Below are positions 1 through 32,230 of a stretch of 32,230 bases of DNA, piece by piece (position 1 is the first letter of the stretch; every line of letters starts with the position of its first letter). The notes under the pieces were generated by a model. That model was given only the letters and a program-made list of their open reading frames with translations. It searched no databases and had not been told where the DNA came from. The position numbers and the translations under genes are program-made. Origin of the DNA: an uncultured Verrucomicrobiota bacterium (GTDB lineage: Bacteria; Verrucomicrobiota; Kiritimatiellia; RFP12; UBA1067); the NCBI GenBank assembly GCA_945834475.1, contig CAMAHK010000022.1, positions 1 to 32,230 on the forward strand, written 5' to 3'.

Positions 1-57
1 CGCGATTTGCCCTTGACTTTTGTTCCCATAAGAGCGGTGTTGACTGACCGAGTACGA

Positions 58-75
58 TTCCAAGACAATTTGGAA
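58..75. promoter_or_regulatory. Candidate operator: 6-6-6 inverted repeat over the -35 region
   Basis: TTCCAA (58-63) and TTGGAA (70-75) are perfect inverted halves separated by GACAAT. The site covers the position where a -35 box would lie for the TATAAT at 83. A dimeric regulator bound here could block or replace -35 contacts. No regulator gene is adjacent in the window, so the binding protein is unknown. Confidence 0.35.
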
Positions 76-79
76 AAAA

Positions 80-88
80 TGGTATAAT
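80..88 (+). promoter_or_regulatory. Extended -10 promoter of the hyf-like operon
   Basis: The sequence shows TGG followed by a perfect TATAAT at 83-88, an extended -10 element. No TTGACA-like -35 is seen at the expected place (about 60-65). That place is occupied by an inverted repeat, TTCCAA-N6-TTGGAA, at 58-75. Transcription would start near 95, only about 5 nt before the ATG at 100, so the first message is nearly leaderless. Confidence 0.7.
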
Positions 89-99
89 ACACGTCTATT

Positions 100-1713
100 A
101 TGCAACTGACGTTGGATCAAATCTTGTTTCTGACGCCGATCGCTTGGATCGGCGTCGCTGCGCTTTTGCACGCAACCGGGTATTTGCACGGGGACGGCAA
201 GAAGCGGCAGGGATGGTTTTACTTCTATTTCCTCGGCACGCTCGCGGCGATGACTGGGGTTATTCTCGCGCCGACGAAGTTCGCCTTCATCCTCGCGTGG
301 GAGGCAATGGGACTTTTCTCCTCGGGGCTGGTCGGCTTCGAGAGCGCCTCGCCCGAGTCGCGCAAGGCGACGTGGATCTATCTGCTCGCGTGTCACGCGG
401 GCGCGGTTTTCCTGATTCTCGCCGGCGTCGCCTCGGAGCGTCCCGATCCGAACTGGGCGGCGATCTGGTATCTCGCGCTCGTTGGGTTTGGCCTCAAGAT
501 CGGCTTTCCACCGTTCCACGTCTGGCTCCCAGAGGCGCATCCCGCAGCACCCGCCCCGGCGTCGGCCGTCATGTCGGGCGCGATGATTCCACTCGGCTTC
601 TATGGCCTCGTGCGCTGGCTGCCGATCCACACGGCCGCGCTTGAACACCACGTCGCTTGGTCGATGCTTGTCTTCGGCGGACTCGCCGCGCTCGGCGGCA
701 TCCTCTTTGCGCTCCCGCAGCGCAACATCAAGAAGCTCCTCGCATTTTCGTCGGTTGAGAACATGGGCGTCATCGCGTTCGGCGTCTCGCTCTGGATATT
801 TGGCGAATCGCTTCACGACGGCTGCGGCGGCGCCGGCGAGACCATTTCCTGGCTCGGCATGGTCGGCGCGGCACTCCATGTCCTCAACCACGCCGTCCTC
901 AAGGGCGGACTCTTCCTCGGCGCGGGTTCGGTGCTGCGGATGACGGGCACGCTGGACTGCGACAAGCTGGGCGGCCTCCTCAAGAAGATGCCGTGGACGG
1001 GCTCGCTCTTCACGATGAACGCTTTCGGCCTCTCGGGGCTTCCGCCGCTCCCGGCGTTCCTGAGCGAATTCTGCATCTACGCGGCGGCGGTGACGGCGCT
1101 CGCGAACCACGTGCTTGTCCTGCCGGCGGCGCTCATCCTGATCGTGCTCGCGACGACCGGCGGCATCGCGGCGGCGGCATACGCGAAGGTTGTCTCGGCC
1201 ACGTTCCTCGGTGCGCCGCGCTACGACGACGCGAAGATCGCCGAGACGCCGAAGCAGATGATCGTCGCGCAGATCCTTCTCTTCATCCCGAACCTCGTCC
1301 TGATGGCACCTGTCGTGGTGCTACTTGACTTCCTCTGGCTGGTCCGCCGCTACGTATTGCCGCGCGGCCGGGTGAATCAGCGAAACCTCACGTGGGACTG
1401 CGGCTACGCCGAGCCGACGGCACGGATGGCGTGGACGGGGACGGCGTTCTCGCAGCCGCTTGCGGACACATTCAAGGACGTCCTCAAGCCGCGCGTTCAC
1501 GTGAAGCGTCCCGAGGGACCGTTCCCCGGCGACGCGGCCGTTGCGACCGAGACGGATGACGCGGGGCTCGCCCGCTTCTGGAATCCGATCTTCCATACGG
1601 CGGCTCGGCTCTTCCAGCGTGTCCACCTGCTGCAGAACGGCTCGCTCCATCTTTACATCCTGATGATGATCGTCGCGATCCTCGTCCTGCTCGTCTGGGG
1701 GGCTTTCGTATGA
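100..1713 (+). CDS. hyfB: HyfB/HycC-like proton-translocating membrane subunit
   Basis: A 537-residue polytopic membrane protein of the NuoL/MrpD antiporter family, closest by motif to HycC/HyfB of group 4 hydrogenases. The proton-channel signature LKIGFPPFHVWLPEAHPAAP (about 128-147) holds the conserved TM lysine and HxWLPEAHPAAP motif. ILAWEAMGL (about 63-71) carries the glutamate equivalent to NuoL TM5. The C-terminal NLTWDCGY...PTARMAWT block is the HycC/HyfB hallmark. The frame is closed by TAA at 85-87, so the start at 100 is firm: the protein begins near residue 70 of E. coli HycC and lacks the first two helices. No Shine-Dalgarno is visible; the message is probably nearly leaderless. 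It overlaps hyfC by 4 nt (ATGA). Likely role: ion pumping in the inner membrane. The partner catalytic subunits are not visible here. Confidence 0.85.
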   Translation: MQLTLDQILFLTPIAWIGVAALLHATGYLHGDGKKRQGWFYFYFLGTLAAMTGVILAPTKFAFILAWEAMGLFSSGLVGFESASPESRKATWIYLLACHAGAVFLILAGVASERPDPNWAAIWYLALVGFGLKIGFPPFHVWLPEAHPAAPAPASAVMSGAMIPLGFYGLVRWLPIHTAALEHHVAWSMLVFGGLAALGGILFALPQRNIKKLLAFSSVENMGVIAFGVSLWIFGESLHDGCGGAGETISWLGMVGAALHVLNHAVLKGGLFLGAGSVLRMTGTLDCDKLGGLLKKMPWTGSLFTMNAFGLSGLPPLPAFLSEFCIYAAAVTALANHVLVLPAALILIVLATTGGIAAAAYAKVVSATFLGAPRYDDAKIAETPKQMIVAQILLFIPNLVLMAPVVVLLDFLWLVRRYVLPRGRVNQRNLTWDCGYAEPTARMAWTGTAFSQPLADTFKDVLKPRVHVKRPEGPFPGDAAVATETDDAGLARFWNPIFHTAARLFQRVHLLQNGSLHLYILMMIVAILVLLVWGAFV

Positions 1714-2591
1714 ACCTTGCGTTGACCTTTCTCCTCGCGCCGCTTCTCGTCGGCCTCGTCAACAAGACGAAGGCCGTCTTCGCGGGACGCCGCGGCGCGA
1801 GCGTGTTCCAGCTCTACTTCGATCTCTTCAAGCTGATGAAGAAGGGGACGGTCCGTTCGACGAACGCGACCTGGATCTTCGCGATTGCCCCGCTCGTCGG
1901 GATCACCGCGACCGTCGCGGCGGCGACGCTCTTTCCGCTTGGCGGAGCCGAAGCGAGCGTCTCGTTCACGGGTGACGTCATTCTCTTTTTCTACCTCCTC
2001 GGCGCGGCGCGGTTCTTCACGGTGCTCGCGGCGCGGGACGTGGCGAGCGCGTTTCCGGACATGGGCTCGGCGCGCGAGGTGCAGTTCTCGGCGCTCGTCG
2101 AGGTGATCGTCTTCGCGCTCATCGCGTTTCTCGCGCTGATGACGCACGACGCGACGCTGACGGGCTTCCTGACGGCAACGGCCGGCGAAGAGGCCGCAGC
2201 GGCGGTGCCGCTTATCCTCGCGGCGGTCGCGGCGTTCCTCGTGATGCTCTCGGAGAACTGCCGTGTGCCGTTCGACGATCCCGAGACGCACCTGGAACTC
2301 ACGATGATCCACGAGGCGATGATCCTCGACTATTCGGGTCCCGATCTCGCGCTCATTCTCTACACGGCGTCGCTCAAGCTCTGGCTCTTCAGCGCGTTCG
2401 TCGTGATGCTCGTCTTCCCGATACCCGTGTTCACGCCGCTCTTTTACGTGGCGACGCTCGCGATGGGACTCGTGATCGGCGCGGTTGAAAGCTCGATGGC
2501 GCGGATGCGCTTCACGCGCACCCCGTTCGTGCTGGCGTGCGCCTTTGCGTGTGCGGTACTGGCCCTGGTGATGGAGGCGTTGGTGAAATGA
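1710..2591 (+). CDS. hyfC: HyfC/HycD-like membrane anchor subunit (NuoH family)
   Basis: A 293-residue hydrophobic protein of the complex I subunit 1 (NuoH/HycD/HyfC/EchB) family, which links the membrane arm to the hydrophilic catalytic arm. Diagnostic stretches are PFDDPETHLELTMIHEAM (about 190-207), the HycD/HyfC version of the NuoH PFDLPE loop, MGSAREVQFSALVEV (about 117-131) and GRRGASVFQLYFDLFKLMKK (about 26-45). Length and helix pattern are normal for the family. It overlaps hyfB (ATGA) and hyfE (ATGA), so all three are translationally coupled. In known complexes this subunit touches the NiFe small subunit; none is encoded nearby. Confidence 0.88.
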   Translation: MNLALTFLLAPLLVGLVNKTKAVFAGRRGASVFQLYFDLFKLMKKGTVRSTNATWIFAIAPLVGITATVAAATLFPLGGAEASVSFTGDVILFFYLLGAARFFTVLAARDVASAFPDMGSAREVQFSALVEVIVFALIAFLALMTHDATLTGFLTATAGEEAAAAVPLILAAVAAFLVMLSENCRVPFDDPETHLELTMIHEAMILDYSGPDLALILYTASLKLWLFSAFVVMLVFPIPVFTPLFYVATLAMGLVIGAVESSMARMRFTRTPFVLACAFACAVLALVMEALVK

Positions 2592-3247
2592 ACTTATTCT
2601 GTGACATCTTCCTCGCGACGCTCGTCGTCGTCAACTTGGCCCTTGCGGGCGTCTCGCACCTGCCGACCGCCATCCGTATCGTCGGGCTGCAGGGTTTTCT
2701 GATCGGACTTCTGCCGTATCTTCTCACGGGCGAGCACTTCGGCCTCTCCGCGATTAACATGCTCGTGAAGGGCGGCCTGATGCCGATCCTTCTCACGTAC
2801 GCGCTCAAGAAGTCGAAAGCCGTGAAGGAACTTGAGCCGCTCGTCAGCTTCGGCAAGTCGGTCGCGATCGTCTTTGCGATCACGCTTGCGAGTTTTTACT
2901 TCTGCGAGATGAAGGGCATCGACTGCGCGGTTGCAACGCGCCTCGCGGTGCCGCTTGCGTTCGCGACGATCGCGACGGGACTCTTCCTCATCGTCTCGCG
3001 CCGCAAGGCGATCACGCAGGTGCTCGGCTTCCTCGTCTTCGAGAACGGCATCAGCGTCTTTGCGGCGTCCATCGCGATGGAGTACGGGTTCATCGTCGAG
3101 CTCGGCATTCTCCTCGACGTGTTTGTCCTCGTCTTCATTCTCGGCATCGCGATCTTCGAGATTAACCGCACGTTCTCCTCGATCGATACGGACAAGTTGA
3201 ATCGATTGGGCGATGTCGGGCATCTTCATCGCGCGGGGGCGCGATGA
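2588..3247 (+). CDS. hyfE: HyfE-like hydrogenase-4 membrane component (NuoK-like C-terminus)
   Basis: A 219-residue membrane protein matching hydrogenase-4 component E. The features are AIRIVGLQGFLIGLLP near the N-terminus, a central VSRRKAITQVLGFLVFENGI (about 138-157) with the membrane glutamate expected from NuoK, and a tail ending FEINRTFSSIDTDKLNRLGD, the conserved end of HyfE. The start at 2588 overlaps the hyfC stop (ATGA). A longer frame from 2537 only adds 17 unrelated residues read out of hyfC. In complex I terms it supplies the NuoK-like (and perhaps NuoJ-like) proton path between HyfC and the antiporter subunits. Confidence 0.85.
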   Translation: MNLFCDIFLATLVVVNLALAGVSHLPTAIRIVGLQGFLIGLLPYLLTGEHFGLSAINMLVKGGLMPILLTYALKKSKAVKELEPLVSFGKSVAIVFAITLASFYFCEMKGIDCAVATRLAVPLAFATIATGLFLIVSRRKAITQVLGFLVFENGISVFAASIAMEYGFIVELGILLDVFVLVFILGIAIFEINRTFSSIDTDKLNRLGDVGHLHRAGAR

Positions 3248-3250
3248 AGA

Positions 3251-3278
3251 GTGATAAGTGATAAGCGATAAGTGATGG
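3251..3278 (+). repeat. Heptamer tandem repeat after the hyfE stop
   Basis: Four consecutive 7-mers, GTGATAA, GTGATAA, GCGATAA, GTGATGG, begin three bases after the hyfE stop codon and run into the possible hyfF starts. The sequence is AT-richer than its surroundings. The period of 7 is shared with tracts at 5915 and 27268. Confidence 0.75.
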
Positions 3279-3280
3279 TG

Positions 3281-4435
3281 ATGAAACTTAATCTTCTTAT
3301 TTTGGCTGTTACGACGGTTCTTTTTGTCGCGTGTACCGTTCACTCGTTTTTCTATATTGGACTGAAGAAGGAGACGTGGAAGTATTATGCGCTCCTCACG
3401 CTCTTTTACGGGGCGATGTGCGCGGCGTGTCTCATTGAGAACCTTGCGGGGATGTGGGTCGCGATCGAGGCGACGACGCTCCTGTCGGCGCCGCTCATTT
3501 GCCATCATAAGTCGGCGGAGTCTGTCGAGGCGATGTGGAAGTACCTCCTCATCTGTTCGGTTGGCATTGGTCTGGCGCTATTTGGAACGCTTCTCGTCTT
3601 TGCGGGCTGGCATCTCCCCGGCTTCATCTTCGTCCTTGCCGGTTATGGCACGAAGATGGGCCTTGCGCCGTTCCATACGTGGCTTCCCGACGCGCACTCC
3701 GAGGCACCGGGACCCGTCTCGGCGTTCCTGTCGGGCGCGCTGCTCAATTGCTCGTTCCTCGCGATCACGCGATTCCGCGTCATCATGCCGGGACACATCG
3801 GTCCGTTCTGCGACCAGGCGATGATCGCGCTCGGCCTCTGCTCGCTCGCGATCGCGGCGATGTTCATTGTCCGCCAGACCGACTTCAAACGTCTGCTCGC
3901 CTACTCCTCGGTCGAGCACATGGGCCTCACCCTCATCATCTACGCCCTGTCGAGCGCCGCAGCCGGGGACGGCCTGCGGTACGGTGTGGCCGAGTACATC
4001 CTACCCGCCCACATCGTCTTTCACTCGCTGACGAAGATGACGCTCTTCCTTGTCGCGGGCAACCTGTTGCTCGCGTACGGGACGCGCCAGATCGCGCAGG
4101 TTCACGGCCTCGGGCGCACGATGAAGCTTCACGCGGCGATCTGGATGGTCGGCATTCTCATGATCTGCGGCATGCCGCCGAGCGGACTCTTCCTGACGGA
4201 GCTCGGGCTCGTCCTCGCGGCCCCGACGGGACTCGGCGCCGTCGTGATGGCGCTCCTCTTCGTCGTCTTCGCCGGCATGAGCAAGGTGGCCGTCGGTATG
4301 GTCTTTGGCAATCCCGACCGTCAGCATTCGGCTGTGGCGCAGAAGATTCCGCAGGCTCTATCGGTCGTGCCGACCGTCGGTTTTGTGTTGATCCTCGCGT
4401 TGGGAAGCGCGCTGTCCATTGCCCTATTGCGCTGA
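3281..4435 (+). CDS. hyfF: HyfF-like antiporter subunit, short at the N-terminus
   Basis: A 384-residue polytopic protein of the NuoN/HyfF type. Key motifs are GTKMGLAPFHTWLPDAHSEAP (channel lysine and HxWLPDAHSEAP), MWVAIEATTLLSAPLI with the TM glutamate, and FKRLLAYSSVEHMGL. Compared with E. coli HyfF (about 526 aa) it starts at the third helix equivalent and lacks roughly 75 N-terminal residues; the C-terminal helices are present. GTG 3272, ATG 3275 and ATG 3281 are all in frame. I chose 3281 because the others lie within the heptamer repeat; no strong ribosome site separates them. It is the last gene of the membrane module; the next gene has its own promoter. No hyfG, hyfH or hyfI follows. 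Confidence 0.82.
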   Translation: MKLNLLILAVTTVLFVACTVHSFFYIGLKKETWKYYALLTLFYGAMCAACLIENLAGMWVAIEATTLLSAPLICHHKSAESVEAMWKYLLICSVGIGLALFGTLLVFAGWHLPGFIFVLAGYGTKMGLAPFHTWLPDAHSEAPGPVSAFLSGALLNCSFLAITRFRVIMPGHIGPFCDQAMIALGLCSLAIAAMFIVRQTDFKRLLAYSSVEHMGLTLIIYALSSAAAGDGLRYGVAEYILPAHIVFHSLTKMTLFLVAGNLLLAYGTRQIAQVHGLGRTMKLHAAIWMVGILMICGMPPSGLFLTELGLVLAAPTGLGAVVMALLFVVFAGMSKVAVGMVFGNPDRQHSAVAQKIPQALSVVPTVGFVLILALGSALSIALLR

Positions 4436-4472
4436 CCGTCACTTTCGTGTATACCTCTCCAGACTGGTGGTT

Positions 4473-4481
4473 TGGTATAAT
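4473..4481 (+). promoter_or_regulatory. Extended -10 promoter of the MoxR operon
   Basis: TGG precedes TATAAT at 4476-4481, again without a recognisable -35. The expected start of transcription is near 4488, giving a leader of about 34 nt that contains GAGGAGGAG (4504-4512), a strong ribosome site. AAGACAATTT just downstream (4491-4500) is identical to a 10-mer in the operator-like repeat upstream of hyfB; this may be coincidence. Confidence 0.7.
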
Positions 4482-4521
4482 TTGAAAGTTAAGACAATTT
4501 TATGAGGAGGAGATGAGCTCG

Positions 4522-5910
4522 ATGAAAGCCAAACTGACGATCACGGTCAATGACCAGAAGACGGCGTATGCGTTGCCGGAAGCGGGCGTGAAGATCGGCC
4601 GCGATGCGAGCCAGTGTCAGCTCGCCATTCCGCATGGGGACGTCTCGAGCCTGCATGCGTTCATCAGCTGTTCGAAGGACGTGTGGACGCTTCGGGATCT
4701 CGGATCGACGAACGGGACATTCGTGAACGGCGAGAAGATTTCGTCCGTCGCGCTCAACTCGGGCGACCGCATCAAGTTCGGCACGGTTGAGGCCAAGATC
4801 GAACTCGAAAGCGTGTCGAAACCGGTTGCGGTGGAAAAGCCGGCGCCCGTCGCGGCGCCGAAGCCGAGTGCGATTGTCGTCGATCATGCGCCGCCGCCGG
4901 AGATGAGTGCGGATGACGTCGCGCTCATCAAGCTGCTTAACGAGAAGTTCGAGTCCGCCAAGGCGAATCTCTCGCAGGTCGTCATCGGACAGATGGACGT
5001 GATCGAGCTCGTGCTGACGGCGATCTTCGCACGTGGACACGTCCTTCTGATGGGCGTTCCGGGCCTTGCCAAGACGTTGCTCGTCTCGACGCTCTCGAAG
5101 GTCCTCGATCTCCAGTTCAAGCGCGTGCAGTTCACGCCGGACCTCATGCCGAGCGACATCACCGGTACGGACGTCCTGGAGGAGGATAAGGAGTCGGGCG
5201 GCCGGACCTTCCGTTTCGTGGAAGGTCCTGTCTTCACGAACATGCTTCTCGCGGACGAGATCAACCGTACGCCGCCGAAGACGCAGGCCGCGCTTCTCGA
5301 GGCGATGCAGGAGCATCACATCACCGTCGGCACGAAGACCTACAACCTGCCCGAGCCGTTCTTCGTGATGGCGACGCAGAACCCGATCGAACAGGAAGGT
5401 ACGTATCCGCTTCCCGAGGCGCAGATGGACCGCTTCCTCTTCAACATTATCGTCAAGTATCCGGGCGCGGAGGACGAGGAGGCGATCATCCGCAACGTGA
5501 CGTCCGGAAAGCGCGTCAAGCTCGAGAAGGTGCTGGACGGCGAGACGGTCATGAAACTGCAAGATGTCGTCACGCGCGTGCCGGTCGCGCCGCACGTCAT
5601 CAAGTACGCCGCTTCGCTCGCGCGCCTGTCGCGTCCGAAAGAACCGGGCGTGCCGGATTTCGTCAAGGAGCTCGTCGGCTGGGGTGCGGGTCCGCGTGCG
5701 GGCATCTCGCTCATCAACGCCGCGAAGGCCTGGGCGATTCTGCACGGACGCCACCACTGCACGATGAAGGACGTCGCGGCCGTGGCCCTGCCGGTGCTCC
5801 GTCATCGCGTCCTCACGACGTTCGCGGCCGAAGCGGCCGGGGTCACTTCCGACGATCTCGTCGGCATGCTCCTCAAGGAACTGAAGCCGACGCTGGATTT
5901 GGAGATTTGA
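4522..5910 (+). CDS. moxR: FHA domain fused to a MoxR-type AAA+ ATPase
   Basis: A cytosolic protein of 462 residues with two parts. Residues about 1-92 form an FHA phosphothreonine-binding domain (KIGRD, SSLHAFI, LRDLGSTNGTFVNGEKI). A Pro/Ala-rich linker follows, then a MoxR AAA+ domain: Walker A GVPGLAKT at 178-185, Walker B LLADEINR with D245/E246, sensor stretch MATQNPIEQEGTYPLPEAQ, and a C-terminal lid. MoxR ATPases act with VWA proteins as chaperone-like remodelling machines. ATG 4522 is preferred over ATG 4513 because GAGGAGGAG (4504-4512) is well spaced only for 4522. It is first in an eight-gene operon. Most MoxR proteins lack an FHA domain; here it suggests recruitment by Ser/Thr phosphorylation (inference). 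Confidence 0.9.
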   Translation: MKAKLTITVNDQKTAYALPEAGVKIGRDASQCQLAIPHGDVSSLHAFISCSKDVWTLRDLGSTNGTFVNGEKISSVALNSGDRIKFGTVEAKIELESVSKPVAVEKPAPVAAPKPSAIVVDHAPPPEMSADDVALIKLLNEKFESAKANLSQVVIGQMDVIELVLTAIFARGHVLLMGVPGLAKTLLVSTLSKVLDLQFKRVQFTPDLMPSDITGTDVLEEDKESGGRTFRFVEGPVFTNMLLADEINRTPPKTQAALLEAMQEHHITVGTKTYNLPEPFFVMATQNPIEQEGTYPLPEAQMDRFLFNIIVKYPGAEDEEAIIRNVTSGKRVKLEKVLDGETVMKLQDVVTRVPVAPHVIKYAASLARLSRPKEPGVPDFVKELVGWGAGPRAGISLINAAKAWAILHGRHHCTMKDVAAVALPVLRHRVLTTFAAEAAGVTSDDLVGMLLKELKPTLDLEI

Positions 5911-5914
5911 GCAA

Positions 5915-5935
5915 GTAGGTCGTAGGTGGCAGGAG
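5915..5935 (+). repeat. Short heptamer repeat after the moxR stop
   Basis: GTAGGTC, GTAGGTG and GCAGGAG follow each other directly, starting 4 nt after the stop. They cover the GTG start of the next gene (5926) and create an AGGAGG motif at 5931-5936, which lies inside the called reading frame. Confidence 0.5.
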
Positions 5936-6825
5936 GTATTCCAGATTATCTGAAGTGGCTGCCGGCGGACCTCACGGCGGTTGTTTCGCGGTGCGAGTTC
6001 TTCGGGCGGACGATGAAGGCCGGCTTCATCTCGTGCCGCCATCGTTCGCCGAAGAAGGGCAATTCCGTCGAATTCGCCGAACATCGGCAGTATATGCCGG
6101 GTGACGACCTGCGCACGTTGGACTGGAAGGTGCTGGGTCGTAAGGACAAGTACTATATCCGCCAGTACGAGGAGGAGTCGAACCTTCGTGCGACGATCCT
6201 CCTGGACTGCTCCGGCTCGATGGCCTACGCGCAGAAGTTCGACTACGCGCGCTATCTGACCGCCGCGCTCGCCCATCTTCTGACGGGACAGCAGGACGGC
6301 GTTGGCCTTGTCACGTTCGACACGAAGGTGCGCGACTATCTGCCGGTCAGGTCCTCGGCGGGACATCTCCGCCACATCCTCGAGACGATCGACAAGTTGA
6401 CGCCGGGCGGCGAGACCGATCCCGCGCCGGTCGTGAACGACATCGCCGAGCGTATTCCCGCGCGCGGACTCGTGATTCTCATTTCCGATCTCTTTACGGA
6501 AGACGCGGACGCGCTTCTCAAGTCGCTCTACCATTTCGGCTACCGCAAGCACGAACTGGTCGTCCTGCATGTGATGGACGATCACGAGCTCACCTTTGAC
6601 TTCGACGGCAACGTGCGTTTCGAGAACCTGGAGGGTTCGGATGAGATCCTGCTCGACGCCAAGGCGATTCGCGCGAGCTATCTCGCCGAGATGAACGCCT
6701 TTCTCAAGAAAGTCGGGGACGGCGTCCTCAAGACGGGTGCGGATTACGTGCCGATGAACACGAAGGTCCCGTACGAACAGGCGCTGGTCGCGTATCTCGC
6801 GCGGCGCCGGAGCGGAGGCGTCTGA
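5926..6825 (+). CDS. DUF58 domain protein with VWA-like fold
   Basis: A 299-residue soluble protein. Its N-terminal signature HRSPKKGNSVEFAEHRQYMP with GDDLRTLDWK (about 39-69) is the DUF58 core. DCSGSM at 94-99 is a MIDAS-like metal site of the VWA fold, and GGETDPAPVVNDIAE and LVILISDLF are further VWA strands. DUF58 proteins are the usual partners of MoxR ATPases. The start is uncertain: GTG 5926 is the first start in frame, yet the strong AGGAGG motif (5931-5936) lies just downstream of it, with no ATG, GTG or TTG at the right distance after it. The stop overlaps the next start by one base (TGATG). Confidence 0.88.
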   Translation: MAGGIPDYLKWLPADLTAVVSRCEFFGRTMKAGFISCRHRSPKKGNSVEFAEHRQYMPGDDLRTLDWKVLGRKDKYYIRQYEEESNLRATILLDCSGSMAYAQKFDYARYLTAALAHLLTGQQDGVGLVTFDTKVRDYLPVRSSAGHLRHILETIDKLTPGGETDPAPVVNDIAERIPARGLVILISDLFTEDADALLKSLYHFGYRKHELVVLHVMDDHELTFDFDGNVRFENLEGSDEILLDAKAIRASYLAEMNAFLKKVGDGVLKTGADYVPMNTKVPYEQALVAYLARRRSGGV

Positions 6826-9602
6826 TGCAGTTCATCAATTTCCTCATGCTCTTTGGCCTCGCGGCGATCGCGATCCCGATCATCATCCAGCTGCTCACGC
6901 GCAAGAACACGCAGCGTGTGCCGTGGGGCGCGTGGCTCTTTCTCAAGAAGACGATGGAAAAGCGCAAGCGGAAGATGCTCCTCGAGGACATCCTGCTCCT
7001 GGTCTGCCGTTGTCTGGCGCTCGGCCTCCTCGCGCTCGGTTTCGCGCGACCTTTCGTGCGTCCCGACTCGCCGGTCCCCTGGGCGGTCACCTTGCCGCTC
7101 CTGCTCGTGGCGATTACGGCGATCGGCGTCTCGTTCGCGCTCTGGCGTCACCCGAAGCAGCGGCGGCTCCTTCAGATCGGCGGCGGCGTTCTCCTGGCGC
7201 TGGCGCTGGGGACGATTCTCTTTGAACGCTATCTCAACTTGAAGCGCTTTGGTCTCGGGGCGACGAAGGACGTCGTCCTCCTGATCGACGGTTCGGCTTC
7301 GATGTCGATTGCCCACGACGGGAAGAGCAACTTCGAGCGGGCGCTCGAAGAGACGAAGAAGTACGTCGATCTTGCGCCGCGCAACACGTCCTTTGCGGTC
7401 ATTCTCGGCGGCCCCGTACCCCAGGTGCTGAACCCCGTGCCGATCGCCGACCGGCGAATCGTCCACAACACGCTCGACCGCTTGCATCCCGTGAACGGCA
7501 CGATGCGCATCGGAGCGAACCTGACGGCCGCGGCGGTGACGCTGGCGGCGGGACATAACGCCGTCAAGCAGATCGTGATCGTCGGCGACGGCCAGACCGT
7601 CGGCTGGCAACTCGACGATCCCGCGCGCTGGGAAGGAATCTCCAAGGCCTTTGCCGCGCTGAAGACACGGCCGATCATTTCGTGGCGGACGCTGCCGCTG
7701 CCGACGTCGATTCGCAATCTCGCCATCGAAAGCGTGCGGCCGAGCCGCAGCGTCGTCGGTACGGACCGTCCCGTCTCCTTCGCCGTGACGCTTGTCAACG
7801 CCGGTACGGAAGCCGTGACGCCGAAGGGACTTTCGCTGACTGTCGAGGGAAAGGAAATGCACGCGCGCTCGGTCGGCCAGCTCGAGGTGGGCGAAAGTCG
7901 CGTCTTTACCTTCACCCATCGTTTCACGACGCCGGGCGGCGTTGTCATTACGGCGAAGGTCGAGGCGCATGACGATCTCCCCGCCGACGACACGTATTCG
8001 TTCGCCCTCCCGGTTCAGAAGCAGCTGAAGACGCTGATCGTCACGGGCGAGGCGGGCGGACGCCGTGCGCGGGCGGCGACCTATCTGGCAGCCGCACTCA
8101 GGGATACGACAGTCGAGGATGCCGTTACGGCCGGAGCCCGCGAGAGCTTTGTCGGTTATTCGGTGGTCGTGCTGGCCGGCGTACGGCGTCTCTCGGACCG
8201 GACGCGTGAAGCGTTGCTGCAGTTCGTGCGTGCGGGCGGCGGGCTTCTCGTGCTGCCGCAGGCGGGGACGGTCGCGGCGGATTACAACGAATGGAAGGCC
8301 GGAGAGCAGACGTTCTTGCCGGCGTCGCTGGGCACGTGGCGAGAGAACAAGGCCGCGCTTGAGCCTGAAAGCTTTGCGGAACAGCTCAAGCTCTTGCGCA
8401 CGGGCTCCGATCTCGCCGGCGTCACGCCTGAACGCATCTTGGGCTTTGGCGACGCCTGGACGCCGAACGCCTGCTGTCTCGCGCGGCTCGCGGACGGAAC
8501 GCCGCTTCTCTTACATCACACGGTGGGACGCGGCACGGTGATGGCCAGCGCGGTCAATTTCGATCCTGCGTCGGGGCTCGTGCTCAAGCGCGGCTTCCTG
8601 CCGTTCGTCCAGGAACTCGTGATAGCCCTCGCCCAGCCCTCGTCCGTCAACCTCGACGTGCATCCGACCGAGGCCCTCACGCTGCTTGTCGCGTCCGGTA
8701 CGCTCGGCGGCGTTGCGACGTCCGGTCCGGGCCTGATCGGCTATTATTACCCACAGCCCGATCTCAAGGGCAAGCCGGTCGTGCGCGTCGACCGCTACGT
8801 CGACTTCAACTGGGGGACGGGTGCGCCGATCAAGGACGTCGACTTCCCCGTGGACTGCTTCAGCGTCCGTTGGCGCGGTGCGCTGATTCCGCCGGCAGCG
8901 GGCAAGTACAAGCTCTGGTGGAATGTCGACGATCGGTTGAAAGTCCGCATCGGCGGACGCGAGATCAACGCCTGGTCGGACGTTCGTCTTGAAGCGAAGC
9001 CCTACGCCTTCGAGTGTGCCTATGCCGAGGAGTGGGGGGAGGCGAAGGTCAAGCTTCGGTGGCAGCGGGACGGGGGTGAGAAGCGGACGGTGCCGCCGCA
9101 GTGCTTCATGACGTTTGCCGACGGTGTCGAGGGGCCTTCCGAGATCGTTGCGGTCAAGGATCCGCACGGCGAGGTCTTCTATGCGGAGATCTTCTCGGGC
9201 GACATAGGGCTCTTCCTGCGCGTGACGCGGCCCATCGTGCCTGGCATCTATGAGGTTTCGGATTTGACGGAATCGACGCGCGAAGCGCTCGCCGGAGCCG
9301 TCGGGACCGACGGCAAGCTGCGCTTTACGGTTTCGTCGGGCGTCGAGGAATCGACCATGACGGCCGTGACGCAGAGCGATCTCTCGAAGCTGGCGGACTA
9401 TGTGCAGATTTCGCAGGCGATCAAGGACGAGGACGTCATCAAGTCCATCGGCGGCGAGAGCTTCGGCAAGGAGGTCTGGCGAATCCTGGCCATTCTCGCG
9501 TTCCTTTTCCTCGTCGCCGAACCGCTGATCGCGCGGTGGGTGGCGATCAACCGTCGCACGGGTGATCTTATCGACACGGAGGGATCATGGATCAGAACCT
9601 GA
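6825..9602 (+). CDS. BatA-type VWA membrane protein with GATase-like and PA14 domains
   Basis: A 925-residue protein. Residues 1-80 match the BatA/aerotolerance N-terminal domain (AIPIIIQLLTRKNTQRVPWG, then a basic stretch and two helices, with a third TM near 110). A VWA domain begins at about 150 with LLIDGSASMS (D155). A CARDB/Ig-like segment (about 290-395) and a class I glutamine amidotransferase-like fold (about 405-610, without a catalytic Cys that I can place) follow. Residues about 639-765 (GLIGYYYPQPDL...VRWRGALIPPAAGKYKLWW) read as a PA14 domain, usually a carbohydrate- or surface-binding module. A single C-terminal helix (about 885-905) anchors it. The modules between TM segments would face the periplasm. 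It is coupled to the DUF58 gene and to the next gene (16-nt overlap). The PA14 insertion is unusual for BatA proteins. Confidence 0.8.
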   Translation: MQFINFLMLFGLAAIAIPIIIQLLTRKNTQRVPWGAWLFLKKTMEKRKRKMLLEDILLLVCRCLALGLLALGFARPFVRPDSPVPWAVTLPLLLVAITAIGVSFALWRHPKQRRLLQIGGGVLLALALGTILFERYLNLKRFGLGATKDVVLLIDGSASMSIAHDGKSNFERALEETKKYVDLAPRNTSFAVILGGPVPQVLNPVPIADRRIVHNTLDRLHPVNGTMRIGANLTAAAVTLAAGHNAVKQIVIVGDGQTVGWQLDDPARWEGISKAFAALKTRPIISWRTLPLPTSIRNLAIESVRPSRSVVGTDRPVSFAVTLVNAGTEAVTPKGLSLTVEGKEMHARSVGQLEVGESRVFTFTHRFTTPGGVVITAKVEAHDDLPADDTYSFALPVQKQLKTLIVTGEAGGRRARAATYLAAALRDTTVEDAVTAGARESFVGYSVVVLAGVRRLSDRTREALLQFVRAGGGLLVLPQAGTVAADYNEWKAGEQTFLPASLGTWRENKAALEPESFAEQLKLLRTGSDLAGVTPERILGFGDAWTPNACCLARLADGTPLLLHHTVGRGTVMASAVNFDPASGLVLKRGFLPFVQELVIALAQPSSVNLDVHPTEALTLLVASGTLGGVATSGPGLIGYYYPQPDLKGKPVVRVDRYVDFNWGTGAPIKDVDFPVDCFSVRWRGALIPPAAGKYKLWWNVDDRLKVRIGGREINAWSDVRLEAKPYAFECAYAEEWGEAKVKLRWQRDGGEKRTVPPQCFMTFADGVEGPSEIVAVKDPHGEVFYAEIFSGDIGLFLRVTRPIVPGIYEVSDLTESTREALAGAVGTDGKLRFTVSSGVEESTMTAVTQSDLSKLADYVQISQAIKDEDVIKSIGGESFGKEVWRILAILAFLFLVAEPLIARWVAINRRTGDLIDTEGSWIRT

Positions 9603-12289
9603 CACGGACCGATCTCCTGCCGGCATCGCTGGATCTTTGGGTCTTGCTCGTCCTCGCCGCGCTCGGCGTCGCGGCCTGGGTCGTCGGACACTGGGCGATC
9701 CGCCGGTACGGGTCCAACCGCTTTGACGTCTGGCGGCGCGGCTTGCTGGGCGTACCGCTCGGCGTCGGGGCGAGCTGGCTGGTGCTGCAGGCCCTTGCCC
9801 GCGTCGCGTTTCTGTCGACGCCGTGGCCGCTTTTCTTCGGCGCGATCCTGTCGGCCGTTTCGCTGGAGGCGGTGAGCGCATTTTACCTGCACGAATGTTC
9901 GCGCGTGAAACCCGGTGTGGCGCGCGCGCTTGTGGCGTGCCGCATGGCGGCGGTGGTGATCGTCCTGCTCGTCCTGATGCAGCCCGTCGTCGTCGCCGAC
10001 CGGGACCGCAAGGTGCGCGAACGCGTCGTTGTGCTGATCGACGATTCAGGTTCGATGCACTTCACCGACCGGCAGCTGACGGAAACCGAGAAGCAGGACG
10101 TCGTGACGGCGCTCGGTCTCAAGGCGTTTCCCGAGAAGGGACTGACACGCGCACAGATGGTGCGGCAGCTCCTGAACCGCGAAGGCGGGGACAAGTTCCT
10201 CGCCGAAATCGCGAAGAAATACGAAGTCGACGTCTTTGCGTTCGGCAACGGCATCAGGCGCGCCACGCTGGACGGGAAGGACGAGGAGAGCGTCTTGACC
10301 GCGCAGGAGAAGATGTTCCGCTCGGTGACGGACCTCACGAAGGCGTTGGAACTCACGATCAAGGAGATCCCGGCGGAGGAGATCGCGTCCATCCTCATCT
10401 TCACGGACGGCCGGCACAACGGCGAGGCGGGCGTCGATTCGATTGCGCGCCGCCTCGGCGGCTACGGCATCAAGGTCTCGTCCGTCATCCTCGGCGGCAC
10501 GGTGCAGCCGTTCGATCTCGCGGTGGCCGCGGTTGACGCGCCGGAATCCGTCTTCCTCGGTGACAAGGTGCGGTTCACGGTGAAGGTCTCGGCAACGGGC
10601 GCGAACGGACGAAAGTCGAGTGTCCGCTTCCTTAACGCCCAGAACGAGGTCATCGAGGAGAAGCCGTTTACGGTCGAAGGGAACGTGTGGTCGAAGGAGT
10701 TCAAGTTCACGGACCGTCCAGACGCGCAGGGCGTCTACCACTACAGTTTCAGCGTGAAAGGGGTCCCCCGGGAACTTTTCGCCGACAACAACACGCGCGA
10801 ACTTGACGTCGCCGTTTCGGACGACCGCACGAACGTGCTGATCGTCGACGGGCGTCCGCGTTGGGAATATCGGTATCTGCGTAATCTCTTTTACGGCCGC
10901 GACAAGTCCGTGCATCTGCAGGACTGGATCGTCCATCCCGACACGATTCGCGGGTTTACGGACGATACGCGTCCGCCGGCGAGCGCGTCGCGTCGCTTCG
11001 GCGATTCCGAGGCAGGCGGCTGGCCGGTGAAGCCCGAGGACTGGCGGCAGTTCGACGTCATCATCGTCGGTGACGTCGGCGAGGACGTGCTGACGCCCGA
11101 TGTCGCGTATCGGCTCGAGCAGAATGTTGAAGTCGGCGGCGCATTGCTCGTCTTCGTTTCGGGCGCGGAGTATCTGCCGACGGCGATTCACAGCGAGCGC
11201 CTTCGCAACCTGATGCCGATTGAATTCGAGCCGGATGACGTGAGCCACCGCGACGCGCCCGAGGACGCGTTTGTCTTTCAGCTGACGGCGCAGGGACGCG
11301 GACATCCCGTGATGACGCAGAGTTCCTCGCCGGCCGAGAACGAGGAGATCTGGCAGTCCCTGCCCGATTTCCATTGGCGATTGCCGATTCGCGGCGTCAA
11401 GCCGGATGCGGAGGTGCTGGCGTATGCGCGGCCGCGGGCGAAGGATGGTTCGATCCGCGAAGCCGGTGCGCTGGCCGAATCGATCGCGGCGGAGCTCGAG
11501 AACGATCCCGAGGCGGCGATCCGCCGGCTGGAGGCGATGCGCGGCAACGAGGTGCGCAATGCGCTGGTCGTCGCGCAGAACCGCGGCCGGGGGCGCGTGC
11601 TGATGCTGCTGACGGACGACATGTGGCGTCTTCGGTCGAAAGCGGGCGATCAGCTGCATCACCGGTTCTGGGGCGAGGTCATGCGCTGGGGCGCGGGCGA
11701 GAAGCTCCGGAGCGGCAACGCCTATGTGCGGCTCGGCACCGACCAGCTTCGGTATGGCGCGGGCGAGACGGTCAAGGCGTTCGTCCGGTTCCGCGACGAA
11801 CAGCGCAACGGCTTGGAGGGGCTCGACGCGCGTCTCGTCGTCTATCCGCCCGGAGCGTCGCGCGGACGGGCCTTCGAGGCGGTGGAACGTCCCGACGCCA
11901 ACGGCTTCTACGAGTGCGAGATCACGGGCTGCAATGAGCCGGGCGAGTACCGCATTCTCCTCGACTGTCCCGACGCGCAGAAGAAGCTTGACCGTCGGAT
12001 GCCGGTCGGGCTCCAGACGAGCTTTGTCGTCGTCACGACGAAGCGTCCCGCCGAAGAGGTCGAGATCACCGCGACGCGGGCCGTGGCCGAGCGTATGGCG
12101 AACGCGACCGGCGGACGCGTGATGACCCCGGGCGAATACGTGAAACGGGCGGACGATTCGACGGGCGGCTCGAAGACGCTGTCGGATCGCGTTGAATATC
12201 CGCTTTGGAGTCTGCCGCCGCTCTTTATCCTTGTCCTGATCTTCCTCTCGACGGAGTGGATCCTTCGTAAACGCGCCTCTCTTTCCTGA
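9587..12289 (+). CDS. VWA and glutamine-amidotransferase-like membrane protein
   Basis: A 900-residue membrane protein. Four hydrophobic segments lie in the first 135 residues. A VWA domain follows with VVVLIDDSGSMHF (MIDAS D153-S154-G155-S156) and IASILIFTDGRHNGEAGV. An Ig-like section comes next, then a GATase-like Rossmann domain marked by TNVLIVDGRPRWEYRYLRNL and FDVIIVGDVGEDVL. The protein ends in one helix (LPPLFILVLIFLSTEWILRK). This architecture is common in MoxR/DUF58 clusters of PVC bacteria; its biochemical role is not established. A GGAGG site precedes the ATG inside the previous gene, and it is followed one base later by the next gene. The catalytic triad of true amidotransferases is not evident, so binding rather than catalysis is likely. 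Confidence 0.8.
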   Translation: MDQNLTRTDLLPASLDLWVLLVLAALGVAAWVVGHWAIRRYGSNRFDVWRRGLLGVPLGVGASWLVLQALARVAFLSTPWPLFFGAILSAVSLEAVSAFYLHECSRVKPGVARALVACRMAAVVIVLLVLMQPVVVADRDRKVRERVVVLIDDSGSMHFTDRQLTETEKQDVVTALGLKAFPEKGLTRAQMVRQLLNREGGDKFLAEIAKKYEVDVFAFGNGIRRATLDGKDEESVLTAQEKMFRSVTDLTKALELTIKEIPAEEIASILIFTDGRHNGEAGVDSIARRLGGYGIKVSSVILGGTVQPFDLAVAAVDAPESVFLGDKVRFTVKVSATGANGRKSSVRFLNAQNEVIEEKPFTVEGNVWSKEFKFTDRPDAQGVYHYSFSVKGVPRELFADNNTRELDVAVSDDRTNVLIVDGRPRWEYRYLRNLFYGRDKSVHLQDWIVHPDTIRGFTDDTRPPASASRRFGDSEAGGWPVKPEDWRQFDVIIVGDVGEDVLTPDVAYRLEQNVEVGGALLVFVSGAEYLPTAIHSERLRNLMPIEFEPDDVSHRDAPEDAFVFQLTAQGRGHPVMTQSSSPAENEEIWQSLPDFHWRLPIRGVKPDAEVLAYARPRAKDGSIREAGALAESIAAELENDPEAAIRRLEAMRGNEVRNALVVAQNRGRGRVLMLLTDDMWRLRSKAGDQLHHRFWGEVMRWGAGEKLRSGNAYVRLGTDQLRYGAGETVKAFVRFRDEQRNGLEGLDARLVVYPPGASRGRAFEAVERPDANGFYECEITGCNEPGEYRILLDCPDAQKKLDRRMPVGLQTSFVVVTTKRPAEEVEITATRAVAERMANATGGRVMTPGEYVKRADDSTGGSKTLSDRVEYPLWSLPPLFILVLIFLSTEWILRKRASLS

Positions 12290-12290
12290 C

Positions 12291-15191
12291 ATGAGCGATA
12301 TCCCACAGATTCCTGAAGCCTTGCGCGAGACGCTGCGCCTCAGCCGTGCGCGGATTCGGCGCATTCTCCTCGTGCGCGGCATCTTGACGACGCTCGCGGT
12401 GTTCGTTGCCTGCGTGCTGGGCGTGATGGCGATCGATGCGATGGTGACGATCTACTCGGCTTCGGTGCGGTGGCTCCTCTGGGCCGCGGCGTTCGGCGGC
12501 ACGGGGGCGGTTGCGTATGGCGCGGTGGTGCGTCCTTTGCGGCGGAAGTTCTCGTTGGCGGAAATCGCCGCGCTGATCGAGCGGAATCATCCCGAACTGG
12601 AGGAACGTCTGTCGACGGTCGTCGAACTGACCGGTACGCCTGAGGAGGACGTCGGCTCGCGCGAGCTGATCGCCGCGATCACCACCGCCGCCCTCGCCGA
12701 CATCCGGCGCGTCTCGCCGCAGAAGGAATTTACGGCCCGCACGGTGAAGCCGCGCCTCGTCGCGGCCGGGGCGGTCCTCCTCGTGCTGGCGGCGCTCTTC
12801 GCGGCGTTTCCCGGCGCGACGACGCGGCTCGTGACGCGTGCGCTCGTGCCCTCTGCCGAGGTCGACAACATCTACGCGAGTTCGCTCAAGGTCGCGCCGG
12901 GCGACAAGGTCGTGCTCGCGGGGTCGTCGGTCGAGATCAACCTCGCGGTCGAAGGCGGTTTCCCGTCCCGCGCCTTTGTTCGCACCTCGGTCGGGGGACG
13001 CGACGAGGCGGTCGAACGGATGACGCGGACGACGGCGGAAGAAGATGCGGGGCCTGCGTATTACACGTTCGTCTATCCCGCGGTGGCGGAGAGCTTTTCG
13101 TATCGCGTCAATTGCGGGAGCGCGCTGACGCGCGCGTACCGCGTCGAGGTCGTGCCGGAACCGAGCTACACGAATCGGTCGATAACGATCACGCATCCTG
13201 CCTACACGGGACGCGCGCCGGACACTTACACGAACAGTGCGGACGTGGTCGGGCTCGTGGGGTCGAAGGTGACGATCCGTGCTACGCCGTCGCGACCGGA
13301 CGTCACGGGCGAGGTCGAGCTGCCGGGACAGCTGATCGTTCCGGCGCGGACGCCGGACCTGACGTTCGCGTTTGACCTGACGGAAAAAGTCGAGGGAACC
13401 TGGCGCAGTCGGGTTCGCGATTCGCATGGATTCTCGAATCTCGTCGAGACGGCGTCGATTCGCGTGGTGAAGGACGCGCCGCCGACGGTGAAGATCGTCG
13501 TCCCCGAAGAGCGCACAGTCAAGTTGCCGCGCTCGGCGGTGCTGCCGATTACGATTGAGGCATCGGACGATTTTGCAATTGCGAAGCGGACGCTGGAGAT
13601 CTGTGTCGGGGCGGGCGAATGGACGGATCTGAAGGAAATGGAGGAGGATGAGATCCGCTTGCCGCTGGTGACGCTGCCGCTGGGCTCTGCTGCGGCGTTT
13701 CGTGTCCGTGTGAAGGTCGAGGATAACCGTCCGCCGGAACTGGACGGTCCGGGCGTGACGCATTCCGAAGAGGTGCTTGTCGAAATCAAGTCGTCCAGGG
13801 AAAGCGGAGGCGCTTCCCTCGACCAGCAGGATCTCAAGGAGGAGATCGAAGAGGCGAAGAAGGACGAGAATGACATCCGTCAGCATCTGGAGAAGGCCCG
13901 CAACTGCATGAACAACGCCGGGAATATCGAGAAGGGCGGCTGGCATACCGAGAACGCCCTCCGTCAGCTTGGCTGGGCGAAAGGCGAGATCGCGCAGGCG
14001 GAGCAGGGACTTTCGGACTTCATCGACGACTTGCGCCTTTCGCGCCTGGCGACGGGTGTTGAGATCTTCACGGACGTGCAGGAGCGACACGTCGTTCCGG
14101 CGCGCCAGCAGATCGAAGACGTCTATCTCTACGTCTCGGTCAAGGAGCAGGCCAAGGCCATTCAGCTCGCGCGGAAGGCAACGGAGGCGGCTTACTGGGC
14201 CTTTAACGAGGCGATGCGTAAATTCGGCATCCTGACGAAGACGGCGGAAGACCTTCAGAAACTCGCCGACCTCGCAGAGCGCGAGGAGGCGCTTGAAGAC
14301 GCGGCGGAGGAAAAGACCCTGACCGACGAAGAACTGCAGGCCGCCCGTGAGGAACTCAAGAAAGAGCTCGATCAGGAACTCAGGGATGACATGAACAAGA
14401 ACCTCGATTCCGAGATCAAGCAGGCGGAACGTCTGGCGCAAACGGCAGAGAATCTGGCGAAAAAGCAGGAGGACATCAAACAGCAGGGTGACGGCGAGGC
14501 GCAGAAACAGGCCGAGCAGAAGCTCGCCGAACAGATTCAGCAGCTCGCGAACCGGATGAGCGATCTGAAGAATGCCATCGAGAACAAGGCGGGGATTCCC
14601 GAAATGGACGAGCAGAAGACATCCGAACCCGCACGAAACGCGCAGCGTGACGCGCAGAATGCGGCGAATCAGGCGCGTGAGGCGAAGAAGGATCTGCAGA
14701 ACGGCGAGAAGTCCTCGGCTGAGGCAAAGATGGACGCCGTCCAGGATGCGCTCAAGAAAGCGCAGGAGGACCTAGCGGCTGCCAAAGGCAAGCTGGAGGC
14801 GAAGAATGCCGAGCTGAAGGCGAACGCCGAGAAGCTCAAGGGCGATAAGTCCGCCGCCGAGGCTCTCGAAGACCTGAAGGACATGCTGGGCGAAAAGGCG
14901 CAGCAGCTGGGCGAGAAGCCGCAGCAACAGCAATCGGATGACCCGTCCGATTCCCCGTCGGACGATGAGTCGTCAAAGGGGTCCAAGAAGCCCAACGACC
15001 AGAAGAAACCCAAAGGCGCCAAGGGGAAAATCGCCGGCGAGCTTGAGCCGAACCGCGGCGAGGACTGGTTCCGGATGAAGAGCGACTCGGCGAGCGGCGC
15101 GGACCGCGATCGCTACGAAGACGTGCCGGCGGAATATCGTGAGCTTGTGAAGGAATACTTCAAGGCGATTAACGCGGGAGGTGATCGATGA
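12291..15191 (+). CDS. DUF4175-like membrane protein with long coiled coil
   Basis: A 966-residue protein. It has two helices near residues 25-80 and a third at about 157-175, so residues after 175 are probably periplasmic. Beta-rich Ig-like segments (about 190-500; ITITHPAYTGRAPDTYTNSA) resemble DUF4175-type proteins of PVC bacteria. Residues about 505-900 are rich in Glu, Lys, Gln and Ala with heptad spacing, a long coiled coil, followed by a Ser/Asp/Lys-rich linker. The end, AEYRELVKEYFKAINAGG, is a short conserved helix. It lies in the MoxR operon and overlaps the next start by 4 nt (ATGA). Function unknown; a scaffold for the VWA proteins is a reasonable guess. Confidence 0.72.
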   Translation: MSDIPQIPEALRETLRLSRARIRRILLVRGILTTLAVFVACVLGVMAIDAMVTIYSASVRWLLWAAAFGGTGAVAYGAVVRPLRRKFSLAEIAALIERNHPELEERLSTVVELTGTPEEDVGSRELIAAITTAALADIRRVSPQKEFTARTVKPRLVAAGAVLLVLAALFAAFPGATTRLVTRALVPSAEVDNIYASSLKVAPGDKVVLAGSSVEINLAVEGGFPSRAFVRTSVGGRDEAVERMTRTTAEEDAGPAYYTFVYPAVAESFSYRVNCGSALTRAYRVEVVPEPSYTNRSITITHPAYTGRAPDTYTNSADVVGLVGSKVTIRATPSRPDVTGEVELPGQLIVPARTPDLTFAFDLTEKVEGTWRSRVRDSHGFSNLVETASIRVVKDAPPTVKIVVPEERTVKLPRSAVLPITIEASDDFAIAKRTLEICVGAGEWTDLKEMEEDEIRLPLVTLPLGSAAAFRVRVKVEDNRPPELDGPGVTHSEEVLVEIKSSRESGGASLDQQDLKEEIEEAKKDENDIRQHLEKARNCMNNAGNIEKGGWHTENALRQLGWAKGEIAQAEQGLSDFIDDLRLSRLATGVEIFTDVQERHVVPARQQIEDVYLYVSVKEQAKAIQLARKATEAAYWAFNEAMRKFGILTKTAEDLQKLADLAEREEALEDAAEEKTLTDEELQAAREELKKELDQELRDDMNKNLDSEIKQAERLAQTAENLAKKQEDIKQQGDGEAQKQAEQKLAEQIQQLANRMSDLKNAIENKAGIPEMDEQKTSEPARNAQRDAQNAANQAREAKKDLQNGEKSSAEAKMDAVQDALKKAQEDLAAAKGKLEAKNAELKANAEKLKGDKSAAEALEDLKDMLGEKAQQLGEKPQQQQSDDPSDSPSDDESSKGSKKPNDQKKPKGAKGKIAGELEPNRGEDWFRMKSDSASGADRDRYEDVPAEYRELVKEYFKAINAGGDR

Positions 15192-16222
15192 GAAAGTTGC
15201 AGGTGTTCCTCTGTCTGATGCCGCTTGTCGTCGGTGCCGCGCCGACGGAAGATCGCGTCGATCAGGCGATTGAAAAGGGTCTCGGGTTTCTGCTCGCGTC
15301 CCAGCGGGACGATGGTCGCATGGGGGCTAATGATTGGGAGACGGGCGCGAAGACGTGTGCGTTGCCGGCCTTGGCGGGTATGGCCTGCCTTGCGAAAGGC
15401 CACGTACCGGGCGATGCGAAATACGGCAAGCTCATCGACCGGGCGCTTGACTACATCCTCTCCCATCACGACGAGGCCGGCTATTTCGGCGAGGTCGGCA
15501 ACGGCAAGATGTATGCGCATGCGATTGCGACGCTGTTTCTCACCGAGGTGTCGGGAATGGTCTCGAAGACGCGCCAGGCGCAGATTGATGCGATCCTCCC
15601 GAAGGCCCTGCGTGTCATCGTCGATGCGCAGCGAATCAAGAAAGACAAGCGTCATGCGGGCGGTTGGCGATATACGCCGACGGCGACCGACTCTGACACT
15701 TCCTGCTCGGGCTGGTGTCTGATGGCACTTCGCTCGGCGCGGCTCAACGGCGCGCAGGTGCCCGAGGAATGCATCCGCGATGCGGTCACATACATGCATC
15801 GCCATCACAATTCGCAGAAGGGCTGTTTCTCCTATCAGGGCGGCGAACAGCACGCCTACACCCTGTCGGGCGCGGGCATCTTGTGTCTGGAACTTTGCGG
15901 ACGCCACGAGGCCCCGGAGTCGCTCTCCGCGGCGAAGTTCTTGCTGTCCACGTATCGCGAGAAACTGCCCAACGAGCCGTACGCGTATTACGGACTTTAC
16001 TATGCCGCGCAGGGGCTTTTTCAGCTCGGCGGCGACGACTGGAAGACGTTCTCCGAATGGATGTACGAGACCTACTTGCCTCGGCAGCAGGCATCTGGCG
16101 CGTGGCCGCGCCATGGTTCCGAGAATTCGGAAGTCTATGCGACGGCGATGACGATTCTGGCGTTTGCAGTCCCGTACCGGCAGCTACCGGTCTATCAACG
16201 TGATGAGACGGTCGATGACTAG
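15188..16222 (+). CDS. Secreted prenyltransferase/squalene-oxidase repeat protein
   Basis: A 344-residue protein with a signal peptide (MRKLQVFLCLMPLVVGA, cleavage near AAPTED). The rest shows repeats of the alpha/alpha-toroid seen in squalene cyclases, prenyltransferase beta subunits and alpha-macroglobulin-like proteins: IEKGLGFLLASQRDDGRMG, ALDYILSHHDEAGYFGE, GGWRYTPTATDSDTSCSGWC, YYGLYYAAQGLFQLGG, QASGAWPRHG. The acidic DxDD cyclase motif is absent, so enzymatic cyclisation is doubtful; a binding role in the periplasm is as likely. GGAGGTGAT (15177-15185) is one of the best ribosome sites in the window, followed by ATGA overlap with the previous gene. Such genes recur next to MoxR/BatA clusters in planctomycetes and verrucomicrobia. 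Confidence 0.82.
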   Translation: MRKLQVFLCLMPLVVGAAPTEDRVDQAIEKGLGFLLASQRDDGRMGANDWETGAKTCALPALAGMACLAKGHVPGDAKYGKLIDRALDYILSHHDEAGYFGEVGNGKMYAHAIATLFLTEVSGMVSKTRQAQIDAILPKALRVIVDAQRIKKDKRHAGGWRYTPTATDSDTSCSGWCLMALRSARLNGAQVPEECIRDAVTYMHRHHNSQKGCFSYQGGEQHAYTLSGAGILCLELCGRHEAPESLSAAKFLLSTYREKLPNEPYAYYGLYYAAQGLFQLGGDDWKTFSEWMYETYLPRQQASGAWPRHGSENSEVYATAMTILAFAVPYRQLPVYQRDETVDD

Positions 16223-18326
16223 GCGCTGGCTCACAGCTCTCGTCTTGTCACTGGCCGTCGCGCCGATTGGCGCGACGACGGTCGAGGAGATTCTGGCCAT
16301 GTCCGAGTCGCAGCTTTCGCGCAAGCCCGAAGGGGTTATCACGGGCATCGTCTCGGCGGTGTTCGGGTGGCATCAGAATTCATGCATCCTGGTCGATTCG
16401 AAGGATGTTGACGGCGCGGCGGTCTATGTGGCCGACATGATATCGGGTGCGACGGCGTCGGAGCTGAAGGGGGCCAGGCGACTCCGCGTGGGCGATGAGG
16501 TCGTGGTGACAGGGCGCTCTCAGGCGATGCTGCTTGAGCCCGGGGTGTGTCCGCAAGTCATCGATGTCATTGGCCACCGCGACCTGCCGCCACCGCCGAT
16601 GCGTTCGCCGCTTGAACTGATTAACGGGCGATACAACAACCGGCGAGTCGCCATCGAGGGCGTTCTGTGGGGATCGCGCGTTGACAAGACGAACTTCGGC
16701 CCGGTGACGATCTTTCGTCTGGGAACGCGGGACGGACCCGTCGGGGTCAATGTCTGCGGCGACTATCCGGTCTTTGCGACGTGGCGCAACAGGCGTGTCC
16801 GCGTGGAGGGCGTCTCGCAGTCCGTCTTCAACGCGCGCGGCGAGTTCCTGCGCGGCGAAGTGAGTGTCGCGTCAGGCGGAGTCGTTCGCCTGATCGACAC
16901 GGAAGGCCCGCCGCATCCGATCGACCTTTCGTCGACTGCGCGAGGCGTCCTCGCCTGGACGGCGCGTACGCCCGTGTGCGGACTCGTCCAGATTCGCGGA
17001 GAAGTCGTCTACCGTGACTTGCGCGAACGTTTCTTCGTGCTCGACAAGCGTGTCGGCGACCAGCCTCCGCCCCGTCGTGTCGCCGTGCGCGTCAATGTCG
17101 CCGACAACGAGTCCTTGCCCGAGCTCGGAGCGTGTGGTCTCGCGGAAGGTTTCCCGTTCCTGACGGACGACAACGGTGTTTTGGAAGAGGGGGCCTTTCG
17201 TTCCGATGATTCGGTTTTCGGGCACTCCGAACCGCAGCTTCTGCCGTCCCGTCTTCTTTCTGATCTCTTCAACCGGCGGATTGACCTCGATGAGGATTTC
17301 AGTTATCGGTTTGTACGGATGACGGGACGCGTCGAGTCGGTTCGTCGCACCGATGATGGGCGCGTGCAGTTGGGGCTCGCCACGGCCGGTGGCGCACTTG
17401 TGGGATCTCTCCGCGAAGGCGGCGAAAACTTCAAGGCGTCCGACTACGAGGATCGTCCGCTCGTGGAACTTACGGGCATTCTCGACGTTCATCTCCTGCG
17501 TAGCGCCTTTAACGGACGCATCCTCGCCGTCGATTCAATCGAACTGCGGTTGCGGCGGGCGGACGATATCCGCATCGTGCGGGACGCCGAGAGCCGGAAA
17601 CGAAAGCTCCTGCGCCTCGCACGGCAGGGGGTTCTCTACGCCTCCGTCCCGCTCACGGGAACGCTGATTGCGATTCTTCTGGCGGGCTGGCGGCGTCGGG
17701 TACGTGTCGCGGCGATCTCGGAAGACCGGCACCATACGGCGGACGAACTGCATGATACGATTGCCCAACAGCTGACCGGCGCGCGGATGATCATCTTCGC
17801 GGCGAAGTCGGCGGAGGATGTGCCGGAGGAGACGCGGCGGCGGCTGGAGCTCGCGATTGACGTGATCGAATCGGCGCGTGGCGAAGTGCGCAACGCCGTG
17901 CTGCGGCTGAAGAGTGATGATTTCACCATCCTCCCCGTAGAGACGCTGATCCGTCGTGATGCGGAGGCGATTTCTCGACAGATCGGGGTCAAGATCAAGA
18001 CGCGGCTCTGCGCGTTTCCGCCCTGGGTGACAGGAGACGTGAAGACGGACATCATCTCCATCATCCTCGAGGCGGTGACGAATGCCGTCAAGCACGGCCA
18101 CGCACGGCGGATCGTCATCCTGGCGGAGCGTCCGAACGCGACGGACTTCACGCTTTCGGTCTGTAATGACGGAGCACCGTTCGACGCTGCTGCGGCGTTT
18201 GGTCCCGAACTCGGCCATTTCGGTCTCGTCGGCATGCGGCGGCGGGCGAAGCGGCATCGGCTGACGATTTCATTCGGTTTTCGGAATGGGTGGACGGAGG
18301 TTCGCCTGGAAAGGAAGGGACAATGA
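16203..18326 (+). CDS. NarL-family sensor histidine kinase with OB-like sensor repeats
   Basis: A 707-residue membrane kinase. A signal peptide or N-terminal helix (MTRRWLTALVLSLAVAPIGA) is followed by about 440 periplasmic residues with several OB-like repeats (PEGVITGIVSAVFGW, RVAIEGVLWGSRV, VQIRGEVVYRDL, VRMTGRVESVRR). One TM lies near 478-497 (ASVPLTGTLIAILLAGW). The HisKA_3 dimerisation helix holds DELHDTIAQQLTGAR with phospho-acceptor H517, and the HATPase_c domain has EAVTNAVKHGHA (N box) and HFGLVGMRRRAKRH (G box). ATG 16203 or ATG 16215 is the start; both overlap the preceding stop. An upstream frame from 16164 lacks the signal peptide at its front. It overlaps its response regulator by ATGA. 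The ligand is unknown. Confidence 0.87.
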   Translation: MRRSMTRRWLTALVLSLAVAPIGATTVEEILAMSESQLSRKPEGVITGIVSAVFGWHQNSCILVDSKDVDGAAVYVADMISGATASELKGARRLRVGDEVVVTGRSQAMLLEPGVCPQVIDVIGHRDLPPPPMRSPLELINGRYNNRRVAIEGVLWGSRVDKTNFGPVTIFRLGTRDGPVGVNVCGDYPVFATWRNRRVRVEGVSQSVFNARGEFLRGEVSVASGGVVRLIDTEGPPHPIDLSSTARGVLAWTARTPVCGLVQIRGEVVYRDLRERFFVLDKRVGDQPPPRRVAVRVNVADNESLPELGACGLAEGFPFLTDDNGVLEEGAFRSDDSVFGHSEPQLLPSRLLSDLFNRRIDLDEDFSYRFVRMTGRVESVRRTDDGRVQLGLATAGGALVGSLREGGENFKASDYEDRPLVELTGILDVHLLRSAFNGRILAVDSIELRLRRADDIRIVRDAESRKRKLLRLARQGVLYASVPLTGTLIAILLAGWRRRVRVAAISEDRHHTADELHDTIAQQLTGARMIIFAAKSAEDVPEETRRRLELAIDVIESARGEVRNAVLRLKSDDFTILPVETLIRRDAEAISRQIGVKIKTRLCAFPPWVTGDVKTDIISIILEAVTNAVKHGHARRIVILAERPNATDFTLSVCNDGAPFDAAAAFGPELGHFGLVGMRRRAKRHRLTISFGFRNGWTEVRLERKGQ

Positions 18327-18946
18327 GGAAAGTGCGCGTGGCGGTTGTTGACGATCACGAGGTCGTGTGTATCGGACTGAAGTACACGATCGGCGTCTTC
18401 AAGGATCTCGAGTTTGTCGGATCGCATCACGACGGCGAAGGCGCGGCGGATTTCGTGCGCGAGGTCCAGAGTGACGTGACGCTGCTCGACATCCGCATGC
18501 CGACGAAGGACGGACTTGTGGCGCTCGAGGAGATCCTCGCGTCCGATCCCGCGGCGAAGGTGATCATGCTTTCGACCGTCGGCACGGAGGAAGACGTCTA
18601 TCGCGCGTTGGAGCTTGGCGCGAAGGGGTACGTTCTCAAGGACGACCGGACGGAGAACCTGATCGAGGCTATTCGCACGGTCGCCCAGGGCGGCGAGTAC
18701 GTTCCCGAGGCGATTCGCCGCATCTATGCTGCGCGTCAGCTCCGTCAGCCGCTGACGCCACGCGAACGCCAGACGCTCGATCTTCTGTCGCTCGGCAGCT
18801 CAAACCGCGAAATCGCCGAAGAGATGGGCATCAGCGAAGACGCCGTGAAAAACCACTTCCGCCGCATCAACGAGAAGCTCGGCACGAAGGATCGCGTCGA
18901 GGCGCTCTCCGTCGCCCTCCGCCGAGGCCTCGTCCGCGCCGGCTAG
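18323..18946 (+). CDS. NarL/FixJ-family response regulator
   Basis: A 207-residue two-domain regulator. The receiver domain has VVDDHE at the acidic pocket, phospho-acceptor D56 in TLLDIRMP, and KGYVLKDD with the conserved Lys. A C-terminal LuxR-type HTH follows: LTPRERQTLDLLSLGSSNRE, then IAEEMGISEDAVKNHFRRIN. It is fused to the kinase gene by ATGA overlap, with GGAAAGGAAGGG upstream as ribosome site; a frame starting at 18290 would only add residues read out of the kinase. It probably acts as a transcription factor for the operon or for envelope genes; no binding site can be assigned. It is the last gene before the secY promoter and no terminator is visible behind it. Confidence 0.92.
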   Translation: MRKVRVAVVDDHEVVCIGLKYTIGVFKDLEFVGSHHDGEGAADFVREVQSDVTLLDIRMPTKDGLVALEEILASDPAAKVIMLSTVGTEEDVYRALELGAKGYVLKDDRTENLIEAIRTVAQGGEYVPEAIRRIYAARQLRQPLTPRERQTLDLLSLGSSNREIAEEMGISEDAVKNHFRRINEKLGTKDRVEALSVALRRGLVRAG

Positions 18947-18981
18947 GTGGTGGGGCGGCAGTTGCGGCTGTTTCATAAATA

Positions 18982-18990
18982 TGATATAAT
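18982..18990 (+). promoter_or_regulatory. Extended -10 promoter of secY
   Basis: TGA precedes TATAAT at 18985-18990. A weak -35, TTGCGG at 18962-18967, stands 17 nt upstream. Transcription should start near 18997, leaving a leader of about 33 nt with AAAGGAG (19012-19018). Confidence 0.75.
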
Positions 18991-19029
18991 TTTTGTCAAT
19001 TGTTTTTGAACAAAGGAGAAAAAAGTACT

Positions 19030-20415
19030 ATGTCGATGATGAAGGGCTTTTCGAACGTGTTTCGGATTCCGGAACTGCGCAAGAAAATCTTGATTACCCT
19101 GGGCCTCGTTTTCGTGTGCCGCCTCATTTCCCAGATCCCGACGCCGGGCGTTGACTGGCAGGCGCTGCAGCGCGTCATTTCCGACTTCAAGGCGAACAGC
19201 CAGGGCGGCGGTATGCTCGACTGGTTTGAAGTCTTTACGGGCGGTGCGCTCGGTCAGTGCGCCATTGGCTTCCTCTCGATTTGGCCCTACATCTCGGCGC
19301 AGATCGTGATCCAGCTCCTCTCCTCCGTGATTCCATCGCTTGAGAAGCTGAAGAAGGAAGGCGAGACGGGCCGTCAGCAGCTCGCGCAGATCACGCGCTA
19401 CCTGACGATCGTCCTCTGCGTCGTCCAGTCGTGGGGCATCGCGACGATGCTCAGCCACCCGGGCGCGCTCGACCAGGCCTTCGCGGGCGTTGAGATTGTC
19501 GCCAATCCGGGCCTCGGCTTCCAGCTGATGACGGTGATCGGCATGACGACTGCGTCGCTCTTCGTGATGTGGCTCGCCGATCAGATCACGACGTTCGGCA
19601 TCGGCAACGGCGCGTCGCTCATCATCATGATCAACATCACTTCGCGTCTCCCGCAGGCGCTGATCAGCGCGTGGGAGCGTTATTTCGGCCTCGGCGGCGT
19701 CCAGGCGTCGGCTCCGATCGCGGAACTCCCGATCGTGGTGATCTTCTTCCTCCTCGTCGTGATGGGCACGGTGCTTCTCACGCAGGGCGTCCGCAAGGTC
19801 GCGATCCACACGACGCGTCGCAGCGTCTCGGGCGGCAACACCTACGGCATGCAGCAGACGTTTATGCCGCTGCGTGTCAACTACACGGGCGTCATGCCGA
19901 TCATCTTCGCGCAACCGCTCATCCAGATTCCGTCGACGATCCTCATGAAGTTCACGGCGTCGGGTACGCGCCTGCACCAGTTCGCGAGCGACCTCGGCGA
20001 TCCGAGCTCCACGCTCCACCTCGTCGTCTACGCGGTGATGATCATGTTCTTCGCGTTCTTCTGGGTCGCGACGCAGTTCAATGCGATCGACATCTCCGAG
20101 AACCTGAAGAAGGATGGCTCGTACATTCCCGGCATCCGTCCGGGCCGTGCGACGGCCGAGTATCTTGACGACATGATGACGAAGATCACGCTCATTGGCG
20201 GCACGGGCCTCCTGATCGTCGCGCTGATCCCGATGATCCTCATGGGCTGGATGAAGCTTCCGTGGGCGATTGCCTCGTTCTTTGGCGGCACGTCGCTCCT
20301 CATTATCGTCGGCGTTGCGCTCGATACGCTCCGCATCATGGAGTCGCACCTTCTCGTCCGCAAGTACGACGGCTTCCTCGCGCACGGCACGCTCCGCGGC
20401 CGCGGCGGCATGTAA
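19030..20415 (+). CDS. secY: Protein translocase channel subunit SecY
   Basis: A 461-residue polytopic protein with the ten-helix SecY layout, the central pore of the Sec translocon in the inner membrane. Typical segments are LRKKILITLGLVFVCRLISQ with IPTPGVD at the N-terminus, GALGQCAIGFLSIWPYISAQ (TM2), SLEKLKKEGETGRQQLAQIT, the cytosolic loop RKVAIHTTRRSVSGGNTYGM, MPLRVNYTGVMPIIFAQ, and SYIPGIRPGRATAEYLD. ATG 19030 follows AAAGGAG at 11 nt; an upstream TTG at 19000 gives an unconvincing extension. It has its own promoter and terminator and is not next to ribosomal protein genes, whereas secY usually sits in the spc operon. Codon usage matches the neighbours and no key region is missing, so it looks like the housekeeping copy. 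Confidence 0.95.
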   Translation: MSMMKGFSNVFRIPELRKKILITLGLVFVCRLISQIPTPGVDWQALQRVISDFKANSQGGGMLDWFEVFTGGALGQCAIGFLSIWPYISAQIVIQLLSSVIPSLEKLKKEGETGRQQLAQITRYLTIVLCVVQSWGIATMLSHPGALDQAFAGVEIVANPGLGFQLMTVIGMTTASLFVMWLADQITTFGIGNGASLIIMINITSRLPQALISAWERYFGLGGVQASAPIAELPIVVIFFLLVVMGTVLLTQGVRKVAIHTTRRSVSGGNTYGMQQTFMPLRVNYTGVMPIIFAQPLIQIPSTILMKFTASGTRLHQFASDLGDPSSTLHLVVYAVMIMFFAFFWVATQFNAIDISENLKKDGSYIPGIRPGRATAEYLDDMMTKITLIGGTGLLIVALIPMILMGWMKLPWAIASFFGGTSLLIIVGVALDTLRIMESHLLVRKYDGFLAHGTLRGRGGM

Positions 20416-20455
20416 GGATGGGTCGGTTGAAGAACGAGTCTAGAACTGTTCGAGG

Positions 20456-20484
20456 AGCTCCGCGGTTTTCCGCGGAGCTTTCTT
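20456..20484 (+). terminator. Intrinsic terminator after secY
   Basis: A perfect 10-bp GC-rich stem, AGCTCCGCGG (20456-20465) with CCGCGGAGCT (20470-20479), closed by a TTTT loop and followed by TTCTTACTT. It lies 40 nt after the secY stop and about 30 nt before the next start. Confidence 0.88.
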
Positions 20485-20494
20485 ACTTGCGCGA

Positions 20495-20500
20495 TAAAAT
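20495..20500 (+). promoter_or_regulatory. Possible -10 box of the efflux operon
   Basis: TAAAAT sits directly after the secY terminator, with TTACTT (20482-20487) only about 7 nt upstream and so too close for a -35. The ATG of the RND gene is 16 nt downstream. It is weaker than the other promoters here, but the terminator makes a promoter in this gap necessary. Confidence 0.35.
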
Positions 20501-20515
20501 GGATCATACGGGGAT

Positions 20516-23500
20516 ATGAAGAGACTTCTGGACATGGTCTTGCGGCATCCGAAGGCCGTCCTGCTAGCCGTGCTTCTCGCGGCCGCGGTGGGTTTGCGCG
20601 TCGTGCCGCGGCTGGCCGTTGACGTCTTCCCCGACATTTCCGTGCCGCGCGTCACACTCCAGACCGAAGCGGGCGGGTACACGGCCGAGGAGGTCGAGGC
20701 GCTGGTCACGATCCCGCTTGAGACGGCGATGAGCGGCATTCCGGGGCTCACGTCCGTGCGTTCGAGTTCGAGCGGTGGACTCTCCTTTGTCTGGCTCGAC
20801 TTCGACTGGTCTGCGGATCTCACGCGGGCGCGTTTTGACGTCTTCGAGCGGCTCTCGCGCGTCCGTGAGTCGCTGCCGGCGGGTGTCGAGACCGAAATCG
20901 CGCCGATCGTCTCGGTGACGGGCGAGATTATGCTGGTCGCGCTGACGGTCGGGGAGGACGGCGCACAGGGGACTGCGCGCCCTACCGGACTGGAACTGCG
21001 CGAGATGGCCGAGTACGACCTCCGGCAGCGGCTCCTGGGGGTGCCGGGCATTGGCGAGGTCGCCGTGATCGGCGGACGCCTCCCCGAGTATCGTGTGGCG
21101 GTCGAGCCGCACGTGCTGGCGTCTCAGGGACTCAGCGTTTCTGATGTCATTGAGGGGGCGCGCGACACGCGCACGCGTTCGAGCGCAGGGTATCTCGCGA
21201 ATGTGGACGGCGAGGAGATTCCGTTGCGTCAGGTCGCGCGGGCCGATTCGCTCGGTCAGCTCCGCGAGAGTGCGATTCCGCTCGCCGCGGGATCGGTGCG
21301 GCTCGGGGATGTCGCCGAGGTGACGCTTGCCGGCGCACCACGGCGCGGCAGCGCGTCGTTCAACGGACGCGAAGCCGTCGTTCTCTCGGTGCAGAAGTCG
21401 CCGGGCGGCAACACGCTGGTGCTGACAAAAGAGCTGGAGTCCGTATTGTCGGGGTTCGCTGCGACGGTAAAGGATCGTGGCGTCGAGGTTCACACAGAGG
21501 CCTATCGTCAGGCCGACTTCATCGCAGCGTCCATCAAGGGCGGCGGCGAAGTCGTGCGGGACGCGGCGATTGTCGTGGCGCTCGTTCTTTTGGTCACGCT
21601 GCTCGAGTGGCGGACGCTTCTCGTCGTCCTGCTGACGATGCCGCTCTCGGTCCTGCTCGGCCTCGCGCTTTTCCCGATGCTCGGGCTCGGCGTCAACGTG
21701 ATGACGCTGGGCGGTTTTGCGGTCGCGGCGGGCGACATCGTGGACGGGGCGATCATTTTTGCGGACGCGATCCGGCGGCGGCTGCCGCTTTCGTCCGTTG
21801 CGCCGGGCGTTCTCTTTTCGACGCTGATTGTGGCGATCGTCTTTGTGCCGCTCTTGTTGCTCGACGGGCTGGAAGGGTGCTTCTTCCGTCCCCTGGCGCT
21901 CGCCTACCTCGGCGTCTTCGGTGCGTCGCTCGTGGTGGCGTTTCTCGCGGTTCCCGCGCTTGGCCGCGTGGTGGGGATGGGCGGGGCTGTACCGCCCGAG
22001 CCGAGGCCGTCAGGCCGACGCAGCCGAAGGCCGTGCGTCTCGCCCGCGGCGGGTAACGGGGAGGGCTTGGAGATGCCGCGGGCGAGACGCACCGCGGTAC
22101 GGGGTGGCGCGGAGCGTGTCTACGGATTTTTCCTGCGTGTGGCTTTGCACGTGCCGGCGCTGGTCGTCTTGCTGGCGCTTGGCTTGGCGGTTTGGGCGGG
22201 GGCCCTCGCGAAGGACTTCGGGTCGAGCTTCCTGCCGCCGTTCCGCGAGGACTCGTTCAACGTCGCGCTCTCGCTGCCGCCCGGGGCGTCGCTCGCCGAA
22301 AGCGAACGCGTCGCGGAGGCGTGCGTTCCTGAAATCGCGTCCATCCCGGGTGTTCTCTCGGTTACGCGGCGAACGGGACGCGCCGAGCGCGATCAGCACG
22401 CAGAGCCGGTCTCGAGTTCAGAATATGTCGTGCGCGTCGACTTGAATGGCGATCCGGACGGCGTTCGGACGCAGATCCGCGAACGCCTTGGATCGATTCC
22501 CGGCTGTTCGCTTCTGGTCGGCTACCCGATCGCCCATCGCATCAGCGCCGTCCTGTCGGGCACGGAGACGGAAATCGCGATCAACGTCTTCGGTGAGGAT
22601 CCCGAGGTGTTGCGGGACGTCGTTCGGCGGATGAAGGTTGCGTTGGACGGCATCCCCGGCGTCTCGGACGTCCGGGCGAATCGCGAGGTGATGGTGCGGA
22701 CGCTCAAGATCGAATACGATATGGACGCCTTGCGCGAGGCGGGGCTGACGCTGCGTGAAGTCGGCGAGCAGGTTTCGGCGGCGTTCTACGGCGTCGAGGT
22801 CGGCGAAGTGCGCTCCGGCGTCCGTCGCCGCGCGGTTGTCGTGCGGCTCGCGGGCGAAGAGTCGGAGGCGACGGCCGAGACGGTCAAGGCGCTTCTGCTC
22901 ACGAGCCGGAACGGACGCTGCGTGCGGCTCGACGAGGTCGCACAGGTTGTGCCGGACGATGCTTCGAACCTGATGCTCCGCGAAGGGGGACACCGCAAGG
23001 CGCTCATTTCCTGTAATGCGTCCGAGGGCACGAACACGGGCGATCTTGTCGCGCGGCTCCGCGAGGTCCTCGCGCCGATCGCCGCGTCCGCCGGCTGCAC
23101 GGTCACGTTCACGGGCAGCAATCAGGCGCGGGAGAGCGCGGCGAAGCGTCTCACGGTGCTGGGCGTCGTTCTCGCCGCCGTCATCGTGCTCATTCTCTTC
23201 TGTGCGCTCAAGGGCGTCCGTGCGGTGATTCTCGCGCTCGTCAACGTGCCGCTCGGGCTGATCGGCGGCATCCTCGCCGTGAAGATCGCGGATCCCGTCC
23301 TCTCGGTTTCGTCCCTCGTCGGCTTCATCACCGTCATCGGCTTCGTGATCCGCAACGGACTCCTCTTGCTCAACCGCTATCAGGACCGTCTCGCCGAAGG
23401 CGCGACGCTGGAGGAGGCGATTCGCGACGGATCGTGCGAGCGCGTCGTGCCGATCGTGATGACGTCGTTGACGACGGTACTCGGGCTCGTGCCGATCATG

Positions 23501-24952
23501 CTCGCGGGCGCGAAGCCGGGCGGCGAACTGCTCGCGCCGCTCGCGGTCGTCCAGTTCGGCGGCATCCTCGGCGCAACGCTTCTCAATCTGATCGTCCTCC
23601 CCGCGGCCACACGCCTTGTCGGGCTCTCCTCCGTACCGCGGTGCGTCCTCGCCCGCGGCGTCGGCAAGTCCCTCCCCCTCGCGCTCCCGCTCCTCGCCCT
23701 CTTCGCCGGCTGCCAGAGCTATGTCCCTGCGCCGATCGATTGGCAATCCGAAGTCGCGCGTCCCGTCGCGACTCGGATTGAGATCGCCTCGCTTGAGCAG
23801 GCGGGACAACTCGCCGTCATCGGTAACCGTGAGCTCAACGCGAAGCGTCAGAAGGCGGCTGTCTCGGATCGTGTCGCGAAGGAGATGGGCTGGTGGAACG
23901 ATCCCGAACTCGACTGTGATTACCTGCGCATTGTGAATCCCGACAAGTATCCGTGGATCGGCGGTGTGTCGCTCGCGTTCACGATCCCGCTCTCGGGGGT
24001 GCCGGGTCTGGAGGCGAAGGCGGCGGAACTCTATGCCGAGGCCGATCGTGCGGAGATCCGTGCGGCCGAACGCGAGACAGCGTCCGCCGCACGCATGGCG
24101 CTCGTGACCCTCGCGGCCCGACGTGAGACGGCCGCTCGCTTGTGCGCGGAGCTTGAGGACGTGCGTGAGATCATCGCGCTTTCGAATGCCGTGCGGCTCG
24201 CCGCCGCCGGCGAAGTGACGACGGCGGATCTCTCGGCTGCACGTCGCCGTGTGCATGCGCGTCAGCATGCGCTGGCCTCCGCCACGCGGGAGATTGCCGC
24301 GGCGGAAACAGCGTTGCGCGAATTGCTGGGACTCGATCCGCGAACCGAACTGGTCGTTTCGTCGCATGAACTTCATGTCGACCATACCCACGAACATGCG
24401 GATGTCGCTGATCCGCTCTCGCTTGTCGCGCATCCGCGCGTTCAGGCGGCACTGGCGCGACTGGCGGGCGACGAGGCGTCGCTCAAGGCAGAGATCCGTC
24501 GCCAGTATCCGGACCTCAAGCTCGGTCCGTCGTATTCGTATGAGGACGGCAACAGCCGCGCGGGGTTTGTCGCCGGTATCACCTTGCCGCTCTGGAATCG
24601 CAACCGCAAGGGTATTGCCGAGGCGACCGGTACGCGAAATGCGTCGCGGCAGGCGGCGGTTGACGCCTGGTTCGACGTGTATCGCAACCTGGCTTCAGCC
24701 TGTGCCGCACTCGATGCGCTCGAATCGCATGAAGAGCCGCCGCAGACCGACCGCAAGACGGCCGAGTCGCTTTTGGCGGCGGGCGAGATCGGTCCGCTCG
24801 ACTATCTGGCGCTCTGCGATGAGATCCTTGAAAGCGAACTTTCCGAGATCGAGCGGCGTCAGGCGATGTGTCTGGCCGTTGAGGATATCCGCCGATGGAC
24901 CGTCGTTTCGCTTGTTGTCGGCACGATGGGCAAGGATCAGTTTACGCGATGA
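20516..24952 (+). CDS. CzcA-type RND metal efflux pump fused to CzcC-like outer membrane lipoprotein
   Basis: One 1478-codon frame with two complete proteins end to end. Residues about 1-1037 form an RND pump of the heavy-metal efflux type: DVFPDISVPRVTLQTEAGG, two groups of six helices, periplasmic porter domains, and a TM4 with D410 and D417 (AAGDIVDGAIIFADA). The usual first TM4 aspartate of CzcA is an alanine here (A404). Residues about 1056-1478 form an outer-membrane factor of the TolC/CzcC type with its own lipoprotein signal (SLPLALPLLALFAG, then Cys), coiled-coil hairpins and a His-rich spot (HELHVDHTHEH). The junction (codons 1039-1049) is a copy of the dispersed GC-rich repeat, and no ATG, GTG or TTG start for the second part is seen. 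A 112-bp composite of the same repeat lies in the cytosolic loop between the pump halves (about 492-528). Natural role: export of divalent metal ions across both membranes, with the downstream adaptor. Confidence 0.85.
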   Translation: MKRLLDMVLRHPKAVLLAVLLAAAVGLRVVPRLAVDVFPDISVPRVTLQTEAGGYTAEEVEALVTIPLETAMSGIPGLTSVRSSSSGGLSFVWLDFDWSADLTRARFDVFERLSRVRESLPAGVETEIAPIVSVTGEIMLVALTVGEDGAQGTARPTGLELREMAEYDLRQRLLGVPGIGEVAVIGGRLPEYRVAVEPHVLASQGLSVSDVIEGARDTRTRSSAGYLANVDGEEIPLRQVARADSLGQLRESAIPLAAGSVRLGDVAEVTLAGAPRRGSASFNGREAVVLSVQKSPGGNTLVLTKELESVLSGFAATVKDRGVEVHTEAYRQADFIAASIKGGGEVVRDAAIVVALVLLVTLLEWRTLLVVLLTMPLSVLLGLALFPMLGLGVNVMTLGGFAVAAGDIVDGAIIFADAIRRRLPLSSVAPGVLFSTLIVAIVFVPLLLLDGLEGCFFRPLALAYLGVFGASLVVAFLAVPALGRVVGMGGAVPPEPRPSGRRSRRPCVSPAAGNGEGLEMPRARRTAVRGGAERVYGFFLRVALHVPALVVLLALGLAVWAGALAKDFGSSFLPPFREDSFNVALSLPPGASLAESERVAEACVPEIASIPGVLSVTRRTGRAERDQHAEPVSSSEYVVRVDLNGDPDGVRTQIRERLGSIPGCSLLVGYPIAHRISAVLSGTETEIAINVFGEDPEVLRDVVRRMKVALDGIPGVSDVRANREVMVRTLKIEYDMDALREAGLTLREVGEQVSAAFYGVEVGEVRSGVRRRAVVVRLAGEESEATAETVKALLLTSRNGRCVRLDEVAQVVPDDASNLMLREGGHRKALISCNASEGTNTGDLVARLREVLAPIAASAGCTVTFTGSNQARESAAKRLTVLGVVLAAVIVLILFCALKGVRAVILALVNVPLGLIGGILAVKIADPVLSVSSLVGFITVIGFVIRNGLLLLNRYQDRLAEGATLEEAIRDGSCERVVPIVMTSLTTVLGLVPIMLAGAKPGGELLAPLAVVQFGGILGATLLNLIVLPAATRLVGLSSVPRCVLARGVGKSLPLALPLLALFAGCQSYVPAPIDWQSEVARPVATRIEIASLEQAGQLAVIGNRELNAKRQKAAVSDRVAKEMGWWNDPELDCDYLRIVNPDKYPWIGGVSLAFTIPLSGVPGLEAKAAELYAEADRAEIRAAERETASAARMALVTLAARRETAARLCAELEDVREIIALSNAVRLAAAGEVTTADLSAARRRVHARQHALASATREIAAAETALRELLGLDPRTELVVSSHELHVDHTHEHADVADPLSLVAHPRVQAALARLAGDEASLKAEIRRQYPDLKLGPSYSYEDGNSRAGFVAGITLPLWNRNRKGIAEATGTRNASRQAAVDAWFDVYRNLASACAALDALESHEEPPQTDRKTAESLLAAGEIGPLDYLALCDEILESELSEIERRQAMCLAVEDIRRWTVVSLVVGTMGKDQFTR
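21989..22100. repeat. Composite palindromic element inside the RND gene
   Basis: A 112-bp block bounded by GTACCG (21989-21994) and CGGTAC (22095-22100). It contains a perfect 18-bp inverted repeat: GTGCGTCTCGCCCGCGGC (22033-22050) and its complement (22075-22092), with a 24-nt loop. The right arm extends to a full 28-bp reverse copy of the dispersed element (22075-22102); the left arm is a partial forward copy (22031-22050). The encoded stretch is Pro/Arg/Gly-rich and unlike RND proteins, so it reads as an insertion in the loop between TM6 and TM7. Confidence 0.8.
23631..23659 (+). repeat. Dispersed GC-rich element at the RND/OMF junction (forward copy)
   Basis: A 29-bp copy: CCGTACCGCGGTGCGTC, then CTC, then GCCCGCGGC. 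It is read in frame as SVPRCVLARG. It begins just after the last RND residues (ATRLVGLS) and ends directly before the lipoprotein signal peptide of the outer-membrane factor. Confidence 0.85.
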
Positions 24953-24960
24953 GGTTAACT

Positions 24961-26055
24961 ATGAAAACACGATTCCTGACAATTCTCGTTTGCGCGGTGG
25001 CTCCGGTTCTCTTGGCGCATGAGCACGAACACGAGCATGCACACGAACATGGCCATCCTCATGACCACGGGAAGTCCGTCGAGATTGCGCCGGCGATTCA
25101 GCGGACGCTGGGCTTGAAGACGGTGCATCCCGAGAAGCGACGCCTCGTGGGGGCGGTCGTCCTGACGGGACGCTACGAGCTTGCGCCGGAGGCGCGGCGG
25201 GCTGTGGTGACGCCGGTTGCGGGACGCTTGCAACTCAAGGTGAAGTCCTTTGCCCGCGTCGCGAAAGGCGACGTCCTCTTCACGGTCGCCGCGCCGAACC
25301 TCGTGTCCCTTGCGGATGAAATCGCGCTTCTCGAGAAACGTCTGGCCGTGTACCGGGATCTGAAGACGCCGAACGCGGCGCTCGAAAACGAGCTGGCGGT
25401 GAAGAAGGCCTCTCGACAGGCGTTGCTTGCTGGAACCGAAGAGGCGGACGGTGCGGTCGTCGTGCGGGCGGTGACGGCGGGCGTGGTCGAGGCGCTGCCG
25501 GCGACGGATGGCGCGTGGCTCGAGGTTGGCGCCGAGGTCGTGCGCCTCGTCGATCCCGCGGCGCTCCGCATCAAGGCGCTCGTCTCGCCGGCTGAGGTCG
25601 GAAAACTGGCGGATGGGCTCAAGTGTGGGACGGACAACGTGACGGGGGAGTTGCGCCTCGGGCTCGATGCCGAGGCGGGATTGCTGCCGGTCTATGCGAT
25701 CTTTCCGGACGGCGCGCCGAAGGGCCGCGTCGGGGCGCGGGCCTCGTTTGCCTGTGAGACGGATTCCGCGGCGCCCGAGGCGTGGTGCGTACCGCGTACG
25801 GCGATCGTGCGCGTGGGATTGCAACCGACGGTATTTGTGCGCGACGAGGACGATGAAGACCGTTTTCTTGCGATTGACGTGACGCCGGGTGCGTCCGTCG
25901 GCGGTTGGACGGTCGTGACGGGGCTTCCCGAGGACGATGATCTCGAGGTTGTCGCGGCGGGAGCCTACGAACTGAAGCTGGCGCTGGCGGCAACGGCGGA
26001 AAAGCCGGTCGGTCATTTCCATGCCGACGGCACGTTCCATGAAGGCGAGGATTGA
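24961..26055 (+). CDS. CzcB-like periplasmic adaptor, His-rich N-terminus
   Basis: A 364-residue membrane-fusion protein. A signal peptide (MKTRFLTILVCAVAPVLLA) is followed by a metal-binding run of alternating His and Glu/Gly (HEHEHEHAHEHGHPHDHG). The barrel-sandwich and hairpin pattern of RND adaptors comes next: GAVVLTGRYELAPEARRAVV, VTPVAGRLQLKVKSFARVAK, hairpin about 105-140, AVTAGVVEALPATDGAWLEV. A second His cluster closes it (HFHADGTFHEGED). GAGG (24951-24954) is well placed for ATG 24961; ATG 24949, overlapping the previous stop, is an alternative adding four residues. Adaptors bridge the RND pump and the outer-membrane channel; the His-rich tails suggest Zn, Co, Ni or Cu binding. 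Gene order A-C-B differs from the classical czcCBA. Confidence 0.88.
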   Translation: MKTRFLTILVCAVAPVLLAHEHEHEHAHEHGHPHDHGKSVEIAPAIQRTLGLKTVHPEKRRLVGAVVLTGRYELAPEARRAVVTPVAGRLQLKVKSFARVAKGDVLFTVAAPNLVSLADEIALLEKRLAVYRDLKTPNAALENELAVKKASRQALLAGTEEADGAVVVRAVTAGVVEALPATDGAWLEVGAEVVRLVDPAALRIKALVSPAEVGKLADGLKCGTDNVTGELRLGLDAEAGLLPVYAIFPDGAPKGRVGARASFACETDSAAPEAWCVPRTAIVRVGLQPTVFVRDEDDEDRFLAIDVTPGASVGGWTVVTGLPEDDDLEVVAAGAYELKLALAATAEKPVGHFHADGTFHEGED

Positions 26056-26094
26056 CGTATTTCAATGTTTCTCGCTTTCTGCGGGTGTTAGATT

Positions 26095-26103
26095 TGATAT
26101 AAT
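26095..26103 (+). promoter_or_regulatory. Extended -10 promoter of ychF
   Basis: TGA precedes TATAAT at 26098-26103; no convincing -35 is seen. The start of transcription would be near 26110, leaving a 39-nt leader with AAAGG (26133-26137) 11 nt before the ATG. Confidence 0.7.
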
Positions 26104-26148
26104 ACACGAAATACGTGAATTTGCAATTTCAGAAAGGTTACGGACGAA

Positions 26149-27267
26149 ATGGGTCTTTCGGTGGGTATCGTGGGTTTGCCGAATGTCGGCAAGTCGACTC
26201 TCTTTAACGCGCTGACGAAGAAGCAGCAGGCGGCGGCGGAGAACTATCCGTTCTGCACGATTGAACCGAACTCGGCGATTGTCGAGGTCGCCGACGCGCG
26301 TCTTGAGAAATTGGCCGAGATGGAGAAGTCTGAGCAGATCATCCGCGCGACGGTCGAGTTCACCGACATCGCCGGTCTCGTCAAGGGCGCGTCGAAGGGC
26401 GAAGGCCTCGGCAACAAGTTCCTGGCGAACATCCGCGAGTGCGACGCGATCCTGCACGTCGTGCGTTGCTTCGAGAACGACGACATCATCCACGTGCAGG
26501 AAGGCGGCAACAAGTCCGCCCCGATCGATCCTGTCGGCGACGCCGAGGTGATCGAGACCGAGCTCATTCTCGCCGACATGGAGCAGCTTCAGAAGCGCTA
26601 CGACCGCGTGAAGAAGGAAGCCCAGGCGAAGCCGCCGCTCCGTCCCGAGGCCGAGGCTTGCGCGGCGCTCCTCAAGCATCTGGAAGACGGCCATCCCGTC
26701 CGCTCGTTCCCGCGCAAAGACGGCGATCCGATCCTGCCGGTTCTCAAGGACCTCCATTTCCTCACCGACAAGAAGGTGATCTATTGCGCGAATGTCGCCG
26801 ACGACAACGTGACGGGCGAGGGTAATGCGCACGTTGCCGCGCTCCGCGACTACGCGACGAAGAACGGGTGTGAGACCGTCGTCATCTGTGCGCAGATGGA
26901 AGCCGATCTGGCGGGGCTCTCCGACGCCGAGGCGAAGGAGTTCCTCGAGAGCTATGGCGTCACGGAAAGCTCGCTCGACCGCACGATCAAGCTCGCGTAC
27001 GATACGCTCGGGCTCGCGAGCTTCCTCACGGCCGGCCCGAAGGAATCGCGCGCGTGGACGTTCCACAAGGGCTGGAAGGCCCCGAAGTGCGCGGGCGTCA
27101 TCCACACCGACTTCGAGAAGGGCTTCATCCGCGCCCAGGTCGTCGCGTACGAGGACTTCGTCAAGTACGGCGGCCAGTCCGGCGCCCGCGACCACGGCGT
27201 CTTGCGTCCCGAAGGCAAGGAGTACGAGATGAAGGACGGCGACGTGGTTGAGTTCATGTTCAACTGA
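26149..27267 (+). CDS. ychF: Ribosome-binding ATPase YchF (OLA1 family)
   Basis: A 372-residue cytosolic P-loop protein of the Obg-related YchF group, which binds 70S ribosomes and prefers ATP over GTP. The P loop GLPNVGKST lies at 9-17, switch stretches [15 protein letters not shown] and [19 protein letters not shown] follow, and the C-terminal TGS domain is clear ([20 protein letters not shown], then [19 protein letters not shown]). Length is close to the usual 363. It has its own extended -10 promoter and stands alone. The stop is followed at once by a heptamer repeat tract, then by the hairpin repeat in front of thrC. Confidence 0.96.
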
Positions 27268-27302
27268 TTGGTTGTTAGTTATTGGTTGTTAGTTGTTGGC
27301 TA
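27268..27302 (+). repeat. Heptamer tandem repeat after the ychF stop
   Basis: Five 7-mers in a row, TTGGTTG, TTAGTTA, TTGGTTG, TTAGTTG, TTGGCTA, start at the first base after the ychF stop codon. It is strongly AT-rich against a GC-rich background. Confidence 0.75.
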
Positions 27303-27310
27303 TAGAGGAG

Positions 27311-27330
27311 ACGCGACATTCCTGTCGCGT
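27311..27330. repeat. Small hairpin repeat, copy 1
   Basis: ACGCGACA (27311-27318), loop TTCC, TGTCGCGT (27323-27330): a perfect 8-bp stem. It has no T tract and is 17 nt before the thrC ATG, close to its ribosome site (AAGGG, 27336-27340). The same hairpin with a 9-bp stem recurs at 31025-31046. Confidence 0.7.
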
Positions 27331-27347
27331 GAAGAAAGGGAAAATCA

Positions 27348-28808
27348 ATGAAATTTGTTTCGACGAGAAAAGGGTTTGAAGCGACGAGCGCCGAGAGCGT
27401 GTTCCAGGGGCTCGCGCCTGACGGCGGCCTGTATGTACCGCGGTGCGTCCCCGCCCGCGGCGTTGGTCAGCTCCCCGCCCTCACCACCCTCCGCGAAGCG
27501 GAAGAGTATGTTCTCTCCATCCTCTTCGACGACCTCCCCGCCGAGGTTCGTACGGCGGCGGTCGATCGGCTTCTTTCGCGTTTCCCCGAGGGCGATCCCA
27601 TTCCGCTCGTCGAGGCTGACGGACTCCAGATCCTTGAGCTCTTCCATGGCAAGACGGGTGCGTTCAAGGACGTGGCGCTCTCGATGCTCCCCGTTTTCAT
27701 GAAGCACGCGGCGGGCGGCAAGCGTGTCCTCATCCTGACGGCGACGTCGGGTGACACGGGCTCGGCGGCGATGCAGGGCTTTGCGGGCGTCGAAGGGACT
27801 GAAGTGCTCGTCTTCTTCCCGAACGTCGGCACCTCGAAGATCCAGCGTCTCCAGATGACGACGCCGGCCGACAAGAACGTCCACGCGGTTGCCATCAAGG
27901 GCAACTTCGACGACGCGCAGGCCGCGGTGAAGCGCATCTTCGCCGATGCCGCGATCAACGCCGAGGCCGCCGCGCACGGTGTGACGCTTTCGAGCGCGAA
28001 CTCGATCAACACGGGCCGTCTCATTCCGCAGATCGCCTACTACATCCTCGCAGCGAGTCGGCTGGCCAGCGCCGCGGGCGAGACGCACCGCGGTACGGAG
28101 TGTTTTGACGTCGTGGTTCCCTCGGGCAATTTCGGCAACATCCTCGCGGCGTACTATGCGAAGATGCTCGGCGCGCCGATCGGCAAGTTCGTTTGCGCGT
28201 CGAACGTGAACGACGTCCTCGCGCGTTTCGTCAAGACGGGCGTCTACGATCCGGGCGAGACCTTCACGGTCACGAACTCGCCGTCGATGGACATTCGCAA
28301 GAGCTCGAACGTCGAGCGTCTTCTCTGGATCCTCAACGACGGGGATGGCGAAGAGGTCGCGCGGCTCATGAACGACCTGTCGACGAAGGGTCGCTACGAG
28401 CTCAACGAGAAGGCGAAGGCGAAGCTCCTTTCCGACTTCGAGGGCGGCGTCGCGACGCCGGAGGAGACCGAGGCCGAGATGCGCCGGATGAAGGACGCCT
28501 GCGGCTACATCCTCGATCCGCACACGGCCGTCGCGACCTGCGTCGCCCGCAAGCTCGGCTACCCTCGCTCCGTACCGCGGTGCGTCCCCGCCCGCGGCGC
28601 TGACACGCCTGACGTTCAGTCGATCCCCTGTGTGATCGCCGCGACGGCGACGCCGTACAAGTTCCCGGAGACCTGCGCGCGTGCGTTCGGCGAAGACGTC
28701 CTCACGACCCCGCCGCCCTCGTTCGCCGATCTCGAGAAGCTCCCGATCGCCCAGACGAAGGTCGTCGACCTCGCCGGCATCGACCAGGCGGTCAAGGATC
28801 TCTTCTAA
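27348..28808 (+). CDS. thrC: Threonine synthase with three in-frame repeat insertions
   Basis: A 486-residue PLP enzyme converting O-phosphohomoserine to threonine and phosphate. Family marks are GLAPDGGLYVP at the N-terminus, HGKTGAFKDVAL with the PLP lysine K107, LTATSGDTGSAAMQGF (phosphate cradle), NSINTGRLIPQIAYY and VVPSGNFGN. Three short segments do not fit the family and coincide with the dispersed GC-rich element: VPRCVPARG at 30-38, AAGETHRGTE at 242-251 and VPRCVPARG at 409-417. All are in frame and probably in surface loops, since the catalytic motifs are intact. AAGGG at 7 nt supports the start. It is followed 8 nt later by an unrelated glycosidase gene; a common transcript is likely. 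Confidence 0.93.
   Translation: MKFVSTRKGFEATSAESVFQGLAPDGGLYVPRCVPARGVGQLPALTTLREAEEYVLSILFDDLPAEVRTAAVDRLLSRFPEGDPIPLVEADGLQILELFHGKTGAFKDVALSMLPVFMKHAAGGKRVLILTATSGDTGSAAMQGFAGVEGTEVLVFFPNVGTSKIQRLQMTTPADKNVHAVAIKGNFDDAQAAVKRIFADAAINAEAAAHGVTLSSANSINTGRLIPQIAYYILAASRLASAAGETHRGTECFDVVVPSGNFGNILAAYYAKMLGAPIGKFVCASNVNDVLARFVKTGVYDPGETFTVTNSPSMDIRKSSNVERLLWILNDGDGEEVARLMNDLSTKGRYELNEKAKAKLLSDFEGGVATPEETEAEMRRMKDACGYILDPHTAVATCVARKLGYPRSVPRCVPARGADTPDVQSIPCVIAATATPYKFPETCARAFGEDVLTTPPPSFADLEKLPIAQTKVVDLAGIDQAVKDLF
27435..27461 (+). repeat. Dispersed GC-rich element in thrC, forward copy 1
   Basis: GTACCGCGGTGCGTC, then CCC, then GCCCGCGGC. Read in frame as VPRCVPARG, between GGLY and the LPALTTL region of threonine synthase. 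It lacks the leading CC of the other copies. Confidence 0.85.
28071..28098 (-). repeat. Dispersed GC-rich element in thrC, reverse copy
   Basis: On the + strand GCCGCGGGC, then GAGACGCACCGCGGTACGG: the 28-bp reverse complement form, one base shorter than the forward copies. Read in frame as AAGETHRGT, just before the conserved VVPSGNFGN motif. Confidence 0.85.
28570..28598 (+). repeat. Dispersed GC-rich element in thrC, forward copy 2
   Basis: CCGTACCGCGGTGCGTC, then CCC, then GCCCGCGGC; 29 bp and identical to the thrC copy at 27435 over their shared length. Read as VPRCVPARG between KLGYPRS and the C-terminal IAATATPYKFPE motif. Confidence 0.88.
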
Positions 28809-28816
28809 GGGTATAT

Positions 28817-30541
28817 ATGAATAAGAAGATGATTGCGATGATGGCATTGGCGCTGGGCGTGGCGTCGGTGAGGGCGGACGTGTCGTTGGACGGCACGTGG
28901 AATTTTCGCTTCGAGGAGAACAAGATTCTCGAGACGGCGGGTGGCGCTGACTTCGCTGCGACTGACAAGATGGTCGTGCCGGGCTGTTGGGACGTCATGC
29001 CGCAGTGGTACCTGAAGCATGGCACGGGACTCTATCGCCGCACGTTCACGCTTGACGCGCCGCTCACCGATGCAGTGCTCGTCGTTGACGGCATGGGCAT
29101 CCGTGCGCGGTTCGAGGTCGACGGCAAGGACTTGGGCGTCCATCCGTATCCGTACGCGCGGCTCGAGCTTTCGGTCGGACCGCTCGCGGCGGGCGAACAC
29201 ACGATCTTCGCGGCGGTCGACAACATGATGGACTGGCCGCGCGTCAAGCTGGCCCGTCCGTACTACGACTTCTACTTCTACGGCGGCTTTTACCACGGCG
29301 TGAAACTGGTCGAGAAGACGCCGAAGGTGTTTGTGCGGACGCTTGATTTCTCCACAGGCGAGATTGAGGTGGAGGTGTCTGGTGATGAGGTGGAGAAAAG
29401 AGGTGGACAGTGGAGGGTTGTTTTTGATTCGCGGAATGAGGTGGCGGCGACGTTCAAGGACGGGAAGACTGTCGTGAAAGTGCCGGACTTCAAACTCTGG
29501 TCACCCGCCTCGCCGCACCTCCACACGCTGACGCTCTCCACCTCCACCTCTTCTCTCCACCTCAAGTTCGGCCTTCGTCAGATCGAGGCACGCGACCGAA
29601 AGCTCTTTCTGAACGGCGAGCCGATCTTCCTCAAGGGCTTCAACCGTCACGAGTCGTCGATGACGAGCGGTTCGGCGACGTCCACGGCGCTGATGTTGCA
29701 GGATCTCCAGCGGCTGAAGGCGCTCGGCGGCAACTTCATTCGCGGGGCGCATTACCAGCAGTGCGAGTGCTTCCTCGACCTCTGCGACGAGTTGGGCGTT
29801 CTCGTCTGGGAAGAGTCGCTCGGCTGGGGCAACGGACAGGACTATGTGAACAACAAGTTTCCCCCGAACGAGCTGACGGAACCCGAGTTCTGCGAGATGC
29901 AGGTGCGGCAGACGCGCGAGATGGTGCGCGCGAGCTTCAATCATCCATCGGTGATCATCAGTGGCTTTCTCAACGAATGCAACAGTCGGCTGCCGGAGTG
30001 TAAGGTTCTCGTCGATCGGCTGATCGAGACGATCCGTGCCGAACGTACGGGGCATCTCGTCTCGTTCGCCTGCAATGTCTGCGCGAAGGATATCTGCTGC
30101 GAAAACGTCGACCTCGTCGCGTTCAACGACTATCCGGGGACGATTCCGATGGCGCCCGGGACGCCCGAGATGCTGAAGAAGAACGTCAGCGAGGCGTTTT
30201 CCTCGAAGATCGCCAACTTCCGCAAGCGGTATCCCGAGAAGCCGATCATGGTCTCGGAGTCGGGCGTCGGCGGCATCTACGGCTGCCATGATCCCAACGC
30301 TTCGCCGGCGACGGAAGACTTCCAGGACGAGTACCTGACCGACATCTTCGAAACGCTTTGGGCGAATCCCGACTGCGTCGGCTTTTCGATCTGGCAGATG
30401 AACGACGGACGAACCCGCGAACGCTTCAATCCGAAGGCGGTTTCCGCCTTCTTCGGCGGCTCCGTCGCCGGTGTTTTCGACCAGATGCGCCGCCCGAAGC
30501 AGAGCACCAAGACCGTCAAGCGCTACTTCAGTCAGAAGTGA
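28817..30541 (+). CDS. Secreted glycoside hydrolase family 2 (beta-glucuronidase-like)
   Basis: A 574-residue exported enzyme. A signal peptide (MNKKMIAMMALALGVASVRA) is followed by a jelly-roll sugar-binding domain (about 22-155; LDGTWNFRF, GTGLYRRTF), an Ig-like domain (about 160-245) and a TIM barrel (about 250-574). KGFNRHESS is the GH2 start of the barrel, the acid/base glutamate is E387 in FLNECN, and the nucleophile is E481 in VSESGVGG. The motifs fit beta-glucuronidases more than beta-galactosidases, but the substrate is not certain. AAGG at 28807-28810 is the ribosome site; the start lies 8 nt after thrC. Two purine- and pyrimidine-rich stretches inside the Ig-like domain (29387-29403 and 29547-29563) form an inverted repeat with 16 of 17 bases matching and look locally foreign. 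Confidence 0.87.
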   Translation: MNKKMIAMMALALGVASVRADVSLDGTWNFRFEENKILETAGGADFAATDKMVVPGCWDVMPQWYLKHGTGLYRRTFTLDAPLTDAVLVVDGMGIRARFEVDGKDLGVHPYPYARLELSVGPLAAGEHTIFAAVDNMMDWPRVKLARPYYDFYFYGGFYHGVKLVEKTPKVFVRTLDFSTGEIEVEVSGDEVEKRGGQWRVVFDSRNEVAATFKDGKTVVKVPDFKLWSPASPHLHTLTLSTSTSSLHLKFGLRQIEARDRKLFLNGEPIFLKGFNRHESSMTSGSATSTALMLQDLQRLKALGGNFIRGAHYQQCECFLDLCDELGVLVWEESLGWGNGQDYVNNKFPPNELTEPEFCEMQVRQTREMVRASFNHPSVIISGFLNECNSRLPECKVLVDRLIETIRAERTGHLVSFACNVCAKDICCENVDLVAFNDYPGTIPMAPGTPEMLKKNVSEAFSSKIANFRKRYPEKPIMVSESGVGGIYGCHDPNASPATEDFQDEYLTDIFETLWANPDCVGFSIWQMNDGRTRERFNPKAVSAFFGGSVAGVFDQMRRPKQSTKTVKRYFSQK

Positions 30542-30566
30542 CGCGTGGCAATCTCGACACAGGTAC

Positions 30567-30905
30567 GTGCACTCGCACGGGGCGGGGCCTTCCGAAGTTT
30601 ACATTGGCCGTCAGATCATTCTCGAAGGCAAGGATCTCACGCTCAATCCGAACAGCCGCGTGGCGCTCTCCGTCGACTATCCCGTCGGCACGGCGACCTT
30701 CGCCTGCGAAATCGCCGACTACGGTCCTGACTACATCATCGTCGAATCGCCGCGCCGTTTTGCGATGAAGTACATGCGCGAGTCGGTCATCGGCCTCACC
30801 GGCGAGATCATCCTTTACCTCAACGAACCCCGAAACCGCCGTCGCCAAGCCGCCCACGGTTCCCACTTCAAGGTGAAGTTCACCCGCCCGCCAGCTTCAA
30901 AGTAA
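30567..30905 (+). CDS. Small protein of unknown function
   Basis: I do not recognise this gene. A GTG start at 30567 is the first start codon after the GH2 stop and gives 112 residues; a weak AGG lies 3 nt upstream. Codon use (CTC, ATC, GTC rich) resembles the neighbours, which favours a real gene. The product has alternating hydrophobic strands (EVYIGRQIILEGKDLTL, SRVALSVDYPVGTATFACEI, DYIIVESPRRFAMKYMRES), suggesting a small beta-rich fold, and a basic tail (NRRRQAAHGSHFKVKF). It has no signal peptide and no Cys pair. A longer frame from 30471 would overlap the GH2 gene by 71 nt and its added residues look non-coding. Confidence 0.5.
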   Translation: MHSHGAGPSEVYIGRQIILEGKDLTLNPNSRVALSVDYPVGTATFACEIADYGPDYIIVESPRRFAMKYMRESVIGLTGEIILYLNEPRNRRRQAAHGSHFKVKFTRPPASK

Positions 30906-30932
30906 CTGGCCGTGGATATGCGGCCGTGAATT

Positions 30933-30941
30933 TGATATACT
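30933..30941 (+). promoter_or_regulatory. Extended -10 promoter upstream of the type IIG-like gene
   Basis: TGA precedes TATACT at 30936-30941, matching the other promoters in four of five ways except one base of the hexamer. No -35 is visible. The next gene start is about 370 nt downstream, so a long leader or a separate small RNA would be produced. Confidence 0.5.
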
Positions 30942-31024
30942 TTCTCCCGTCTGAAACCGCCACGACGCCTGTCGCCGCGCGAGTAGGGCCATAGGTGTTG
31001 AACTGATGGGCGAATGCCAAAGGG

Positions 31025-31046
31025 GACGCGACACTCCTGTCGCGTC
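31025..31046. repeat. Small hairpin repeat, copy 2
   Basis: GACGCGACA (31025-31033), loop CTCC, TGTCGCGTC (31038-31046): a perfect 9-bp stem. The core is identical to 27311-27330 apart from one loop base (CTCC versus TTCC). No T tract follows. Confidence 0.72.
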
Positions 31047-31119
31047 GGAAAGAAACAATCCCACCGCATCCCTCCGTCCACCCACCACCGCATAAGATTT
31101 AGCATCAACGCTAACAAGT

Positions 31120-31243
31120 CGTTCTGCAGAAATACTACCACCATTTCAGAACTGAACGGCATGTAAGTGATGATGCGTCCGTTATGGGCGCATTGTCCCT
31201 TCGTGCTTTCAGTTCGGGCCTGTGGTAGGGCTTCTGCAGAGTG
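31120..31243. other. Candidate structured RNA or cruciform: nested four-level inverted repeat
   Basis: Paired segments in order from outside: TCTGCAGA 31123-31130 with 31233-31240; CTACCAC 31135-31141 with GTGGTAG 31222-31228; GAACTGAA 31149-31156 with TTCAGTTC 31208-31215; GCATG 31159-31163 with CGTGC 31202-31206 (one GU); ATGCGTCC 31173-31180 with GGGCGCAT 31186-31193 (one GU), closed by loop GTTAT. Internal loops are nearly symmetric. It matches no riboswitch or RNA family I can name. Confidence 0.45.
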
Positions 31244-31317
31244 CATGAGGAACAGTGCGCCCTCTTTCATTGCATGGATTCGTCCGCGGCATTCCCTTGG
31301 CGCATGGGCGGGTCGCG

Positions 31318-32230
31318 ATGACATCGAAAGAGCAGAAGGAGGCGGCGAAGGAGTTTGCCGCGAAGTGGGCCGGGAAAGGCTATGAGAAGGGCGAGTGCCA
31401 GAAGTTCTGGCGCGCGCTTCTGCACGATGTCTTCGAGGTCGCCGACCCGGATGACTGGGTGCAGTACGAGCTGCCCGTGGCGACGGGGTTCGTCGACGCG
31501 TACATCGGTCGCACGAAGGTGCTGATCGAGCAGAAGGGCTTCACGCACGGGCTTGAGGACAAGGCCGCGATGAAGCAGGCGATGATGTATGTCGGCGCGA
31601 TGCCGGACACGATGCCCGTCAGGTATGTCGTCCTCTCGAACTTCCAGGAGTTCTGGATCTACGACAAGCATGCGCCGGAAATGAATCCGGTGAAGGTGGA
31701 ACTCAAGGACCTGCCGAAGAAGCTCGCCGTCCTGCGCTTTCTCACGGAGGTCAACCAGAAGGTCGAGGTCGTCCGCGACATCTCCGTGGTCGACGAGAAG
31801 GCCGGCGCTCTCGTCGGGAAGCTCTACAAGGCGCTGATGGAAAGCTACTCGGGTGACGTCGACGAACGCGTCCTGGAGAGCCTGAACATGCTCTGTGTGC
31901 GCCTTGTCTTTTGCGCGTATGCCGAGGATTCGGGCGTCTTCCCGAAGCAGGACCAGTTCGTCAACTACATGCGCCGGTACAATGCGGAGGCGTTCCGCGA
32001 CCGGCTCAGGCAGCTCTTCCGCATTCTCAACACGGACTACCCCGTCCGCGATCCCGATGACATTCCCGATCTGTTGGAGTTCCCGTACGTCGGCAGCGGA
32101 CTCTTTGACGATCCCGACATCCGGATTCCGCGCTTCACCGAAGAGACGCGCGAGCTTATTCTGGAGGCGATGTGCGCGGACGTCAACTGGGCCGAGATCA
32201 ATCCCACGATCTTCGGCGCGGTCTTCGAGT
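31318..32230 (+). CDS. MmeI/type IIG-like restriction-methylation enzyme, N-terminal part
   Basis: The frame stays open to the window end: 304 codons of an expected 900 or more. The N-terminus matches MmeI-like class I DNA methyltransferases with a fused nuclease: EFAAKWAGKGYEKGECQKFW, then a PD-(D/E)xK-type site with D60 and E71-Q-K73 (FVDAYIGRTKVLIEQKG), YVVLSNFQEFWIYD, CVRLVFCAYAEDSGVF (helical spacer), FPYVGSGLFDD, and DVNWAEINPTIFGAVFE at the end, just before the methyltransferase domain would begin. Such single-chain enzymes cut and methylate DNA and defend against phage. No Shine-Dalgarno precedes ATG 31318, so a start at an upstream TTG in the same frame (31297 or 31270) cannot be excluded. 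Methyltransferase and specificity regions are outside the window. Confidence 0.85.
   Translation, partial: MTSKEQKEAAKEFAAKWAGKGYEKGECQKFWRALLHDVFEVADPDDWVQYELPVATGFVDAYIGRTKVLIEQKGFTHGLEDKAAMKQAMMYVGAMPDTMPVRYVVLSNFQEFWIYDKHAPEMNPVKVELKDLPKKLAVLRFLTEVNQKVEVVRDISVVDEKAGALVGKLYKALMESYSGDVDERVLESLNMLCVRLVFCAYAEDSGVFPKQDQFVNYMRRYNAEAFRDRLRQLFRILNTDYPVRDPDDIPDLLEFPYVGSGLFDDPDIRIPRFTEETRELILEAMCADVNWAEINPTIFGAVFE

Follow-up and report, generated by a model that had tools for sequence, protein, structure and literature searches.

A GTAC-Ended Hairpin Repeat, Very Probably of REP Type, Located Mostly within Genes, and Its Candidate RAYT in an Uncultured Verrucomicrobiota Bacterium

Introduction

RAYTs are single-strand HUH-Y1 transposases, and two REPs with their tags facing inwards constitute a REPIN. 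Going by the portions of the cited papers used here, most REPs are intergenic (PMC3733652), the sizes of inverted pairs in Pseudomonas fluorescens peak at 71 and 110 bp (PMC2817692, PMC3116915) and doublets prevail in most of the REP families of PMC3116915. In addition, Di Nocera et al. 2013 reported intragenic REPs from Opitutus terrae, a verrucomicrobial species, and equated those of Rickettsia conorii with the Rickettsia palindromic elements (RPEs) RPE-4 and RPE-6 (PMC3733652).

This report describes a repeat found in a window of 32,230 nucleotides, that is, the whole stretch of DNA analysed, from an uncultured Verrucomicrobiota bacterium that probably lives in the gut. It is very probably a REP-type repeat with REPINs which is spread by a RAYT, most likely the product of the gene on contig C1 (Table 1), and whose frame-keeping insertions into loops survive.

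Copies of the Repeat in the Window and in the Genome

The five full copies noticed in the first-pass annotation are all present and exact in the window, and its partial copy is present as well (Table 1). With up to 3 mismatches the 29-bp, 3-nt form matches the window three times and 100 shuffled sequences not once, and the 15-mer GTACCGCGGTGCGTC has five exact matches and, at up to 3 mismatches, eight, where shuffled sequences average 2.5. As had been stated, none of the six frames of the core contains a stop codon, and translation gives VPRCVxARG for the three forward copies, again as read before. A covariance-model match at 22064-22104 covers the right arm of the convergent pair in the pump gene. 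The left arm is the partial copy, parted by a short foreign segment from a GTACCGC end at 21989; it seems to be the right-hand portion of a copy that this segment interrupted.

Table 1. Copies of the repeat, their host genes in the window and the candidate transposase gene
Feature	Position	Strand	Remarks
Host gene, proton-antiporter-like membrane protein	3275..4435	+	One diverged copy
Diverged REP copy, compensated stem	3956..3982	-	In Proton_antipo_M gene 3275-4435; overlooked by the first-pass annotation
Host gene, CzcA-type RND pump fused to TolC-family outer-membrane factor (OMF)	20516..24952	+	
Partial REP copy	22030..22050	+	Left arm of convergent pair with 22075-22100
Full REP copy, 2-nt spacer form	22075..22100	-	CzcA-OMF gene; right arm of convergent pair (REPIN)
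Full REP copy, 3-nt spacer form	23633..23659	+	Between CzcA and OMF parts of fused gene
Host gene, threonine synthase thrC	27348..28808	+	Three REP copies
Full REP copy, 3-nt form	27435..27461	+	thrC site 1, read VPRCVPARG
Full REP copy, 2-nt form	28071..28096	-	thrC site 2, read AAGETHRGT
Full REP copy, 3-nt form	28572..28598	+	thrC site 3, read VPRCVPARG
RAYT-like transposase ORF, 228 aa	contig C1:14095-14778	-	REP copies on both sides

The repeat is far from absent elsewhere in the genome, where its absence would have spoken against a dispersed family: an exact-pattern search gave 162 copies, of which 73 have the 3-nt spacer and 89 the 2-nt spacer, and the reversed pattern, used as control, gave none. 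These exact copies lie mostly within predicted genes (116; 44 are intergenic and 2 partly in genes). The retrieved host-genome DNA holds 219 copies, 167 of them in genes, spread over 100 predicted genes, and 52 outside predicted genes. A 29-bp forward and a 28-bp reverse form had been proposed from the window, a rule which fails genome-wide, both forms being found in both orientations: in sense, the in-gene exact copies comprise 19 with the 2-nt and 27 with the 3-nt spacer, and in antisense 42 and 28, respectively. The difference between 28 and 29 bp is one of hairpin-loop length, not of orientation.

Inverted doublets are present, with 34 convergent pairs among the 219 copies (commonest lengths 74, 77 and 89) and 151 copies outside such pairs. 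Of 30 pairs within genes, 24 are 3n+2 long, and the pair adjoining the RAYT-like gene measures 77 bp between its GTAC ends.

Hairpin, Ends and Covariation

The fold of the copies is a hairpin of 9 bp in which a single base bulges out, laid out as 6 bp, the bulge, 3 bp and a loop of 3-4 nt. One end of the element is CNCC-GTAC and the far side carries a degenerate tag, most often GTCTCCAAG, in place of the unpaired GTAG or CGTC end motif of the super-families of PMC3733652; CGTC does occur, within the stem-loop and at neither end. The strand read 5'-GTAC has a hairpin z of -3.2 to -4.4; that of the opposite strand is only -1.6. In diverged subfamilies the pairing of the stem is kept through compensatory changes: 11 of 16 distinct stem combinations are fully paired, compared with 3.8 on average and 8 at most in 2000 shuffles, and double-change cells number 20 against 8.3 in shuffles (0 of 500 shuffles as high). 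Two of the five covariation measures are not above control, namely pairs with a double change (2 versus 1.6) and further pair types (6 versus 4.7; 66 of 500 shuffles). In short, the repeat is, like REPs, a small imperfect palindrome that is present in many copies and whose stem changes are compensatory.

Copies within Protein Genes and Their Reading Frames

Genes with in-gene exact copies include dxs, tsaD, rsmE, mutS and thrC, where the copies stand in frame at loops, which bears out the earlier claim of in-frame insertion into protein genes, housekeeping enzymes included. Pfam matches were obtained in 37 of the 40 copy-bearing genes scanned, and the host proteins are unrelated and of many classes. 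Palindromes in frame inside unrelated proteins define RPEs, and by sequence the present family would qualify, at least one copy being carried by each of 100 predicted genes.

The REP peptides are absent from aligned relatives for thrC and seven other genes. Conservation of the segments in homologues, which would have argued against an insertion, was not found, the peptides being missing in 29 of 29 same-genus thrC aligned. The nearest thrC relatives come from Kiritimatiellae/Verrucomicrobia metagenome genomes, many of which are of ruminant gut origin; ThrC identity to them is about 83 per cent, and no precise empty site at the base level was obtained from them. In the predicted structure of ThrC the inserts are mostly coil, and two of the three coincide with the pair of 10-residue blocks where the model is least confident. 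Because the loop at thrC site 1 is hardly longer than in relatives, replacement or conversion instead of plain insertion is possible there. The copy between the CzcA and OMF parts was considered as the cause of the gene fusion and rejected, since the fusion is also found in relatives: one open frame of 1438-1465 aa runs over the match without a stop in five genomes (G092, G071, G080, G097 and G081), and a sixth (G073) has a frame much like it, in which one stop was flagged; two separate matches were obtained in four (G068, G072, G098 and G059).

Reading frames are strongly biased. Of 69 sense copies, 60 begin at codon position 1 (copies in phases 0/1/2, 60/4/5), and the antisense copies divide into 24/2/72. 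The junction motif was rejected as the full cause of this bias: CNCC in coding DNA predicts phases of 48/30/22 per cent for sense and GGNG 35/9/57 per cent for antisense copies, and the observed phases depart from them with chi-square p values of 1e-9 and 0.0015, respectively, when copies are treated as independent. The motif accounts for part of the bias, mainly in antisense copies. Nor is arginine avoidance the sole cause: 21 copies are in the frame PRARTHRGT, which is rich in arginine (antisense phase 2 of the 3-nt form).

The bias in sense copies would also suit reuse at the protein level, that is, a conserved peptide motif serving as domain, linker or processing site, with the DNA repeat as a by-product of its coding. 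This idea is hardly credible at all: copies identical in nucleotide sequence stand antisense or between genes, which already refutes it. One and the same DNA gives unrelated peptides according to its orientation, 52 of the 219 copies are outside predicted genes, the stems covary, the host proteins are unrelated and aligned relatives are without the peptides. On the preferred explanation, spread of a REP by a RAYT, new insertions would fall largely in genes of this genome, those which leave the frame intact and add a surface-loop peptide that can be tolerated would survive and others would be purged by purifying selection, leaving the frame bias. Conceivable, if rather doubtful, is a further step, in which the REP/RAYT family has become adapted to coding DNA with its stop-free core, its 3n+2 pairs, its loop-compatible favoured frames and surface loops as its habitat; the paired unit together with its flanking junction would then fit the reading frame, and sister species would fill such loops with other repeats.

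Distribution among Relatives

The exact pattern has no copy in 113 family relatives or in scans of genome contigs and viral contigs. With strict filters and up to 109 candidates scored per genome, the covariance model detected no element in 58 other genomes of the genus, so that the window's own is the only one of 59 with it. A different palindrome, in thrC of the genomes G091 and G093, is a minor family: 4 of 59 genomes have it, with 15 matches in all. To judge from the sequences, the hairpin repeat is probably a very short, species-specific, mobile element. The high copy number and exactness of the copies, and the binding of host proteins such as gyrase by REPs of other species as given in the cited part of PMC3733652, could instead point to a functional signal held by selection (an uptake sequence, a nucleoid or gyrase site or an RNA regulatory hairpin). 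This is very unlikely in view of the presence of the element in 1 of 59 genus genomes under the filters above, the lack of the peptides in relatives at all eight genes compared and the many classes of host genes.

Candidate Transposase

The RAYT-like ORF on contig C1 has a copy at 14017-14058 (-) on one flank and a pair, 14790 (+) and 14840 (-), on the other; inverted copies on either side of an HUH-Y1 transposase gene are a mark of REP/REPIN-RAYT systems. Its best NCBIfam model is NF047646 REP_Tyr_transpos (E 2.8e-16; 59.7 bits, curated cut-off 80) and its Pfam score of 20.6 is below the gathering score of 23; a PDB sequence search gave no match at E 0.01. The best PDB fold for the moderately confident structure model (pLDDT 69) is 4ER8, a REP transposase with REP hairpin (E 2.1e-5; TM-score 0.45 by query length). 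HUH is the same throughout an alignment of 12 rows, one of them a fragment, and Tyr208/Asn212 are nearly so. RAYT homologues occur in 6 of 58 other genus genomes and none was found in phage records; each of ten relatives' RAYT loci inspected has its own, different short repeats beside the gene.

The assignment to REP/REPIN-RAYT rests on the covarying hairpin, the REPINs, the transposase ORF flanked by copies, the best, though sub-threshold, profile match to REP_Tyr_transpos and the best fold match to 4ER8; on these grounds, the family appears to work as such a system with a new tag. The RAYT would recognise the hairpin on single-stranded DNA and then spread copies of it. We infer this transposition chemistry, as well as the acting protein among roughly ten Y1 proteins: the host genome has 10 Y1 matches, and others could act in place of the C1 protein. 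A MITE-like or RPE-like element that owes its spread to an unrelated transposase, or to recombination and conversion, is improbable. In its favour, the repeat is mostly intragenic, as RPEs are, one thrC loop does look replaced and not extended, and RAYT action here is itself deduced; however, the RAYT-like gene with inverted-pair copies on both sides, the REPIN organisation and the RAYT homologues in the genus with distinct repeats at the inspected loci all favour spread by a RAYT.

Comparison with Known Repeat Systems

The family amounts to a natural insertion screen, as the 167 in-gene copies mark positions tolerating roughly 10-30 extra residues; sister species without these inserts are available for comparison, and so is a candidate transposase. 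Two questions are touched by the family: whether REPs are extragenic debris only, and how protein length variation arises from mobile DNA.

The first-pass annotation took the repeat for a counterpart of RPEs. By description this holds in that dispersed palindromes lie in frame and are read as additions to the peptide chains of many unrelated proteins; the element works like an RPE but is not filed as one. It is not an isolated counterpart: it has REP/REPIN anatomy with a RAYT, and its candidate transposase gene with flanking copies sets it apart. RPE-1 is a longer element for which no transposase is known.

With the GTAG REP/REPINs and RAYTs of E. coli, Pseudomonas and Stenotrophomonas, as characterised in the portions used of PMC2817692 and PMC3116915, the family shares a short hairpin, subfamilies with compensatory stem changes, a copy number often above 100, inverted pairs of comparable size and a rayt gene flanked by inverted copies. 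It differs in its GTAC end and CTTGGAGAC-like far-side tag, where those have GTAG or GTGG, in copies lying mostly in genes whereas theirs are extragenic, and in having 151 of 219 copies unpaired where doublets prevail in the families of PMC3116915. With 116 of 162 exact copies in genes it is not a REP in the strict sense, which requires an extragenic location. It resembles the intragenic REPs of O. terrae, a member of the same superphylum, and of other species in that REPs and dimers lie in frame in genes, repair and tRNA-enzyme genes among them, and differs in its reading-frame bias, none being described in the consulted part of PMC3733652. Since intragenic REPs are already published from Opitutus terrae and Rickettsia (PMC3733652, in the part cited), the present family is a new extreme variant and not a new kind, unusual in its mostly in-gene location.

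Occurrence of the Element

The host genome (2.57 Mb in 134 contigs, 85.5 per cent complete) holds the window on contig C22, and the threonine synthase (ThrC) of the window is nearest to those of metagenome genomes named Kiritimatiellae, Verrucomicrobia or Lentisphaerae, many of them from sheep, yak, goat and other ruminant gut; the class of the host is deduced from this affinity. All six element sites located in the window by the first-pass annotation are present, together with a seventh, diverged copy (see the table). A whole-genome search for the consensus, which that annotation had proposed, gave many copies elsewhere: the exact element, GTACCGCGGTGCGTC-N2/3-GCCCGCGGC, is present in 162 copies, 73 of them with the 3-nt and 89 with the 2-nt spacer, and a reversed control pattern gave 0 matches. 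By pattern search the exact element was found in none of 113 other family genomes, including 60 of the same genus, nor in genome_contigs or viral_contigs, both of which possibly leave out own-genome or very near records. In addition, a covariance model from 36 native variants, under strict filters, found the element in 1 genome out of 59 in the genus, that of the window.

Within 385 kb of host DNA selected around exact copies (the fetched DNA), 219 copies start with GTACCGC and have at least 8 of 9 stem pairs, one further hit of the 220 being dropped as chance. The model also picks up diverged copies beyond this DNA (at most 150 candidates scored), so the genome total exceeds 219. Other repeats are also seen. 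In the fetched DNA, 12-mers of GACGCGACA...TGTCGCGTC hairpins are repeated about 20-28 times and have the look of a second family. The interval between ychF and thrC holds a small palindrome, GACGCGACATTCCTGTCGCG, and a short TTGGTTGTTAGT-like tandem repeat. One copy in the window is broken up by a segment that starts GTACCGC-CCGAGCCGAGGCCGTCAGG and that the fetched DNA contains twice; related CTTCGGCTG and GCTTCGCTCGGCTGTT segments come after GTACCGC elsewhere.

Positions of the features discussed (window, or contig C1 or locus L132 of the same genome)
Feature	Location	Strand	Remark
Diverged REP copy	window 3956-3982	-	seventh in window
CzcA-type RND pump and TolC-family outer-membrane factor	window 20516-24952		single open frame
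GTACCGC-CCGAGCCGAGGCCGTCAGG segment	window 21989-22030		other place C1:48798
Tandem repeat and palindrome	window 27268-27330		
thrC site 1	window 27435-27461	+	REP copy
thrC site 2	window 28071-28096	-	REP copy
thrC site 3	window 28572-28598	+	REP copy
RAYT-like ORF	C1:14095-14778	-	228 aa; among the three Y1_Tnp matches below Pfam cut-off
Convergent REP pair	C1:14790 / 14840	+ / -	one side of RAYT-like ORF
Near-exact REP copy	C1:14017-14058	-	other side; partner at 13885 (+)
Y1 transposase	L132:1429-2535		Fic-like C-terminal domain (PF21247, E 6.5e-14)

Hairpin Structure

The element is a hairpin whose stem covaries. In the fold of the 5'-GTAC strand, 6 bp of stem are followed by a bulged base, another 3 bp and a loop of 3-4 nt; its energy is -11 to -12 kcal/mol and its z -3.2 to -4.4, against -1.6 on the opposite strand. 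Among 16 distinct inner-stem combinations, 11 have Watson-Crick pairs throughout; 2000 shuffles gave 3.8 on average and never more than 8. The bulge shifts among three positions across copies; in an alignment (A1) that holds it at one fixed position, 92.6 per cent of stem cells are paired and double changes number 20, compared with 8.3 after shuffling (0 of 500 shuffles reach this), with no excess there in the pairs that show a double change (2; shuffled 1.6) or in further pair types (6; shuffled 4.7). Upstream of exact copies, C is found in 98 per cent at position -1, in 85 per cent at -2 and in 70 per cent at -4; downstream there is a degenerate tag, most commonly GTCTCCAAG.

Location in Genes and Reading Frame

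Genes were called by a codon-model gene finder, by which the coding share of the fetched DNA is 91 per cent. Copies lie in frame inside genes: 116 of the 162 exact copies are genic, 111 of these at least 90 nt from either gene end, and with variants 167 of 219 copies are spread over 100 predicted genes. Of the other exact copies, 44 are between genes (8 of them within the RAYT cluster described below) and 2 are partly inside one. Chance would put 91 per cent of copies in genes; the share seen is lower (p about 2e-12, exact copies), so genes are depleted and yet host most copies. A Pfam scan (E 1e-5) of 40 copy-bearing genes gave a match in 20/20 hand-picked genes and in 17/20 of a randomly drawn set (22 drawn, of which one lay on no single locus and another was left over), the misses being ORFs of 94, 34 and 90 aa; the scanned genes include tsaD, rsmB, both fumarase parts, ispA, a class I Glx-tRNA synthetase, argS and mutS, and dxs and rsmE have two REP pairs apiece. 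The fusion of CzcA and outer-membrane factor seen in the window is common to at least five relatives and is split in four others.

Sense copies start at codon position 1 in 60 of 69 cases, and of the 98 antisense copies 72 have the outer end at phase 2, 24 at phase 0 and 2 at phase 1. Keeping no more than one copy per orientation for each gene of at least 100 aa leaves phases 0/1/2 of 51/3/4 (sense) and 20/2/54 (antisense). Part of this bias is predicted by the phase that the junction motif has in coding DNA; as the full cause the motif was rejected, since it predicts part and not all. At outer junction phase 0, the antisense 3-nt form, which reads mainly AAGEDAPRY, is found in 24/45 copies, and the 2-nt form, which would read RGRDAPRY, in 0/53. 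This contrast is read as selection on the peptide; an insertion bias may be an alternative source.

Empty Sites in Relatives

The element is absent from the relatives searched, and in the alignment of ThrC suggested at first pass the REP peptides are missing in all 29 same-genus proteins. Site 3 typically has a net gain of about 16 residues, site 2 one of 10-12 and site 1 one of only 0-2; at sites 1 and 2, different, long loops are seen in a few relatives. In the ThrC model the inserts are mainly coil, and sites 2 and 3 fall within the two lowest-confidence 10-residue blocks (64 and 54). For seven further genes the REP peptide is missing in the 3-5 homologues aligned each, from up to five genomes.

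In relatives these same loops sometimes carry other repeats. Short tandem repeats occupy them in genomes G092 (dxs, rsmE, ispA and fumarase), G100 (dxs) and G067 (rsmE); in G091 and G093, thrC has a palindrome. The in-frame tandem repeats of these sister species are at loci L205, L226, L224 and L219 (G092), L206 (G100) and L228 (G067), and one of them, read as SSEHRSIGASE, is present in both dxs and rsmE of G092. A hairpin family, GGACGYMTCTCCGAGRCGTCC (L231-L245), has 1-5 copies in each of 4/59 genus genomes, 6 of its 15 matches being inside thrC by coordinates.

Pairs and the RAYT-like Transposase

The 219 copies form 34 convergent pairs (REPINs) with tags inward and at most 130 bp apart, 151 copies being outside any such pair. 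The commonest lengths from GTAC to GTAC are 74 (9), 77 (8) and 89 (6); a length of 3n+2 is found in 24/30 in-gene pairs (p 2e-7) and in 2/4 outside genes.

The host genome has ten Y1_Tnp matches, seven above the Pfam cut-off. The gene for a REP-associated tyrosine transposase (RAYT)-like protein sits within a cluster of REP copies that lie to either side of it. The NCBIfam model that it matches best is the REP-associated tyrosine transposase (59.7 bits and E 2.8e-16, against a cut-off of 80), and in a 12-row alignment the HUH motif is invariant and Tyr208/Asn212 almost so. Furthermore, the protein model (pLDDT 69) best matches structure 4ER8 (E 2.1e-5), a REP transposase in complex with a REP hairpin. 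RAYT homologues occur in 7/59 genus genomes, host included, and in ten relatives' loci scanned different short repeats, mostly palindromic by eye, surround the gene, some sharing a similar CTGGGAGA/TTGGAGA stretch. Two other Y1 transposases of the host have, respectively, a Fic-like C-terminal domain and an IclR-type helix-turn-helix match.

The RAYT would move the element by single-strand transposition; the spread is probably recent, because many copies are identical; and a survival filter would then act on frame and peptide.

Comparison with Known Systems

In structure, pairs and transposase the host element is like the REP/REPIN-RAYT systems (PMC2817692, PMC3116915). Its end motif is neither GTAG nor CGTC, and its location is not extragenic. 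According to Di Nocera 2013 (PMC3733652), most REPs are intergenic, and intragenic ones are listed, most in Opitutus terrae and R. conorii, those of R. conorii being equated with RPE-4/6. In a search of literature on Kiritimatiell*/Verrucomicrob* repeats, REPIN/RAYT and intragenic REPs, with preprints and most subscription papers outside its scope, no title or abstract start among the records listed pointed to the host element. By this comparison the element is a variant form of an already known kind.
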